NCBI GenBank assembly: GCA_018222765.1
Contig: JAAEZT010000003.1
Location: 62,001-126,000, forward strand
Length of the DNA stretch: 64,000 nt
Reading direction: 5' to 3'
Source of the DNA: a bacterium
Lineage (GTDB): Bacteria; Verrucomicrobiota; Verrucomicrobiia; Verrucomicrobiales; Akkermansiaceae
This document shows, one piece after another, positions 1-64,000 of the stretch (its first letter is position 1; every line of letters begins with the position of its first letter). The notes beneath the pieces were generated by a model. That model did not search any database. It had not been told where the DNA came from and saw only the letters and a list, made by a program, of their open reading frames with translations. The position numbers and the translations under genes were made by a program.

Positions 1-609
1 GGCCGGGCATTTCCATGGGCTCATTCCGAGATACTTGGCCTGAAAGGTAAAAGCCAACTTGAGGCGGTCGTCTTTAAAGAAAGTATCGAGGACATCCACG
101 ACACTTTTCGAGGTCGCAATATAGGGAATCACCTTGAGCAACTCGTTCCGGAGATAGGCCGTGATCTTGTGGTAGGGCTTCTGCAGACAGGGATAAATCG
201 CACGTAACTTGGGCGCATGATCCTTCATGAACCGGCGATATCCTTCCTCATCTCCGGGGAAAACCTCCGCGATATTTGCGGCCATCTTCTCGATATCGTA
301 AGTCGTCTCGATCGACGTTTCCTCGTCCCAGGTCAGACGGGTCATGGGATCAAGCTTCACAAAATCCATGTAGTCATCACTGCAACGCCCGGTCTCCGCG
401 AAGATTTCGTCCAGGGTAAATTTCTGATGGAGAAAGGTCGGACCGGTATCGAAGGAATAGTCACCTACCTTCAGTTCCGCGTTCCGACCCCCCACGCGGG
501 GAGCCTTTTCTACCACCGTGACTTCAAAACCCCGGTTGGCGAGAATCATGGCGGAAGACAAACCTCCGGGACCTGCTCCAATAATAACGACTTTCTGTGG
601 GCTGCTCAT
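1..609 (-). CDS. CrtI-type FAD-dependent carotenoid (phytoene) desaturase, N-terminal part
   Basis: The first 203 residues are visible; the rest lies beyond the left edge. The start ATG at 607-609 is followed almost at once by a dinucleotide-binding fingerprint: G11-x-G13-x-x-G16, an acidic residue at E34 ending the second beta strand, and a V-G-G-R-N stretch near residue 40. The segment D-T-G-P-T-F that follows is typical of phytoene desaturases and related CrtI/CrtN/CrtD enzymes, which dehydrogenate carotenoid precursors at the membrane using FAD. It is transcribed away from gluQ, with 62 bases between the two start codons. Which carotenoid step it performs cannot be told from this part; a carotenoid isomerase or oxygenase of the same fold is possible. 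Confidence 0.85.
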   Translation of the reverse strand, partial: MSSPQKVVIIGAGPGGLSSAMILANRGFEVTVVEKAPRVGGRNAELKVGDYSFDTGPTFLHQKFTLDEIFAETGRCSDDYMDFVKLDPMTRLTWDEETSIETTYDIEKMAANIAEVFPGDEEGYRRFMKDHAPKLRAIYPCLQKPYHKITAYLRNELLKVIPYIATSKSVVDVLDTFFKDDRLKLAFTFQAKYLGMSPWKCPA

Positions 610-671
610 GACCGCTTGATAGGTAGACTAGTGATCCTTTTCACGCTAACACTTTTTCACCATAAGAAGGA

Positions 672-1493
672 ATGATCACCCGCTTCGCACCCAGTCCCAC
701 CGGATTACTCCATCTCGGACACGCCTTTGCGGCTCATCTTGCTCAGCAACTAGCCCGGAAAAACGAAGGACTCTTCCTTCTCCGCTTCGAAGACATCGAC
801 CACACCCGTGTCCGACCAGAGTATTATGCCGCAATCGAGGAGGATCTCAGATGGCTTGGGATCAAATGGGACGCTCCCCCATGCCGACAGCTAGACCGGC
901 TCGATTCCTACCAAAATGCCCTCGAAACCCTGAAATCACTCGAAGTAGTCTATCCCTGCTTCTGCACCAGACGGGAAATCGAATCCGAATTGAGCCATCT
1001 CACCAATGCCCCTCACGGCCCCGAAGGGCCACTTTACCCCGGCACCTGCCGTGATCTCAAAAACATCCCCACCGACAAAGAACCCGCCTGGCGTCTCGAT
1101 GCACAAAAAGCCGCCGCTCTGGCCGGAGCATTAACCTTCCACGACCTAAAACATGGCGAAACCACCGTCGACCCTCTCCTACTGGGCGACGTCATTCTCT
1201 CCCGCAAGGACATTGGCACCTCCTACCATCTCGCCGTCGTCTGCGACGATGCAGCCCAACACATCACACACATCACCCGGGGCGAAGACCTCCTGCCGTC
1301 GACCCACGTACACCGTCTCCTGCAAAAGCTCCTCGATCTTCCCGAGCCGAAATTCCATCACCATCAACTCGTCCACGACGATCAAGGCGAACGCCTTGCC
1401 AAACGCCACGATGCCCTCTCACTCCGAGCCCTCCGCGAATCCGGAATGAGCCCGGCCGACGTTTTTTCGCAAATGCCTCCTCTCAATTTATAA
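672..1493 (+). CDS. gluQ: Glutamyl-Q tRNA(Asp) synthetase
   Basis: This is a 273-residue catalytic-core paralogue of glutamyl-tRNA synthetase that lacks the anticodon-binding domain. The family glutamylates the queuosine base of tRNA(Asp) rather than the acceptor end. The class I signature H-L-G-H is at residues 14-17 after R-F-A-P-S-P-T-G, and the KMSKS equivalent R-L-A-K-R is at 241-245. A zinc site C96-x-C98 and Y122-x3-C126 has the spacing known for the YadB/GluQRS subfamily and separates it from full-length GltX. Length and truncation after the KMSKS loop fit the family. It stands alone, divergent from the carotenoid gene; the following frame is a gene remnant. Confidence 0.93.
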   Translation: MITRFAPSPTGLLHLGHAFAAHLAQQLARKNEGLFLLRFEDIDHTRVRPEYYAAIEEDLRWLGIKWDAPPCRQLDRLDSYQNALETLKSLEVVYPCFCTRREIESELSHLTNAPHGPEGPLYPGTCRDLKNIPTDKEPAWRLDAQKAAALAGALTFHDLKHGETTVDPLLLGDVILSRKDIGTSYHLAVVCDDAAQHITHITRGEDLLPSTHVHRLLQKLLDLPEPKFHHHQLVHDDQGERLAKRHDALSLRALRESGMSPADVFSQMPPLNL

Positions 1494-1738
1494 TCACGCA
1501 AGACCTCCGTATTGGCATCGCCGGAGACACCGCCATGGCCCGTGGTATGGCCTTTCAAATCGCTCCCCTCAACGACGACCTCGTTCCCGCCACTCTCCTC
1601 GAAAAGACGACCATCCTCCGCCCCGATATTAAAAAGGGCGAGCCCCTTACCATCGAAAACCTCCAGCTCCCCGACACCCCGTTAATCCATCTCTGGATCA
1701 AACAACGCGAGCTCCTCGAAAGTTCACATGATCGATAA
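1493..1738 (+). pseudogene. Remnant of a SAF-domain NAD(P) oxidoreductase (C-terminal end only)
   Basis: An open frame of about 80 codons runs from the end of gluQ to the stop at 1736-1738. Its last 35 residues (D-I-K-K-G-E-P-L-T-I-E-N, then a short helix rich in Gln/Arg/Glu) resemble the end of homoserine-dehydrogenase-like oxidoreductases that carry a C-terminal SAF domain, where a K-G-x-x-L/I-T-x-x-D/N-V/L motif precedes L-P. No Rossmann fold is present upstream, because that space belongs to gluQ. A 67-residue ORF from ATG 1535 could be translated, but it would encode only the domain tail. The assignment rests on motif resemblance alone. Confidence 0.45.
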
Positions 1739-1752
1739 AAGGAAGAGAATCC

Positions 1753-3078
1753 CTATGGATCGACCAACTTGACGCGAAGAAACTCTTTCGCCGCCGATCT
1801 TGCTATTTCCACTCGAGCGACTCCATCTTCCCACACAATCTCCAGTCCATCCAAGGTCACCCACGAATCTTCAGCGAGATCGGAACTTCCCTGAACTTCG
1901 TAGCCGAGGTCCGTCTCCCCTTCCCACTCCAAGGTCACGATTTCGTTACCCACGATAAGAGTAAGGTTTCGAATCACTTCATGCGCAAAGGGCAGCATTT
2001 CCAAGTCCAGATAAACCGGTCGGTGATCCTGATCCGAGGCGCCAAAAAGATTCCACCCCGGCTGAGGGCTGCTTGGCCAGAACACCGCCCCGCCAGTCAC
2101 TTCGAACCCGGCCAGCGAGGGTAAGACGTAGTCGACCCGCAGACTAAAAGTTGCAGTATCGTACTTTGCGCTCTCGCTACTCGTCCCACTTCGTTCGGGC
2201 ACAAAACTCGCATTCACCTTGGGATGATTGAGCAGTTGATTGATAGCAGAATTCACACTGTCACCACGAACCGGGTCGGCATTCTGATCCCCCGCGATGA
2301 CAAAGCGCTCTCCGACGGGGAAGTTGGCTCCCATGTATCCACTCGCGCCCTCCGTAAGATAGTCAGCCCACATGCGAATCTCGTCGTGGTTCCGTCGACC
2401 GTTGCGATCTTCCGGACCGTCAAAAACCGGTGGCGTGGGATGGCTCACTAAAAAATGAAACCGCCGTCCATCGACATCGATGGGCACATCCCAATGACTC
2501 TTCGACGAGAGACGAAAAACCCCTCGCTCATCCTCGTCATACCACGAAGTCGGTAACAAATTTCCCGGTAAATCTCTCCACAACACCTCCTCAAAAGTTC
2601 GAATCGCATCCACATCGATGGGATATTTGGAAAACACCGCCATGCCATACTTCCCCTCAAATTCACCGAAACCGAAAGCATCTCCTCCATACCCTTGATC
2701 GCCCGGAGTATCATCGACCACGCCATTGTTATCGAAGTCAAAGCCCGAGTGAGTCCCCGTGTTCGACGGCGCAGTATAGCGATAGGGGAAATTCTGCGGG
2801 GGCCTTCCATTCTGGCTCACCTTAAAATATTTGTCATTAAGCCGCGTCATCGCCGTCCCATTGACATCGAAATCAAACTCATTCAGTAAAAGCACATCCG
2901 GCTGAATGATCTGAATCATCTCGGCAACCTGCTTCGCCCGAAAATACGTCCCGGGGCGTAAGACCGCCGCCAACTCACCTTTCGTGTTTAAAGCCAGGGA
3001 AGCATTGTAGGTCGCTACACGGATTTGGGGCGCAGCCCAGATGGAAGGCATTAGAAAAAGAAGGAGTAAAAACCTCAC
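1753..3078 (-). CDS. Exported endonuclease/exonuclease/phosphatase (EEP) family protein
   Basis: A 441-residue protein with a Sec signal peptide (residues 1-15, cleavage near A-A-P). The EEP fold is supported by the N-terminal strand V-A-T-Y-N, the metal-binding glutamate E67 in L-N-E-F-D, the G-D-Q-N-A-D-P motif and the C-terminal catalytic D-Q-D-H-R-P. The family cleaves phosphodiesters in nucleic acids or phospholipids, or removes phosphates; as an exported single gene it may recover phosphate from extracellular DNA. The last 70 residues form a small beta domain (W-E-G-E-T-D-L-G-Y-E-V) of a kind common at the C-termini of exported verrucomicrobial proteins. Substrate is unknown. It converges with the upstream remnant. 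Confidence 0.85.
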   Translation of the reverse strand: MRFLLLLFLMPSIWAAPQIRVATYNASLALNTKGELAAVLRPGTYFRAKQVAEMIQIIQPDVLLLNEFDFDVNGTAMTRLNDKYFKVSQNGRPPQNFPYRYTAPSNTGTHSGFDFDNNGVVDDTPGDQGYGGDAFGFGEFEGKYGMAVFSKYPIDVDAIRTFEEVLWRDLPGNLLPTSWYDEDERGVFRLSSKSHWDVPIDVDGRRFHFLVSHPTPPVFDGPEDRNGRRNHDEIRMWADYLTEGASGYMGANFPVGERFVIAGDQNADPVRGDSVNSAINQLLNHPKVNASFVPERSGTSSESAKYDTATFSLRVDYVLPSLAGFEVTGGAVFWPSSPQPGWNLFGASDQDHRPVYLDLEMLPFAHEVIRNLTLIVGNEIVTLEWEGETDLGYEVQGSSDLAEDSWVTLDGLEIVWEDGVARVEIARSAAKEFLRVKLVDP

Positions 3079-3193
3079 AACGGGACCCTAACTTAAGTTC
3101 CCTATTCTGACAGTTGAGAATTTCTTGCGCGAATTTCCCGGTTCACGGCCCCAAGAAAGATCCGAAGGAAAAGAGGTCAACACCCCAAGAAAA

Positions 3194-3220
3194 CCCTAAT
3201 GCAATTTTATTGCATTAGGG
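3194..3220. promoter_or_regulatory. Perfect 27-bp palindrome, candidate metalloregulator operator 1
   Basis: The arms CCCTAATGCAAT and ATTGCATTAGGG are perfect inverted repeats of 12 bases around a 3-base centre. The core reads TGCAA-N5-TTGCA. It lies just before the metal-associated cassette, where a Zur- or Fur-type repressor site would be expected. No T-run follows, so a terminator is unlikely. Confidence 0.65.
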
Positions 3221-3225
3221 GGGAA

Positions 3226-3240
3226 TGCAAGTAGTTTGCA
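3226..3240. promoter_or_regulatory. Second TGCAA-N5-TTGCA palindrome, candidate operator 2
   Basis: This repeats the core of the preceding palindrome with the same 5-base spacer, its centre 26 bases further on. Only the inner arms match. It covers the TTG codon at 3236, which argues that translation of the next gene begins further downstream. Confidence 0.5.
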
Positions 3241-3244
3241 CCTC

Positions 3245-3835
3245 GTGATCGCTGCCCCACCAACCATCGCACCACATTCCCTCCGTGATCTCGCGGACGG
3301 AATTCATCAACAGATGTATTTCTGGGGACAGGATGTTTTGCGTCCGGAGGGAAATTTTTTGGTCGAGTATGGCTTCGAACGCCTCCCCTCGATGGGGCTG
3401 AAGGGAACCAGCCGCTATCGTTGCGAATGGCAAGGCGGATCCATCGAACTTTATGGAGCTTGTGCTGGTTGGTACGGAAGTGACGGCGGGTTTACCTTTA
3501 TTCGTCCCCGTCACCGTTGTTTCGTCTGGCTTTCAGGTGATGTCACCCCCATTCCCGGGGCGTGGGAAAACGACCTCATCGACAGAGCTGCGGGGAAGAA
3601 CGAACTCTATCAGGCTTCACTCCCCTTCATCGACTGGCTCCTTTCCTATGAAAAGGCCATTGTCAATCGCTTCGGCTCCGGCTATCGCCAAGCTAACTAT
3701 GCGAGCTACCGGAAGGTCCCCAAAGCCAAAGCATGGATCGAACCTCCGCTCGCGTTGAAATGGTTTCACAACTTCCGCAACTCTCCCGAACTGCTAGTCA
3801 GGCCCAGGAAACTTGCGCGCAAAAATAATCTCTAA
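3245..3835 (+). CDS. Conserved-looking cytoplasmic protein of unknown function, first gene of metal cassette
   Basis: About 196 residues with no signal peptide or membrane segment and no family that I can name. The composition looks like a real protein: W-G-Q-D-V, G-T-S-R-Y-R and repeated W/Y-G-S blocks, and a basic tail. The start is unsure: TTG 3236 lies inside the second palindrome, GTG 3245 is used here, and ATG 3314 would remove a plausible N-terminal helix. The gene is followed at once by a COG0523 GTPase and then a MerC-like protein, and preceded by tandem palindromes, so a role in metal (probably zinc) homeostasis is inferred from context only. Confidence 0.65.
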   Translation: MIAAPPTIAPHSLRDLADGIHQQMYFWGQDVLRPEGNFLVEYGFERLPSMGLKGTSRYRCEWQGGSIELYGACAGWYGSDGGFTFIRPRHRCFVWLSGDVTPIPGAWENDLIDRAAGKNELYQASLPFIDWLLSYEKAIVNRFGSGYRQANYASYRKVPKAKAWIEPPLALKWFHNFRNSPELLVRPRKLARKNNL

Positions 3836-3836
3836 C

Positions 3837-4880
3837 GTGACAAGTCCTACTCTTAGATCCCTGCCTCCGGTGATCGCATCACGCCCCATGCTGATGCTCT
3901 CCGGCTTTCTTGGTGCCGGAAAAACCACCTTGCTTAGGGCCCTCCTCGGAGAACTCACCTCCCGCAGTCTTCTCGCCGATGTTATCATAAACGACATCGA
4001 AAACGCTGAAATCGATCGGGGAACCTTACAAGACCGCGCAGCCTCAGTCGAGGCCCTCACCGGTTCCTGCGTGTGCTGCGAAGGCATGGACATGCTCTAC
4101 GGAATGATCCTCAAGGCATCCAACAGCAAGCATGATGTCCTTTTGATTGAGCTCAACGGCACGGCCGATCCTATCCCTCTGCAAGAGACCTTCACCCTCA
4201 TGCAATCTTCCTTTTTGCTTCAGCCACGCTGGCAGATCTGTGTAGTCGACGCCCGATTCTTCGGTCAGCGAAATCAGTTCCGTGAACTTGAACGACTTCA
4301 ACTCGAAAGCGCGAGTCACTACTACCTCGCCCACACCGAGGCCGCCGAGGCCCAAGACCTCACGCTACTCGAATCAAGAATCAAGGCGATTAACCCACGC
4401 GCCAGCCGCACTAATTCTGCCGAACTCGCCACCTCTCTCAGCCAGGCGGTCCGACAAAACCGGCGCCATCACGCCGCCCTCACCAAAGAAAAATCCAAGC
4501 ACGATCTCCTCACCGACTTCTCTCCTCGTCCCCCGGCCAAGCCGCACCTTCACGATCGACATCAACTCGCTCACGAATTCACCGGATGCAACATCGTCTT
4601 CCCAAAAGCCGTGGAACCCTCGCGAGTCGATGCCTGGCTCAAAGAACTTCCGCCCTCGGTCATTCGCACCAAGGCGCTCCTCACCCTGAGCACCAAGCCC
4701 AACCAACGCTTCCTCTATGAACGAGTTGGCACGCAACTCTCACCCAGACCGATTCCGGTCCGCGCTGTCGACTCCGTCCCCTGCTCGGCACTCTTCATCG
4801 GCTCGGACCTCCAACCAGACGAAATCCTCCGAATCACCAGCGAGGCCCTCCACCCCGATTGCCACTTTCCAGAAAAATGA
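3837..4880 (+). CDS. COG0523 (CobW/ZNG1-like) metal-chaperone GTPase
   Basis: About 347 residues from GTG 3837, directly after the stop of the previous gene; TTG 3813 or ATG 3888 are alternatives. Walker A is G-F-L-G-A-G-K-T-T (K near residue 29) and the family metal motif is C-V-C-C at about 78-81. The G3E-type E-L-N-G-T-A-D-P follows, and a CobW C-terminal domain fills the last 90 residues. COG0523 proteins deliver zinc, cobalt or nickel to target enzymes. Odd point: where the guanine-specificity motif N-K-x-D is expected, after the strand ending Y-Y-L-A, the sequence reads H-T-E-A. The stop overlaps the MerC-like start (ATGA), so the genes are translationally coupled. Zinc is the likeliest metal, by context. 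Confidence 0.85.
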   Translation: MTSPTLRSLPPVIASRPMLMLSGFLGAGKTTLLRALLGELTSRSLLADVIINDIENAEIDRGTLQDRAASVEALTGSCVCCEGMDMLYGMILKASNSKHDVLLIELNGTADPIPLQETFTLMQSSFLLQPRWQICVVDARFFGQRNQFRELERLQLESASHYYLAHTEAAEAQDLTLLESRIKAINPRASRTNSAELATSLSQAVRQNRRHHAALTKEKSKHDLLTDFSPRPPAKPHLHDRHQLAHEFTGCNIVFPKAVEPSRVDAWLKELPPSVIRTKALLTLSTKPNQRFLYERVGTQLSPRPIPVRAVDSVPCSALFIGSDLQPDEILRITSEALHPDCHFPEK

Positions 4881-5521
4881 ACACCACTACTCTAACTCCT
4901 CCAGCGATCGATCTTCCGAAGGCCGATCGAATCGGCGTCGCTGCCTCCGTCCTCTGTGCCATTCACTGCGGACTCGCGCCAGTCCTACTCATCGCCATGC
5001 CCGCCTTCGGACGCATCTGGGCCCATCCCGCGTCCCATGCGCTTGTCGCGATTTTCATCGTGCCACTTGCAGCCTTCTCCATCCGTAAAGGCTATCGTAC
5101 CCACGGAAAACGCTGGGTCATGGTCTCCGCAATGATCGGAATTCTTTTCGTGCTCGTCGGGGCTGCTCTCCCGGCCTTCTCAAAGGAAACGCCAATCAAT
5201 AATCCCGCTCCTCAGGTCGCAGCCCCGATCGAAACTGAGGAAACCGAAGAGGGCACCTGCGACGCCCCGACCTGTGAAGAGACTACTTGTGATTTATGCC
5301 CTTCCTTGGCCGAGACCGAATCGTCTGAGGAGCCTATCGCCTGCATCGATAACTGCTGCCCCAGCGTGCAAGTCAGCGAGACCGGAGAAATGTCACTGCA
5401 CATTCCACCCGCCGCCATCATCACCACTCTCGGAGGGGTCTTTCTCATCGTCGCTCACATCGGTAATCTCTGTGGCTGCGCCCACGCATGCCGACAAGCC
5501 ACCTGCGGCGAATGCGCATAG
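4877..5521 (+). CDS. MerC-domain integral membrane protein with Cys-rich loop
   Basis: 214 residues from ATG 4877, which overlaps the preceding stop by ATGA. The N-terminal half has three hydrophobic segments and the MerC signature C-A-I-H-C-G-L-A-P, a cysteine pair at the start of the first segment. A hydrophilic loop (about residues 100-160) is rich in Glu and contains several C-x3-4-C and C-C pairs, then a fourth hydrophobic segment and a Cys/His-rich tail (C-G-C-A-H-A-C). MerC proteins move Hg(II) or other thiophilic metals across the inner membrane. With a COG0523 GTPase beside it, transport or sensing of zinc is more likely than mercury resistance; no merR, merA or merP is present. Confidence 0.8.
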   Translation: MNTTTLTPPAIDLPKADRIGVAASVLCAIHCGLAPVLLIAMPAFGRIWAHPASHALVAIFIVPLAAFSIRKGYRTHGKRWVMVSAMIGILFVLVGAALPAFSKETPINNPAPQVAAPIETEETEEGTCDAPTCEETTCDLCPSLAETESSEEPIACIDNCCPSVQVSETGEMSLHIPPAAIITTLGGVFLIVAHIGNLCGCAHACRQATCGECA

Positions 5522-5527
5522 CCTTGC

Positions 5528-5850
5528 ATCTCTCCTCAATGCTTCAGTCAAACTTCCGGTCACGGTTGTTTCCAGTTTTCTCGGATCGGGAAAACTACCC
5601 TGCTCAATCACCTTCGCCGTGACCGTGACAACAAACGGCCGGCCGTCGGGAGGTTGTGCTAAACGGACGCAACAGGGACTGCGACGCCCTGACCGCCATA
5701 CTCGATGACGACTCCCTCACGGAGGAGGAAATCACCACCACAAGAGAAAGTGGCACAAGCTCTTCCCCCGGTCCTTTTCCTCAATGGAAATCATGGGAGA
5801 TGAGTGACTTCGGTCTTCAGCTGAAAAAGTTCTCCGCTCCCAACAGTTGA
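5528..5850 (+). pseudogene. Decayed second COG0523 GTPase (internal deletion and frameshifts)
   Basis: Two ends of a COG0523 protein are joined without the middle. At 5545-5640 the frame reads V-K-L-P-V-T-V-V-S-S-F-L-G-S-G-K and then needs a shift (one base missing in the Walker A lysine/threonine region) to continue as T-T-L-L-N-H-L-R-R-D-R. From about 5653 another frame gives V-V-L-N-G-R-N-R-D-C-D-A-L-T-A-I-L-D-D, an L-T-E-E-E stretch, and P-G-P-F-P-Q-W near 5775-5795, matching the family's C-terminal L-D-x-C-L-L-T and D-P-F-P-x-W. The metal motif and G domain between them are gone. This looks like a dead paralogue of the kind usually found beside an intact copy. Confidence 0.75.
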
Positions 5851-5881
5851 GAAATCACAAGCAACACGGCATAGTTCCGCC

Positions 5882-7033
5882 ATGTCCTTGATATCGCCAT
5901 CAGAAGCCGAGCAATTCATTCTCGATCACGCCTCTCTTTTGGAATCGGAATCCATTTCGATCGGAAATTCCCTGGGCCGTATCCTCCGCAAAGACCTTCA
6001 CGCCGACCGCCCTTTCCCACCCTTCGACCGCGTCACCATGGACGGCATTACTTTCCGACATGCCGGCTACACCGGAGTGCCCCTCAAGCTTCAGGGCCTC
6101 CATCCCGCAGGCTCGCCCGATCCAGACTCCCTGAAGCCAGGTCATTGCTGGCAGATCATGACGGGCGCCTCTCTCCCGCCAGACTGCGACACCGTCGTTC
6201 CTTACGAAGAAGTCGAAATCAACGAAGACTCCGCCACCATCAATTGCGAACCCACTGAAGGAATCTTCATCCACCGCGAGGGATCCGACGCACCCGCCGG
6301 CACCCGCGTCCTTTCCTCCGGCACCAAAATCGGGCCAGCTCATCTCGGCATGGCCGCGACCATCGGAGCCACTAAACTCAAAGTTACCCTCCTCCCCAGA
6401 ATCACCGTTCTCAGCACCGGCGACGAACTCATTCCTCCCGAAGAAACTCCTCTCCCCTATCAACTTCGGCAATCCAACGGACTCACCCTTGCTGCGGCTG
6501 TAAACGCCTGGGGCCCTGCCAAAGTCACCCTCGATCATCTCGCCGACGACCTGGAATCAACACGCGCCGGGATCGAGAAAGCACTTGCCCAATCCGACCT
6601 TGTCATTCTCTCCGGCGGCATTTCCAAAGGCAAAAAAGACTACGTCCGTCCTGCTCTTGAAAGCCTCATCGGCCCGCCAATCTTTCACGGTGTGGCCCAA
6701 CGTCCCGGTAAGCCATTCGCCTTCTGGCAAGGCGTCGCCGCTTTACCCGGAAATCCCAACTCTACCCTCACCACTTTCCAACGATACCTCGTTCCCCTCC
6801 TCAACAAAATGGTCGGCACAGGATCACCACCTCCAACCAACCACTCTCTTGCCTCGCCCGTCAAACAGCATCCCAAGCTCACTCAATTCCTCCCCGCCAA
6901 GTTCACTGCGGACGGAAAAGCCCAAGCCCTCTCTCCGCAAAACTCCGGCGACTTCCTCAGCGCCATGTCCGGAACCGGCTACCTCGAAATCCCACCGGGT
7001 GAGGGGACGATTAAAACGGCGCGCTTCCGCTAG
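5882..7033 (+). CDS. moeA: Molybdopterin molybdenumtransferase MoeA
   Basis: A 383-residue protein with the MoeA order of domains: an N-terminal segment (S-P-S-E-A), the linker with M-D-G near residue 58, the M-T-G-A-S-L-P-P-D-C-D-T-V-V-P motif near 95, the MoCF domain (V-L-S-T-G-D-E-L, then S-N-G and S-G-G-I-S-K-G-K-K-D) and the A-L-P-G-N-P-N-S motif before the C-terminal beta domain. MoeA inserts molybdate into adenylylated molybdopterin in the cytoplasm. Length is close to the usual 390-410 residues. It stands alone here; the only other molybdoenzyme trace is a remnant near 14.1 kb. It converges with hemL with a gap of 10 bases. Confidence 0.93.
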   Translation: MSLISPSEAEQFILDHASLLESESISIGNSLGRILRKDLHADRPFPPFDRVTMDGITFRHAGYTGVPLKLQGLHPAGSPDPDSLKPGHCWQIMTGASLPPDCDTVVPYEEVEINEDSATINCEPTEGIFIHREGSDAPAGTRVLSSGTKIGPAHLGMAATIGATKLKVTLLPRITVLSTGDELIPPEETPLPYQLRQSNGLTLAAAVNAWGPAKVTLDHLADDLESTRAGIEKALAQSDLVILSGGISKGKKDYVRPALESLIGPPIFHGVAQRPGKPFAFWQGVAALPGNPNSTLTTFQRYLVPLLNKMVGTGSPPPTNHSLASPVKQHPKLTQFLPAKFTADGKAQALSPQNSGDFLSAMSGTGYLEIPPGEGTIKTARFR

Positions 7034-7043
7034 CCCAAGCATC

Positions 7044-8327
7044 CTACCACTTGGCCACAACGGACTGAATCACATCGAGAGTGTCATCGATGTCCGCAGC
7101 CGAGTGTTCGCGGGAGATAAAGCCGGTCTCATACGGACTCGGAGCCAAATAAACCCCTTGCTCCAAACATCCCCAGAAGAGCTTTTTGAAGATTGAAAAA
7201 TCCTGCTTTGTCACCGTATCAACATTCACAATTTCCTCATCGAGGAAGAAGAGACAGAACATCGAACCGACCTGATTCACGCGATTCGGAATTCCTTTCT
7301 CATTGAAGATCCTTCGCAAGCCCTCCGCCATTTGCGAACCCACTTCGGAGAGGTATTGGTAAGCATTGGTTCGTTCGAGTTCACGAAGTTGAGTCAGTCC
7401 CGCAATCATCGCGAGAGGGTTTCCACTCAAAGTTCCCGCCTGATACACCGGACCGTCGGGTGCAAGCATGTCCATGATGTCAGCTCTGCCTCCAAAAGCT
7501 CCCACCGGCAATCCTCCACCGATCACTTTCCCCATCGCGGTGAGATCTGGATCGAAATTCTCCAACTCCTGCACGCCGCCTTTCGCAAGACGGAAGCCCG
7601 TCATCACCTCATCGAAGATCACAAGCGCTCCGTGCTTTCGGGTGATCTCACGAATCAATTTTAAATAGCCTTCACGCGGAAAGACCAGCCCGGCATTGGC
7701 GGGATAGGATTCCACAATCACTGCCGCGATCTGCTCACCATATTGATGAAAAACCTCCTCGAGTCGCTCCACATTATTATAAGGCAGCGTGATCGTTTCA
7801 TTGGCAAAGCTCTGCGGCACTCCTGCCGAATCCGGCTCGCCACACGTCAGTGCGCCTGATCCTGCCGCCACCAAAAGAGAATCAGCGTGGCCGTGATAAC
7901 AGCCCTCGAATTTCACAATCTTGTCCCGCCCGGTAAATCCCCGCGCCAGGCGAATTGCGGACATTGTGGCCTCCGTTCCGGAATTCACCATGCGCACTTT
8001 CTCCACCGAGGGCACCCACTCATTAATGATCATCGCCATCTCGACCTCTTGCGGATTGGGAATTCCATAGGAAATACCGTCCTTGGAGGCCTCATGAATT
8101 GCGCTCGTGAGCACAATCGGAGCATGCCCGAGAATATTCGGGCCCCAAGACCCCACATAATCGATGTAGTGCTTCCCATCAACGTCTTCGATCCGGGAAC
8201 CCTTCGCGCGTCTCACAAAAAAGGGGTCTCCATCGACGTTCCGGAACGCTCTGACCGGAGAATTCACCCCTCCGGGAATCAGGGTTTTGGCCTTGGCGAA
8301 TAACTTTTGGGATAATGATCCGGTCAC
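7044..8327 (-). CDS. hemL: Glutamate-1-semialdehyde 2,1-aminomutase
   Basis: A PLP-dependent class III aminotransferase-fold enzyme of C5 tetrapyrrole synthesis, converting glutamate-1-semialdehyde to 5-aminolevulinate. Family marks visible are L-I-P-G-G-V-N-S-P-V-R-A-F at the N-terminus, the substrate loop S-W-G-P-N-I-L-G-H, N-S-G-T-E-A, the PLP-phosphate region, F-D-E-V-M-T-G-F-R and the Schiff-base lysine in G-K-V-I-G-G-G-L-P-V-G-A. GTG 8327 gives 427 residues, the usual length; an upstream GTG at 8393 would add 22 residues not typical of the family. No Shine-Dalgarno sequence is obvious at either start. Confidence 0.93.
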   Translation of the reverse strand: MTGSLSQKLFAKAKTLIPGGVNSPVRAFRNVDGDPFFVRRAKGSRIEDVDGKHYIDYVGSWGPNILGHAPIVLTSAIHEASKDGISYGIPNPQEVEMAMIINEWVPSVEKVRMVNSGTEATMSAIRLARGFTGRDKIVKFEGCYHGHADSLLVAAGSGALTCGEPDSAGVPQSFANETITLPYNNVERLEEVFHQYGEQIAAVIVESYPANAGLVFPREGYLKLIREITRKHGALVIFDEVMTGFRLAKGGVQELENFDPDLTAMGKVIGGGLPVGAFGGRADIMDMLAPDGPVYQAGTLSGNPLAMIAGLTQLRELERTNAYQYLSEVGSQMAEGLRRIFNEKGIPNRVNQVGSMFCLFFLDEEIVNVDTVTKQDFSIFKKLFWGCLEQGVYLAPSPYETGFISREHSAADIDDTLDVIQSVVAKW

Positions 8328-8446
8328 GGGAGGAGCTTGGATGAGAATATCCGATGCGCGAATGCAAAAAGCTCGAATACGATCACTTTGCACTTCGTCA
8401 GAGAATTATCGACAAGTTCATAAATAAAGATTACATTGTAAACACC

Positions 8447-9133
8447 ATGAAAGTTTTAGCCCTCCTCGCCTTCACCCTGCCCGCGGCGGCTCTTCCTCAC
8501 AAGTTAGAGCCCGATATCGTCTACACGGAGGAATTTGCCCCCGAAGGCATCACCCTCAGGGTCATCAAGCCGGGCTATGTCTTTGAGTCCAAAAAAGGTG
8601 GGCGGAAATACGGATCCCTCAAGGAAGGCACCAAGGCCGAACTCGTTTCATTCACCGAGAAAGCCTATTACATTCGCGGAAAACGCAGTAACGGCGAAGG
8701 AGTTTCCGGATGGGTTACTCCTGCCGCCTTTTCCTCCAAGGAGCCCGACTTCATCAAAAAACTCAAAGCCGTCCACACCCGCCAACTTACCGTGCGCCAG
8801 CTGATCGAAGACAAGGAAATTGCCCTCGGTATGACTCCCGAGGAAGTCTCCAAGGTCCTCGGCGAGCCCACCAAAACCACCCTCCGCCGAACCGCCAAAG
8901 GCCAAACCCAGGTCTGGGAGTTTCTCGAGGAGGAAATTCAAAAACACTACGCCACCATCCGTGACCCCTACACCGGCGCCTACTTCCGCCGATACACACA
9001 CTCCACCACCGAGGAAAAATCCAAGAAGGTTATCGAATTCGAGAACGGCTATGTCAGCACCACCGAGTTCAGCGAGCAGACCAAAAAAGTCCGCCCCAAG
9101 ATAATCACCGCGCCGATCATTTTCTCTTGGTAA
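8447..9133 (+). CDS. Exported SH3-like/BamE-like (SmpA-OmlA) domain protein
   Basis: 228 residues from ATG 8447, with a Sec signal peptide (M-K-V-L-A-L-L-A-F..., cleavage near A-A-A-L-P). Residues about 40-90 look like a bacterial SH3-type domain (V-F-E-S-K-K-G-G-R-K, Y-Y-I-R-G-K, G-W-V-T). Residues about 130-215 hold a BamE/OmlA-like motif, G-M-T-P-E-E-V-x-x-V-L-G-E-P-T-K-T, then W-E-F. These domains bind envelope partners or peptidoglycan; no specific partner can be named. An upstream ATG at 8354 is unlikely because it would bury the signal peptide. It diverges from hemL; TTACATTGTAA at 8431-8441 lies in the short promoter region. Confidence 0.7.
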   Translation: MKVLALLAFTLPAAALPHKLEPDIVYTEEFAPEGITLRVIKPGYVFESKKGGRKYGSLKEGTKAELVSFTEKAYYIRGKRSNGEGVSGWVTPAAFSSKEPDFIKKLKAVHTRQLTVRQLIEDKEIALGMTPEEVSKVLGEPTKTTLRRTAKGQTQVWEFLEEEIQKHYATIRDPYTGAYFRRYTHSTTEEKSKKVIEFENGYVSTTEFSEQTKKVRPKIITAPIIFSW

Positions 9134-9258
9134 GCAGTCGCTCCGCTTCCATCTTCCTTCGTCGCAAAACCGACAAACTCAGGCCCATGTGAAAACAAAG
9201 GGCCATTTTTTGCGTTCCCATCATACCGTCTCCCAACGCAGTAATTTTCCAACGTCTC

Positions 9259-10701
9259 ATGAAAAAAATTCTCTCCCTGTCCCTCGCTTTCCTCAGCCTC
9301 GCCTTCGCGGGACTTCTCTCCGCCAAAGACTCCAAGCCCAACTTCGTCTTCCTCCTCGTCGATGACCTCGGTCTGGGCGACTTCGGATGTTACGGTGCGA
9401 AGTTTTACGAGACCCCACACATCGACAAGCTCGCCGCGGACGGCATGCTCTTCACCAATGGATACGCTGCCTGCACTGTGTGCTCGCCCAGCCGCGCGGC
9501 CATCCTCAGCGGATGCTACCCCGCCCGTCTGAAACTCACCGACTGGATCACCGGCCACAAAAAACCCTTCGCCAAGCTCTCCGTTCCCAAGTGGGAAACG
9601 CGCATCGACCACAAACGTGTCCTCCTTCCCGAAGCCCTCAAGGAGGCCGGCTACGCCACCGCCTTCTTTGGCAAATGGCACCTTATGCCCATCGGCCAGC
9701 CCGACTTCGATAAGCACTACCCCACAAGTCACGGATTCGACATCAACGTCGGCGGCCGCGAGTGGGGCCAGCCCAAAGGAAAGGGGAAATACTTCTCTCC
9801 CTTCGGCATGCCCGGCCTCGACGATGGCAAACCCGGCGACTTCCTCACCGACAAGCTCACCGATGCCGCCGTCGATTTTCTCGAAAAGAAACAGGACGAA
9901 CCCTTCCTCCTCTACTTTTCCTACTATACTATTCACGGCCCGGTGATGGCACCCCCCGCTCTGGTTAAAAAATACACCGAGAAAGCCAAAACCTTCGATA
10001 ATGCAAAAAACGAACACCTCGAACCACGCCGTGCCGGCATGGTCGAAGCCCTCGACAACAGTGTGGGCCGCCTCGTCGCCAAACTCGATGAACTTGGCAT
10101 TGCCGAGAACACCGTGATCATCCTCACCGGAGACAACGGCGGAAACTACGACACCACCACCGCCGGACTCAAAGGTTTCAAAGGCTTCTCTCACGAAGGC
10201 GGCGTCCGCGAGCCCTTCGTCGTGAAGTGGCCCGCCAAAATCACGCCAAAATCCACCTGTTCCGAAATGGTCATCGGCACCGACTTCTACCCGACCATGC
10301 TCGAAGCCGCTGGCCTCCCCGCCCGCCCCGATCAACACCCTGACGGCGTGAGCCTCCTCTCTCTCCTCAATGGGAAAAATAAACTCAAGCGCGACACCCT
10401 CTACTGGCACTACCCGCACTACCACCGCACCATGCCCTACGGAGCGATCCGCGAAAAGAACTGGAAGCTCATCGAGTTCTACGAAGAAGGAGACCTGGAA
10501 CTCTACGATCTCGCCAACGATCCCCAAGAAAAGAACAACCTTGCCACAAAGAACCCGAAGAAGGCGCAGGAATTACTTGCCAAATTCAAAGCCTGGAAAA
10601 AATCCGTAGACGCCCAAGCCATGGCTCCCAACCCCAACTACGACCCCAACCGGGCAAAGGGACGAGCCAAGAAGCCGAAGAAAAAGAAGACCACCAAATG
10701 A
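9259..10701 (+). CDS. Exported type I sulfatase (formylglycine-dependent)
   Basis: 480 residues with a Sec signal peptide (1-22). Metal ligands are in L-L-V-D-D-L, and the active-site consensus is C75-S-P-S-R79, whose cysteine is oxidised to formylglycine in active enzymes. G-K-W-H-L follows near residue 135, and a second metal site G-D-N-G-G lies near 290. A Lys-rich tail (K-K-P-K-K-K-K) ends the protein. It resembles the arylsulfatase A-type enzymes that Planctomycetota and Verrucomicrobiota use on sulfated polysaccharides. It converges with the DUF5916 gene. The substrate is unknown, and no maturation enzyme is encoded in this window. Confidence 0.92.
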   Translation: MKKILSLSLAFLSLAFAGLLSAKDSKPNFVFLLVDDLGLGDFGCYGAKFYETPHIDKLAADGMLFTNGYAACTVCSPSRAAILSGCYPARLKLTDWITGHKKPFAKLSVPKWETRIDHKRVLLPEALKEAGYATAFFGKWHLMPIGQPDFDKHYPTSHGFDINVGGREWGQPKGKGKYFSPFGMPGLDDGKPGDFLTDKLTDAAVDFLEKKQDEPFLLYFSYYTIHGPVMAPPALVKKYTEKAKTFDNAKNEHLEPRRAGMVEALDNSVGRLVAKLDELGIAENTVIILTGDNGGNYDTTTAGLKGFKGFSHEGGVREPFVVKWPAKITPKSTCSEMVIGTDFYPTMLEAAGLPARPDQHPDGVSLLSLLNGKNKLKRDTLYWHYPHYHRTMPYGAIREKNWKLIEFYEEGDLELYDLANDPQEKNNLATKNPKKAQELLAKFKAWKKSVDAQAMAPNPNYDPNRAKGRAKKPKKKKTTK

Positions 10702-10726
10702 TCTTCGATCCAATTCCGGGGGGCGC

Positions 10727-12880
10727 CTAAAACCTCCACGTCCATCCCACCTTTGCGACGGCCTCCCGTCCGACGCTTTCATAGCGTCTTTCCGCACCCA
10801 CTTTTGCCAAGCTCTGGTTTACCACTAAGTAAACGTCACTCCCCGGCTTCACCGTCCACCGCACCCGCCCGTTGAGGCCAACTTCCTCAGAAACGTTGTC
10901 GTATTGCACGTCACCGGTCAGCAGCAAATTGCTCGTCGGCGTCCATTGCACCGCGCTGTTGACCACAAGGGTATGGAAATCGCCTCCCGGCAGTTGATGC
11001 CAGGCATTGGCTGCCGAAATTCGGGTGGCCCAGTCCGGGCCGGGCTTCCAAAAGACATTCAATTCGACCTCCTGTCTTTGCCCGCCCAAATATTCTCCGG
11101 CACTGGCCTCCAACTCACCTCCCCACTCCCACGACGAGGGCGTTTCGATCCCGCCAAATAGTTTCGTGCTCCGGTAATCTCCCACCGGAACCACTACCCC
11201 ATCCGAAATTTCGAAATCCTCAAGAAAGCGCTCCCATTCGTGCTCGATTCCAAACTGAATCTCGCCACCTCCCTTGCGCTCGAAAGTCACATCAAATTCA
11301 TATTCTTCCGAGAGAATTTCCCAGTCCAGATCTGCATCAAACCCCGCCGAAAAATCAAAATCAATTTCATTCCATCGACTCCCTTCCGGCTCCGTTTCAT
11401 AGGAAAAAAACGAAGTGAATTCATAAATCCCCGGTCGCCTCACAAAGCCCATCGCTGGATCCAAATCCTCTCCCACCCGCTGGAGCCCCACCCGCATGTA
11501 GATTGGGTTGTTCGGATAAATCCCCGTCAATCCCCAGCCATAATCTTCCACCCCTTCATTCTCGGTCTGCATGTACCACCCAATCAACTCCCCCGTCTTC
11601 GCTTCTTGTCCCTGAAATCGGCTATCCTTCAAGTGGAAATCCAAACCATAAGTTCGCGCCGAACCATTTCCCCTCGGATCACCGTCCGTCACAATCGCCC
11701 CCACGGTTGACTCCCCAAAAAGATCGTAAGTCACTCGTCCTGCAAACACTTCATCCGCCAGCAAGGAACCCTTGTCTTCCAGGCCCACTCCCAGCAAGCC
11801 AAGATTCCACTTCCCGATTTTCCCGGTCAACTTCGCGCCCATCTCGATCGGCACCCGCTCCCCATCCCCAGACAATCCAATCGTGCGTGAATGAAAAGGC
11901 AGCGGACTACGACGAATCCCCCCATATCGGAAATATCGCGCATCCTCCAAAAAGAAGGAACGCTTCTCCGGAAAAAATATCGGAAAGCGAGTCGTGTTGA
12001 CCACCCGCTCATCCACTTCCGTGTTTGCAAAATCCGTCTGCCAAGTCCACGTCGCCGTCAACGACGGCGTGATGCGGTAAAACAGATCCATCGAGGGCTC
12101 GAGTTCCGTTGTCACCGACCCGTTCTCGTCCTCCCTCCAGCGCGCAACCGCCGTCGGACGCGCATCTAAACCCAAACCCGTCTTCAACTCCCGCATCCCC
12201 GTGATCCGACCCGCTCCCTCTAACGCATACAGCGACTTCTGCCTCGTCGCCGAAGCCCAACGCAACTTCTCCTCCCTCCGCCGAATTACCCGCTCGATAT
12301 TAAATCCCCAGCTCTCTTGGTTGGGCTCAAAGGAAATACTTCGAAAAGGAATTTCCACCTCCGCCACCCAACCGTCCGCTGTCACCCGCGTCTTGGCCTC
12401 CCAAATACAATCCCATTCCATCTCAGGCCGGTTTCCCGCCCGTACAATCCCGTCACCCAGACTCCCGCCCGCCGCGATCCCAAAAAAGTATCCCTCCGTC
12501 CCCCGTGCAAAGGGATCAATGACAATTCGCAAGCGATCATCTCCCGACCCCGTCGAGTCCCTCCGTCGGTCCCGTGCGAGCACTCCCGCCGGCGTTCCGT
12601 CAAAACAAGTCACTCCCAAATAAAGCGCCTCGTCCGTCCGCATTAAACGAACCTCCGTCCGCTCCGACGGCTTGGCGCCCTCACGCGGTTCAACTTGCCC
12701 CAGATTCGAAATCGTCGCTGCCCGCCCCCATTCCGCTTCATTCAGAACCCCGTCAATCTTCGGCTTCTCCCCAACCCGCTGGGGCTTCACCACATGCTGC
12801 CCCAGCCCGGCCCCCATCATTCCAAGCGAAAGCATCACCACGATCCTCCCCGCCTTATTGACTACAAAGCTCACACTCAT
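10727..12880 (-). CDS. Outer-membrane DUF5916 protein with N-terminal CBM9-like domain
   Basis: About 717 residues from ATG 12880, which gives a Sec signal peptide (S-F-V-V-N-K-A-G-R-I-V-V-M); an upstream start at 12973 would add residues overlapping a cytochrome remnant. Residues about 35-200 resemble a family 9 carbohydrate-binding domain (P-K-I-D-G-V-L-N-E-A-E-W, then Y-L-G-V-T-C-F-D). From about 210 comes the DUF5916 region (F-P-E-K-R-S-F-F-L-E-D), followed by alternating amphipathic strands and a final W-T-W-R-F, the aromatic terminus of an outer-membrane beta barrel. The function of DUF5916 is unknown. Position beside a sulfatase suggests glycan contact or uptake. Confidence 0.82.
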   Translation of the reverse strand: MSVSFVVNKAGRIVVMLSLGMMGAGLGQHVVKPQRVGEKPKIDGVLNEAEWGRAATISNLGQVEPREGAKPSERTEVRLMRTDEALYLGVTCFDGTPAGVLARDRRRDSTGSGDDRLRIVIDPFARGTEGYFFGIAAGGSLGDGIVRAGNRPEMEWDCIWEAKTRVTADGWVAEVEIPFRSISFEPNQESWGFNIERVIRRREEKLRWASATRQKSLYALEGAGRITGMRELKTGLGLDARPTAVARWREDENGSVTTELEPSMDLFYRITPSLTATWTWQTDFANTEVDERVVNTTRFPIFFPEKRSFFLEDARYFRYGGIRRSPLPFHSRTIGLSGDGERVPIEMGAKLTGKIGKWNLGLLGVGLEDKGSLLADEVFAGRVTYDLFGESTVGAIVTDGDPRGNGSARTYGLDFHLKDSRFQGQEAKTGELIGWYMQTENEGVEDYGWGLTGIYPNNPIYMRVGLQRVGEDLDPAMGFVRRPGIYEFTSFFSYETEPEGSRWNEIDFDFSAGFDADLDWEILSEEYEFDVTFERKGGGEIQFGIEHEWERFLEDFEISDGVVVPVGDYRSTKLFGGIETPSSWEWGGELEASAGEYLGGQRQEVELNVFWKPGPDWATRISAANAWHQLPGGDFHTLVVNSAVQWTPTSNLLLTGDVQYDNVSEEVGLNGRVRWTVKPGSDVYLVVNQSLAKVGAERRYESVGREAVAKVGWTWRF

Positions 12881-12908
12881 CCTTTCGTCAGCCCCCACAG
12901 AAACCAAA

Positions 12909-13115
12909 TTGCTAATCCCCCTTTTAATTCCCCTAGTCATGGCAATCGTCACAATAGAAATAAAGTAAATCATCCACCTGCTTGGCCACCTTGAGGCTCA
13001 ACTTGCCCTCTGGCTCATCAGCCAATGCCAACGAAATAAAAATAGGGCAAAAAAGAAGCCAAAGAAGTCGCATCAGGCAGGGATTAAGAAAAAGCATGAG
13101 CCAAAGCCATCTCAT
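12909..13115 (-). pseudogene. Truncated exported cytochrome (PSCyt1-like) head with clustered stop codons
   Basis: A 60-codon frame gives a signal peptide (best start ATG 13073 or 13115), then K-V-A-K-Q-V-D-D-L-L-Y-F-Y-C-D-D-C-H-D with a C-x-x-C-H heme motif, and stops at TAG 12933-12935. The frame after the stop still keeps register with intact relatives in this window: G two codons later, K-G-D at +4 to +6 after that, interrupted by TAG, TAA and TAG. In the intact DUF1592 protein at 20220-22589 the same stretch reads C-F-D-C-H-G-D-G-S-M-K-G-D. This is the N-terminal end of a cytochrome gene inactivated by nonsense changes and then deleted by the neighbouring gene. Confidence 0.65.
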
Positions 13116-13210
13116 TTACGCCCCACCACAAGTATTCTGTCAGAGACCGACATCCACCCTGACCTCTCAAATTCCTCGTAGTCATCTTCCATCTGTGCCA
13201 AACTCGTTAC

Positions 13211-13711
13211 ATGTCAGATGAATCATCGCGAACAGACCTCTTGTGGGAAACGATTCAGCAAAAGGAAGATTACCCTATTTTCAGGCTTTGCTATCTCAGT
13301 AAGCCCACCAAACCCTTCACGGCTGAGGTTCTCGACGATATCGAGAGCAAATCGATCATAGCCAACAATGAGCGTGACGTCACCGGTCTCCTGATTGTCA
13401 ACGATGACCGGATTCTTCAGATTCTCGAAGGAGCCGAAGACTCGGTCCGAAAACTCTATACCAAGATCGAAGCTGACAGCCGCCACACCATGCTCAAGTT
13501 GGTCTCTGCCGTGGAAGACGAAGTGCGCCTCCTCTATAAATGGAGCATGGTCGTCCGGGGGTTGGCCGGAACTCCCACGAAATTATTGGAACAGTTCACT
13601 CAAGTCTACGATGAACTCTTGGCCGCCGAGCCACAGGCAGAAATCTCCATTGATCATGTCGATCTCTTCCGGGAAATCGCTCTCTTCGATACTCTCCCGA
13701 AGAAGGTTTGA
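13211..13711 (+). CDS. BLUF-domain blue-light receptor
   Basis: 166 residues with the BLUF (sensor of blue light using FAD) domain at about 23-120. All key positions match the spacing of AppA: Y28 (flavin hydrogen-bond tyrosine), N52, Q70 in I-L-Q-I-L-E-G, and W111 and M113 in Y-K-W-S-M. R-D-V-T-G-L-L and D-S-R-H are further signatures. Photoexcited FAD rearranges the Tyr-Gln network and changes partner binding. No GGDEF, EAL or cyclase domain is attached; about 45 residues follow the domain, as in short BLUF proteins that act through a separate partner. Neighbours give no partner. The first 22 residues are an unusual N-terminal extension. Confidence 0.9.
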   Translation: MSDESSRTDLLWETIQQKEDYPIFRLCYLSKPTKPFTAEVLDDIESKSIIANNERDVTGLLIVNDDRILQILEGAEDSVRKLYTKIEADSRHTMLKLVSAVEDEVRLLYKWSMVVRGLAGTPTKLLEQFTQVYDELLAAEPQAEISIDHVDLFREIALFDTLPKKV

Positions 13712-13777
13712 GAAAGGTGACACCCGCCATGCTCGCCAAATCAACTGGGAAGGGCGTTTTTTAGAATCCGATGAGGA

Positions 13778-13981
13778 TTACTTGGGAGCACACTCTTTTG
13801 CCACTTTGGCAGGGTACTTCAGCTTCTCGCGAACCTCTTTGGGGTTCATGGCAGCCACGGTCGCTTCATCCATCCCTAAAGCGACAAGACGCTTCCGATG
13901 GTCGTTTTGACGTTTGTTTCTCGCTGAATTCGACTTTGTGGGACGATTTCTGTTTTTGTTACGCGCTTGTGTTGAGGCCAT
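13778..13981 (-). CDS. Small basic protein of unknown function
   Basis: 67 residues, very rich in Arg, Lys and Asn in the first half (N-K-N-R-N-R-P-T-K-S-N-S-A-R-N-K-R-Q), followed by a helical part with V-A-A-M-N-P-K-E-V-R-E-K-L-K. There is no signal peptide or membrane segment. A GGA-containing stretch 14-17 bases upstream of the ATG may help translation. The charge pattern suggests nucleic acid or ribosome binding, but no family is recognised. It converges with the BLUF gene. It is short enough that a chance ORF cannot be excluded, though the biased composition and the ATG start favour a real gene. Confidence 0.5.
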   Translation of the reverse strand: MASTQARNKNRNRPTKSNSARNKRQNDHRKRLVALGMDEATVAAMNPKEVREKLKYPAKVAKECAPK

Positions 13982-14056
13982 GATGGTATTTTTTTCCTAG
14001 CTAGAAGAAAAGTTCCTACTGATTGGCTAGGTCAATCTCAAGAACGCGGCCTATGT

Positions 14057-14256
14057 AGGTTCGATGGAGGCCCCGGTCAACTGGAATTCTGGCTCAAGCG
14101 GGCTGTAATCAAGGCGATTGATCCGCGTAGTCTCCTCAACGGGCGCTGGGAACCGGGACACATCCTGAGAATTTTGCAATCACGAGCACTCTTCAAGCAA
14201 AGAGCCGGATGGGGAAAGACACTGCCCCCGGGGACCTACTGCAGAATCTTTTTGAT
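14057..14256 (+). pseudogene. Fragment of a molybdenum hydroxylase large subunit (IorB/aldehyde oxidase type)
   Basis: An open frame without a credible start reads Q-L-E-F-W-L-K-R, then D-P-R-S-L-L-N, I-L-R-I-L-Q-S-R-A and A-G-W-G-K-T-L-P-P-G-T-Y-C-R-I. The last part resembles the A-G-W-G-x-P-L-P-x-G-x-x-R-G-I segment of isoquinoline 1-oxidoreductase/aldehyde dehydrogenase molybdopterin subunits, where D-P-x-E-F and a helix precede it at this distance. The rest of the roughly 700-residue protein is missing, and the frame runs into the convergent SGNH gene. I read it as a relic; homology is by motif only. Confidence 0.5.
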
Positions 14257-15372
14257 CACCGGCTCGATTCCATCGGCCATTTTCATAAAGCCAAGATCGG
14301 TTGGGTGAACGCCATCAACTGTGCATTCGTCGGCATCCTCTCCGAGAAGCGTTCCTCCATCGAGGAAATGGATGTTGGCATCCCCTCCCGCTCGCCGGGC
14401 CTTCACAAAGTCAGCCTGAAATTTCGCCCGGGCCTGAACCGCGGCGAGTTGAGGACGCCCGAATAATTCGCCCGCATAGCGGATCTTGGAAATGATGAGG
14501 ATGGGAATGTCTTTGTCCTGAGCACGAAGGAGATCCACAAATGGCCCAAGTGTTTGCCGAATTGATTCTCCGGCGTTGGCCTCGTAGTCGAGGACGATGA
14601 GCTTCTTCCGATCGATCTGATTAATAAGCTTTGCCAAAGCCGGCTCGCCTCTGCCATTGCCGGAGAAACCGAGGTTTACAAATTCCCTATTCAAGCGACG
14701 ACTGAGGATATTGGTGTAGGCCATGCCCGGACGCGCGGCGCATCCACCTTGCGTGATCGAAGTTCCATAAACAACAATCGGACCGTCATCCACATACGGT
14801 AAGGGAGAGGCAATCGTCGCGCCCGCCGCCACACCGACCTCAACGGACTCGACGCCATTGTAGAGCGGGAAATTCAAAGTGAGGTGGCGCATACTTTTCG
14901 TGCTATTTACGAGCGTCACTTCATAGTCCTTGGCCTGCGCGCTAAATCTGGCAGTGGCAAGGTAGCGTTGCTTCAAGGGGCCGCCGACATAGAGATCGAA
15001 GCCGCTCTGCCCGGTCGCGGGCATATGATACATCCCGGACACCTGACGCAGCTTCACCCTCAGCAAAACTTTGGGGCTATCCGACTGAAACTGAATCTGC
15101 CCGCCCGCCGTTGAATTCGCCAGGCTGTCAACGGCTCCGCGAATCGGCCACTGTGGTTTCACCGGCAACCTGCGATAAACCTTGTCCCCGCCAATCCAAG
15201 GGAACCCGACGAGTCGAAACGGTGCAGCGCGCGGATCAAACCAAGCGATCCCTTTCGAATCCGCCTTTTCCAAGGTCATGTTTGGATCAAGCTTTTCGAT
15301 ATCGATTTCCTGAGCCCGGAGGATTGAGCCGGACATCGAAAGGCAAAGAGCGAGAGAGAAGAGGTATTTCAT
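14236..15372 (-). CDS. Exported SGNH/GDSL-family hydrolase
   Basis: 378 residues from ATG 15372 with a Sec signal peptide (cleavage near L-R-A-Q). An N-terminal beta domain (about 40-190) precedes the SGNH fold. Block I is Y-G-T-S205-I-T-Q-G-G with the nucleophile serine, block III is the G-F-S-G-N239-G loop, and block V is D-G-V-H-P-T-D near 350. The family includes carbohydrate acetyl-esterases and lipases; the two-domain arrangement resembles exported esterases that remove acetyl groups from polysaccharides. An upstream start at 15417 would put 15 hydrophilic residues before the signal peptide. Single gene, substrate unknown. Confidence 0.87.
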   Translation of the reverse strand: MKYLFSLALCLSMSGSILRAQEIDIEKLDPNMTLEKADSKGIAWFDPRAAPFRLVGFPWIGGDKVYRRLPVKPQWPIRGAVDSLANSTAGGQIQFQSDSPKVLLRVKLRQVSGMYHMPATGQSGFDLYVGGPLKQRYLATARFSAQAKDYEVTLVNSTKSMRHLTLNFPLYNGVESVEVGVAAGATIASPLPYVDDGPIVVYGTSITQGGCAARPGMAYTNILSRRLNREFVNLGFSGNGRGEPALAKLINQIDRKKLIVLDYEANAGESIRQTLGPFVDLLRAQDKDIPILIISKIRYAGELFGRPQLAAVQARAKFQADFVKARRAGGDANIHFLDGGTLLGEDADECTVDGVHPTDLGFMKMADGIEPVIKKILQ

Positions 15373-15624
15373 GGGATATTGAAGACTAACTTTGGAGCTC
15401 TGGCGATCACTGAACAATCCCTTCCAGCCTGTCTTGGGGCTTTCCGATGATCACTTCTGAAACCTTCATTGTTTCAATGATTCTAGGACAACTCATCGTC
15501 AGCCCAAAGCATTGAATCACCCCGTCTAGGATCCAGGGAGCCGATAAGGGTCAAAATTGGCAGGGTAATCCTCTCACCAATCTGATCGGCAAATGGCCGT
15601 TTCGGTGATTGCCCCTTTGGAAAG

Positions 15625-17061
15625 ATGGCGTATCTTGCGACTATCATCAATTACTCACGTCGCCGTTTACTCCAAGGAAGTCTTGCTGGTGGAACTACCG
15701 GTCTGTTGACCGGGCTCGGCCAAGCCCAGGATCAAGGCGCTGTCGAAGCAAACGTAACGAGGAAAAAACCACGCGGGATTATTTTCTGTGTTTCGGATGG
15801 GATGAGCCAGGGCGTAATCTCAATGACGGAGGCTTTCTCGAACCAAGTGCGTGGGAAGGGAACCCATTGGTGGGAATTAATGGCAGGCGGAAAAGCAGTT
15901 CTGGGGCTCATGGATACCGCGTCCTCAAGTTCCATGGTGACCGACTCCGCTGCCGCCTCTTCAGCCTGGGGTTCCGGAAAGCGCGTGCCGAATGGACAAA
16001 TCAATTTCGACGCGAACGGAAAGAGACTCGAATCGATCGGCGAGACTCTGGAAAAGAAAAACGTGCGGCTCGGATTAGTGTCGACGGCGAGTATTACCCA
16101 CGCGACTCCAGCCGGTTTCGCCGCTTCTGTCATTAAACGGGGCCAAGAGGATCGCATCGCGACGCAATACCTCAATCGCGTTGATGTCATTCTGGGTGGG
16201 GGCTCAAAGTTTTTTGACGCAAAAACGCGAAAGGACAAAAGAGACCTTTTCGGAGATTTCGCGAAAGAAAAGTATGATGTCATCCGCTCGCGGGACGGGC
16301 TTTTGAAATCAAAATCCAAGAAGATTCTTGGCACCTTTTCTTCCGGATACATACCCTACTCCATTGATCGTGATCAGGATGAGGCAACACAAAAAGCGGT
16401 CCCGACTCTTTCCGAGATGAGCGCAGCGGCACTGTCTCGCTTTTTAGATGACGATGCCCCTTTCCTGATGCAAGTCGAAGGAGCCCGCATCGATCATGCC
16501 GCGCATAAAAATGACATCGGAGCAATTTTGAACGAGCAAATGGCCTTTGATGATGCCGTCGGAAAAATGCTGACCATGACCGAGGGACGCAACGACATCC
16601 TCTTCGTTTTGACCAGCGATCACGGGAATGCCAACCCTGGGCTCAATGGCACGGGAGCGGGCTATCGTCAGACCAATGAGCACTTCTCCAGAATCGCCCG
16701 CATCAAAGGATCCGTAGAGTGGTTTCTCCAGCAATGGGGAAAGACCAAAACAAAATCCACAGCGGAGATGAGCAAGCTCATGGAAGCAACCTATGGCTTC
16801 AAGCCCTCGCCCCGGGAACTGGAAGCCGTCATGGATCGTACTGCTGGAAAGAAAGTTACCCAGTGGAGCAATCAACTCTCCAACCCGGTCGGCCTTCTGG
16901 GGCAGATAATCGGCAACGTTACTGGAGTCGGTTGGACCGGCATTTGCCACACCTCCGATCCAACGCAGATGACCTCCATCGGACCGGGGGCAGAAAACTT
17001 CGCTGGCTTGGTGAGAAACGATTCGATTCGCGATCGCCTGCTCGACCTCATATTGGGCTAG
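15625..17061 (+). CDS. Tat-exported alkaline phosphatase (PhoA superfamily)
   Basis: 478 residues. The N-terminus holds a twin-arginine motif (S-R-R-R-L-L-Q-G at 11-18) and a hydrophobic Ala/Gly segment, so export of a folded protein by Tat is likely. The catalytic core has the metal aspartate in V-S-D58-G-M, the nucleophile in T-D-S108-A-A, V-E-G-A-R-I-D-H-A-A-H, and T-S-D-H-G-N. Alkaline phosphatases hydrolyse phosphomonoesters in the periplasm, with zinc and magnesium. The enzyme keeps serine, unlike the threonine phosphodiesterase relatives. A Tat Gfo/Idh gene follows after 85 bases on the same strand. No Pho box is evident. Confidence 0.92.
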   Translation: MAYLATIINYSRRRLLQGSLAGGTTGLLTGLGQAQDQGAVEANVTRKKPRGIIFCVSDGMSQGVISMTEAFSNQVRGKGTHWWELMAGGKAVLGLMDTASSSSMVTDSAAASSAWGSGKRVPNGQINFDANGKRLESIGETLEKKNVRLGLVSTASITHATPAGFAASVIKRGQEDRIATQYLNRVDVILGGGSKFFDAKTRKDKRDLFGDFAKEKYDVIRSRDGLLKSKSKKILGTFSSGYIPYSIDRDQDEATQKAVPTLSEMSAAALSRFLDDDAPFLMQVEGARIDHAAHKNDIGAILNEQMAFDDAVGKMLTMTEGRNDILFVLTSDHGNANPGLNGTGAGYRQTNEHFSRIARIKGSVEWFLQQWGKTKTKSTAEMSKLMEATYGFKPSPRELEAVMDRTAGKKVTQWSNQLSNPVGLLGQIIGNVTGVGWTGICHTSDPTQMTSIGPGAENFAGLVRNDSIRDRLLDLILG

Positions 17062-17146
17062 GCTGGGGAATCCGGAATTCTCAAATTCCCTCCTTGCTCT
17101 GGTCATACAGATGGCTCAGCCTCTTCGGCAGCTTCTTTTAAAAACC

Positions 17147-18607
17147 ATGATCAATAAACGACGCCACTTCCTCAAATCGACCCTAGCCGCCGGTGTTTCG
17201 CCCTTCATCTCGGGGGGCCTTGCCGGTGCTCAAATTATCGGAGCCAATGATCGCCTCCGTATTGCCGTTGCCGGGCTCAATGGACGTGGCAAGAATCACA
17301 TCGATGGTTTTCTGGGACAAAAGAATGTCGAAATCGCTTATCTGATCGATCCCGACAAGAAAGTTCTCGCCAGTCGCATGAACGACCTTCGCAAGAAGGT
17401 CGAAGCAAAAGGCCGTCCCTTCACCACGAAAGGCATCTCGGACATCCGCGAAGCACTTGCCGACAAAAACCTCGACGCAGTTTCCATCGCAACTCCGAAC
17501 CATTGGCATTCCCTGATGACGATCTGGTCCGCCCAAGCCGGCAAGCACGTCTACGTCGAAAAGCCCATGAGCCACGATGTCGCAGAGGGCCGCATCTGTG
17601 TCGAAGCCCAACAAAAATACGGCGTCGTGATTCAGCACGGCACGCAACGTCGCTCCGATGCCGGGATCGCCGGCCTTAGCGAAGCGATCCGCGCCGGGAA
17701 ATTTGGGCGCCTCAAAATCTCCTACGGATACTGTTGTAAGCCACGCGGCGGAATCGGCCACGACAAGATCGCCACTCCGCCCGCAAACCTCGACTGGAAT
17801 CTCTGGCGCGGTCCCGCCCAGATCGATGACTACCACGGCAACTATGCCCACTACGACTGGCATTGGTTCTGGAAAACCGGCAACGGCGACATGAACAACC
17901 AAGGCACGCACCAACTCGACGTCGCAGCCTGGGCTCTCGATGAAGATCAAACCAATCCCGTCCGCGTGATGTCTCTCGGTGGCCGGTTCCAGTGGAACGA
18001 CCAAGGCGAAACTCCCAACACCATGATGGGCATGGCCGAGTATCCCAACGGACAATGGGCTTTCTTCAACGTCCGCAACGTGAATTACAAAGGCTACGAA
18101 CGTCAGGTCGAAAACGAATACTACTTCGAAGACGGTGGAAAGATCATCCGCAACAAATACTACGCGCCCGGCTCCAAAAAAGGAGAGTCCGTCAAAGTGG
18201 ACAAAGGCGACGTCACTCCGGGCGGAAACTGGGGCAGCTTCATCGCCGCCTGCCGTGCGGGCAAACCAGAGATGGCCAACGGCAACGTGCTCGAAGCCCA
18301 CTATGGCTGCGTCCTCGGCCACCTCATGAACAACTCTTACCGCCTCGGGGAAGACGTTCCCTTCAACTCCAAAGCCGGGCGCTTCGGCGATAATACTCCA
18401 GCCGCCGAGCACTTTGGTCACCTCCACAGCATCATGGCCGATGGAGTCGGCGTTCCCAAAGACGGCTCAAAATATAAGGTCGGTCCTTGGCTTACCTTCG
18501 ACCCCAAAACCGAAAAGCACACCGGCGAACACGCCGCCGCCGCCAACGCTCTCCTTAAAGATCCCAATCGGAAAGGCTTCGAAATTCCGGCACCCGGCAA
18601 AGTTTAA
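17147..18607 (+). CDS. Tat-exported Gfo/Idh/MocA-family oxidoreductase
   Basis: 486 residues from ATG 17147, chosen because it puts the twin-arginine motif R-R-H-F-L-K at 5-10; the upstream ATG 17111 adds an unrelated leader. The Rossmann domain begins I-A-V-A-G-L-N-G-R-G-K with the glycine pattern near 43-48, and the family's E-K-P motif appears in Y-V-E-K-P-M-S-H. The C-terminal alpha/beta domain has N-N-Q-G-T-H-Q-L-D, where the histidine is the usual catalytic position. Tat relatives such as glucose-fructose oxidoreductase carry their nicotinamide cofactor out in the folded protein. The likely role is oxidation or reduction of a sugar in the periplasm; the substrate is unknown. Confidence 0.9.
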   Translation: MINKRRHFLKSTLAAGVSPFISGGLAGAQIIGANDRLRIAVAGLNGRGKNHIDGFLGQKNVEIAYLIDPDKKVLASRMNDLRKKVEAKGRPFTTKGISDIREALADKNLDAVSIATPNHWHSLMTIWSAQAGKHVYVEKPMSHDVAEGRICVEAQQKYGVVIQHGTQRRSDAGIAGLSEAIRAGKFGRLKISYGYCCKPRGGIGHDKIATPPANLDWNLWRGPAQIDDYHGNYAHYDWHWFWKTGNGDMNNQGTHQLDVAAWALDEDQTNPVRVMSLGGRFQWNDQGETPNTMMGMAEYPNGQWAFFNVRNVNYKGYERQVENEYYFEDGGKIIRNKYYAPGSKKGESVKVDKGDVTPGGNWGSFIAACRAGKPEMANGNVLEAHYGCVLGHLMNNSYRLGEDVPFNSKAGRFGDNTPAAEHFGHLHSIMADGVGVPKDGSKYKVGPWLTFDPKTEKHTGEHAAAANALLKDPNRKGFEIPAPGKV

Positions 18608-18701
18608 ACACAGCCGTTTCTCTTCGCAGGGTAACTTTCAGTTTCAGAGACTGGCTCATCCCCAATTGAGGGAGAGCTGATCATTGGACTGAGAGGTCGC
18701 C

Positions 18702-18742
18702 AAAAAAAAGATTAGTCACCCACCGGGTAATCTGCCCGGTGG
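18702..18742 (-). terminator. Possible terminator of the DUF1592-DUF1552 pair
   Basis: Arms CCACCGGG and CCCGGTGG (18720-18727, 18735-18742) pair perfectly around a 7-base loop. On the minus strand a run of eight T follows, but about 10 bases beyond the stem, which is further than in a standard Rho-independent site. Confidence 0.4.
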
Positions 18743-18787
18743 ATCCATCTCAAAGGTCTCTCCAAAAAGACTCAGCGGAGGGAGTCT

Positions 18788-20155
18788 CTATATCCCCTTG
18801 AGCACACCAGTGGAATCGCCGATACGATCCGTAGGCGCTCCGGCCTCGTGCAACATCCGCATGTAGAGGTTGTTCAAGGGAGTTTCAACCGGAAGCTCCA
18901 GATGGCGGCCGGGATTGAATTTACCACCGGCATTTCCAGCCAGAATGATGGGAAGATCATCATGGGTGTGACGATTGGCATCAGAATGTCCGCTTCCCCA
19001 TACAATCATGGAGTTGTGCAGCAGGCTCTTGCCATCGACGTCTTCCGTCGACTTCATTCGCTCGAGGAAGTATGCCAATTGCTCGGAATAAAAAGTGTCG
19101 ATCTTAACGATCTTATCCATCTTTCTCCGATCATTACGATGATGGGAAAGTCCGTGGTGCCCTTCGTTCACCCCCAAATGAGTAAAGTTGCGATTACTAC
19201 CGTCATGCGCCAGGAGGAAGGAGGAAATCCGGGTCTGGTCCGTCTTGAAGGCTATGAGCATCATATCAAAGAGCAATCGAATGTGCTCCTGATACTCACG
19301 CGGCACACCTTCCTCAGGAGCATCGACACCAGGATTTGGTGGAGGGCCGAACCCCTCGGCTTTTTCGATACGACGCTCAATCTCACGAACCCCGGTCATG
19401 TATTCATCGAGTTTGTTGCGATCATTCCGACCGAGCTGGTTGTTCATCGACTTGGCGTCGCTCATAACGATGTCGAGAATGGAACGCTTCTCTGCCCGCC
19501 GCTTGGCTAGGCTCTTCTTGCGCTCTTCATTTGAGCCACCTCCAAACAAACGCTCGAAGACCAAACGAGGATTGGATTCCGGAGTCATCGGCTGCGTCGC
19601 CGAACGCCACGAAAGATTATACTGATACGCACAGGAATATCCCGAGTCGCATCTTCCTGACTTACGCACCGCGTCACATGAGAGCTCGAGGGAGGACAAT
19701 CGCGTCTCCGATCCGATGTAATTCGCCGCCATTTGGTCGACCGAAATTCCCAATTTAATATCTGCCCCGGCTGTCTTTCTCGGACGCGCTCCGGTGAGAA
19801 AGGTCGCCCCCGCACGCGCGTGGTCACCCGCGCCATCCGGCCCGGCAGTTCCATTAATCTGCTCCATTCCCTTGATGATCTGCAGATCCTTCTTGAAGGG
19901 ATCAAGCGACTTCATCGAATGGTTGAACTTGAAATCCGAACCCACGCCCTCGGGGCGCCACTTGTCCATGATCACACCATTTGGTACATAAAGGTAAGCC
20001 ATGCGAAGAGGCGCGCCCGTTGCCGTGACACTCCGGGCAACCGCTTCAGCAGCTTTCGTTTCGGCACCCAATGAGCGAAACGAAGGCAACGCGACGGTAG
20101 CTCCTACTCCTCGAAGAAAAGCACGGCGCCCAAGATTGATCGATGGTTTGTTCAT
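18788..20155 (-). CDS. DUF1552 domain-containing exported protein (copy 1)
   Basis: 455 residues. A twin-arginine signal (G-R-R-A-F-L-R-G) and an Ala-rich stretch lead into the DUF1552 domain, recognised by Y-L-Y-V-P-N-G-V near residue 55, the D-L-x-I-I-K-G-M strand, G-A-G-D-H-A-R-A, S-V-D-Q-M-A, and H-H-G-L-S-H-H-R-N-D near 350. The fold is thought to resemble sulfatase/DUF1501-type hydrolases, but no activity is established. It sits downstream of a DUF1592 cytochrome gene with a 64-base gap, so the two are probably co-transcribed. The same pairing occurs at 50-54 kb and 61-64 kb. Conserved His/Asp residues suggest metal binding (inference). Confidence 0.92.
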   Translation of the reverse strand: MNKPSINLGRRAFLRGVGATVALPSFRSLGAETKAAEAVARSVTATGAPLRMAYLYVPNGVIMDKWRPEGVGSDFKFNHSMKSLDPFKKDLQIIKGMEQINGTAGPDGAGDHARAGATFLTGARPRKTAGADIKLGISVDQMAANYIGSETRLSSLELSCDAVRKSGRCDSGYSCAYQYNLSWRSATQPMTPESNPRLVFERLFGGGSNEERKKSLAKRRAEKRSILDIVMSDAKSMNNQLGRNDRNKLDEYMTGVREIERRIEKAEGFGPPPNPGVDAPEEGVPREYQEHIRLLFDMMLIAFKTDQTRISSFLLAHDGSNRNFTHLGVNEGHHGLSHHRNDRRKMDKIVKIDTFYSEQLAYFLERMKSTEDVDGKSLLHNSMIVWGSGHSDANRHTHDDLPIILAGNAGGKFNPGRHLELPVETPLNNLYMRMLHEAGAPTDRIGDSTGVLKGI

Positions 20156-20219
20156 GGATTCAATAAGTCAGATTTTCTCTCGGCTTCCAGAATATGCAAA
20201 CAGAAGTCACAAAACCAGC

Positions 20220-22589
20220 CTAGAAAGCCCTATCTCCTCTACGCTTCTGAAACGGAACACTTTCAGTAATCGCATTCACGAGATCCTTGAGCCCCCCTCC
20301 CGCCTTGACTGTCTGAGCGATAATGGCATCGACAGATGGAGCGTCGTAATACTCCACTCCGCGTCCGAGCGCATAGGTCAACATCTTCTCAGTGAGGCAG
20401 CGGTAAAAATCCTGCTTTCGAGAAGTCACGAGGATCTTCTTGAGCTCCATGACGTTGGAAAAGTCCTCTCCAGTAACGAGTTTTCCCGCACTATCGATGT
20501 CCTTACCGTCTTCCTGGTCGCGCCATTGACCGATAGCATTAAAGTTCTCAAGAGCCAATCCGATCGGGTCCATCCGCTCGTGACAGGAGGCACAAAGCGG
20601 TTTCTCACGGTGCACCTCCATGAGCTGGCGCATCGTCGCAGTTCGATCAAACTCCTTCGCCACCTCTTCAAGCTCCGGCACGTCGGGGGGAGCTGGTGGA
20701 GCCGGTGTTCCCAAGATGTTATCGAGCACAAACAAACCGCGATTCACCGGCGAGGTCCGTGTTGATTGGGAAGTCACGATGAGGAAAGTGCCCTGACCTA
20801 AAATTCCACCCCGGCCTCTCGCGCTCTGGTCGAACTCGACCTTACGAAACTGCCCTCCCTTTACTCCCCCCACCCCGTAGAAGTTGGCGAGGTTTTCGTT
20901 AAGCATGGAATAATTGGCATCCAAGAGCTCCAGAAGCGGACGGTTCTCCACAAGAATATGCCGGAAGAATTCCTCGGTCTCCCTCTTCATGTCCACCCGA
21001 TGACTGCTATTGAACACGCGGGCCGCCTTTCTCCGATCGCGCTCGCGGATGATGCGCCGGACATCGATGTTCCGTCCGGGCATGTCACGCGCCTGCAACC
21101 ACTGCCCCACGAAATTCTGAACCATGCGATTCCCCTTCCCGTCCTTCAACATGCGGTCGACCTGCTTCCGCAGGTTCTCACGCAGCTTTCCTTTCGCCGC
21201 GAGACCCAATAACTCTTGGTCGGGCGCCGAACTCCATAAGAAATACGAAAGCCGAGATGCCAAGGCATATTCATCAATCGAAACCACCTTGCCCGGATTA
21301 TCCGGCTCGGCTTGCACTTCACTTCGATACAAAAAGCTCGGCGAAGCCAGAGTCGCCGTGACCGCGAGACGAACTCCGTCGGCAAACTTCGCTCCCTCTT
21401 CATCAATCTTCGCGTTCGCAAGCGAGGTGATTTGATCCACCAGCTTCTTGCGCGGCGGACGCCGGAAGGCCCTCGTCGTAAAGCTCTCGACGATCTTGCG
21501 CATGTAATCCTTTTGCTTCTTCTTATCCTTCGGCGGCAGGCCATCGGGCAAAATCCGCTTGTAGCTGTCGGGATAGAGAGCCCAGGCCCCATCCGAGCCA
21601 AGATGCTTCAATCGGAAACGATCCACGCGGATGCCCGCTGTTCCTTTCCCTTCCCCCTTTTCCCCGGTTTCGATCGCAAACTCAAACCGATGCTCACCTT
21701 TCGGCAGCTGAAGTTTCTCCACAAAGCGACTGCGCACATACTTGTCCGAGTTAATGTCGAACTCCTTGAGCATCTTGCCATCGACAAAAATCTGCCACTT
21801 CCCGGTTTGTTTCTTTGGACGACCCCCTTCGCTCTGAAGCGAGTAGGCCACCTCCAATTCATACTCGCCGCCCGCATCGATGCGGCGTTTCGCCGTCACG
21901 ATCTGCTTCTGATTCACTTCCATGAACCGCGCCGTCTGGCTTCCGCCCCGGTCTTTGAAACTCCCGGCATCGATATCGATGGGCTTCGGCTTTCCCGCAT
22001 CCTCCGGCAGGGCCATGACGGCGATCTGCCCGGCCGCACTGAGATACTTTTCCATCAGGAGCGGTGAAATCGTGAGCACGTCTCCGATGGTATCAAATCC
22101 AAAGCCCGTATCGTCGGCAGGGAAATTATCATTTGCGTTGAACCGCACTCCAACAACATCTGCGATGGTATTTTGATACTCCTCGCGATTCATACGCCGG
22201 ATCGTCACCCGACCCGGGTCGGGATTTTCGGGATCCAGTTTGAAAATCCTCTTCTCAATCCAGGAAATGATTTCCTTCCGTTCCTCCGTGCTCGGCTGAA
22301 ACTTCCCTTTCGACGGCGGCATGAGGTCCGTGCGGACATTCTCCCAGATCCGCAGCCATGTCAGCTGATCCTCTAGCATCGCCTCGGTGCTCTCATACTC
22401 ATCGAGGACAAAATCCCCCTTCATACTCCCATCGCCATGACAGTCGAAACAATAGTCCTGCAACAGCGGCTCAATCTTCTTCTGAAATTCAATTTTCACC
22501 TCCTTAGGCACCTTTTCCTCGGCCACAGAAAGCCCTCCCGTCAGCAGGACTGCGGTCAAGACAAGTGAGAGCGTCGAAGCAGATTTCAT
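20220..22589 (-). CDS. DUF1592-type multidomain c-type cytochrome (copy 1)
   Basis: 789 residues from ATG 22589, where a Sec signal begins; a start at 22715 would add a non-signal leader. The domain order is a PSCyt1-like heme domain with C47-F-D-C50-H51, DUF1587 (R-R-M-N-R-E-E-Y), a middle beta domain, DUF1595 (A-F-R-R-P), DUF1592 (L-A-S-R-L-S-Y-F-L-W-S), and DUF1588 with a second heme motif C-A-S-C-H in S-C-H-E-R-M-D-P-I-G. A DUF1585 end follows. Two covalent hemes and export suggest a periplasmic electron carrier or oxidase. The function of these domains is not established. Upstream partner of the DUF1552 gene. Confidence 0.93.
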   Translation of the reverse strand: MKSASTLSLVLTAVLLTGGLSVAEEKVPKEVKIEFQKKIEPLLQDYCFDCHGDGSMKGDFVLDEYESTEAMLEDQLTWLRIWENVRTDLMPPSKGKFQPSTEERKEIISWIEKRIFKLDPENPDPGRVTIRRMNREEYQNTIADVVGVRFNANDNFPADDTGFGFDTIGDVLTISPLLMEKYLSAAGQIAVMALPEDAGKPKPIDIDAGSFKDRGGSQTARFMEVNQKQIVTAKRRIDAGGEYELEVAYSLQSEGGRPKKQTGKWQIFVDGKMLKEFDINSDKYVRSRFVEKLQLPKGEHRFEFAIETGEKGEGKGTAGIRVDRFRLKHLGSDGAWALYPDSYKRILPDGLPPKDKKKQKDYMRKIVESFTTRAFRRPPRKKLVDQITSLANAKIDEEGAKFADGVRLAVTATLASPSFLYRSEVQAEPDNPGKVVSIDEYALASRLSYFLWSSAPDQELLGLAAKGKLRENLRKQVDRMLKDGKGNRMVQNFVGQWLQARDMPGRNIDVRRIIRERDRRKAARVFNSSHRVDMKRETEEFFRHILVENRPLLELLDANYSMLNENLANFYGVGGVKGGQFRKVEFDQSARGRGGILGQGTFLIVTSQSTRTSPVNRGLFVLDNILGTPAPPAPPDVPELEEVAKEFDRTATMRQLMEVHREKPLCASCHERMDPIGLALENFNAIGQWRDQEDGKDIDSAGKLVTGEDFSNVMELKKILVTSRKQDFYRCLTEKMLTYALGRGVEYYDAPSVDAIIAQTVKAGGGLKDLVNAITESVPFQKRRGDRAF

Positions 22590-22604
22590 TGAGTCCCCTT
22601 TCAA

Positions 22605-22620
22605 CGGGGGCAAGCCCCCG
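22605..22620 (-). promoter_or_regulatory. Stable hairpin in the leader of the DUF1592 gene
   Basis: CGGGGGC-AA-GCCCCCG is a perfect inverted repeat whose inner edge lies 15 bases upstream of ATG 22589, immediately before a purine-rich GGGGA. In the mRNA it would fold next to the ribosome-binding region. A role in translation control is speculative. Confidence 0.35.
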
Positions 22621-22770
22621 CACTTATCACCGAAATCGATAGTTCGTTCGGACACGAGAATCAAACGGTCCCACTTCGCCCCCCTTATCACCGGGCTTAC
22701 CAAGCCAAGAAACAAGCCGATGAATACAGGGGATCGGTATGATCCCCCCGCTAAATAAATTTTCCATAGC

Positions 22771-23874
22771 TTACTTCCTGATCTTCAAGGAGAATTCCGG
22801 ATCTTTCGAGTCCAACTGCCATCCGCCATCCTTCTTGACCAATTTGAAAGGCTGACCTTCTAGGTCTTTCTCACTGATCTCAGGTCCATGCTTCAGTGCG
22901 GACTTCAACATCGCCTGTGCGATCGAAGTCTGATCCTCTCCACGGACCATCTTATTGAGAGTCGGCATCGCCAGCGCCACCAAAATATTCTTGGTCAGTT
23001 TTTTGTTAGCTGTGAGATCCGCTGCCATATTCTCCTCGAATTCCGCCACGGCCAAACGTCGCGCTCTACCCTTCAACTTCAGAGCGGCCATGCCTTTCGC
23101 ATGCACCTTGCGATAATTATCAGTCATTTCATGAATCAGCTTGGGGTCCTCGAAGGGATCACTTTCTGTGCTGCTGGCGGCGAGCCCCAACTTCTGCCTC
23201 GCTTGATCAAAATCTTCTTGGAGCCCTTTCTCCCAAGCATCAACCCACGCGAGTTCCCAGGCAAAGGCCTGAGGTAACAGACTTAGATCGGGCAGCTCGC
23301 TTTGGCGGCGGGCATAGTCTCCCCGCATTTCCGCATCCCAACTCATGCAATGACGTGCCGCTGTCTCAATCGTTCTCCGCTCCAGAATATTCTGGATGGT
23401 ATTGCTGATCAGAAAGGGAGTCACTCCGGCATCGCGAGCGATGTGGTGAGCCACCAAAAGAAGATCGATTCCCCCAGCCACTTCGCCCTTGGCAAATTTC
23501 GCTTCCGCGAGGACCAACACGATCGACGAAAACTCGCGCATCTTAGCTAGGTGAGGGGTAGTCATTGCGACTCCCTCTTCCCAGGCCAGCCCCCATTCGC
23601 AGGGAGCCTCAGAAACGACCGCCTTGCGCAAAAATTTCACCGACTGCCCGAAATCAAATTCTTCGATAATCTCTTCCTTGAAGGGGATCTTGCCATCGGC
23701 AATTTCACGCAAGTGCTTGAGTTGCGCTTTGCTCAGGGGTGGAAGCTCAGCAGCGGCCTGCCAATAGAGTAGTGCTGGATTTGTATTTCGGGAACTCCGA
23801 ACCTCGGCAGCTCGCAACAGGGAGGGTGCACAACAGAGGATCACGAGAATGATGGATTTAATTGGATCTTTCAT
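22771..23874 (-). CDS. Exported protein of unknown function, helix-rich
   Basis: About 367 residues from ATG 23874 (M-K-D-P-I-K-S-I-I-L-V), which starts a Sec signal ending near L-L-R-A-A; starts at 23892 and 23916 would only lengthen the leader. The mature protein begins with N-P-A-L-L-Y-W-Q-A and is largely alpha-helical, with a central W-A-W-D-like cluster and a C-terminal beta hairpin (F-K-L-V-K-K-D-G-G-W-Q-L). Similar exported helical proteins with N-A-A-x-x-Y occur in Planctomycetota and Verrucomicrobiota, but I cannot assign a family. It lies upstream of the DUF1592-DUF1552 pair on the same strand, 181 bases away. Confidence 0.7.
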   Translation of the reverse strand: MKDPIKSIILVILCCAPSLLRAAEVRSSRNTNPALLYWQAAAELPPLSKAQLKHLREIADGKIPFKEEIIEEFDFGQSVKFLRKAVVSEAPCEWGLAWEEGVAMTTPHLAKMREFSSIVLVLAEAKFAKGEVAGGIDLLLVAHHIARDAGVTPFLISNTIQNILERRTIETAARHCMSWDAEMRGDYARRQSELPDLSLLPQAFAWELAWVDAWEKGLQEDFDQARQKLGLAASSTESDPFEDPKLIHEMTDNYRKVHAKGMAALKLKGRARRLAVAEFEENMAADLTANKKLTKNILVALAMPTLNKMVRGEDQTSIAQAMLKSALKHGPEISEKDLEGQPFKLVKKDGGWQLDSKDPEFSLKIRK

Positions 23875-24082
23875 CAGAGTAATCTGGGTCATAGTTGGAC
23901 GTTCGCGTATTCGCAATTTAATTCAAAAAAGCGGCTGATCTCGGAAGGACAACACGAGCATCCTGGTCCAACATAACCAGCAGAACGTCCTCTCCCTCGG
24001 CAAACGCGTTGCGGTTGGAGAGCACTGAATCACCTCGCGAGGGAAGCTTCCACCAAAAATACTTTCATGCTACCTATCCCCC

Positions 24083-24814
24083 ATGTCCAAGAGTGTCCGC
24101 CACGCCATCTTCTGTCTCGCCTTAATTTGTCTCCAGTCCTGCGGCAGCGGTAATTCATCACCAACCAAACCCAGCAAACTTCACTGGGACGACGTGCAAT
24201 CCTTCATCGCCAACCAGCGCAAGGCCGGTCACCCCGACTACAATCCCGGGTTGCTCTACGTCGTTGATCCCGCGAAGCAACGGATGCGCGTCATTTCCCT
24301 CAAAACCCGCAAGACTCATGAGACTCTCCGCTGCGGCACCGGAAAACGTGGCTTGGGAACCAAGCATGCCCAAACCCCTCCCGGGTTTTTCACGATGGGT
24401 GGGGTCCGCATTGCCAAGGGCGCCAACCATACCATCCAAACCGGAGATTCCAAAAAAGGCGTGGCCGGAATCTACGCGGAGATTCATTTTCCGCCGACCT
24501 ACCCCGACCCCAAGCGCCGGGGCTTCGTCCCCAATGGAGTGGTCATCCACTCCTATAATCCCGATGCCAGTAAAATGCTCCAAGAACGGCGGTCCCAACG
24601 ACTGATCGGCCGCATTCCCTGCACCTTCGGCTGCCCCGTTCCTGATATCGACGAAGCACACAAGCTGGTTCCCTATCTCAAAAGGTCTTATGGAAAATTC
24701 GACCCAACCGCCAATCCCAACGCCAACCTTCGCAGCCTCATCAGTCAGGGGCAGGTCAAAGTCTACCAGCGCAATCAACTCGGCGATCCCATTTTGATCC
24801 TCAACCGCCAGTAG
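24083..24814 (+). CDS. Lipoprotein with L,D-transpeptidase-like catalytic domain
   Basis: 243 residues. The lipobox L-Q-S-C20 follows a short hydrophobic signal, so the mature protein would be lipid-anchored. The catalytic part resembles the murein L,D-transpeptidase catalytic family: G-V-V-I-H156-S-Y, and the cysteine C184 in F-G-C-P-V. T-P-x-G-x-F near 98-103 is the usual substrate-strand motif. These enzymes form 3-3 peptidoglycan cross-links or anchor proteins. In the canonical YkuD motif the cysteine lies in S-x-G-C-x-R; here F-G-C-P is like the broader family, so transpeptidation is likely but not certain. It converges with a sulfatase, 10 bases away. Confidence 0.82.
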   Translation: MSKSVRHAIFCLALICLQSCGSGNSSPTKPSKLHWDDVQSFIANQRKAGHPDYNPGLLYVVDPAKQRMRVISLKTRKTHETLRCGTGKRGLGTKHAQTPPGFFTMGGVRIAKGANHTIQTGDSKKGVAGIYAEIHFPPTYPDPKRRGFVPNGVVIHSYNPDASKMLQERRSQRLIGRIPCTFGCPVPDIDEAHKLVPYLKRSYGKFDPTANPNANLRSLISQGQVKVYQRNQLGDPILILNRQ

Positions 24815-24824
24815 AGGCTTACCC

Positions 24825-26444
24825 TTACTTCGTCCGTGGCGGAAATTTCGCCTTGGTCTTTACACTGGTGGTGGCACGCCTCTCCGCCTGCCATTTCTTT
24901 GGCTTGATGGGGAGAACGGTGTCGTCTCCATAGCCTTTTTGCAGCGCAAGGAGTTGCTTGCGAATGTCTTCGATGAGTTCCTTTTTCTCGGGATTTCCGT
25001 AGAGATTTTTTAATTCATCGGGATCCGTTTTGAGGTCGTAGAATTCCCACTCCCCAAATTCATAAAAGTTGATAAGCTTGTAGCGGTCAGTCCGGATGCC
25101 GTTATGGCGGGGCACCTGATGGTAAGAGGGATACTCGTAGTAATGGTAGTAGATGGACTTCCTCCAATCGTCGGGGGTATTACCTGTTAAGAGAGGGACT
25201 AGCGATTTGCCCTGCATGTCGGCGGGGATTTTTGCTCCGGCCATTTCGAGGAAAGTCTGGGCGTAGTCGAGGTTTTGCACCAACTCGGTGTTGCGTGAGC
25301 CGGGCTTGATCTTGCCGGGCCAGGAAACGATGAGAGGCATCTTGAGCGACTCTTCATACATCCAGCGTTTGTCGTACCATCCGTGATCGCCGATGTAGAA
25401 CCCTTGGTCGGAGGAGTAAACAAAGACGGTATTATCAGCAAGGCCTTCGTCTTCGAGAGCCTTGCGGAGGCGGGCGAGATTTTCATCCACGCCCTTAATG
25501 CTGCGGAGGTAATTCTTGGCGTAGCGTTGGAATTTCCAGCGAACGAGATCGCGTCCGGTGAGCTTGGCTTCACGGAAGGCCTTGTCTTTGGGTCCGTAGG
25601 CGGCGCGCCAGACTTTGAGTTGCTCGGGCGTCATGCGCTTCATGTTCATGTATGCAGAGCGATCTTCGCTGGGACGACGTTGCTTGGGAATTTTGAGATC
25701 GGGAGTGAGATCCGTGAAGAGGTCGTGATCGAGATACATGTGACGATCGATCTCCATCTCTTGATGCTGGGCGGGAATGCGGCCCTCGTATTGGTCGAAG
25801 AGAGTATCGGGCTCGGGGATCTCGATATCGTCGTAGAGATGGAGGTGGCGGAGGGCGGGCATCCAGGTGCGGTGCGGCGCCTTATGCTGACACATCAACA
25901 TGAAGGGCTTACCGAGAGCTTTGGATTCTTTCACGAAATCGATGGCCATGTCGGTAACAATGTCGGTGCAGTATCCCTGAACAACCTTGCGACCCTCGGG
26001 GGTGATCAAAGCCGGATTGTAGTAATCGCCCTGCCCGGGAAGAACGGCCCAGGAATCGAAGCCCTGTGGGTTTCCTTTGAGGTGGGACTTTCCGTAGAGT
26101 GCCGTGTGGTAACCGGCAGCGCGGAGAATTTTCGGGAAAATTTGCTGATTCCAATCGAAGCTGTTCCCATTGTTCATGAAGCCGTTTTTGTGGCTGTGCT
26201 TGCCGCTCATGATAACAGCGCGGGATGGTCCACAAATCGAGTTGGTGCAGAAAGAATTTTCGAAGAGCATCCCGTCAGCCGCGAGCTTGTCGATTTCCGG
26301 AGTTGGGTTCACCGACTTAAGCCAGCCATTATAAGCCCCGATGGCGTGAGGTGCGTGATCGTCGGTAAAGAAGAAAACGATGTTTGGTTTCTTCGCGTGA
26401 CTGAGCGTAGCAAGGGACAAGAGGAGCAAGGGAAGCAACTTCAT
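24825..26444 (-). CDS. Exported type I sulfatase, Cys-Gly-Pro-Ser-Arg variant
   Basis: 539 residues with a Sec signal (1-17). The active-site consensus is C71-G-P-S-R75: the second position is Gly instead of the common Ser/Thr/Ala, which still fits the C-x-P-x-R rule for formylglycine formation. The first metal site is F-F-T-D-D-H, and G-K-S-H-L replaces the usual G-K-W-H. The second metal site is in S-S-D-Q-G-F, followed by a D-K-R-W-M-Y-E-E-S segment typical of heparan N-sulfoglucosamine or iduronate-type exosulfatases. A sugar sulfate ester or N-sulfate is the likely substrate. It follows an esterase gene after 92 bases. Confidence 0.92.
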   Translation of the reverse strand: MKLLPLLLLSLATLSHAKKPNIVFFFTDDHAPHAIGAYNGWLKSVNPTPEIDKLAADGMLFENSFCTNSICGPSRAVIMSGKHSHKNGFMNNGNSFDWNQQIFPKILRAAGYHTALYGKSHLKGNPQGFDSWAVLPGQGDYYNPALITPEGRKVVQGYCTDIVTDMAIDFVKESKALGKPFMLMCQHKAPHRTWMPALRHLHLYDDIEIPEPDTLFDQYEGRIPAQHQEMEIDRHMYLDHDLFTDLTPDLKIPKQRRPSEDRSAYMNMKRMTPEQLKVWRAAYGPKDKAFREAKLTGRDLVRWKFQRYAKNYLRSIKGVDENLARLRKALEDEGLADNTVFVYSSDQGFYIGDHGWYDKRWMYEESLKMPLIVSWPGKIKPGSRNTELVQNLDYAQTFLEMAGAKIPADMQGKSLVPLLTGNTPDDWRKSIYYHYYEYPSYHQVPRHNGIRTDRYKLINFYEFGEWEFYDLKTDPDELKNLYGNPEKKELIEDIRKQLLALQKGYGDDTVLPIKPKKWQAERRATTSVKTKAKFPPRTK

Positions 26445-26510
26445 GCCGCGAAGCTAGAGAAGCGGGAATGACTTGTCCAGCGAGGGAGGCGGGATTTCAA
26501 CCAAACATTG

Positions 26511-26530
26511 AAAACCCGCTATTCGGCGGG
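26511..26530 (-). terminator. Rho-independent terminator after the esterase gene
   Basis: On the minus strand CCCGC and GCGGG pair around a 6-base loop and are followed directly by TTTT, 6 bases after the stop codon of the esterase gene. The stem is short, so only part of the transcripts may stop before the sulfatase gene. Confidence 0.45.
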
Positions 26531-26536
26531 GTGCTT

Positions 26537-27655
26537 CTACTTCGCCTCTTGATAGCCGTGCCAAACCCACTCGATAGCATGAGGGAGGAATTGGGTCTTG
26601 GCGTTGCCGATTCCGTGACCGGAATTTTGGCAGAAGAGATACTGGTATTCATAGCCCTTCGTTTTCAGGACTTTCGCCATGCGATGATTGGCTTCGACCC
26701 AATCGTGCATGTCATCACGCATGACATTCGGGTTAAGAAGGTCGTAATCGCCCACCGCAAGAAAGAGACGGATCGGTTTCTTTGGGCTTTGAGGAATCAG
26801 CTTGTCATGGAAATCCCAGGCCCCACCCGGCGTCTTGGGATCAAAGGGCCACTGCTGGTTCACGAAAGTCCCGGAGGTGGTCAACACGCGGCGATACAGA
26901 TCGGTGCGATACCAGGCCATGATGAGGGCGGCCGATCCACCTGAGCTGCTTCCCATCACGGCGCGCCCGTCCGGGTTTTTGGTGAGTTTGACCTGACAAT
27001 TTTTCTCCACCCGGGGAAGAACCTCGGTCTCGATATACTCGGCAAAGACCCCCGACATGGTATCGTATTCCTTGCCCCGCTGATGACCCTGGGCATCTCC
27101 ACCGCCATTGGCGATCTGAATGACCACCATCGGTGGCACACGCTTCTGGGCGATGAGATTATCGAGGATATTTGGAATCGTTTGGTTGGGTTTCCCTTTC
27201 GGTCCGTCATGACAAACCATGAAGGGCGCAGCACTGCCCGCTTTGTATTGCGCAGGCACATAAACGGTAATCTTCCGAGTATAGTCGATCTCATGAGTCT
27301 CAACGATCAAGGTCTTGGGGTTCTTGGGATCGACTGTGCCGAAAACCTTTCGGGCAATCCCCGGATTGAGAAGCTTGGTGGTTTTGGAATCGATGGTGAA
27401 CTGAGTCACTTTCCCTTTCGGCCCATCCTTGAGCGCTTTGCGTTCGGGAGCAGGTTTGTATTCGGGTCCAATGACATAGTTGCCCACGGCATCGACCGGC
27501 GGATTAACCCCGGACTGCTCATTGAGACGCTTAAAGGCCGGCGCTCCCGGTGCATCGAATGCCCGTACCGGTGGCTTGGGGCGCTTGGCAGATAAGCTGG
27601 TAAACACGAGCAAAGTTCCCAGGGTGGCGAGTGCAATTGTTTTAAAAGAGTTCAT
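26537..27655 (-). CDS. Exported esterase of the enterochelin-esterase-like alpha/beta hydrolase family
   Basis: 372 residues from ATG 27655 with a Sec signal (M-N-S-F-K-T-I-A-L-A-T-L). The domain begins at about 110 with Y-T-R-K-I-T-V-Y-V-P and continues with P-F-M-V-C-H-D-G. The nucleophile elbow is G-S-S-S-G-G and the catalytic histidine lies in N-S-G-H-G-I-G near the C-terminus. Esterase D/Fes-like enzymes cleave ester bonds, including acyl or feruloyl groups on polysaccharides. A Pro-rich N-terminal region before the domain is unusual. It lies upstream of a sulfatase on the same strand, consistent with stepwise stripping of a substituted glycan. Confidence 0.85.
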   Translation of the reverse strand: MNSFKTIALATLGTLLVFTSLSAKRPKPPVRAFDAPGAPAFKRLNEQSGVNPPVDAVGNYVIGPEYKPAPERKALKDGPKGKVTQFTIDSKTTKLLNPGIARKVFGTVDPKNPKTLIVETHEIDYTRKITVYVPAQYKAGSAAPFMVCHDGPKGKPNQTIPNILDNLIAQKRVPPMVVIQIANGGGDAQGHQRGKEYDTMSGVFAEYIETEVLPRVEKNCQVKLTKNPDGRAVMGSSSGGSAALIMAWYRTDLYRRVLTTSGTFVNQQWPFDPKTPGGAWDFHDKLIPQSPKKPIRLFLAVGDYDLLNPNVMRDDMHDWVEANHRMAKVLKTKGYEYQYLFCQNSGHGIGNAKTQFLPHAIEWVWHGYQEAK

Positions 27656-27976
27656 TGGGTGGGTTCTCTTTACGCATCCAACCACTGTTAACCATCAGAC
27701 ATGATGGACTTTTTTTGCACGGTCACATGGGCAAGAGGGCCTCTCCGGGATTGAGAAAAGAACTCCGAGTATCTCAAGCTACGCTATTCAGGGAAAGACG
27801 AGCATGTTCCTATCAACTCGAAAGATCGCTCGTGCACTCTCGGTGAGCACCCTGTCATGAAGAGATTTCCGAAAACAAGGCCAGCGGCCAAGGTCGCCTT
27901 CGAGGGCTATCGTTTGCCTCAATTCCAATCTCTCCGAAAAGCTCGCATCGTCGCTTGAAGCGTCTAGAGTTCTCCA
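27656..27976. other. Intergenic region between divergent esterase and Gfo/Idh genes
   Basis: This 321-base stretch should hold promoters for both neighbours. CCATCA-GACA-TGATGG at 27692-27707 followed by seven T looks like a small terminator reading right, but no gene precedes it on that strand. No other conserved site was recognised. Confidence 0.4.
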
Positions 27977-29209
27977 ATGCAAAGCCGTCGCCACTTCATT
28001 AGCACTGCCGCTGCCGCCTCGCTTGTCACGACCGTCCGCGCCGACACCAAACCCGGTCAAAAACTCCGTGTGGGGGTCATGGGACTGAGCCGGGGCAAAA
28101 ACCACATCAGCAACTTTGCCCAACTCGAGGGAGTCGAGATCGCCTACGTCTGCGACGTCGACAAAAACCGCCTCGCCTCCGGAGCCAAACTTGCCACCGA
28201 AAAACAAGGCGGCAAAGCCCCCAAAGCCGTCACTGATTTTCGTCGTATCCTCGAGGACAAGGAAGTCGACATTCTCTCCATTGCCGCGCCGAATTTCTGG
28301 CACGCCCCCGCCACCATCCTCGGCTGTGATGCGGGAAAGCATGTCTACGTGGAAAAACCAGGCAGCCATAACCCAAGCGAGGCCGAATTCATGGTCGCCG
28401 CCGCGAAACGCACCGGTCGTAAGGTGCAAATGGGAAACCAACGTCGCAGTGCCCCGGCCTTCCGCGAAGGAATTGCCAAGCTCAAGGACGGCGTGATCGG
28501 CAAGCTTCGCTATGCCCGTTGTTGGTATGACAATAAGCGCAGCTCCATCGGCAAAGGAAAGTCTGCCCCGGTTCCAGCGCACCTCGACTACGAGCTGTGG
28601 CAGGGCCCTGTTCCGGCCCGTCCCTACAAGGATAATCTCATTCACTACAACTGGCATTGGCACTGGCTCTACGGTGGCGGTGAACTCGCCAACAACGGCG
28701 TCCATGCCCTCGACATTGCCCGCTGGGCCCTCGGGGTCGATTTACCCATGGTCACCAGCTACACCGGCGGGCGCTACCATTTCGATGACGATCAGGAAAC
28801 GCCCGACACCGCCGACGCAACCTACGACTTTGGCAAAGTCGGCATGAGCTGGCACGGCAGCAGTTGCCTGCAGCGAAAACACGAAAAACATTCCTTCGTC
28901 AGCATCTATGGTGACGGCGGCGTGATGTCATTCGACAGCGGCGGTTACCGCATCCACGACAATGCCGGCAAGCTCGTGGAGGAGAACATGCCCGGGCTCA
29001 GCGACATCCCGCACTTCCAGAACTTCGTCAACGCCATCCGCAAAGGCGAAGCCCTCAACTCCGAAATTTCCGACGCCCAGAAAAGCACCATGCTCTGCCA
29101 TCTTGGCAACGCCTCCTACCGCGAAGGCCTGCAAATCAAAGGCCAGGATGTTCCCAAAAAATACTGGCAACGGGAATACTCGGAAGCCTGGAAACCCGCT
29201 GGCATTTAA
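27977..29209 (+). CDS. Tat-exported Gfo/Idh/MocA-family oxidoreductase
   Basis: 410 residues with a twin-arginine start (S-R-R-H-F-I) and an Ala-rich segment ending near V-R-A. The Rossmann domain reads V-G-V-M-G-L-S-R-G-K and the E-K-P motif is Y-V-E-K-P-G-S-H. A C-terminal W-H-W-x-W-L-Y-G-G-G-E-L and N-N-G-V-H-A-L-D supply the usual substrate-side His. It is shorter than the paralogue at 17147 and differs around the active-site loop, so substrates may differ. The amidohydrolase gene follows 19 bases downstream, forming a two-gene operon: a likely oxidised sugar product (lactone or keto sugar) could be passed to it. Predicted to act outside the cytoplasm. Confidence 0.9.
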   Translation: MQSRRHFISTAAAASLVTTVRADTKPGQKLRVGVMGLSRGKNHISNFAQLEGVEIAYVCDVDKNRLASGAKLATEKQGGKAPKAVTDFRRILEDKEVDILSIAAPNFWHAPATILGCDAGKHVYVEKPGSHNPSEAEFMVAAAKRTGRKVQMGNQRRSAPAFREGIAKLKDGVIGKLRYARCWYDNKRSSIGKGKSAPVPAHLDYELWQGPVPARPYKDNLIHYNWHWHWLYGGGELANNGVHALDIARWALGVDLPMVTSYTGGRYHFDDDQETPDTADATYDFGKVGMSWHGSSCLQRKHEKHSFVSIYGDGGVMSFDSGGYRIHDNAGKLVEENMPGLSDIPHFQNFVNAIRKGEALNSEISDAQKSTMLCHLGNASYREGLQIKGQDVPKKYWQREYSEAWKPAGI

Positions 29210-29228
29210 ACCACAATCTCACTCACCT

Positions 29229-30170
29229 ATGACCAACATAAAATCTCTCCTCACTCTAGTCCTCCTCACTTCGCTCTCTCTTGCTGACGAACGCCCGCTT
29301 CCGAAGGTGAAGCACATGATCGATACGCACATCCACCTCTACGACTCCTCTCGCAAAGAAGGCATTCCCTGGCCGCCCAAGAACGATCAGGTTCTCTACA
29401 AACCTCACCTCCCTGCGGAATTCCACAAGGTCTCCAAACCCTCCGGGCTCACCGGTGTGGTCATCGTCGAAGCCAGTGACCGGCCGGATAACAACAGCTG
29501 GATCCTTGATCTTGTCAAAGGCGACGACTATTTCATTGGCCTCGTCGGAAACGTCGATCCCTACGCTCCTGACTTCGCTGCGCAAGTGAAGGAGCTCAAG
29601 AAAGACCCGCGCTTTGTCGGCATCCGCGCCCGGAACGGGAAAGAGAAAAAGGCCATCGACTACAGCGACCAGAAATTCATCGCCAGCCTCGGCGAACTAG
29701 CCAAGCTCGATCTCAGCGTCGATCTCCTTGTCAATGGACAAGGGACTCAAGCCGTGAAGCAAATCGATCAACTGGCCCGCAAGGTCCCCCAACTCCACAT
29801 CGTGGTGGATCACGTCATCGGCTATAACTTCGACGGCAAAGCCCCACCGAAAGAGTGGGTCGCCGCCGTCGAGAAGCTTGCCGAAAACAAAAACGTTTGG
29901 TGCAAGGTCTCGGGACTCTATCAACGCAGCATCCCCCAACCCGCGCCGCATGATCTCAATCACTACAAGAGCGTCCTCGATGTTCTTTGGAAAAACCTCG
30001 GATCAGAACGTCTGATCTACGGCAGTAATTGGCCCTGCACCAAAAACAGCGGCGACTACACGAGCTACGTGAAGTTGGTGAACGAATACTTCTCCTCCAA
30101 GGGACAGGAAGCCTGCGAACGCTATTTTTGGAAGAACGCCGCAGAAGCCTATCGCCTCAATCTGAAGTAG
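29229..30170 (+). CDS. Exported amidohydrolase-2 family lactonase-like hydrolase
   Basis: 313 residues from ATG 29229, where a Sec signal starts (I-K-S-L-L-T-L-V-L-L). The TIM-barrel metal motif is I-D-T-H-I-H-L near residue 30. Later barrel elements are V-V-D-H-V-I-G (catalytic histidine) and Y-G-S-N-W-P near the end, as in L-fuconolactonase/2-pyrone-4,6-dicarboxylate lactonase relatives (PF04909). These hydrolyse sugar lactones or related rings. Its operon partner is a Tat Gfo/Idh dehydrogenase, which would make a lactone if it oxidises C1. That pairing supports the assignment, but the substrate is unknown. It converges with an alpha/beta hydrolase gene. Confidence 0.86.
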   Translation: MTNIKSLLTLVLLTSLSLADERPLPKVKHMIDTHIHLYDSSRKEGIPWPPKNDQVLYKPHLPAEFHKVSKPSGLTGVVIVEASDRPDNNSWILDLVKGDDYFIGLVGNVDPYAPDFAAQVKELKKDPRFVGIRARNGKEKKAIDYSDQKFIASLGELAKLDLSVDLLVNGQGTQAVKQIDQLARKVPQLHIVVDHVIGYNFDGKAPPKEWVAAVEKLAENKNVWCKVSGLYQRSIPQPAPHDLNHYKSVLDVLWKNLGSERLIYGSNWPCTKNSGDYTSYVKLVNEYFSSKGQEACERYFWKNAAEAYRLNLK

Positions 30171-30202
30171 GTCCCGCGGCGCACCAACATCACGCCGCGC
30201 CC

Positions 30203-31081
30203 TCAATCACCAACCAGGGGATCGAGAAACTTAAAGAGTTCCTTCGTAGCCGGGTCATCGGGTTTCCCGAGATCATTGTTCAGCGCACGGTGGTTGCTAT
30301 CCGGCTTGCCAAAAGACTTGGCGGGAATTTTAGCCTGCCGGAGCACCTTTTCAAAAGCTTGTGCCTGCGCCCGCGTATCCGGGTTCCCGGGAAAATAGAG
30401 GAGCAGAAAAGGAGGAATATTCTTACCGGGGGCAACATGGGTAACCGCCGAAAAATCGAGATGCTTTTCCGGAGAGTTTCCAAATTTCTGCCGATGACCG
30501 AAAGTAAACATCTTGCCTCCATAGAGCGCCTGACGATGTTCCGCGGTCATGATGATCTTGGGAATGTCGTAGGTGTCGCCGTCTACCGGGACACATCCCT
30601 TGAGCATCTCAAACGATAAACCTTCCTTCCGGAGGTATCGCTCGTCAGTGCATAGCAAGGCCGCGAGTTGGGCTCCCGCCGAATGGCCTCCCACAAAGAT
30701 CCTTTCAGGATCTCCGCCATACTTAGCGACATTCCGATGCACCCATCCGAGCGATTTGGCAACGTCCCCGGTCAGAGCTTCCATCTTCACCTCGGGAAGA
30801 AGGCGGTAGTTGGTCGAAATGAACACGAAGCCACGATCGCACAGAGCTTTAGGCTTTAATCCGACATCGGATTTATCACCAAACTGCCACCCTCCGCCGT
30901 GGATCCAAAACATCACCGGAAGGCTCTTCCCTTTCGCAGATTCGGGAGCGTAGATATCGAGAACCTGTCGCTCGTGCCCTGACTCTACGTAGGGGATATT
31001 TGAGGTCTGCTTTTGAGCCTTGGCAGCATTCCCGCTCAATAAAAGTATGAATACCGGGAGAGAATTAAGTCTGCATTTCAT
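30203..31081 (-). CDS. Exported alpha/beta hydrolase (BD-FAE/carboxylesterase type)
   Basis: 292 residues from ATG 31081 with a Sec signal (cleavage near A-K-A-Q). The oxyanion-hole motif H-G-G-G-W, the nucleophile elbow G-H-S-A-G-A and an H-R-A-L-N-N stretch containing the catalytic histidine are visible; Y-R-L-L-P follows the second strand. Family members remove acetyl or feruloyl groups from sugars or act as carboxylesterases. Start at 31135 is possible but puts charged residues ahead of the signal. Same strand as the DUF1080 gene upstream (125-base gap), so co-transcription is possible. Substrate unknown. Confidence 0.87.
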
Positions 31082-31206
31082 AAGTGACCTCTGTTGCGGG
31101 CAGATCATCTCCCCTATCTCCGGAATTGCCTGCAATCAGACAAGACCGATCAGCAAGAAAAGATCTTCCTCCCACCAACAGAGGTCAGCTTCAGGTGCGA
31201 TCGCTC

Positions 31207-31977
31207 TTACTTGATCTCCTTGATCCAGATATTGCGGAAGCGAACATCTTGTCCGTGCTCCTGGAGTTTGAGCGGCTGGTCGGACGGGCCGTTTTTCACT
31301 CCTCCGTTAGCGTGCTTCACGGGAACGTTGTCGTGCATTTTCAGACCATTCCACCAGAGAGTGAGGCGAGCGGGATTCTTCAGCTTGTCACCATCCCAAT
31401 CAGCAGCCTTGAAAATGAAGTGGAAAGAATGCCACTGTCCGTTGGGGCGCCAGGCATTGCCCGTGGGAACGTGCTCCATACAAACTGCGGCAATGCCGTG
31501 AGGTCCGATTTTCCAATTGTAGGGATCTTTGGTGTTTTTGCCCTTCGGTGATTCAATCTGCAGTTCGTGACGGTTCTGCATGTAGACTCCACTGTTGGTG
31601 TAACCTTCAGCCTTATCGTCGCCACGGGCACCCATCATGATGAATTCCACGTGACCTTCGAAGTCGTGATAGGTCTTCTTGGTGACAAGATCGTGGGTTC
31701 CCCACTTCTTCCCGCCATCGGTCATGAGGACCTTGCTGTCATCGGTCGGGCTCTTGACGATCTTCCAGGTAATGTCCATGTCCTTCTTGGGCCACATCTC
31801 GAAGTTCTTCTTGATCGAGTCCATCGTGCCATCGAATGGCGTATCCGCCCCCGCCGGAGGCTTCGCTCCGAGGTCTTTACTTTTATCGTATCCCTTTTGT
31901 TCTTCAGGAGTCTTGGCGCTCGCAATCGCCCCGACTAGAGAGAACGTTGCACAGAATGAAATGAGTTGTTTTGTCAT
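31207..31977 (-). CDS. Exported DUF1080 (3-keto-disaccharide hydrolase-like) protein
   Basis: 256 residues with a Sec signal (1-21). The concanavalin-like DUF1080 fold is shown by the W-x-I-V-K-S strand, D-G-G-K-K-W-G-T, the F-E-G-H-V-E-F strand, N-S-G-V-Y-M-Q-N-R-H-E-L-Q, G-W-R-P-N-G-Q-W-H-S-like region and the final V-R-F-R-N-I-W-I-K-E. PF06439 is named for 3-keto-disaccharide hydrolysis and is frequent in exported glycan-degradation loci. The Asn/Ser-Gly/Glu-Gln pattern is the usual substrate face. One of three DUF1080 domains in the window (others at 42802 and inside the protein at 45210). Confidence 0.88.
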   Translation of the reverse strand: MTKQLISFCATFSLVGAIASAKTPEEQKGYDKSKDLGAKPPAGADTPFDGTMDSIKKNFEMWPKKDMDITWKIVKSPTDDSKVLMTDGGKKWGTHDLVTKKTYHDFEGHVEFIMMGARGDDKAEGYTNSGVYMQNRHELQIESPKGKNTKDPYNWKIGPHGIAAVCMEHVPTGNAWRPNGQWHSFHFIFKAADWDGDKLKNPARLTLWWNGLKMHDNVPVKHANGGVKNGPSDQPLKLQEHGQDVRFRNIWIKEIK

Positions 31978-32101
31978 TGGAAAAATTACTACGTGTTAGA
32001 ATTCGCCCAACTATCGAAAAGGAGGCCGAAGCTGCAAGACGCGATTTCACAGATTAATAAACCTCTGAAAATCCGCCTCAGATGTGTGCGCTATCCTTAA
32101 C

Positions 32102-33391
32102 CTACTGCAGCCGAAACCCTCCCACCTGTGGCTGGGCTGTTGTCGCTCCGAGCTGGGGAACAGCCGCCGGTGGAGCTTTGCTCATGGACATCATGATAAT
32201 CAACAGCAGAAGGGAAAGACCCAGAAGCACAACCACGACATAGCAGGAAGCTTCAATCTTGGACTGGAAAGCACCACTGAACTCTTCCATCGGCTTGGCA
32301 ATTTCCTTTTCCTTCTGCGCGTTGTTCACCTCGGCCTTCTTCGCAAGCTTCTCCTCTTCGTTTTCGGCAACTCCCTCCTCTTCGCCCTCCGCCAAACTTT
32401 CTTCCTCTTCGCCATCAGGAGCTTCTCCCTCGTCATTACCAGCGACATCCTCATCTCCCTTTTCCGCCTCGCTCTCTTCCTCTCCCTCACCTTTCTCTTC
32501 ATCCTTCTTTTCCTCCTCCTCGATCACCTTGGCAGCTTCGTTCTCTGCGGCATGAGCCCCGGCGGCAATCGCTCCCCTCATTCCCCTCTCCTGCACTTCC
32601 ATCATGGCATTGATCAATGGAAACTGTTTCGAAATCTGAATACTGAGAAGAAGCGCCCCGGCCACAAATAATACCTGGGCTCCAAGGAGAAGAAAACGAC
32701 CCTGCACGGCATAAGCGATGAAGGCCAAAATCAATCCAACGCCGGCGAGGATCAAGGTAATTAACGCCAGAGCCGAGCGCTCCAGCTTGTCATTACTCTC
32801 ATCCCGGGCGATCGTCTCCTCCACCTCTTTTTCGGCAGCGAGATTCGCCTTGTCCTTGGGAATCCCCGTCATGAGCAGGCGCAGTTTTATAAACTCAACA
32901 TTCAGCGAATACTTCTTCGAAACCGACTGAAAGCCTGTTTGCGACAAGACATCAATCCGACCCTCCTTGCCAAAGACCTTTTGATCACAGGAAACCGAAG
33001 CCCATGGCAAAAAATACAGGATAAGCGAGAGCAGGCCGATGAGAATGGTAGACCAACAAATCCAACCCGGAAGAGATTTACCCTGAGACGCTCCAAGGGC
33101 CGGGGTGGTGATCCCCGAGATTTGGGGATTGAGATTCATCCCCCCCACCGGAGCAGCTTGAACGGGAGCCACCTGCGCAGATGGCGCGGGAGCCAACGCG
33201 ACCACTTGAGGCAGATCTGGAAGCAAGCCTTCGACCCGACCCGCCTTAACCCATTCCTCAAGACCATCGGTCCAGATCATCGTTTCATGATTAATATTCC
33301 CCGTGGTGTAAAAACCCTGGAGATCCTGAAATGAATAGGGTCCTTGCTCATTTCCCTCGCCATCAAGAACGCGCCACATCGAATTGGTCAT
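32102..33391 (-). CDS. GYF_2-domain membrane protein with acidic domain
   Basis: About 429 residues. A GYF_2 (DUF4339) domain at the N-terminus (W-R-V-L-D-G-E-G, G-P-Y-S-F-Q-D-L, W-T-D-G-L-E-E-W-V-K-A) is a peptide-binding module thought to face the cytoplasm. A Pro/Ala linker leads to membrane segments at about 125-150, 205-230 and 235-255, then a highly acidic, Glu-rich stretch (about 290-365) of low complexity, then a final segment near 395-415 and a Pro/Ala/Gln tail. No enzymatic domain is seen. The start is one of M33391, M33397 or M33379. Function unknown; perhaps an assembly or signalling platform. Confidence 0.72.
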   Translation of the reverse strand: MTNSMWRVLDGEGNEQGPYSFQDLQGFYTTGNINHETMIWTDGLEEWVKAGRVEGLLPDLPQVVALAPAPSAQVAPVQAAPVGGMNLNPQISGITTPALGASQGKSLPGWICWSTILIGLLSLILYFLPWASVSCDQKVFGKEGRIDVLSQTGFQSVSKKYSLNVEFIKLRLLMTGIPKDKANLAAEKEVEETIARDESNDKLERSALALITLILAGVGLILAFIAYAVQGRFLLLGAQVLFVAGALLLSIQISKQFPLINAMMEVQERGMRGAIAAGAHAAENEAAKVIEEEEKKDEEKGEGEEESEAEKGDEDVAGNDEGEAPDGEEEESLAEGEEEGVAENEEEKLAKKAEVNNAQKEKEIAKPMEEFSGAFQSKIEASCYVVVVLLGLSLLLLIIMMSMSKAPPAAVPQLGATTAQPQVGGFRLQ

Positions 33392-33749
33392 GATCAACGA
33401 GACTAAAGGGCCAACTTTCTACGTCAAGCCAACCACACTCCTCGTTCGATGCGCAGCAATGTATCTCCTCTCAAAAGACACCTTGGATCGTGATAGCGCC
33501 CATACAGTATCTCCGAACCCTTGATCAAAAACCCACACAAAATCTCCCAAAGAGACAATCGATCTGCCACCCATGTATTGCGACGAACCCGGTTTCCGCA
33601 GCCTTCCCGTCAAAAGCAATGTCCTAACAGTCGGTAAGAGCGGGTGTGGGCGAAAAAAGAACGGTTCCAGTTGGGAGGAAAAATTGCCGGAGGAAGCCTG
33701 TCATCCTGACAATGATAGGGATCCCTTGGCTTGTCGTAAGTCCCCTGAA
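33392..33749. other. Intergenic region before the CotH gene end
   Basis: This 358-base stretch separates the GYF_2 gene from the end of the large CotH gene on the same strand. CCCCTGA-A-TCAGGGG near 33746-33760 spans the CotH stop codon and could fold, but no T-run follows. Nothing else recognisable. Confidence 0.4.
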
Positions 33750-36700
33750 TCAGGGGTCGGTTCGAGTGACTCTAAGTCTGATGAATTCCTTATCTCCGGT
33801 GGAGATCGGGAGGGTAGATCGCACCGTGACAAGGCTTGAGCCATCTCCCTGGTCGGGACTGGAAACTTCAACAAGATGGGCGGGGCCATCCCGCCAAGTC
33901 GCGAGATCATTGCTGATTTGGGGGAGGTAGGTCAGATCTCCGGAGGAATTTCTGCGGGGGTAGGTCAGAGTAAGGAAGGTATCCTCTCCAATCTGGGTGA
34001 TTCCGGATTGGAGGATTTCGACGATGGGAACATCAACGAGAGGATCGGTGAGGAAGGCATACTCGAGGAGATTGATCAGGCTGTCACCATCCGGGTTCGC
34101 GTTGGGCCCGGAAGTGCCGGGGTCCGCGATTTGGCCTGCCGTGAAGTGCTCTCCGAGCCAGGTATCATAATCAATCGAGGCCGGTTCAAGGGTGCCGGGG
34201 GTTCCGTCGATGAGCGCTCCCGCTGTCCAACTTGCCGCGAGTGCGTGGTCGGGGGCAGTTTCAGGCGCGACCAGAACGAGGGAATAGCCGCCACCATCCG
34301 GTGAGGTTGCCCAGGGTGGGTTGTCATCGTAGGTAAAATCGAAAATCGGGGAGTTCGAGGCGAAGGAGAGCACGATTCGCTCGCCACCATTGGAAAGCGA
34401 ACTCGGGTAGGTTCCAATGACCGGAAGACCCGTGCCATAGCGCGCTTGGAAAGCGGCGACATTCTTCACAAGGAGGACCGAGGCTCCGGGAGCGAGGGTT
34501 GTGGACGAGGCACCCGAGAAGTCGAAGGTGATCCCCGTTGTGAATCCAAGATCGGACAGGTCGAGAGTGAGCGAGTCGGAAATATTGGTGAGTTCGATGA
34601 ATTCGAAGTCATCGTTGTCCGATGAGACCAAGGCTTCGCTGCCCTCGGGATCGCGGGGGTTATACATGATCTCACTGATGACGAGATTATCCTTCCAAAG
34701 GTCCAGATTCGGGGTGCTGGCAACGAATTCAGAGGGTTCCGACCAGTGGCTGGTGCGGCCGGTGGCGTCTTCGTGTTGGACACGGACACGATAAGTTGTT
34801 GCGGGTTCGATGAGGTCGGGTGGGAAGGTGTAGCTTGAGGTGAACGTGGTGAAATCGGGAGAAGTGGCAACGGTTTCGATCTCGTAGGTCCGGGGCGTTC
34901 CGGCTTCGTAGCCGGCGAGGCCGGGTGCGAGGACTTTAGCGATACGCCAACGCATTTTCCCGAAAGTGCCACTCCCGTTTGGATCGGAGAACGAACCACT
35001 GCCGAAGGTGAGTTGGTCGACGGGATATCCCGCGGGTCCGGAATAGGTGAGGGTTGGGCGGTTGGGGATGCTGGAGTCGTTTGATTCACGTTTCAGATAT
35101 TCAAATCCGTAGCCGGCGGGGACGCCGTTTCCGGGTGACCAATTGCCACCTGAGTAGTTGTCGGTGGTATACTTGATGATGTGGTTGACGAAGCCCTCGT
35201 GGTCGGACGAGGCGAGAGTTCGGGTGTAGCTTCCACCGATGCGGCTGTCATTATAGGGAGTGCGGTAGAAGTTTCCGAGGTGGTTTGATTGTCCGGAAGT
35301 ACTCCCAAGAGAGCCGCGGGTGCGGGGGTGGCGGTTCCACATGAAAGCATCGATGTCGGCCCAGGTTTGGGCTTGGCCGGTGGGGTTCACGATTTGGGTG
35401 TATTCATCAATCAATTGGCCGATCTGACCACCGGTGGTGGAGTCATCCGAAGCGACAAGGTCGAGGATTTCCCGGGACCGGTTGCGGAATTCGAGGGCCA
35501 GCTGCGAATGACTATTGATGGAGTTTTGTTGGCGAATGACTCCGGCCTGGTGGGTCTCGGCAATGTACATCATGTCGAGGTCCCACGGCATGACATGCCA
35601 TTTGTCCTCGGTCGGTTCGTGATAGAAGTAGTGGTTGTATCCGATACGAATATCAACATTGCCAAGGAGGCGGTTGAGAGCGCGAAGGGAATAGTAACCG
35701 GGCATGTGCATGTTATCGCGCCACCACTGCTCGGTTTGGGCGCTGTTAGAGGAAGAGTAAAAGGAACTCCAGTCCGAGGAATTGGTCACTTGCGTGCTGC
35801 CCTGTTCTTTTTTATCACCTCCGCCGCCTTCGATTTTGTAGATGTTGCCATCGGGAAGGCCACGTTCGTCGAGGAAGGAGCCGTTGGGATGTTCCATGGC
35901 AAGGTAGAGGCCCCAGAGGTCTCCCTCGTACTGGCTGGAACCGCTGGCTTCGGCAGAGGCATCGATAACCCGGAAGGAAAAGTAGTGGGTTCTCGGACTT
36001 GGCAGTCCGGCCATGCCGTAGAGTCTCATTGCCGGTGCTTCGTCGAGTCCGGCCATGCCGCGGTTGACGGCAGCCCAGGGACTTGAAATGGACTGGAGAT
36101 TGAGTTTGCTCCAGGACTCTCCGTATTTCTTGCCCCAGTTATCGCGGGGTTTGAAGCGGTGGGCGCGGTTGAAGTGGAAGCGCCATTTGTTTTTTCCGGA
36201 GACATACGTCGAGGCCTCACCCCGGTTCTCGTAATCGATGTGGTCATAGACCTTACCGTCATAAATGAAGGTGCCCTTTTGGTGAACTCCGTCGGCTCCG
36301 CCATACTGGGATGAGGTAACATCGCCGGCCTGGGCGAGAAGATGATAGATGGGAAGATCATCCATCAGGGTGGATGGGAATGTTTCGTTCGCGGTTGAGG
36401 GGGTAAAAGATCCCGTCCAGGAAGGGACACCATTGTAGGTGAAATAGGCGAAATTTGGTTGTTCGTCGTCGGCGTAGGGAGCGGTGTCGGAAGAGCCGTT
36501 GGCATCTTCAAAGTGGATGCGGTAGCGGATCAGTCGACGATGTTGTTGAATAGAGGCAGGTAGGACGACGGTGAAGATGGAATCGCCGGAGAAAGCATCG
36601 CCGTTGATTCCGTCGTCGTTCATGGGGACGGAGATCCAGCCGGAGTCGTAACTGGCATCAGTGATGCGGATGTATGATCCGGGATCAACAATCTGATAAT

Positions 36701-39398
36701 CGAGGCTGACTGTTCCCACTCCCTGGGGGTCGGTGATTTTTGCGGTGATGGTAACGGGGTCGGCCGAAGTGGGAATTTCGGGCAAATGCTCGACCTGACG
36801 GATGGCTGGAGGAGGAGAGTTTGTCGTGGAGCTGTTTGGCTGTCCGGGGGTGGCCGAGCCATCGCCACCACCCGCAGACGTTTCGAGGGAGGCATCAAGT
36901 GAAAAGTCGGAACTTCCCTGGGTTGCATTGAACCCCTGAACGGCGATGACATTGGTTCCTCCGACAAGGTAAGCGGAAGTGCCGGTGAGAGTAAATTCCT
37001 CCCATGCGGCCTCGTGGTTGGATCCGGTGCTGTTGTATGCCAGCTGTCCTGCGGGAACATGAACTCGTTTGACTTCCTGGCCGTTGATCCAGACGATGGC
37101 CCCGTCGTCGGCGTAGATGCGGAGTTTTAAGCTGGTCGGTATATCGAGCGGTGAAACGGTGAATTCCCTGCGCATGAAAACCGAGGTGTAGTTGCTTTGC
37201 ATGTCTCCCAGAATGGTGTTGTCATCGCCATCCCCATATCCGAGGGGAGTTTGGCCACTGGTCCAGCTGGCGTCATTGTAGCTCGTTTGCCGCCAGGCAT
37301 TGACGGGTGAGGACGCCTCACTGGTGCCTTTGAAATATTTCCAGGTTCCGGATGCGGCAACGTAGGTCGTGGTTGAAGGCGTTCCAGTTTGAGCGCCGGA
37401 AGTTCTCCAGGAACCGGAGAGGTCGTTGTCGAGAGCCGGGTTGAGAAGCTCCATGGAGCCTCCCCCGCCCCGGGCACCGGAGGGCCAGGGGAAGCCTACT
37501 CCGTAGTCGACCTGATCCATGAGCACACCGGCCGCATTGCGCAGATCAATTTCCTCTCCGTCGTTGTTAAGCCCGCCGGTCCATGGACCGAGAGCGGTCT
37601 CACCGAAAACGGATAAAATGGTGGCGGGATCCTCGGCAACGACCAGATAGGCGCCGGCTGCGATCGTGGTCCCTAACGGAAAAGTATATTCAACGGCGTC
37701 GGTCAGCAGCCATCCTGAAAGGTCAATGGGAGTGGCTCCGGGGTTGTGGAGTTCGATGAATTCGGCACGGCTGGTTTCGTCGGCCGGATCATAGTGAATT
37801 TCATTGATGACCACCTGATTGGGGAGACTTGCCGGAGTGTCGAAAGTTTCGGATGACGGGGCCCAGCTGGTTCCAGCGGAATTGACAGCGCGACTTGTGT
37901 AATAGTAGCTCGTCTCAGGAGTGAGCCCTGAAACGAAGCGGTTAAAATTGCCTCCTTCAACACCGACATTGATTGATGCGTCCCAGTCGTTGGGATTGTT
38001 GAGTCCATCGGTGGTGCCGAAATAGAGGGTGACCGTGGGAATGCTGGATCCGGTATCAGTGACTTCACCCCGAAGACTGGCCGAAGTTGAGGAAAGGGCA
38101 GCGACACTTCGATTATTGATTACCGGCGGCGTCACGGTGATGGTGGTGAAACTTCCGGTTGATGAAGCCCAGGTCGATCCACCGGAATTGGTGGCAAGTG
38201 CCCGGTAAAAGTAGCTCGTGATTGGAGTCAGTCCGCTCAGATCGGCATTCGCACTGCCAGTGGTCGCACCGAGGGAGATTGAATTACTCCAGTTGTCCAC
38301 CGTAGTTCCTCCGTCGGACGTGCCGTAGTAAAAGGTCAGAGTTGTGGCGTCTCCTCCGTTGTCGGTAATTGTTCCGGTGAGGCGGGCGGTGTTGGCGGTG
38401 ATGTTGCTGGCTGCTGATTGTGTGAGGGAGGGGGCAAGAGGGAGGGTTTCAAAACTGCCGGAAGGAATAGCCCAAGAGACTCCGGCGGAGTTCGTGGCGC
38501 GGGCGGTGAAGAAGTAGCTCTGGGCGTGGGTGAGACCAGTGATATCTCCGGAAAAGGAAGCGCTGTGTGTTCCGGAAAGATTGATGGAAGAGTCCCAGGC
38601 CAGAGCATCATCGCCGCCATCAAGGATGCCATAGAAAATGGTAATGGAAGGCGCGTCATCTCCGATCGAGGTCACAATCCCATTTAGGGTTGCTGTCGTA
38701 CTGGTGATGGCGGACGCGGACGAGTTCCCGATCTCTGCCGAGCCGTCGGGTTCGATGGGTGTCGCGTCAACCGAAACGAGGTCATAGACCACGTTGCCGG
38801 TTGTGGCACCGATTGCGAGGATGACATTTCCGGCAGGAACGGTTGGTCCGGTAGTATAAGTGGCAACATTTCCAGCAGCAGGGTCGAGTGACGAGACTGC
38901 GAAGAACTGGTTAGATGTTCCGATCTGGGAACTGTTGGTAGCACCGGGCGTTCCCAGAAGAGTCCCGGTGTTGTCGGCGATGCCGAAGTAACCTACGTTG
39001 TTGGCGCCCCCGCGACGATTGACCATGATGTCGACTGTGTAAGTGGTATTGGGCTGAAAAAGAACTCCAAGGTCCTGATAGATTAACCCGTTGGATCGTA
39101 TCCCAAGGTTATTCAGCCCATCACCGCCGCTGGCTCCGATCGCGTTATGGAACTCAAGGAAGGTTTGGTTGAAGCCGCCATCCACAGTTGGCGCACCTGG
39201 ACCTGGTGTTCCAGGAATGTTCCCTTGGGAAACCCAGCCGTTGGGAATGGCATCGGCCCAATTATTGGTAGTGAAGTCAGCCAGAGCATTGTCTTCAAAG
39301 CTGGCATTATTGACAGGGATCGAAGCTCCGCTTGCCAAGCCTGGCGCGAAAATTGCGACGCAGAGGGCGGAAAGGATTTTTAGTTTCTTTCGGTTCAT
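33750..39398 (-). CDS. Very large exported CotH-kinase-like protein with fibronectin-type repeats and two lamin-tail domains
   Basis: 1882 residues with a Sec signal (1-25). The order is an N-terminal beta domain (about 26-215) and three fibronectin-III-like repeats at about 225-320, 325-420 and 425-520, each ending near Y-F/Y-x-x-R-A-x-N-S-x-G-x-S/T-W. A lamin-tail domain follows at 527-640 (V-V-I-N-E-I-H-Y-D-P), then a jelly-roll-like part at about 680-840. The CotH domain lies at about 1010-1330 (I-Y-H-L-L, then W-R-F-H-F-N-R). A second lamin-tail domain is near 1590-1720. The C-terminal region has D-P-D-G-D-S-L-I-N-L-L-E-Y-A-F, common in verrucomicrobial exported proteins. CotH proteins are atypical protein kinases. 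Probably a surface structure or spore-coat-like factor; function unknown. Confidence 0.88.
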   Translation of the reverse strand: MNRKKLKILSALCVAIFAPGLASGASIPVNNASFEDNALADFTTNNWADAIPNGWVSQGNIPGTPGPGAPTVDGGFNQTFLEFHNAIGASGGDGLNNLGIRSNGLIYQDLGVLFQPNTTYTVDIMVNRRGGANNVGYFGIADNTGTLLGTPGATNSSQIGTSNQFFAVSSLDPAAGNVATYTTGPTVPAGNVILAIGATTGNVVYDLVSVDATPIEPDGSAEIGNSSASAITSTTATLNGIVTSIGDDAPSITIFYGILDGGDDALAWDSSINLSGTHSASFSGDITGLTHAQSYFFTARATNSAGVSWAIPSGSFETLPLAPSLTQSAASNITANTARLTGTITDNGGDATTLTFYYGTSDGGTTVDNWSNSISLGATTGSANADLSGLTPITSYFYRALATNSGGSTWASSTGSFTTITVTPPVINNRSVAALSSTSASLRGEVTDTGSSIPTVTLYFGTTDGLNNPNDWDASINVGVEGGNFNRFVSGLTPETSYYYTSRAVNSAGTSWAPSSETFDTPASLPNQVVINEIHYDPADETSRAEFIELHNPGATPIDLSGWLLTDAVEYTFPLGTTIAAGAYLVVAEDPATILSVFGETALGPWTGGLNNDGEEIDLRNAAGVLMDQVDYGVGFPWPSGARGGGGSMELLNPALDNDLSGSWRTSGAQTGTPSTTTYVAASGTWKYFKGTSEASSPVNAWRQTSYNDASWTSGQTPLGYGDGDDNTILGDMQSNYTSVFMRREFTVSPLDIPTSLKLRIYADDGAIVWINGQEVKRVHVPAGQLAYNSTGSNHEAAWEEFTLTGTSAYLVGGTNVIAVQGFNATQGSSDFSLDASLETSAGGGDGSATPGQPNSSTTNSPPPAIRQVEHLPEIPTSADPVTITAKITDPQGVGTVSLDYQIVDPGSYIRITDASYDSGWISVPMNDDGINGDAFSGDSIFTVVLPASIQQHRRLIRYRIHFEDANGSSDTAPYADDEQPNFAYFTYNGVPSWTGSFTPSTANETFPSTLMDDLPIYHLLAQAGDVTSSQYGGADGVHQKGTFIYDGKVYDHIDYENRGEASTYVSGKNKWRFHFNRAHRFKPRDNWGKKYGESWSKLNLQSISSPWAAVNRGMAGLDEAPAMRLYGMAGLPSPRTHYFSFRVIDASAEASGSSQYEGDLWGLYLAMEHPNGSFLDERGLPDGNIYKIEGGGGDKKEQGSTQVTNSSDWSSFYSSSNSAQTEQWWRDNMHMPGYYSLRALNRLLGNVDIRIGYNHYFYHEPTEDKWHVMPWDLDMMYIAETHQAGVIRQQNSINSHSQLALEFRNRSREILDLVASDDSTTGGQIGQLIDEYTQIVNPTGQAQTWADIDAFMWNRHPRTRGSLGSTSGQSNHLGNFYRTPYNDSRIGGSYTRTLASSDHEGFVNHIIKYTTDNYSGGNWSPGNGVPAGYGFEYLKRESNDSSIPNRPTLTYSGPAGYPVDQLTFGSGSFSDPNGSGTFGKMRWRIAKVLAPGLAGYEAGTPRTYEIETVATSPDFTTFTSSYTFPPDLIEPATTYRVRVQHEDATGRTSHWSEPSEFVASTPNLDLWKDNLVISEIMYNPRDPEGSEALVSSDNDDFEFIELTNISDSLTLDLSDLGFTTGITFDFSGASSTTLAPGASVLLVKNVAAFQARYGTGLPVIGTYPSSLSNGGERIVLSFASNSPIFDFTYDDNPPWATSPDGGGYSLVLVAPETAPDHALAASWTAGALIDGTPGTLEPASIDYDTWLGEHFTAGQIADPGTSGPNANPDGDSLINLLEYAFLTDPLVDVPIVEILQSGITQIGEDTFLTLTYPRRNSSGDLTYLPQISNDLATWRDGPAHLVEVSSPDQGDGSSLVTVRSTLPISTGDKEFIRLRVTRTDP

Positions 39399-39992
39399 GA
39401 TTTTGGTTTGTGGCAGTGCGGTGGAGTGTAAAAACCTGATGTCGCTAGGAGAGGATATAACTTCTGATCTTCACTTCCCTTAAAATGTTTTACGCACCAT
39501 CAAGGCGGATGATGTCGAAGCGACTTCTGCCGGTGCCCCCCCACGGAGTAATGGATGCGAATCGTTTTCCCAACAGTGGCGGAAGTATCGAGAATCGAAG
39601 TGAAGACATCAGCAGGCAAAGCTTTAGCAATTCATCAATGAGACACCAACCGTAAAAGATGTGTCTTGCCCTGGTCATAGGTAAAATGTAACCCCTTTCT
39701 CCCACATGTCTTCCGCTAAGCTGTGGTTTCCGCGAGCTTCCCACCCAGAGCAAATGCCTAGCGGTATGCAAACAGTGAGAACGCCAAGCTGGTCGAGGAC
39801 TCGGACCACGCCTATTTTTACGGTAAACGAATGAAGCTCCTCTTGCGGGGGCATGGAACGAGTAAATTTCGCAAATCCTAACTAAATGGTCAAAAATTTG
39901 ATTTGAACACTGGATAGAATATCGATAAAGTCTGCCTGAGGTCAGTTTGTGCTCACTGCTCAACTCTTTCTCATCCTTAACTCACTTCACGT
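39399..39992. other. Intergenic region between divergent CotH and PEP-CTERM genes
   Basis: 594 bases, AT-richer than the flanks, that should hold both promoters. No operator palindrome, RNA gene or repeat was recognised. A 157-codon frame on the minus strand at 39490-39963 has the composition of a chance ORF (many Arg, Ser and Cys, no domain). A short frame near 39755-39885 on the plus strand is not assignable. Confidence 0.5.
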
Positions 39993-40673
39993 ATGAAAAA
40001 AATCCTAACCATTGCGGGCGTTCTTTCTGCAACCTTTATTGCCAGTCACGCAACCGTCGTCTGGACCGGGGCCGCGAACACCGATTTCTACAACGACGCC
40101 AACTGGGACTTTTCGGGAGCTGTCAACGGAACGACCGCGATCAACCCTTCGACTGACATCAATGAAGACCTTACCGTAAATGGCGCCGCAGGGTTGACTG
40201 GAGCGGGCCGACTCGATCTTGGTGCTGGCTACTCGATCACTCTGACTAATTCAAGCTTCGCTCCGACCAGCGGGGTCAACGGCGTCGTTGACGGGAATCC
40301 AAACAACTCGGTTCTCAACGTGCTCGGCGGATCGGCGATGACTTCAACTTGGTTGACTGAAGGGATGACCTTGAATGTCGACGGCACGAGCTCCTATACT
40401 CTGCGCGGAGCAGGTGATCCGATCAATAGCCAGTCTGAAAAAACTACAATCAACCTTACGCCCGGCGCGCAGTTGACTCTGGCAAGTGTTGCCGAGTTCA
40501 CCGAACAAGGTGCAGACATCATGGTGAACGGCGTCTCGTTTGCCACTGACAACAGCATCCTTACTTTCTCCGGAAACACTGCGACGGCAGTCGGGACTGC
40601 TATTCCTGAGCCATCCGGCATTGCACTGATCGGCCTTGCCGGTCTCGCCATGATCCTCCGGAGACGAAAGTAG
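39993..40673 (+). CDS. PEP-CTERM-sorted extracellular protein
   Basis: 226 residues: a Sec signal (1-20), a Thr/Asn/Ser-rich beta-helix-like body (T-V-V-W-T-G-A-A-N-T-D-F-Y, then repeated N-x-x-x-G-x-G/L-x-x-G) and a C-terminal sorting signal P-E-P-S-G-I-A-L-I-G-L-A-G-L-A-M-I-L with R-R-R-K. The PEP motif, hydrophobic segment and basic tail are those recognised by exosortase, which links such proteins to exopolysaccharide export or surface processing. The body resembles autotransporter passenger repeats. No exosortase is encoded in this window. Function of the mature protein is unknown. A terminator follows 22 bases after the stop. Confidence 0.88.
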   Translation: MKKILTIAGVLSATFIASHATVVWTGAANTDFYNDANWDFSGAVNGTTAINPSTDINEDLTVNGAAGLTGAGRLDLGAGYSITLTNSSFAPTSGVNGVVDGNPNNSVLNVLGGSAMTSTWLTEGMTLNVDGTSSYTLRGAGDPINSQSEKTTINLTPGAQLTLASVAEFTEQGADIMVNGVSFATDNSILTFSGNTATAVGTAIPEPSGIALIGLAGLAMILRRRK

Positions 40674-40695
40674 ACGACTCCATATCAATCTCAAT

Positions 40696-40730
40696 CGGGG
40701 CGGATCTGCGAGAGCAGACCGCCCCGTTTC
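40696..40730 (+). terminator. Rho-independent terminator of the PEP-CTERM gene
   Basis: Stem CGGGGCGGATCTGC pairs with GCAGACCGCCCCG (one bulged A) around GAGA, followed by TTTCTGT. It lies 22 bases beyond the stop codon and before the next gene. Confidence 0.75.
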
Positions 40731-40779
40731 TGTCTGCAGTAGAGCATCCCCTCCCCTATTATCTGAAAAGAGAAGCCCA

Positions 40780-42567
40780 ATGAGACTATTTGCCATCATT
40801 TTCTCACTGGTGGTTGCGCAGGTTCACGCAGCCGAAAGGCCCAACGTCATCCTCGTCATGACCGACGACCAGGGCTACGGCGACCTAAGCTGCCACGGAA
40901 ACCCGGTCCTGAAGACGCCGCATCTCGACGAGATGCACGCGGAGTCGGTTCGGTTCACCGATTTCCACGTCAGCCCGTTCTGCACACCGACGAGGGCCGC
41001 TCTCATGACGGGAAACTATCCGGGCTACACGGGCGCCTATCGCACCAGTTCGGGTCGCACGATGATGCATCCGGATGAAAAGACCGTGGCCGATCTTTTC
41101 GCCAAAGCCGGGTATGCCACGGGCATGGTCGGCAAGTGGCACCTCGGCGACAATGCCCCGCACCGCCCGCAAGACCGCGGCTTTCAAGATGTCCTCTGGC
41201 ACCGCTGTGGCGGGATCGGGCAGGCGTCAGACTATTGGGGCAACGACTACTTCGACGACACCTACGAACGCGCATCCACCGAAGACATGCAGGGAACCTT
41301 TGAAAAATTCGAGGGTTATTGCACGGACGTCTGGTTCCGGGAGAGCATCCGCTTTGTTGAAAACAACCGGGACCAGCCGTTCTTTCTCTACCTCGCGCTG
41401 AACGCCCCGCACGGCCCCTACTTCGTTCCACCGGAATGGGCAAAGCCTTACAAAGACAACAAAGATGCCCCCAACCCCAACTTCTACGGGATGGTGGCCA
41501 ACATCGATCACAACATGGGGATCCTTCGAAGGCGCCTCGATGAACTCGGGTTGAACGAGAACACCATCCTCATATTCATGACCGACAACGGCACTTCATC
41601 CGGTGCGAAGTTCAACGGCCTCGATTCCGAAGCCCTGTCCGGTTTCAATGCCGGGATGCGCGGCAAAAAATCATCGATTTTCGACGGTGGGCACCGCGTC
41701 CCGTTCTTCATCCACTGGCCAAAAGGTGGACTGACCGGCGGGCGGAACATCGACACGCTGGCGGCGCATATCGATGTGCTTCCGACGCTCGCCGACCTGT
41801 GCGGCATCGAAGTGCCTGATGGCTACAAACCCGACGGACTGTCGCTGAAGCCACTTCTGGATGGAGCCTCAGAGCCGTGGCCGCGAAGTTATCACGTGGT
41901 GCAATTTCACGGCGCCGCGGGCGCGCATGCCCTGCCGCCTCAACCATTCGCCCACTCCGTGGTGCTGACCGAACGTTGGCGCTTGGTGAACCACGGGAAA
42001 GAGTTCCTCTATGACCTCGAAGCGGACCCGGCCCAACGAAACGACGTGGCCGCACAATACCCGGAAGTCGTCGAGCAATTGCGCCGGCAGTATGAGCCGT
42101 TTTGGAAAAAGATCTCTCCGCGGATGACCCCAGTCCCAATTGACCTTGGCAACCCGGCGCAGAATCCGACTGAATTGTGCTCGCAGGATTGGTACCTGCC
42201 CAAGGGAAACCCGCCGTGGAATTTCAGGTCGATCCGAAAACTGCCCAAGGAGACAGGACCGTGGATGGTGAATGTGCAAAAAGCCGGTCGCTTTGCCTTC
42301 ACGCTCCGGCAATGGCCGAAGGTGGCAAACAAACCCCTGGTCGCGGAGCGTGCGAAGGTTTCGATTGCCGGCCAGGAAAAGGAAATCTTCGTTCCCGCCG
42401 GAAGCAAGGCCGTCGTCATTGAGTTGAACCTCCCCCAAGGGCCCACGGAACTCTGGACTTATCTCTATGACGCGAATGGAAAAGCGGGAGGTGCCTATTT
42501 CACGGATGTCGAATGGCGCGAGGACGACGGCTCACCGCTGAAGACCACGGTGATTCCACTTCCCTAG
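40780..42567 (+). CDS. Exported type I sulfatase with C-terminal beta domain
   Basis: 595 residues with a Sec signal (1-18). Metal site L-V-M-T-D-D-Q-G, active-site consensus C68-T-P-T-R72, G-K-W-H-L-G near 128 and T-D-N-G-T near 270 identify an arylsulfatase-type enzyme. An extra C-terminal part (about 480-595) has W-M-V-N-V-Q-K-A-G-R-F, W-P-K and A-K-V-S-I-A-G-Q-E-K, a beta-sandwich extension seen in some verrucomicrobial/planctomycetal sulfatases. Codon use is more C/G-rich at third positions than in neighbouring genes, judged by eye, which could reflect recent transfer. Its start is placed after a terminator; it is probably monocistronic. Substrate unknown. Confidence 0.92.
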   Translation: MRLFAIIFSLVVAQVHAAERPNVILVMTDDQGYGDLSCHGNPVLKTPHLDEMHAESVRFTDFHVSPFCTPTRAALMTGNYPGYTGAYRTSSGRTMMHPDEKTVADLFAKAGYATGMVGKWHLGDNAPHRPQDRGFQDVLWHRCGGIGQASDYWGNDYFDDTYERASTEDMQGTFEKFEGYCTDVWFRESIRFVENNRDQPFFLYLALNAPHGPYFVPPEWAKPYKDNKDAPNPNFYGMVANIDHNMGILRRRLDELGLNENTILIFMTDNGTSSGAKFNGLDSEALSGFNAGMRGKKSSIFDGGHRVPFFIHWPKGGLTGGRNIDTLAAHIDVLPTLADLCGIEVPDGYKPDGLSLKPLLDGASEPWPRSYHVVQFHGAAGAHALPPQPFAHSVVLTERWRLVNHGKEFLYDLEADPAQRNDVAAQYPEVVEQLRRQYEPFWKKISPRMTPVPIDLGNPAQNPTELCSQDWYLPKGNPPWNFRSIRKLPKETGPWMVNVQKAGRFAFTLRQWPKVANKPLVAERAKVSIAGQEKEIFVPAGSKAVVIELNLPQGPTELWTYLYDANGKAGGAYFTDVEWREDDGSPLKTTVIPLP

Positions 42568-42801
42568 TCCGCCAAAAGCCTTCCCGCGTCGAGGAATCGC
42601 CCGCCCGTTTTTTTTGATATCGGAGCGGCGACCACCGTGACCTTCAACGCGGGCGGGGACAAGCTGACAAACAAGGATGGTTAGAAGATATGAACCACGG
42701 ATCACCTAAAGATTCAGGATGGCAGCCACTTGTCGGAGATCTACTTCACGCACAACTTCGGACAAAAACCACCAAAGAGTATGTCAGGAGAAGAACCTCA
42801 G

Positions 42802-43428
42802 CTACAAACTCTTGACCTTCAGGTTACGCACCCAGAATTTTTGGCCGTGATCCTGAATCGCTATTTTCCCCGAATCCGCCAACCTCTTGTTCTTCGGTTT
42901 ACTGGCCGCTAGATCCAGCTTGTCCTGCACCGTCTTACCGTTGAGGACCACACTCAACCTGCCCTCCTTCATTGTCACAACCATACGGTTCCATTCACCA
43001 GCTGGCTTCGAGCCGTTAGCCAGCGGACCGGCAGTCTTAATCACCCCTCCAAGGTCATGTTGGCCGAGTTTCTTTTTGCCGAAGCAGTCAAGAATCTGCA
43101 CCTCAAAACCGTGCGCAGTCGGGTCAGTCTCGTCATAAATCCTGAAATAGAGGCCTGAGTTCCCACCTTTTTCGTGCTTATACTCGAAGTCGAAAATGAA
43201 GTCCTTGTAATCCTCCTTGAGCCACAGGTAGGAACCGTAACGCGACCAGCCCTTCTCGCCTGGCCTCGGCTCCAGAAAAAGTGAGCCATCTTTCTGGATC
43301 TTCCAGTTCCCGGTAGTTTTGATCTTCGACAAGTCCTTGCCGTCAAAAATCGTAGTAAACCCGTCCGCGGCACAGGACAGGGGCACACAGAAAAACGACA
43401 GAGCTAAAATTGATATTATAATCCTCAT
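42802..43428 (-). CDS. Small exported DUF1080 (3-keto-disaccharide hydrolase-like) protein
   Basis: 208 residues with a Sec signal (cleavage near C-A-A-D). The DUF1080 core is complete: F-T-T-I-F-D-G-K-D-L, W-K-I-Q-K-D-G-S, F-I-F-D-F-E-Y, G-G-N-S-G-L-Y-F-R, G-F-E-V-Q-I-L-D and the final H-G-Q-K-F-W-V-R-N-L-K-V-K. The length is the single-domain family norm. The N-S-G and E-V-Q motifs are where the substrate-binding residues lie in PF06439 proteins. It stands alone, convergent with the preceding sulfatase. Likely acts in the periplasm on keto-sugars or on glycoside links. Confidence 0.9.
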   Translation of the reverse strand: MRIIISILALSFFCVPLSCAADGFTTIFDGKDLSKIKTTGNWKIQKDGSLFLEPRPGEKGWSRYGSYLWLKEDYKDFIFDFEYKHEKGGNSGLYFRIYDETDPTAHGFEVQILDCFGKKKLGQHDLGGVIKTAGPLANGSKPAGEWNRMVVTMKEGRLSVVLNGKTVQDKLDLAASKPKNKRLADSGKIAIQDHGQKFWVRNLKVKSL

Positions 43429-43611
43429 TACTCAGAAAGCCTATCACAACAGGCTACTCAACGAAGCAATAACCCACTCCCCTATGCCCAATATCGGTCG
43501 TTTGAAAATAGAATTACTCCTGCTCGCTGGTCCAATGCGGCTTCAACCCTTTCCTGCCAAAAGCAATTTCCTGGCAGTAAATTTAAAGTTTCGGCGACCT
43601 TCAACTCCGTC

Positions 43612-43648
43612 ACAAAAAAACGGCTCCGGGGAAAACCCGAAGCCGTTT
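43612..43648 (-). terminator. Rho-independent terminator of the HU gene
   Basis: On the minus strand AAACGGCTTCGGG pairs with CCCGGAGCCGTTT (one G-U pair) around a TTTTC loop, followed by a run of T. It lies 27 bases after the HU stop codon. Confidence 0.8.
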
Positions 43649-43674
43649 CATAAAGGTTGTTTAATCGCAGAGGA

Positions 43675-43992
43675 TTATTGAGCCATTTCCTTGAGCTTCT
43701 TCAGAGGACGAACCTTGACCGCAGTGGAGGCAGGCTTGGCCTTGAACATCACCTCTTCTTTGGTGAATGGATTGATGCCCATACGAGCTTTCGTTGCCGG
43801 CTTGCGGACAGTAACGATCTTCAGCAACCCGGGAAGGACGAACTCGCCGACGGCGCGCTTCTTGATGTGGCCCTCGATCACGCCGGAAAGGCTTTCGAGA
43901 ACAGCAGCAACTTGCTTGCGGCTCAGTTCAGTTTCTTCTCCGATTTGATCTAAAATCTGTGTCTTGGTATAACGTTCTTTAGTGGCTTTCAT
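43675..43992 (-). CDS. HU-family DNA-binding protein
   Basis: 105 residues from ATG 43992; ATG 44016 would add 8 hydrophobic residues not seen in HU. The HU fold is shown by the N-terminal helices with T-K-T-Q-I-L-D-Q-I and L-S-R-K-Q-V-A-A-V-L-E-S-L, the G-x-F-x-L-P-G-L-L-K-I strand and the DNA-contacting arm K-A-R-M-G-I-N-P-F-T-K-E-E. The arm carries the usual R-x-x-x-N-P. A Lys-rich C-terminal tail of about 12 residues is longer than in E. coli HU. It binds and bends DNA without strong sequence preference and shapes the nucleoid. A terminator follows downstream. Confidence 0.93.
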   Translation of the reverse strand: MKATKERYTKTQILDQIGEETELSRKQVAAVLESLSGVIEGHIKKRAVGEFVLPGLLKIVTVRKPATKARMGINPFTKEEVMFKAKPASTAVKVRPLKKLKEMAQ

Positions 43993-44306
43993 AAGCAGTG
44001 GGAGTAGCTCAGTCAATCAACCGAGATTGTCAAGCAATCCGAAGCGCTTTTCGTTAAAAAACCCTCTCAAATATGGGTTCGGGCCGATTTGAGGTCCTTT
44101 TCAGGAGAAAACTCCTCACCCAACTTAATTTCCCCGGTAAATTGAACGCCCTCCCAAATCGAAATTCGCCACAACGATCAGCGCCCCAATACCCACGCGA
44201 GAATTTTCAGGCTCAGGAAATTCACAGCTTTGAGGGCCCCTATCATTGAAATCGACAATCATCGGTTCTCAAGCAATCTTGGGTCAACTTTTACGAGAAT
44301 AAGATT
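43993..44306. other. Intergenic region between divergent HU and TIM-barrel genes
   Basis: 314 bases that should contain promoters for both genes. No palindrome, RNA gene or repeat was recognised. Confidence 0.4.
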
Positions 44307-45194
44307 ATGATCAATCCTCACAACCGCCGCCAATTCCTTACCACTTCCAGTCTCGCCACCGCCGCTGCCCTGACGGGTTCCCGCGCCCTTGCCCAGGACG
44401 CGAAATCTTCGGGACCATCTCTCGAAGGTCGCATTTTTAAAGCAGTGAAAGGCGGCAAGAAAGGCAATGAATCCCCTCTCGAATTTTTTCAACGTCTCAA
44501 GAAGCTCGGCTTTGATGGCGTCGAGAGCGGCAATGCCAAGCAGGCCGCCGAATACGCGGCTGCCTCCCAGCAGACCGGCGTGATGTTTCACGGAATGGTT
44601 TGCGGCTGGCACTGGGGCACCCGGCTCAGCAGTCCCGACGAAGCCATTCGCGCGAAAGGCCTCGCTTTGATGGAGCAGAACATCCGCGACACCCACCGTC
44701 TCGGTGGTTCCTCCGTTCTTCTTGTCCCCGGCAAGGTCAGCGGAGCCAAGGAAACCCATGATGATGTCTGGCATCGTTCCATCGCGGAAGTGCGCAAGGT
44801 TCTCCCTCTCGCCAGCCGTCTCGGAGTTCGTATTCTAATCGAAACGGTGTGGAATGGCTTCTGCGAATCGCCCGATAAATTCCGCGACTATCTCGACGCC
44901 TTCGACAACCCATGGGTGGGTGCTTATTTTGACATCGGGAACATGCAGAAGTTCGCTCCGGCCGAAGAATGGATCCGCACCCTCGGTCACCGTACGGTCA
45001 AACTCGACATCAAGGACTGGGGAAAGAAGAGGGGATTCTGTCGCCTCGGCGAAGGTGACGTTGACTGGGACAAGGTCCGCGTTGCGCTTCAAGAAGTTGG
45101 CTTCTCCGGCTGGGCCACCCGGGAGGGCCGAGACAAGAGTATCGAAGATACCTCCGCGCTCATCGATCAGTTGATGATCGGCAAGAAGGGATAA
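44307..45194 (+). CDS. Tat-exported TIM-barrel sugar isomerase/epimerase-like protein
   Basis: 295 residues. A twin-arginine motif (N-R-R-Q-F-L-T) and an Ala-rich segment start the protein. The xylose-isomerase-like TIM barrel (AP_endonuc_2) shows F-Q-R-L-K-K-L-G-F-D-G-V-E, V-L-L-V-P-G-K, V-R-I-L-I-E-T-V-W-N, Y-F-D-I-G-N-M and K-L-D-I-K-D-W-G, with the Glu, Asp and His-type metal ligands in these strands. Family members isomerise or epimerise keto-sugars. It converges, with only 15 bases between stops, on a gene with a heme motif and a C-terminal DUF1080 domain. That arrangement suggests a role in a periplasmic keto-sugar route. Activity unproven. Confidence 0.85.
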   Translation: MINPHNRRQFLTTSSLATAAALTGSRALAQDAKSSGPSLEGRIFKAVKGGKKGNESPLEFFQRLKKLGFDGVESGNAKQAAEYAAASQQTGVMFHGMVCGWHWGTRLSSPDEAIRAKGLALMEQNIRDTHRLGGSSVLLVPGKVSGAKETHDDVWHRSIAEVRKVLPLASRLGVRILIETVWNGFCESPDKFRDYLDAFDNPWVGAYFDIGNMQKFAPAEEWIRTLGHRTVKLDIKDWGKKRGFCRLGEGDVDWDKVRVALQEVGFSGWATREGRDKSIEDTSALIDQLMIGKKG

Positions 45195-45209
45195 GCCGGG
45201 AGCATTATC

Positions 45210-48200
45210 TCACTTCCTCTTCGCCTGGTATCGTCCTTCAATATGCAGGATGTCGCCCTTTAATACGTGCCCATATCCACCTTCGAGCGTGACGGAATCC
45301 GGTGTGGCCTTAACCGCCCTCTTTGTCCAAACCACCTCGTCTCCATTCCGAAGAATACAGCGACCATCCTCCAGGAACTCGCGGGTGTGTGCACCGGCAT
45401 AAGCCCACTTCCCAAGCAGGGCATGTCCTTTGAGTGTGACGGGCTTGGGTTGTGGAAGCGGAGTACCCATTTTAACGTCAAGTTTGGTTTCAAAAGGTGG
45501 AAGAACCCGCAGGCGGAGGTTTTTAAACTCAATAGGAGCCCCTTCCGACTCAAGACAGAGAAAGCCAAATGCCGGGCTGATACCATCGCCTCCTGACACT
45601 TCCTCTCCGTTCACCCAAAGCTTCACCACGCCGTCGATCGCGCGAATATAGTAGTGATTCCACTGGTTGATCCCGAGCGTGGTATTTTTCGATGGAAAGC
45701 TCCGTCGACCGTTCGGAGCAACCGGAGGAAATGGCCGCATCTTGATCGGACCTACCGGGAAGACATCTCCATTGCTAGTAAACCAATCGCCCTTCTTCTT
45801 GTATTGCGCTTCGTAAACTTCCTTATAACCAAGATCCAACACCTGCACCTCGATGCCATGGGGAAGCAGGCCTTTGCCTTGCATGAGCCGATTGATGGAC
45901 TGCGGGGTCGCCCACACAAAGACCCCGGAGTTTCCACCCTTTTTCTTATGCATCCACTCGCAGGAAAATTCAAAATTCGTAAGCGGTTTGTGATAGCGGA
46001 TCACTCCGGTAGGATTCCCGGTACACCAGACATGGCTGCCTTCCCACTTCCAGGTGTCAGTCTTACAATTCACGTTGGCAAAATCAGCTTCCGTCAACTC
46101 GACCCATCCCGGACCCAAGCCACGGCTGAACTCCGGCTCCATCTTCACGGTCAAACCGCTGTCCACCTCACCAGCAATATCACTCATCAGGTAAGCGGCG
46201 ATGTCCCGGACATCCTGGCTGCTGAGCCCCATCGCCGAAGCGGAGGGCATCCAGGAATGATTCTTAAGGTATTCAATTTTCGCATGAGGACGACGATGTG
46301 GCACCTTCAAGGTCACTCCACCCATCGTCTTCACCCGAATGGCCCCGGCATGCCAACTATAGCCGCGTGAAACTCCCTCAAGCCGGTGCCCATTTTGCGT
46401 CACGACCAGAGGCTTGTCATAGCCATGGGCAAGCTCCGCCGGGGGATCGACGAGCGCCCGAACAACCGTGGCAACATCCCGTATCTGTCCCCAGTTGGTA
46501 AGATCAGGCCCAAAGGGGATTCCGCTTCCTCCGATCTGGTGACACATCATACAGAGAGCGGCCTTGCTTCGTCCGTTGTCGACATTCGCTTTGAGCGCCG
46601 AAATCTTCTCGATGGATTCCACCTTGGTGGGAACTCCAAACTTCGTCGGGAAAAGGTAACTCTGCGTCAGCGCAACCGGATCAGGATCATTGATGTCTTT
46701 CTCCAAAAACTCTGCAATCGTGACCTGATACCCTTCGCCGCCAAATCCCTCATGCTTCTGAAAACGCTGCATGAATCCCAGATTCCTCTCTCTCTCTTCG
46801 TCGGAATAACAGAGCCCGTAGGTATAGGCCAATTTACGGAAAGTAATCGCGTCAACATTCTGCGCGATCATGCAATCCGCCAAATCCGCCAGAGCTTCGG
46901 CAGACCGCAATCGCCACGCGAGAGTCTTTTGCCGTTCGTCCCACTTATCAGGATCAGGCTGCAGTGGCTTCACCAACTTCCCGTAAATCTCGTCTTTGTA
47001 GTCATCACAAACGGCACCGAGTGCCTCAAGATACCATCGATTCTTGCCGTTGTACCCTGCAATGAGCTTGCGCAGTGGTTCCCGGATGTCATCCAGTTTC
47101 ATCCCCCGCATGATTGCTAAAATCTCCCGCCGGACTGCTGGAGAAGGATCACCCGCCAATTGTTTAATCAGAGGAAGAAGCGGCTCCTTCCCCGCCATTC
47201 GGAGGGCCCGGATCGCCACAATACGCCACTGTGCATCATCCGACGTCAACATGGTCTTCACCAAGGACGGGCCCCTGGAATCCCTAAGCTGGGCCATCAC
47301 AAAAAGCGCCCGCGCTTGATAGTAAGGATTGTCCGCGTGCGCTTTGCTGAATGCCCGGAGCTCGTCAAAGACACCCTCTTGTTTTTTTAGGCGGTCCTGC
47401 GCCACCCACCGCACTCCCGGCGACGGACTTTTCAAGGCCTCCAGCAATCCTTTTTTCGAAGAAAAATCGATCTTGGGAAGGCGAACTCCGCTTCCCTTTT
47501 TCGCGACGCGAAAAATCCCCCCGATGGCATTTCCCGAGCCACGGGCATTGGTGTGCGAATTCCAATCGCTCACAAAAAGAGCTCCATCTGTCGACGCTAC
47601 CACATCCGATGGCAGGAAGCCCGAAGCGGTCTTGTTCTTCGACTTGCGATCAGTCGCAAAGAACGCCTTGTTCAAATCCTGCAACTCGATCTGCGCATCA
47701 CGCAACTCGGGTCGAAAGGCAAAGACCGCGCGATGCACTGTTTCGCAAACCAAATACTGTCCGCGATATTCCTTCCCCAGTTCATCGCCCTCGATCATGT
47801 AGTCCCCCGTCGGCGCCCCCGGACCCCAAAGATTTCCCGGAGGAGTCACGCCGGGAAAATGCTCCCGCCAGTGTCCTTCGTCCCGACGAAGAGACGACTT
47901 GGAGTGCCGCTCGTAGGCGTTCTTCATGATCTCTCCCGTCACGATTTTTTTCTCCCAGCTTTTTGCCGAATCTTCCCAGGAACGATTTCCATCCTCCAGG
48001 GCGGCGTATCCGAAATTCGAATGCTCCATGACCCAGGCCGCCCGGGCATGCGCGGGGTCGTCATTGTCCGCCTGCAACACATCTCCAAATGAAGTCAACG
48101 ACATGGCATGGGCATTACGCGAATTTTGAAAAATCACCTCGGCCTCGCTTCCGTCGGGATTCATCCGCAGACCAAATCCACCCACGTAGAGGCGCCCGTC

Positions 48201-48812
48201 AAAACTCCTCTTCCCAATGCTCCCGGGATTATGGCTGTAGTAGGAACTCGCGTGGATTTCGCGGCCATCCGACATCGTCACATCCGCACCGATATTGCCG
48301 TGATTGACATACCACTTTCCGCTCGGACCCGGCACCACCGCATGGAGCGCATGATCATGTCCGCTGCCGTGAAATCCCTTCGCGATGATCTTTTCCTGAT
48401 CCACCTTGGGATCGAACACATCGTCCCGGTTCACATCGGTATAGACATGAATGTTGGGAGCCATCGAAACAACGATCACGTTGTCAAAAACGCTTATGCC
48501 CATCGGCTTCGAAGTGAAGGTCGGCCCAAAAATTTTCACCGAGTCTGCTTTCCCATCGGCGTCGGTATCCTCAAGGATCTTGATCCGCGCGTGCGGTCCT
48601 TTCTTGCCCGATTTCTGCAAATCCTCCGTGACCCAGACCCGCCCCTTCGAATCAACATCCATCGCAATCGGGCTATGACAAAGGTCGGTCCCGGCCCACA
48701 AGCGGGCCTCCAGTCCGGGTGCCACCGAAAAACTCTCAAGCATCGTTTGTTGGTCGGCCGCAGCCCCCAGGGTCAGCGCAGGTAGAATCGCTTTTGAAAG
48801 AAAAGATCTCAT
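45210..48812 (-). CDS. PVC-type CxxCH heme/propeller protein with HEAT repeats and C-terminal DUF1080 domain
   Basis: About 1200 residues (start ATG 48812 or 48818), with a Sec signal. Residues 30-430 form a propeller-type dehydrogenase-like domain (M-D-V-D-S-K-G-R-V-W-V-T-E-D, then D-G-A-L-F-V-S-D-W-N). HEAT-like helices span about 440-660. A c-type heme domain follows with C756-M-M-C-H760-Q-I-G-G-S-G, and the DUF1080 fold fills about 920-1110 (K-G-G-N-S-G-V-F-V-W, G-I-E-V-Q-V-L-D). A short C-terminal domain closes the protein. Fusing a redox centre to a 3-keto-sugar-hydrolase-like domain is suggestive of coupled oxidation and cleavage (inference). It likely acts in the periplasm; activity has not been shown. 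Confidence 0.9.
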   Translation of the reverse strand: MRSFLSKAILPALTLGAAADQQTMLESFSVAPGLEARLWAGTDLCHSPIAMDVDSKGRVWVTEDLQKSGKKGPHARIKILEDTDADGKADSVKIFGPTFTSKPMGISVFDNVIVVSMAPNIHVYTDVNRDDVFDPKVDQEKIIAKGFHGSGHDHALHAVVPGPSGKWYVNHGNIGADVTMSDGREIHASSYYSHNPGSIGKRSFDGRLYVGGFGLRMNPDGSEAEVIFQNSRNAHAMSLTSFGDVLQADNDDPAHARAAWVMEHSNFGYAALEDGNRSWEDSAKSWEKKIVTGEIMKNAYERHSKSSLRRDEGHWREHFPGVTPPGNLWGPGAPTGDYMIEGDELGKEYRGQYLVCETVHRAVFAFRPELRDAQIELQDLNKAFFATDRKSKNKTASGFLPSDVVASTDGALFVSDWNSHTNARGSGNAIGGIFRVAKKGSGVRLPKIDFSSKKGLLEALKSPSPGVRWVAQDRLKKQEGVFDELRAFSKAHADNPYYQARALFVMAQLRDSRGPSLVKTMLTSDDAQWRIVAIRALRMAGKEPLLPLIKQLAGDPSPAVRREILAIMRGMKLDDIREPLRKLIAGYNGKNRWYLEALGAVCDDYKDEIYGKLVKPLQPDPDKWDERQKTLAWRLRSAEALADLADCMIAQNVDAITFRKLAYTYGLCYSDEERERNLGFMQRFQKHEGFGGEGYQVTIAEFLEKDINDPDPVALTQSYLFPTKFGVPTKVESIEKISALKANVDNGRSKAALCMMCHQIGGSGIPFGPDLTNWGQIRDVATVVRALVDPPAELAHGYDKPLVVTQNGHRLEGVSRGYSWHAGAIRVKTMGGVTLKVPHRRPHAKIEYLKNHSWMPSASAMGLSSQDVRDIAAYLMSDIAGEVDSGLTVKMEPEFSRGLGPGWVELTEADFANVNCKTDTWKWEGSHVWCTGNPTGVIRYHKPLTNFEFSCEWMHKKKGGNSGVFVWATPQSINRLMQGKGLLPHGIEVQVLDLGYKEVYEAQYKKKGDWFTSNGDVFPVGPIKMRPFPPVAPNGRRSFPSKNTTLGINQWNHYYIRAIDGVVKLWVNGEEVSGGDGISPAFGFLCLESEGAPIEFKNLRLRVLPPFETKLDVKMGTPLPQPKPVTLKGHALLGKWAYAGAHTREFLEDGRCILRNGDEVVWTKRAVKATPDSVTLEGGYGHVLKGDILHIEGRYQAKRK

Positions 48813-48917
48813 ATACATCAGAAGGTAGAGAATTTCATACAGTTAAAAGTGTTCGATTTGTAGCTGATTTTAAAATATCGAAAAGGTGTTTGAAGACCAT
48901 TATGGAAAAAACGGTAA

Positions 48918-49373
48918 ACTTTGCCGGAAACGAGCGGCTGGGATCATCACTCGGCAATCGAGACCGGGCTTCCGCGAAAATGCGAGGAGGTCGACAAGCC
49001 CATTGCCGGACTTCTCAGCGACCTCGAACGACTTGGCCTTCTTGATGACACTCTGGTCTTCTGGGGACGCGAATTCGGACGCCAACCGGTGTCACAGCTT
49101 CTCGAAGGACAAACCAATCCCGGTCGCGATCACAATGCCAAAGGCTACACCGTTTGGATGGCCGGTGGCGGCGTTCGCGGCGGTGTGGTTCATGGCAAAA
49201 CCGACGAGCTCGGCTACGAGGCGGTCGAGAACAAAGTCCATCTCCACGACTTACACGCGACCATGCTCCACCTTATGGGTCTGGATCACACCGAGCTCAC
49301 CTATCGCTACGGCGGCCGCGATTTTCGTCTAACAGATGTCCAGGGCGAAGTCGTGCACGACATCTTTGCCTAG
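48918..49373 (+). pseudogene. 5'-truncated DUF1501 remnant
   Basis: Only about 150 C-terminal residues of a DUF1501 protein remain (intact members are about 450-480). Preserved are G-W-D-H-H-S near the front, [35 protein letters not shown] and [13 protein letters not shown]. The frame has no good start; TTG 48921 is the first possible codon and a stop (TAA) lies just upstream in frame. The metal-site residues of the N-terminal half are missing. It is probably left over from a PSD1-type DUF1501 module. Confidence 0.78.
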
Positions 49374-49675
49374 CGAGCGATGACGCCCGCAAGACAAGCT
49401 GGCATTCCTCCAATTTCATCGGGAAAAGGCCACTCAACACGCACCGAACCTCAACGAGACATGGGCACCAGACAGCAAGTACGACAAAAAGTGACGCCAG
49501 TAATTTGACAAGAGGCATCTCCCAGACCAAAGATAAACGTTTGCCACCGAAACCATTCACTAACAACACAAACAGACACCTCATTTCCAGCCTCCCAAAT
49601 TGATCCCTGCACCACTGGGCGAGGAGAGCAATCCCAAGCCCCGCTGCCTGAACTTTTCAAACCATCAATACTACC
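49374..49675. other. Intergenic region before the SOUL gene
   Basis: 302 bases between the DUF1501 remnant and the SOUL lipoprotein gene. No family sequence, palindrome or RNA gene was recognised; promoter of the SOUL gene is expected here. Confidence 0.4.
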
Positions 49676-50272
49676 ATGAAAACCAAAATCACTATCGCTC
49701 TTGCCATCGGAGGGACCCTTCTTCTCACCGCCCTCTCCTCCTGCGCCGGACCTCTCGGACGATCCGGATATGAGTCCGCCCCCTACACCACCGTCAAAAA
49801 AGATGGCGCTTTTGAGATTCGAGACTACCCCGAAATTGTCGTCGCAACCACCATTATGGCGGACGGTAAGAACAAACAGAACTCAGGGTTCATGAATTTG
49901 TTTCGATACATTTCCGGAAAGAACGAGGCCGAACAAAAAATCGCGATGACCACACCGGTTTTTTCGAAGACGGGTGGAGACCAACAAGAGATGAGTTTTG
50001 TCCTTCCCGATGACGTTGCTAAAAACGGAGCACCCAAAGCCAAGAATGACAATGTCACCGTCACCAAGCGGGAAGCGGGACGTTTCGTGGTCTATCGTTA
50101 CAGCGGACGCTGGACCGAAGCCAACGACAAGAAGGCACGCGAAAAGCTCACCAAGTGGGCTAGGGAACAAAAACTCACTCTGACATCCGTCATGGAGAAG
50201 GCCAGCTATGACCCTCCCTTCACTCCGCCCTTCATGCGACGCAACGAAATCCTTGCGCGCATTAACAAATAA
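49676..50272 (+). CDS. SOUL/heme-binding-like lipoprotein
   Basis: 198 residues. A signal peptide ends in a lipobox (L-S-S-C), so the mature protein would be lipid-anchored. The SOUL fold follows: Y-T-T-V-K-K-D-G-A-F-E-I-R-D-Y-P, F-R-Y-I-S-G-K-N, K-I-A-M-T-T-P-V, M-S-F-V-L-P and a C-terminal Y-D-P-P-F-T-P-P-F-M-R-R-N-E-I. This matches the family's P-V, F-x-L-P and Y-D-P-P-x-x-P motifs. SOUL proteins bind heme or tetrapyrroles in eukaryotes; in bacteria their function is mostly unknown. No heme-uptake genes lie beside it. Confidence 0.88.
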   Translation: MKTKITIALAIGGTLLLTALSSCAGPLGRSGYESAPYTTVKKDGAFEIRDYPEIVVATTIMADGKNKQNSGFMNLFRYISGKNEAEQKIAMTTPVFSKTGGDQQEMSFVLPDDVAKNGAPKAKNDNVTVTKREAGRFVVYRYSGRWTEANDKKAREKLTKWAREQKLTLTSVMEKASYDPPFTPPFMRRNEILARINK

Positions 50273-50312
50273 ATCCCGTCAATGAACCGGGAGCAATCCG
50301 GTTCTGGCTCCG

Positions 50313-50480
50313 TCATGATTTACGGCTGCATGACAGCGCCGCCGCCCTCCAGCGGGGAAAATCAATCCTTCCGGTTTTCATCAAGGCCAGCTTCGGGGCA
50401 TCTTCCGGAGGCATCTCGCCAGGTTCGATCGCCTCATAGATATCGTTCAGCAGACTCCCGGCAAACCGCCAGATCCGGGA
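50313..50480 (-). pseudogene. In-frame cytochrome-domain (GEMPP) fragment behind a DUF1592 stop codon
   Basis: After the TGA that ends the DUF1592 gene, the same reading frame stays open for another 55 codons to TGA at 50313-50315. It reads L-L-N-D-I-Y-E-A-I-E-P-G-E-M-P-P-E-D-A-P-K-L, which matches the G-E-M-P-P segment found near the end of PSCyt1 domains (A-L-S-K-G-E-M-P-P in the neighbouring protein). Intact proteins of this family do not have this after their C-terminal domain. It is most simply a leftover of another cytochrome gene, or less likely a readthrough extension. Confidence 0.5.
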
Positions 50481-53075
50481 TCACTTGGAGTGAAATGATT
50501 CGCTCAGTACGAGGGCTACGATGAGATCGGCAAAGCCATTTCCGTCCTTTTTGACTTCCGCGACGACCCGGTCGATCACCTTTTTATCGCCGAAATGCAT
50601 GGGACGACCAGTTGCGTAGGTGAGGAGTTTGTCACTAAGACAGCAAGAAAAGATGTCGATATTCTTAATGAGGTAGCGCTTGAGATCGGTGACATCTTTG
50701 AACGCCGTTCCGTCTGGCATTGTGCCAAGAGCGTCAACGGGATTCCCTTGCTTGGTGATCACCGACTTGCCTGATTTTTGATAAACCGGGTAAAAGTCCC
50801 GCCATCGCCCGACAGGATCAAAGTTTTCGAGAACAAAGCCGGGAGGATCGATTTTTTGATGGCAACTGGCGCAGCTCGTATCCGCCTTGTGACGATCAAG
50901 GAGTTCGCGGATCGTCTTTGCGCCTGTCGTATCTGGTTCGATGGCCGGGATATCAGACGGAGGTTCGGGAGTAGGCAAACCAAAGATGTTCTCGAGCATC
51001 CACGCGCCGCGCAAGACCGGTTGGGTATCCACGCCATTGGCGGTGGCCATGAGGACACTGGCTTGAGTCAGGATGCCGCCGCGAATGCTGTCAGGCTCCA
51101 AAGTGACGCGCTTCATTTTTTCAGATTTGGAAAACTTGATCTTATAGAGCGCGGCATTACGCCGATTTAAGTAAGTGAAATCAGAGTCAATAAAAGTGTC
51201 GATTGGGAGGTTTTTGCGCAAGATTTCTGCCACGAAAAGCTGGGTCTCCGCGGTGATGGCGGAGAGGTCTTTGTCGATCCAATTTAGGAGCCGCGTATCG
51301 GGCATGATATCGGGAAGCTTACGCAGATCGAGCCACTGGCCGGTAAACGAGGAGAGGAAATTTTTCGCCAGGTTATGACTGAGCAAGCGGCGGGTCTGCG
51401 CTTCTAGCACAAGAGGATTTGAGAGCTCACCTTTTTCTGCGATTTTCCACAGGGTGGCATCGGGCGGACTGCTAGTGAGGAAATAGCTGAGACGGGCAGC
51501 AAGATCGAAGTCGTCGAGCGGGCCTTCGCGATATTCTCGAAAGAGGAAATGTGGCGAGCAAAGCAAGGCTCTCAGCGCCAGATGGAGTCCGTCTTCGAAG
51601 CGATGACCCTGGGCCTGGTGGGCCAGAGCGATTCCCGCATACCGTGTGACTTGCTCATCGGTGGCGGGCCGCCGAAAAGCTTTGCTCAGCACAGGACCCA
51701 GGATTGCTTTGGCAAAATCCGCATCATCGAGCTCGTTTCTTTCCCCAAGAAAGCGGGCGGTACGTTGATTTTGTTTTCGTGCCTCATCATCTTCGATCAC
51801 CTGAGTAGGGCCGGTCACGCTCATGCGATGGATGTCAATTCCCGGCCCGGTGAAAAACCGGAAACAACAAAGAGTTTCCACCGTGTTCACCCCTTGCTGG
51901 GCTATTTTCTTGGCGAAGGATTGCACCTCTTTGGAGTCGGGGTCGAATTTTGAACCATCGACCTTCCCATCATTTCTAATTTTATTGATGCGCTTCCAAC
52001 ATGACCAGCCACGGTCGGAACGGCGATGGCCTGCCTTCATCCAGGCGGCGCCAGTTTGAGGATCATCACGAAAAAGGGTCAGCAGGTGTTGTGAGATCCG
52101 CTCGGTCGAGGCCTTTGATTTGTCGCTATGCAATGAGGCGTTCTCATAGTGGATAACGATGGTTTCGCCGCGTTGCAATTCGACCGAGGCACGGAAAGTT
52201 TTTGGACTGGAATCCTGGATGGTGAACTCGGCAAGTTTCCGTAAGGAATTTGCTTTGGTGAAACTTTGTCCGGTGGAGGAATGGGCGAGAAGATGGACGA
52301 TTGGGATATGATCTTTTCCCGGGTTGAAGGCTGAGAGATCAACCCCAACCTCATAAATTCCCGGAACCTTCGCTTCGAAGCGGTTTGGCCAAACCGAGCC
52401 CCGGGCCAGAGGGTCGCTGGAGCTAACCATTCGTAGGACTCCCTCGATTTCATGACCCGTGGTGAAGTTGAGCGTGAAGTCTCCCGGCCCGATCTTGTAG
52501 GTCTTCGAGACTTGGTTTTGTTGGTCGCCAAGCGGAGGGAGCAATTGGTCGGCGGCGCTCGTGGCGATTTCAAGGTACTGGGCCATCAGGGGCGGAGAGA
52601 GCACGAGGCCTTCGCCAATATTGTCAAAACCGTGGGACTCAGTATCAGTCGGAAAGGAGCGCGGAACTGAGAAAGGAATGCCGAGAACATCACTCACCGT
52701 GTTTTCATATTCCTCTCGATTCAGGCGACGCAATACCGTGCCACCGGGAGGAACATTTTTGGTGAGAGTTTGGTCCAGCCAGGCAATGATCGCTTCCCGG
52801 TCTTTTTTGGAAGGTTGCGTTTTTTTGGCCGGAGGCATTTCCCCTTTGGAAAGGGCATGGTGAACTTTCGTCCAAATAATCCTGGCGTGAGGATCCGTCC
52901 AATCGATGGTTTTCAGCTCCAGGTTGAGGTCTCCCTTCTCCGAGGCGGAGTCGTGGCAGTCGAGGCAGTGGTCGAAGATGAACTCATCGACCAATTTAGG
53001 AATGGGCTGGGGATTCCCGGCTTGAACAGGGAGGGAGAAGCCCAGCATAACGAGGGCTTGAAGGAGAAGTTTCAT
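50481..53075 (-). CDS. DUF1592-type multidomain c-type cytochrome (copy 2)
   Basis: 864 residues with a Sec signal (1-19). The heme domain has C37-L-D-C40-H41 and the G-E-M-P-P stretch, followed by DUF1587 (R-R-L-N-R-E-E-Y-E-N), a middle beta domain, DUF1595 (A-F-R-R-P-A), DUF1592 (L-A-A-R-L-S-Y-F-L-T-S), and DUF1588 with C-A-S-C-H-Q-K-I-D-P-P-G. A DUF1585 end (L-L-T-Y-A-T-G-R) completes the protein. Two heme-binding motifs are as in copy 1. It lies 11 bases downstream of the DUF1552 gene start-side partner, here with DUF1552 upstream rather than downstream, the reverse of the copy 1 order. A 56-codon in-frame scrap follows the stop. Confidence 0.93.
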   Translation of the reverse strand: MKLLLQALVMLGFSLPVQAGNPQPIPKLVDEFIFDHCLDCHDSASEKGDLNLELKTIDWTDPHARIIWTKVHHALSKGEMPPAKKTQPSKKDREAIIAWLDQTLTKNVPPGGTVLRRLNREEYENTVSDVLGIPFSVPRSFPTDTESHGFDNIGEGLVLSPPLMAQYLEIATSAADQLLPPLGDQQNQVSKTYKIGPGDFTLNFTTGHEIEGVLRMVSSSDPLARGSVWPNRFEAKVPGIYEVGVDLSAFNPGKDHIPIVHLLAHSSTGQSFTKANSLRKLAEFTIQDSSPKTFRASVELQRGETIVIHYENASLHSDKSKASTERISQHLLTLFRDDPQTGAAWMKAGHRRSDRGWSCWKRINKIRNDGKVDGSKFDPDSKEVQSFAKKIAQQGVNTVETLCCFRFFTGPGIDIHRMSVTGPTQVIEDDEARKQNQRTARFLGERNELDDADFAKAILGPVLSKAFRRPATDEQVTRYAGIALAHQAQGHRFEDGLHLALRALLCSPHFLFREYREGPLDDFDLAARLSYFLTSSPPDATLWKIAEKGELSNPLVLEAQTRRLLSHNLAKNFLSSFTGQWLDLRKLPDIMPDTRLLNWIDKDLSAITAETQLFVAEILRKNLPIDTFIDSDFTYLNRRNAALYKIKFSKSEKMKRVTLEPDSIRGGILTQASVLMATANGVDTQPVLRGAWMLENIFGLPTPEPPSDIPAIEPDTTGAKTIRELLDRHKADTSCASCHQKIDPPGFVLENFDPVGRWRDFYPVYQKSGKSVITKQGNPVDALGTMPDGTAFKDVTDLKRYLIKNIDIFSCCLSDKLLTYATGRPMHFGDKKVIDRVVAEVKKDGNGFADLIVALVLSESFHSK

Positions 53076-53086
53076 GAAACGGAATC

Positions 53087-54364
53087 TCAGAGCAGGTAAT
53101 CGTTCATATTGCGCTTCGCTTTAACAAAACGCTCTTCTTGCAAACCCATTGATTGCATCACGGTGAGAAAGAGATCGCCGAGCAAGGGAGTGGTGTCTGA
53201 AGAATTGTCGCGGTCGATCGCGTGATGAGTGCCATGCTTGAATCCGCCTCCGGCGAGAAGCACCGGAAGGCGGCTGTTGTTGTGCGTGTTGGCATTGCCC
53301 ATGCCGCTGCCGTAGAGGATGGCGGTGCTTTCGAGGAGAGGCTTTCCGGTCACGTCCTTCTTGTTTTTAAGTAGATGGAGGAATTGACCAAAGCGAGCGA
53401 CGTGCTCGGTTCCGACCCGATTGAATTCAGCAATCTTGTCGGGATCGTTTCCGTGATGAGAGAGTCCATGATATCCGGCGCTCAGTTTTTCTCCCTTAAT
53501 GGTGAACACTTGCCCTTGTCCTGGGACCATTAGAGAAATGACACGGGTCGAATCTGTTTCCAAAGCCAGAGCCATCAGCTCATACATCAGGGATTCACAT
53601 TCCAGCGAAAGGTCGGGAGCGACGGGGTCGAAGTCCGGCAGATTGAACTTCACTTCAGGAGTGGGGACATCGAGCCACTGCTGATCTTTTTGCAGCTTGT
53701 GTTCCACTTCGCGAACCGAGGTGAAGTATTCCTCCAGCTTGTCCGCATCACGCGTGCTCACTTGTCGCTTCATCGTCTTGGCTTCATCCAGCACGAGATC
53801 AAGCACGCTCTTCCCGCTTTTAAGTAGGTAGGCGGTGCGTTCCTTGCTTGATCCCGTTTCAAACAACTGCCCGAACACCACACTCGGGCGACCGATGGCG
53901 GGGAGGGCGATCCCTTCACGCGTGTAGGACATCCGACCATCGCCGGCATTTCCGCAGGTTAACTGGAGGGAGTCGAAACGAGTGGTCTTTCCGATTTCTT
54001 TGGCGACGATTTGATCGAGAGAAATGCCCGGAGTGCCTTTCCCGGTCATATAATTTCGCCAGTTTTTATGGCCGTTGGGAGCCCGATGATCGAGGCCGGA
54101 GAAGATGGAGAGATCCTTGCGGAGTGGCTCCAGTGGCTTGAGCACAGGAGACATCGTGTAGTTTTTCCCGGGCTCACGAGGAAACCAACTCGGGGTATGG
54201 AAGCCCAAATATGTTCCGATGGTCACGAGCCGCTTGGTTGCTGGTGACGTTTCGGGCTTGGGGGGAGTCTTCCCCATCAGGGATTCCATCGCAGGGAGCG
54301 CCAGCGAGAGTCCGCTCGCACGGAGAAATGCGCGGCGTGGAAGGGACAGGGTTTCGGATTTCAT
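53087..54364 (-). CDS. DUF1552 domain-containing exported protein (copy 2)
   Basis: 425 residues with a twin-arginine signal (P-R-R-A-F-L-R-A, then L-A-L-P-A-M-E). The DUF1552 pattern is Y-L-G-F-H-T-P-S-W-F-P, D-L-S-I-F-S-G-L-D-H, H-K-N-W-R-N-Y-M-T-G, S-L-D-Q-I-V-A and Y-H-G-L-S-H-H-G-N-D near residue 300, then H-N-N-S-R-L-P-V-L-L-A-G. It is first in a two-gene operon with DUF1592 copy 2, 11 bases apart, so the exported DUF1552 and the cytochrome are probably made together. It is the shortest of the three copies and is divergent from them in the N-terminal third. Activity unknown. Confidence 0.92.
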   Translation of the reverse strand: MKSETLSLPRRAFLRASGLSLALPAMESLMGKTPPKPETSPATKRLVTIGTYLGFHTPSWFPREPGKNYTMSPVLKPLEPLRKDLSIFSGLDHRAPNGHKNWRNYMTGKGTPGISLDQIVAKEIGKTTRFDSLQLTCGNAGDGRMSYTREGIALPAIGRPSVVFGQLFETGSSKERTAYLLKSGKSVLDLVLDEAKTMKRQVSTRDADKLEEYFTSVREVEHKLQKDQQWLDVPTPEVKFNLPDFDPVAPDLSLECESLMYELMALALETDSTRVISLMVPGQGQVFTIKGEKLSAGYHGLSHHGNDPDKIAEFNRVGTEHVARFGQFLHLLKNKKDVTGKPLLESTAILYGSGMGNANTHNNSRLPVLLAGGGFKHGTHHAIDRDNSSDTTPLLGDLFLTVMQSMGLQEERFVKAKRNMNDYLL

Positions 54365-54870
54365 GGCTGAGATTCCTTCAATTCGAGAAAATCGGAGGTG
54401 GGCAGGATTGCATCGAGAAAATTTACTTAAAAGGGCAAAAGCTGGAAGAGTTTTATTCTACGTTGCGTGGTTTCAGATTCTTTTGGGGAAATGAGCTATT
54501 CCTCTGGTCGTGTATCTCAATTTTTCTATGCGGGATGATGCCATGAATTTGTCTGCCGGGTATCCAACAAGGCAATCAACTCCTCTCCCCATTGGTGTTC
54601 GGGAATCCGCACGGGCAGAGAGGGCCCCAAGCCCGCGGGTGGCAGCGAGCAGCACGCTCCTGACGTACCGCTCCTACGGGATGCCAATCCTCCAGCGTCT
54701 TACAACCTCTCGAGTTGATCGAGGCCGTCGCCTTTCCAGAGACTGCTGGTGGATAATTTACCTCTCCAGTGGCAAGCATCGATCAATCTTCACACGACCC
54801 TCACTCCCGATGCACTCCACCCCCGTCACGCGTCTTTTTGAGAATGTCCATGGCCTTCTGGATCTCATCC
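54365..54870. other. Gene-free stretch holding a GC-rich structured block, possible interspersed repeat
   Basis: 506 bases without a credible gene. Bases about 54580-54690 are GC-rich with several short self-complementary runs (GGGCCC, CCCGCGGG, CCGCACGGGC against GCCCGCGG) and open frames on both strands, a pattern expected of a structured intergenic repeat. Only one copy is in the window, so its repeat nature is unproven. Confidence 0.35.
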
Positions 54871-54910
54871 AAAAAAAGACCGCTAAAAATTTTAGCGGTC
54901 TTTTTCTTTT
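54871..54910. terminator. Bidirectional Rho-independent terminator
   Basis: GACCGCTAAAA and TTTTAGCGGTC are perfect inverted repeats, flanked by A-runs on one side and T-runs on the other, so it works on either strand. It sits 18 bases beyond the stop of the cytochrome/propeller gene that reads into it from the right. Confidence 0.85.
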
Positions 54911-54927
54911 TAGATGTTTGTGGGGAG

Positions 54928-57585
54928 TTACGGAAGTTCGCGGAGAGTATAATAAACTTCCAGAGTTTTCCAAGAGGCGTGCTTAAACATCCCATCGGTG
55001 TTGATCCTGAGATAATGAAGGCGGTCGATAGAGCGCTTCTTCGAGAAGTCTTTCACCGTGATCGCGACGGATTGATTGGAGCGTTGGAACTTGGCCGAGG
55101 TGATTTCCTCATTCCGTTTTTCGTGCGCGGGTGAGCCATATTTCCCGGTATTGGTGTAGAACCACGACTCCATGGAAAGAGCCTTCAGCAGGGCGTCTTC
55201 CTTGATGTCCTTGTTGATGGGAGCCGTGAAGTGAATCACGAACCCATCCTTAGTTGGAGTCATGTGGTGGATGTCGGCAGGATTGGTTTTCCCGTCATAA
55301 ACCACACGCTGGAGGCTGTCTTGCTTGCCTCCGCGAGCACCCCAACCACGACCGGTTTGGCCGATGAGGAGAGAGCCATCAGGAAGGAAGCAAGGACGCA
55401 TCGCTCCGGCGTGAAGACCACGGGCGAAGGGCATGACACAACCCTGATCGATGCCATTGAGCTGTTCGGTTTGCACCCGCAACATCGTCGAGAGAGTTTG
55501 ATCGCCAATGAACATTTGCTTTTGAAAGGGACCGAACTTTTCGCCGGTCATTTCCCAGGCCGGATGCCCTGGTGAGTTGGCGAGACGACCGTGGGGTAGC
55601 CACACCGCACCTTTGCGAATCTTGTCTTTCCATTTATCAAATTTGAGCTCGGGAGAATCGGGATTCATCTTGTTGGGAAGCGTGACCAGCCCGGAGAGGT
55701 GACCGTAAAACTTGCCTTTCTCGAGCGGAACGACTTTAGAAGAACCGACGTATTCGCCTTGGTTCTCCGCGTACCAAAGTCGTCCTTGTGGATCCACACC
55801 AATTCCGGCAGGAGAACGAAGACCGTTGGCGTAGGGCTCAAACTTTCCATCGGCTGTCACCATGCAGGCCCAGCCGCGATAGCCACCCATCGATCCCATA
55901 AAGGGACCGCCAGCGCGCCAGGATGTTTTCTCGTCGCCACCGTGGGAGAGGTTGAGCGCGAAGTAGAAATTGCCCTCATGATCGCGAGCGGGACCGTGCG
56001 CGTATTCATGGTAGTTCCCGTGGAATCCATAGTCGTCGCAGAGGGTCTGGAATTGATCCGCCCGTCCGTCGCCATTCGTGTCAGCGAGACGGGTGAGCTC
56101 GGGCTTCTGCATGATGACGATGCGGTCTCCTTTGTCGTCCTCAATCTGAACTCCAAGAGCTTCGTAGGTTCCTTCGGCAAAGAGGGACCACTTGTCGTCA
56201 CGAATGCGCCAGACTCCGGCGGTGCGAGTGGTCACGACGATCGTTCCATCTTTGGCTACGGCGATGCCAATGGGCTCGAAGAGTTGGTTGCGACCGTAGA
56301 GGTCTTTGGGGGCAACCCAGGTTTCGATTGAGTAACCGGCGGGCAGTTCAAGAGGTTTATTTCCAGGCTGGGAAGGACGTTTCTCAACAGGTTGGGGAGC
56401 CCAATTTTCCGCCTTGGCGAGACTTGGACGGGCAATTAAGCCGGTGGGAAGTTCCGCAGTGACGAGGTAGTTGGGACCTTTGGCAGGATTGAGGGTAATT
56501 ATCTTTCCACTCAGCGAACCGCCGGTGACTTTGACTCCGGAGAGGTGTTTGTCGTCGAGCTGGAATTTTTGCGGGGAGACGAGCTTTCCGGTGATCGCGA
56601 TCTCGAGTTGGCGGTTGCCATTGAAGCGAATCGCCTGGCTCAGCTTGTTGTTACCAACGCGGAAATTGAACGAGGGCGAGGAATCTTTTTTGGATAGCGA
56701 ATGTCCCAGGAATTCCGCGTCGATCGACTCCGAAATCGCGAGAAAATCACGATCGTCCCAAAGCCACTTCTTAATAGTGCCGTGATCGAGGACATCGGGC
56801 TCCTTGTGGTCAAAACTCACCGGCTCACCTGACTGAGTCAGTGGCTGAAGAAGTCCTTTGCTGTCTGCGATACCCTTGTTGATAAAGCCACGGACAGAGC
56901 CGGGTTTTCCCCGCCCCTTGCGTTCCGAGGAAAGATTGAGGAAGCCTCCCGTCCAGACATTCCGGAGCGAGAGAGTCTGAGGATCGAAAGTGTAGTTCAT
57001 GCCGTCCGGAAGGCCTACGTGCAAGGCACGTCCGCTCGATCCCCGTAGGGGTGCACGGAAAACCCGTGGACGATCAGTGACGGGAACTTCATTGGCAATT
57101 TCCAACAGGGAATTCACTTTGGCGGCCTTTGGCTTATCAACCATGACCTTGGAGGGGCCTGCTTTCCCGGCTGGCGCAAGAGTGCGGAGGTAGTGAAACA
57201 AATTGTCGAGGTCGCGGTCGGTGATGATTTCCTTGGGATACATCGGCATGGCCGGAAGGTAGGCGGTTCCCTTGGTGGCTCCGGATTCGGCGACGGCGAG
57301 TTGGTCCCACGACTGGCGAACGGACCGATCGAAATATCCGCGATCGGCCTTAACAGTCATGTGCTCGGTTTTGCCCTTGGCCACGACCTTGCGATCACGG
57401 GCTTCGTTCAGAAAAAGTCCATACAGTGAAGGTCCCGTCTTTATGGAGTCATCAGATGGCGAGACGGTATGACATTCCATGCAGCCCATCGTGTCGAAAG
57501 TATTCTTACCTTCGGCGACGGCGTCGATTTTCTCCTGCGCGAGGAGGGCGGGTGAAATGAGAGAGAGAAGCAGGAAGTGTTTCAT
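54928..57585 (-). CDS. Exported cytochrome/propeller protein (DUF6797-like)
   Basis: 885 residues with a Sec signal (1-16). An N-terminal cytochrome c domain holds C35-M-E-C38-H39, a distal Met candidate in P-A-M-P-M-Y-P near 115, and H-Y-L-R. Next comes a beta domain with G-L-P-D-G-M-N-Y-T-F-D and G-G-F-L-N-L, and then a six-bladed propeller-like part (about 420-720) with D-T-N-G-D-G-R-A-D, F-H-G-N-Y-H-E-Y-A-H-G-P and L-R-S-P-A-G-I-G-V-D-P. The last 150 residues form a beta domain. Such proteins are placed in a glucose/sorbosone dehydrogenase-like group. Oxidation of sugars with electron transfer to the heme is plausible. Single gene, ends at a strong terminator. Confidence 0.87.
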   Translation of the reverse strand: MKHFLLLSLISPALLAQEKIDAVAEGKNTFDTMGCMECHTVSPSDDSIKTGPSLYGLFLNEARDRKVVAKGKTEHMTVKADRGYFDRSVRQSWDQLAVAESGATKGTAYLPAMPMYPKEIITDRDLDNLFHYLRTLAPAGKAGPSKVMVDKPKAAKVNSLLEIANEVPVTDRPRVFRAPLRGSSGRALHVGLPDGMNYTFDPQTLSLRNVWTGGFLNLSSERKGRGKPGSVRGFINKGIADSKGLLQPLTQSGEPVSFDHKEPDVLDHGTIKKWLWDDRDFLAISESIDAEFLGHSLSKKDSSPSFNFRVGNNKLSQAIRFNGNRQLEIAITGKLVSPQKFQLDDKHLSGVKVTGGSLSGKIITLNPAKGPNYLVTAELPTGLIARPSLAKAENWAPQPVEKRPSQPGNKPLELPAGYSIETWVAPKDLYGRNQLFEPIGIAVAKDGTIVVTTRTAGVWRIRDDKWSLFAEGTYEALGVQIEDDKGDRIVIMQKPELTRLADTNGDGRADQFQTLCDDYGFHGNYHEYAHGPARDHEGNFYFALNLSHGGDEKTSWRAGGPFMGSMGGYRGWACMVTADGKFEPYANGLRSPAGIGVDPQGRLWYAENQGEYVGSSKVVPLEKGKFYGHLSGLVTLPNKMNPDSPELKFDKWKDKIRKGAVWLPHGRLANSPGHPAWEMTGEKFGPFQKQMFIGDQTLSTMLRVQTEQLNGIDQGCVMPFARGLHAGAMRPCFLPDGSLLIGQTGRGWGARGGKQDSLQRVVYDGKTNPADIHHMTPTKDGFVIHFTAPINKDIKEDALLKALSMESWFYTNTGKYGSPAHEKRNEEITSAKFQRSNQSVAITVKDFSKKRSIDRLHYLRINTDGMFKHASWKTLEVYYTLRELP

Positions 57586-57672
57586 TACCCACTTCCTAAA
57601 GTGACGAATGTGGTCCGTCGAGAGAAGAAGACGAAACCTTTCATCCTCAAGGGCCCACCCTGAAGTGATAAT

Positions 57673-58956
57673 CTATTCTTCCTGGGCTAACTTTGCCGCC
57701 TCAAGATCCCGCCGCCAGCCGACGGGTTGGATCCACGCTTGCTCGCGCTGATCTTTGTATGAGGGATTTACGTGGGGGCGCGACGAAGTCACCACCGCCC
57801 GGACGTAGAGCTCGTCTCCGTTGAATTCATACTCCGCCCGGTCACCGCCCACCGTGGCAAAAACCTCGCCGGTGACTTCGGGAGTTGAGCGACGGGTTCC
57901 GATAAATTTCGTTTCGTAACTCACACCATCGATTTTCTTCATTTCCACGACTTGCTTTCGCGCGCTTTGATCGTAGTCGATCGTTTCCATCTCGACTCCA
58001 CTCGAACCATAAAACTCACCCCGCTGCATCGCCTCCACCAATTGCCCCGCCTCCAGCGACTCCGACCAAACCATCACCCAACCCCGGCCCGGCGAAACGT
58101 CGCCGCCATGATAATTATGTGAGTCATCAGTCGCCACACCGAATAAAGGCGGCGATTTGTGGACGAGAAGACGCAAGGTGTTGGCAATGTCCCAAATTGC
58201 TTCATCGCCCGGGCGGCTTTCGTCTCCGAGATGATTGATTTCCGGGTGTCCGTTATAGACCTCGAAGAATTGCTCTTCGACAACCTCGGCCAATTGCTGC
58301 GGCGTAACCGACCATCGGAAATTCGGGTGATTAAGGTGAGTCAAAATCGGACGCCCCAATCGCTTCGACTGCTCTTCCACCATTTGCAAATTCCTGCGCA
58401 TCGTATCCACCACCGACTCACCATGCTGCGGTTTGATTGGCTCGGCCAAATTGACGGCGTTAATGTGCACTTGATATTGACGGAATTTGTCTGTGATCTC
58501 CTCGGCCTCAATGAGGAGAAATTCCCCCTCCTCTTCAAATTCCGGGCGAATCTCCTCCAGCGTTTTCAAACGCACCTCGCGCGCATCGCCCTCCCCGCGA
58601 AGCTCCACCCACTCTTCACCAAAGCGCTCTATATACCGCTCCAGTGTTCCGGTCTTCCCCACCTTGCGACGCCTCTCAACACTCGCCACCTTCATCCACT
58701 TCTCACCCCGACTCAAAAGATTATGGTCCGACAGAGCGAGAAAGTCGTAACCTTGCTCTTTATACCAATCGACAATCATGTCAGGAAAATCATTCCCGTC
58801 ACTCCAAAGCGAATGGGTATGCGTGTTCCCCTTATACCAGGCTCCTTTCTCATTCCAGGTCTCGGACTCCTCTTCTTTCTCTGGCCACACTGCAATCACA
58901 ACAGCCATCACCACTGCCAGCAGCAACAAGAAGGGAACATATTTTTTCGCACGCAT
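57673..58956 (-). CDS. Exported or membrane-anchored PHP-domain (CehA/McbA-like) metallohydrolase
   Basis: 427 residues with an N-terminal hydrophobic segment (about 6-24) that acts as signal or anchor. PHP metal motifs are N-T-H-T-H-S-L-W-S-D-G near 45-55, A-L-S-D-H-N near 75, I-L-T-H-L-N-H-P-N-F near 205 and F-G-V-A-T-D-D-S-H-N-Y-H near 275. The barrel is followed by a short beta domain rich in charged residues. PHP enzymes hydrolyse phosphoesters or, in the CehA subgroup, ester/amide bonds. Specific substrate unknown. It is the divergent neighbour of an esterase gene. Length is normal for the CehA/McbA group. Confidence 0.88.
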   Translation of the reverse strand: MRAKKYVPFLLLLAVVMAVVIAVWPEKEEESETWNEKGAWYKGNTHTHSLWSDGNDFPDMIVDWYKEQGYDFLALSDHNLLSRGEKWMKVASVERRRKVGKTGTLERYIERFGEEWVELRGEGDAREVRLKTLEEIRPEFEEEGEFLLIEAEEITDKFRQYQVHINAVNLAEPIKPQHGESVVDTMRRNLQMVEEQSKRLGRPILTHLNHPNFRWSVTPQQLAEVVEEQFFEVYNGHPEINHLGDESRPGDEAIWDIANTLRLLVHKSPPLFGVATDDSHNYHGGDVSPGRGWVMVWSESLEAGQLVEAMQRGEFYGSSGVEMETIDYDQSARKQVVEMKKIDGVSYETKFIGTRRSTPEVTGEVFATVGGDRAEYEFNGDELYVRAVVTSSRPHVNPSYKDQREQAWIQPVGWRRDLEAAKLAQEE

Positions 58957-59178
58957 CGTCCCCCATACCCTGCTATATCCAGAGGACTGTCAACAATGCG
59001 AAAAATTCACCCCCGCCTTCCTCATCAAGATTTCAATGAAGCGTGAACCGCTTTCTCCACCTCTTTTCCCCCGAGATTCATTATCGTAAGAGTGCGCACC
59101 TTTTCATCAGCCTTGCAAAGAGACGAAAACGCCCTTGCGATTTCCACCCCATCCTCGCGCGGCACCAAAGGCCAACAA

Positions 59179-59198
59179 TAATTTGTTGCAACAAATTA
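59179..59198. promoter_or_regulatory. 20-bp perfect palindrome upstream of the esterase gene
   Basis: TAATTTGTTG followed by CAACAAATTA is a perfect inverted repeat without spacer, ending 23 bases before ATG 59222. Its position and symmetry fit an operator for a dimeric repressor, perhaps of the LacI or GntR type. No repressor gene lies beside it. Confidence 0.5.
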
Positions 59199-59221
59199 CT
59201 CTTTATTGCGTTTCATTCCTC

Positions 59222-60046
59222 ATGCTCCGCTCATTCGCGCTCCTCCTTCTCGTCACCAATCTGCACGCCGCACCACCTTATCCACCCAAGATCGCCGATG
59301 CCCAAGCCGAGGTATACCGGACGGTGGGCGAGGTGGAATTGATGACGTGGATCTTTGGCGAAAAAGTCGACGGCCAGACCAAGCCTGCCATCTTGTTCTT
59401 TTTTGGCGGTGGTTGGAAGGCCGGATCGCCAGCTCAGTTTGAACCACAGGCGCGACACCTGGCCAAACGCGGGATGATCGCGATGCTGGTGGATTACCGG
59501 GTGAAGAGCCGCCACGGAACTCCCGCCGTCGAATGCGTAAAGGACGGAAAGGCCGCGCTAGCATGGGTCCGAAAAAATGCCGACAGACTCGGTGTTGATC
59601 CCAAACGCATCGCCACCGCCGGTGGCTCGGCAGGCGGGCACATCGCCGCGAGCATTGGCACTCTGGATGGCCTGGGCAGCGACGAAAAACCCAACGCCAT
59701 GATCCTCTTTAATCCCGCCACCACTCTGGCCAGTCTTGGGGAATGGAAAGCTCGGCGCACCCTCCCCATTGAACGTCTCGGCGTGGCAAAGCCCGAAGAC
59801 CTTTCACCCGCCCACCACGTCAGCAAAAACACTCCACCGACCTTGATCATGCATGGCTCGAAAGACACCACGGTGCCGATTGCCACGGTGGAAGTGTTCG
59901 AAAGACAGATGAAAAAACTTAAGCGGCCCTGCAAACTCGTTTCCTACGAAGGCGCCGGTCACGGATTTTTCAATCGCGGGGAACACCTGAAGCTCACGAC
60001 TCAGGAAGCCGAGGCCTTCCTCGTGAAGCTGGGTTGGCTAAAGTAG
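59222..60046 (+). CDS. Exported alpha/beta hydrolase (BD-FAE-like)
   Basis: 274 residues from ATG 59222, which starts a Sec signal (L-R-S-F-A-L-L-L-L-V-T); an upstream start at 59135 would cross the palindrome. Motifs are F-F-F-G-G-G-W-K-A-G (oxyanion hole), the nucleophile elbow G-G-S-A-G-G-H, M-H-G-S-K-D-T-T-V-P (acid) and G-A-G-H-G-F-F-N (histidine). The family includes bifunctional feruloyl/acetyl esterases and carboxylesterases. It converges with a sulfatase gene. Together they could strip ester and sulfate groups from the same glycan. Substrate not known. Confidence 0.88.
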   Translation: MLRSFALLLLVTNLHAAPPYPPKIADAQAEVYRTVGEVELMTWIFGEKVDGQTKPAILFFFGGGWKAGSPAQFEPQARHLAKRGMIAMLVDYRVKSRHGTPAVECVKDGKAALAWVRKNADRLGVDPKRIATAGGSAGGHIAASIGTLDGLGSDEKPNAMILFNPATTLASLGEWKARRTLPIERLGVAKPEDLSPAHHVSKNTPPTLIMHGSKDTTVPIATVEVFERQMKKLKRPCKLVSYEGAGHGFFNRGEHLKLTTQEAEAFLVKLGWLK

Positions 60047-60101
60047 CCGAATTTTTTTGGTGTGGGACCAGAGAAACCAAAAGTACGGCTTTTACCCACG
60101 A

Positions 60102-61400
60102 TCACTTCTTCGTCGCAATACTCCGCCAATACTCGCGACTCTTTTTCTGAAGTCGCTCAACGATCTCGGGATGCTTCTTGGCGAGGTTGTTCGCCTCTCC
60201 CAGATCATTGGTCAGATCGTAGAGTTCGATCTTTTTTCCAGTAGTAATCAACTTCCACTCTCCTTCCCGGATCGCGACATACTTTCCGGATTTCCAATTA
60301 AAACTCTCATGCGCGGTTTGGGCCTTCCTTGATTTGATGACAGGCAGGAGGCTCTTGCCATCGATCTTGTGGTCACCGGCGGAGACTTTGCAAAGCTCCA
60401 TCAAGGTGGGATACCAATCGCAGCCGGTGGCAAGTTGGTCGCGGGTTTCGCCTTCGGGAATCGTACCAGGCCAGGAAATGATGGCGGGGACGCGAATCCC
60501 TCCCTCGTAGAGGCTGAACTTGGCTCCGCGATGCGGTCCGGCGCTTCCGCCACCGTTATGGGCACGCACTTCTTCCGAGGCTCCGTGGTCCGATTGGAAA
60601 ATGACAATCGTGTCCTTCGTCAGACCCGCGTCGTCGATCTTCTTCAGGAGAGTGCCAATCCGGTCATCGGTGGTTGAGAGAAAGGCCGCGTAGAGATTGC
60701 GGGGATAGGGAAGATCTTTGTAGTAGTCCAACCACTGGGGCGATCCCTGATATGGATAGTGCGGCGTGTTGAGGGCGAAGTAGATGAAGAAAGGCTTTTC
60801 CTTGTTCTGATCAATGAACGCGCCGGCTTCGTTGACCATGAGATCGGGAAAGAATTCGCCGTTGTGAAACACCTCTTTTCCATTCCGCCAGAGGTCGTGC
60901 TTGTTGGGTCCGCTCCAGTAGAAGAAGTGGGAATAGTTGTCGATGCACCCGACAAGATGGCCGAAGGAATAATCGAAGCCCTGGCCGTTGGGGATGGTTT
61001 CCTTGTGATGCCCGAGATGCCACTTGCCAATATGCGCCGTCGCGTAACCCGCCTTCTTGAGTTCCTCGGCAATCGTGACCTGGCTAGATGGCATCCCCAC
61101 CGAGTTGAGTCCCACATTGCCATTCAAACCACCATGCTGCGGCGTCCGCCCGGTCAAAAGACCCACCCGCGACGGCGAACACACTGGGGCCGCCGAATAA
61201 AACTGCGTAAACCGCACTCCCCGCTTTGCCAACCCATCCATATGCGGCGTGACCAAATCCTTTGCCCCATAGCAATTCATGTCGATGGTCCCCTGGTCAT
61301 CAGTCAAGATGACAATAACGTTCGGCTTCCGTGCCATAAGGGGAGCTGCCAGCAATGATAGTGCGACAAGGACTCGAAAAGTAGCGAATGGAGATTTCAT
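60102..61400 (-). CDS. Exported type I sulfatase (arylsulfatase-like)
   Basis: 432 residues from ATG 61400 with a Sec signal (1-23). Metal site I-L-T-D-D-Q-G, active-site consensus C74-S-P-S-R78, G-K-W-H-L-G near 127 and Q-S-D-H-G-A-S near 270 mark a formylglycine-dependent sulfatase. It is shorter than the other three and has the E-L-C-K-V-like helix and a simple C-terminal end. It is the third gene of a probable operon: DUF1592 (right edge), DUF1552, then this sulfatase, separated by 2 and 18 bases. The tight spacing is the best evidence in the window that the cytochrome/DUF1552 pair works with a sulfatase. Confidence 0.93.
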   Translation of the reverse strand: MKSPFATFRVLVALSLLAAPLMARKPNVIVILTDDQGTIDMNCYGAKDLVTPHMDGLAKRGVRFTQFYSAAPVCSPSRVGLLTGRTPQHGGLNGNVGLNSVGMPSSQVTIAEELKKAGYATAHIGKWHLGHHKETIPNGQGFDYSFGHLVGCIDNYSHFFYWSGPNKHDLWRNGKEVFHNGEFFPDLMVNEAGAFIDQNKEKPFFIYFALNTPHYPYQGSPQWLDYYKDLPYPRNLYAAFLSTTDDRIGTLLKKIDDAGLTKDTIVIFQSDHGASEEVRAHNGGGSAGPHRGAKFSLYEGGIRVPAIISWPGTIPEGETRDQLATGCDWYPTLMELCKVSAGDHKIDGKSLLPVIKSRKAQTAHESFNWKSGKYVAIREGEWKLITTGKKIELYDLTNDLGEANNLAKKHPEIVERLQKKSREYWRSIATKK

Positions 61401-61418
61401 GATGGGAATGCCCAAATC

Positions 61419-62816
61419 CTAAACCCGATCCAAGGCCCCGGTGAAGCCCCCGAAGGCTTCCGTCTCAACACCGAGGCGTTGCAAGACGGTGACGAAAAGT
61501 TGGGACAGCGGAAGCTCTTCGACTTCCACCTCTCCACGCCAACCTTTGTCACTGACGATGCCGGCACCGGCTTGATTGTCTTCGTTGCCTTTGCCGAATT
61601 TGAGATAGCGGCCATTTTTGAAGCCGAGGTTTTTGCCACCAGCCGAAATAATAGGGTAGTTGCGGGAGAGGTGGAAACTGCTGGAGGCAGATCCATGCAT
61701 CGCGAAGGTGTTGTCGAGGATGCTCCCCTGCCCGTTCGGCTCTTTGGTGTTCTTGAGCTTCTGCACGAAGCGTCCGAATTCCTTCGCTTGATAGCGGTTG
61801 TAGGTCCCGAGATTTTCCCAGCCTTTGGGCTTCTTGACGGCGTGCGTCAGGCCATGGGCATTTCCCAAACCAACAGCCTTTGAGAGGAGGTCATGTTCCC
61901 CTCCACCATTCTCGCGACCCAACTGGAAGGTCGCCACGCGAGTCGAATCACTAAGGAAGGAAAGGTAGATCAGCTCATACATCGTTTCGAAGTAGAGTTG
62001 TGCTTCTTTCGGCCCCGCTTCCAGGTGCAGATTCGAAGTGTCCACTTTGGGAACCGGCGTATCGATCCACTTGCGGGCTTTCTCCAACTTCACCTCGGTG
62101 TCGCGAACGGCATCGAGATACTGTGCCAAGGTCTCCTGATCGTGCTTAGAAAGTTTTCGTCCAAGAGCACGGGTGTTGGCGATGAGAAGATCCAGCGCAC
62201 TTTTGCTTCTCGCCAATTTCGCTGCGGCATCCTTCCCGCTGGTGACGAAAAGCATGTCGAAGATTTGCTTAGGATGATTGAGCGCCGGGATCGGTCGACC
62301 GCTGCGATTGTAGGATTGCGTCTGGGCTCCCCGGGGACCACCGACGCCTCCATTGGTGGACATCACCAGCGAGGAATGGCGTGTGTATTGCCCCACTTGT
62401 TCGGCATAGACCTGATCAATGGAGACCGAATTTTGATAAGGCCCGTGGCCGCCAATGGCCGCTCCGGTGAGATATTGGTCGGCATTGGAGTGGCCGTGCA
62501 CCTTTCGGGCCGCCGGATGCGAAAGCCCCGAATAAATGGTGATCTCCTTACGCAAAGGCTCGAGGACATCGAGCACTTTGGTAAGTTGGAAATCTCTCTC
62601 GCCGCCTCGCGGAAACCAACTCCAATCCCTCCAGGCCGGATCATCCTTCAGCGGCAGGCCGACCCCGTCTGGATGGTAGACACTGAGAAAGCGTCTGGGC
62701 GCAGGGTCCTGTCCGGAACGACTCGCGGCAAAGGTTTCAAACCAAGGCAGGGCCAGCGACACTCCCGCGCCATGCAAAAACTTTCTTCGGTTTAACTGAC
62801 TTGCGGCTGATTTCAT
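61419..62816 (-). CDS. DUF1552 domain-containing exported protein (copy 3)
   Basis: 465 residues with a twin-arginine signal (N-R-R-K-F-L-H-G, then L-A-L-P-W-F-E). The DUF1552 pattern is Y-H-P-D-G-V-G, W-F-P-R-G-G, I-T-I-Y-S-G-L-S-H-P, G-H-S-N-A-D-Q-Y, S-I-D-Q-V-Y, and A-H-G-L-T-H in the later part where copies 1 and 2 have H-G-L-S-H-H. The gene starts 2 bases after the DUF1592 gene ends and is followed by a sulfatase. The H-H-N/D element is altered, so possible metal binding at that site may differ from copies 1 and 2. Activity unknown. Confidence 0.92.
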   Translation of the reverse strand: MKSAASQLNRRKFLHGAGVSLALPWFETFAASRSGQDPAPRRFLSVYHPDGVGLPLKDDPAWRDWSWFPRGGERDFQLTKVLDVLEPLRKEITIYSGLSHPAARKVHGHSNADQYLTGAAIGGHGPYQNSVSIDQVYAEQVGQYTRHSSLVMSTNGGVGGPRGAQTQSYNRSGRPIPALNHPKQIFDMLFVTSGKDAAAKLARSKSALDLLIANTRALGRKLSKHDQETLAQYLDAVRDTEVKLEKARKWIDTPVPKVDTSNLHLEAGPKEAQLYFETMYELIYLSFLSDSTRVATFQLGRENGGGEHDLLSKAVGLGNAHGLTHAVKKPKGWENLGTYNRYQAKEFGRFVQKLKNTKEPNGQGSILDNTFAMHGSASSSFHLSRNYPIISAGGKNLGFKNGRYLKFGKGNEDNQAGAGIVSDKGWRGEVEVEELPLSQLFVTVLQRLGVETEAFGGFTGALDRV

Positions 62817-62818
62817 TG

Positions 62819-64000
62819 TTACTTCGATTGGAAGATACTGCTGTGAACAATCAAGTGTATCAAATCACCTAAACGATCGCCCTTTTTTCTGAATTGCACC
62901 GTGAGGGCATCGATATCGGCATGATCGCTAAAACCCAAGGGCCGCCCCAGCGCGTAGGCCGTCATCTTGTGAACCATCGCGCGGGCAAACTGATCCTGAC
63001 GCTCCGCGAGCAGGTAGCGTTTTAACCCGTCCATCCCGGCCAATTCCTGTTTGTTGAACAAGACCGAGGTGGCATCGACAGGCTTGTTTTTGATCTTGGT
63101 CCGGTAGGACCCCAGGGCGTCGTAGTTTTCGAAAGCAATTCCCCAAGGGTCGATTTTGGCGTGACAGGAAATGCAGGCCGGCTTGTTGCGATGATCGACG
63201 ATGCGTTCCTTGAGCGTCATTTCCAAAATCCTCGGGTCGGTCAAATCAACCTCCGGGACATTGGGCGGTGCGGGCGGTGGCGGATCATGGAGAACGCGTT
63301 CCAGCATCCAAATGCCGCGCTTGAGCGGATGGGAATCCTTACCGTCGGAATTCATCGCGAGGATCGCGGCATTAGTGAGAATCCCGCCGCGATTGAGATC
63401 GGGCTTCACCGCGACCTTTCGGAAATGCGGACCATAGATATCGCGGATACGATAATGCCCCGCCAACTTTTCGTTCACCACGGCATAGTCCGAGTGCAAA
63501 AAATCCATCACGCTGTCGTTGCTCTTGAGAACGTGGTCAAAGAAGGCGACCGGCTCTTCCTGCATCGCTTCAAACAACACGCGATCCTTCACATGCACCA
63601 CACTTGCCATGGCATCCAGGCCGAGCCATTGCTCCACGAAATTTTGCGAGAAGCGCTTTGCCCGTGGGTCTGCCAACATGCGTCCGATTTGCCCCTTCAG
63701 AACCTCCGGCCTCTTGAGCGTTCCCTCCCAGGCAAGCGTCAGCAGTTCCTCGTCAGGAACACTGGACCAAAGAAAAAACGACAGCCGACTGGCCAACTCG
63801 ACTTCACTGACCGTCTTGGAGTCTTGCTGCGTCAGATAGAGAAATTCCGGTGTCGCCAGAACGGTCGCCAAGACCTCCAGCATCGCCTCCTCCATCGTAG
63901 CAAAGTCGGGACGGTATTTCGCAAACAAGTTCACGAAGGGCTCCACTTCCTTCACCTCAAGCGGGCGACGCCAGGCCAGCACCATGAATCGCGTCAGGAC
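62819..64000 (-). CDS. DUF1592-type multidomain c-type cytochrome (copy 3), C-terminal part
   Basis: The last 393 residues are visible and the frame stays open to the right edge. It begins in the DUF1595 region (L-A-W-R-R-P-L) and continues with DUF1592 (L-A-S-R-L-S-F-F-L-W-S-S), DUF1588 with heme motif C-I-S-C-H-A-K-I-D-P-W-G, and a DUF1585 end. An internal ATG at 63985 is not the start: relatives have about 450 more residues, including the N-terminal heme domain. It is followed 2 bases later by the DUF1552 gene, then a sulfatase. Confidence 0.92.
   Translation of the reverse strand, partial: VLTRFMVLAWRRPLEVKEVEPFVNLFAKYRPDFATMEEAMLEVLATVLATPEFLYLTQQDSKTVSEVELASRLSFFLWSSVPDEELLTLAWEGTLKRPEVLKGQIGRMLADPRAKRFSQNFVEQWLGLDAMASVVHVKDRVLFEAMQEEPVAFFDHVLKSNDSVMDFLHSDYAVVNEKLAGHYRIRDIYGPHFRKVAVKPDLNRGGILTNAAILAMNSDGKDSHPLKRGIWMLERVLHDPPPPAPPNVPEVDLTDPRILEMTLKERIVDHRNKPACISCHAKIDPWGIAFENYDALGSYRTKIKNKPVDATSVLFNKQELAGMDGLKRYLLAERQDQFARAMVHKMTAYALGRPLGFSDHADIDALTVQFRKKGDRLGDLIHLIVHSSIFQSK

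Follow-up and report, generated by a model that had tools for sequence, protein, structure and literature searches.

A putative Zur box and a new protein family in a predicted zinc regulon of Verrucomicrobiota

Two palindromes that stand in tandem before a three-gene cluster of a verrucomicrobial genome are probably (at roughly 85%) operators of a zinc-loaded FUR-family repressor, Zur, which would control a zinc-starvation operon and zinc importers. The cluster lies in a stretch of 64,000 nucleotides, here called the window, and encodes an uncharacterised protein, a COG0523-type GTPase and a MerC-domain protein. The preliminary description of the window had put forward a Zur-type box with the uncharacterised protein in its regulon, and the conservation of the motif together with its zinc-related target genes supports this idea in silico: the box appears to be a new, lineage-specific Zur box and to have a new protein family under its control. 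In a limited literature collection, a search brought up no paper that defines a Zur box or regulon for Verrucomicrobiota. The order Verrucomicrobiales, together with some other Verrucomicrobiota, would gain a testable zinc regulon and an operator that can be searched for.

From the comparison of sequences we infer that Zur binds the box, that binding depends on zinc and that it represses transcription. One repressor dimer would occupy each 21-bp box, just upstream of the first gene of the operon. When zinc is sufficient, the zinc-loaded repressor would sit on the boxes and block transcription; during zinc starvation it would lose its regulatory zinc and leave the DNA, and the operon would be expressed. 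Co-expressed under the same box would be the ZnuABC importer, a ZnuD-like TonB-dependent receptor, TonB, surface-anchored proteins and a His-rich outer-membrane protein.

Tandem palindromes and the downstream operon

The preliminary description reported two TGCAA-N5-TTGCA cores, and a direct reading of the window shows both to be exact, the first at 3200–3214 (TGCAATTTTATTGCA) and the second forming operator 2 (table 1). The 27-bp palindrome that extends the first core is present as described, although 'perfect' slightly overstates it: 12 of 13 positions pair around the centre at 3207, and the mispair is the innermost one, T/T, beside the centre. Inside operator 1, at 3197–3217, the 21-bp consensus TAATGCAA-N5-TTGCATTA is matched at 16/16 positions. 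The second palindrome is indeed weaker and is centred on 3233, at the claimed distance. Core sequences with one mismatch number three in the window versus 1.9 expected, and enrichment within the window alone is uninformative. No recognisable sigma70-type promoter was found at the tandem-operator site. Among the other 27-mers of the window, one alone is as palindromic as operator 1; centred on 54889, this sequence (54876–54902, AAGACCGCTAAAAATTTTAGCGGTCTT) is paired throughout save for its centre and has a terminator-like form.

Table 1. Positions of the two putative operators and of the three genes that follow them in the window.
Feature	Coordinates	Strand	Details
Putative operator 1	3194..3220	.	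near-perfect 27-bp palindrome CCCTAATGCAATTTTATTGCATTAGGG
Putative operator 2	3226..3240	.	TGCAAGTAGTTTGCA; core and spacer as in operator 1, centre 26 bp downstream
Uncharacterised protein family, 199 aa, first gene	3236..3835	+	start TTG 3236 or GTG 3245
COG0523/CobW-type G3E GTPase, putative zinc metallochaperone	3813..4880	+	PF02492, E 7e-26
MerC-domain membrane protein	4877..5521	+	PF03203, E 8e-21; Cys-rich insert and tail

Open reading frame and profile checks bear out the gene order given earlier for the region after the palindromes. Because the reading frames abut or overlap, with the ATG of the MerC gene overlapping the stop codon of the COG0523 gene, the three genes are suggested to form one operon. 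The listed TTG start of the leading gene falls within the second box, and the GTG is an alternative. The start of the COG0523 gene is likewise uncertain, being either the TTG at 3813 or an in-frame GTG at 3837.

Conservation of the box

Across relatives, the conserved box extends to TAAYGCAA-N5-TTGCRTTA. The consensus was partly built from loci on which it was later tested, which makes its base frequencies partly circular; for this reason, the test was run against control palindromes and repeated on znuA, an independent gene family. Among 75 leading-gene loci drawn from a collection of species genomes, a box of at least 13/16 lies within 350 bp upstream in 41, compared with 0, 1, 7, 0 and 0 for five control palindromes; at 14/16 the count is 38 versus none for the controls. 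A good box is absent within 350 bp in the remaining 34 loci, and a box is present somewhere in 61 of 77 loci. The preliminary description had held that its reading would fail if orthologous cassettes lacked the palindrome; in fact the box precedes many of these orthologues. The search that it had suggested upstream of znuABC was also productive, finding a box of at least 13/16 before 18 of 30 znuA orthologues (controls, 0–1), and boxes likewise occur before COG0523 genes in the source genome and its relatives, as well as before MerC, ZnuD-like, TonB and FUR-family genes.

The strict box occurs 50 times in the genomes of 58 relatives, versus a single match for a reversed control. When the ORF starts near 121 distinct boxes are listed, 110 of 159 belong to the zinc set. 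Zinc-independent ribosomal proteins are not among these box-adjacent genes, as seen incidentally in that listing rather than by a direct search. Control of zinc-independent ribosomal protein paralogues is a common, not universal, trait of Zur regulons. Paired boxes recur upstream of leading-gene orthologues, and among box pairs at most 80 bp apart 26 bp is the commonest spacing (14 of 52). Strict boxes are rare outside the order, where they stand in front of genes for a ZnuD-like receptor, an anchor-M protein and a FUR protein. Within the same family, genus g3 lacks the strict box in 22 of 22 genomes (G028 and G077 included), and the FUR gene that is linked to ruvB in other relatives is absent from all 22 as well. 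This suggests that g3 has lost the control system, both box and FUR, and gives the family one genus without either the box or its likely regulator.

Copies in the source genome

The exact core occurs eight times in the 4.33 Mb source genome, versus none for a reversed control pattern. Besides the pair in the window, contig C59 carries three copies in a span of 3.5 kb; the other three (on C16, C34 and C78) are inside ORFs and were treated as chance matches, as was a strict-box match within an ORF at C15:79243. The C59 copies belong to a zinc-uptake island (locus L009), which carries one further copy with one mismatch, at the start of a gene for a His-rich outer-membrane protein. Another box sits between a TonB gene and a FUR-family gene. 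Two surface proteins of the choice-of-anchor-M type, one of which carries a PEP-CTERM signal, are also encoded in the island, as is a TonB-dependent receptor; among NCBIfam models the receptor matches ZnuD best (E 4e-44, under the cut-off of that model). A weaker copy of the box (14/16) precedes a znuA-hyp-znuC-znuB operon on C84, and the second znuA-type operon of the genome, on C65, has no box upstream. Weak sites of this kind were used only with support from orthologues, since the extended pattern at three mismatches is close to background (14 matches versus 9 for the control).

Comparison with known systems

Published proteobacterial Zur cores include GTTA-N5-TAAC (PMC4176598) and AATGTTATAWTATAACATT (PMC3516566). 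Like these, the verrucomicrobial box is a palindrome around one central base, its two 4-bp cores separated by five unspecified positions; it agrees with them in length, register and outer AATG/CATT (here AATGCAA-N5-TTGCATT), and it stands ahead of the same kinds of gene, namely znuA, ZnuD-type receptor and COG0523 genes. It differs in its inner core, which is GCAA/TTGC here and GTTA/TAAC there, in its conserved TAAY/RTTA flank and in the common occurrence of tandem boxes at a spacing of 26 bp. Promoters with several Zur boxes are known from B. subtilis yciC and S. coelicolor znuA (PMC6103462), where two boxes similarly precede a zinc-uptake or COG0523 gene; the box sequence is different, however, and the leading gene here encodes the uncharacterised protein. 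The closest earlier report concerns Luteolibacter yonseiensis, in which one palindrome lies before zepA; the same study noted FUR genes close to zepA in the PVC group (PMC10957091). The ZepA zinc-acquisition loci, those of the PVC group included, resemble the present clusters in bringing together PEP-CTERM surface proteins, COG0523, a TonB-dependent receptor, znuA and a FUR gene. The choice-of-anchor-M proteins described here are possible counterparts of ZepA; the text of the ZepA work defines no verrucomicrobial box or regulon.

Candidate regulators

The source genome encodes five FUR proteins (PF01475 above cut-off). One gene is linked to ruvB (contig C21), another lies in the C59 island, and two more neighbour katG and suf genes respectively; the three FURs that are not candidates all lack a box. 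Some FUR genes carry boxes, the island FUR among them, and in several genomes FUR genes sit within the same clusters as the box. No box precedes the ruvB-linked FUR. A FUR of this type is present in most relatives and keeps a conserved His-x-Asp, Cys, His set, and it shares the structural Cys4 site (two CxxC) with the island paralogue. The predicted model of a ruvB-type FUR from a relative (L201) aligns with Fur, PerR and Zur structures, with Z 13.9 over 133 residues for 3f8n and Z 12.3 over 142 residues for 4mtd. In EcZur, the sensory N2OS site comprises H77, C88, H96 and E111. The FUR proteins do not reproduce these ligands as a set, and in the ruvB-linked FUR, which has its own conserved set instead, H96 alone has a clear counterpart; EcZur and actinobacterial Zurs likewise differ in their sensory ligands (PMC6103462). 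Because it is conserved in relatives within the order, keeps the putative site and is absent together with the box in g3, the ruvB-linked FUR is taken as the likeliest Zur. The island FUR may be a second or modified regulator.

Several FURs of zinc clusters lack the conserved, putatively sensory His and Cys: that at L009 9227–9676 (C59 of the source genome, G000), and those of L213, L221, L223, L224, L226 and L229. The loss in the Prosthecobacter-type cluster FURs falls on a tree branch separate from the island FUR.

Alternative readings

The protein on the box might be a FUR-family sensor of iron, manganese, nickel or peroxide, in which case the regulon would not be zinc-specific. Such a reading draws on the island FUR, which scores below the NCBIfam cut-off for Zur and has PerR and Fur as its nearest PDB sequences, on the differences from EcZur at the sensory site, and on the links that ZnuA-type and MerC-type proteins can have to other metals. 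It is nevertheless unlikely, as the targets match those of known Zur regulons, namely znuABC, the znuD-type receptor and COG0523 genes (Table 3, PMC6103462), and as the katG-, suf- and other-linked FUR paralogues and the second znuA-type operon are all without a box. A regulator from outside the FUR family (TetR-, ArsR- or MarR-like, for example), with FUR genes as mere neighbours or targets, would accommodate the lack of a box at the likely FUR regulator. We consider it very unlikely, given the register that the 7-1-7 palindrome shares with published Zur boxes, the FUR genes that carry boxes or sit in the same clusters, and the joint loss of box and FUR in g3.

A third possibility is that the palindrome forms a structural hairpin or ends transcription, for TTTTCTT follows the 27-mer on the minus strand, where the element scores as terminator-like. 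This was rejected and seems scarcely credible: there is no plausible minus-strand gene just to the right of the 27-mer to be terminated, and relatives conserve the 21-bp core and its fixed N5 spacing, not a hairpin and T run. In many genomes this core is found ahead of gene starts. Tandem operators of a zinc-loaded FUR-family repressor remain the preferred reading.

Products of the operon

The protein of the leading gene has no match in a profile search of Pfam and NCBIfam, and a Pfam scan of 60 family members gave scattered weak matches only. Its predicted structure is confident (pLDDT 92.9), and comparison of the model with PDB folds found no convincing match, the best being VIA at Z 4.0; weak, recurrent rows pointing to an NIS-synthetase fold were not trusted. 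With the search pattern used, relatives turned up in Verrucomicrobiota alone, and at 77 loci a COG0523-type gene is nearby in 46 and a MerC-type gene in 21. In silico evidence supports a new protein family within the regulon that the box defines. A family without a Pfam match or a clear known fold is thereby placed under probable zinc control. It is possible, if doubtful, that this protein is a new zinc-starvation factor partnering COG0523, and that the degenerate cluster FURs are zinc-independent competitors or tuners on the same box.

The COG0523 protein contains the Walker A sequence GFLGAGK (GxxxxGK), a CVCC (CxCC) motif and the cobW and CobW_C domains that mark the family. A literature search for a link between MerC and Zur found no paper. 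The insert and tail of the MerC-domain protein are unusually rich in cysteine (CDAPTCEETTCDLC, CIDNCC and CGCAHACRQATCGEC; window 5240–5515). Just past its gene, window 5536–5830 opens with a Walker-A-like sequence (VTVVSSFLGSGK) that continues in another frame (GKTTLLNHLRRDRDNKRPA), and it reads as a frameshifted, decayed second COG0523 gene.
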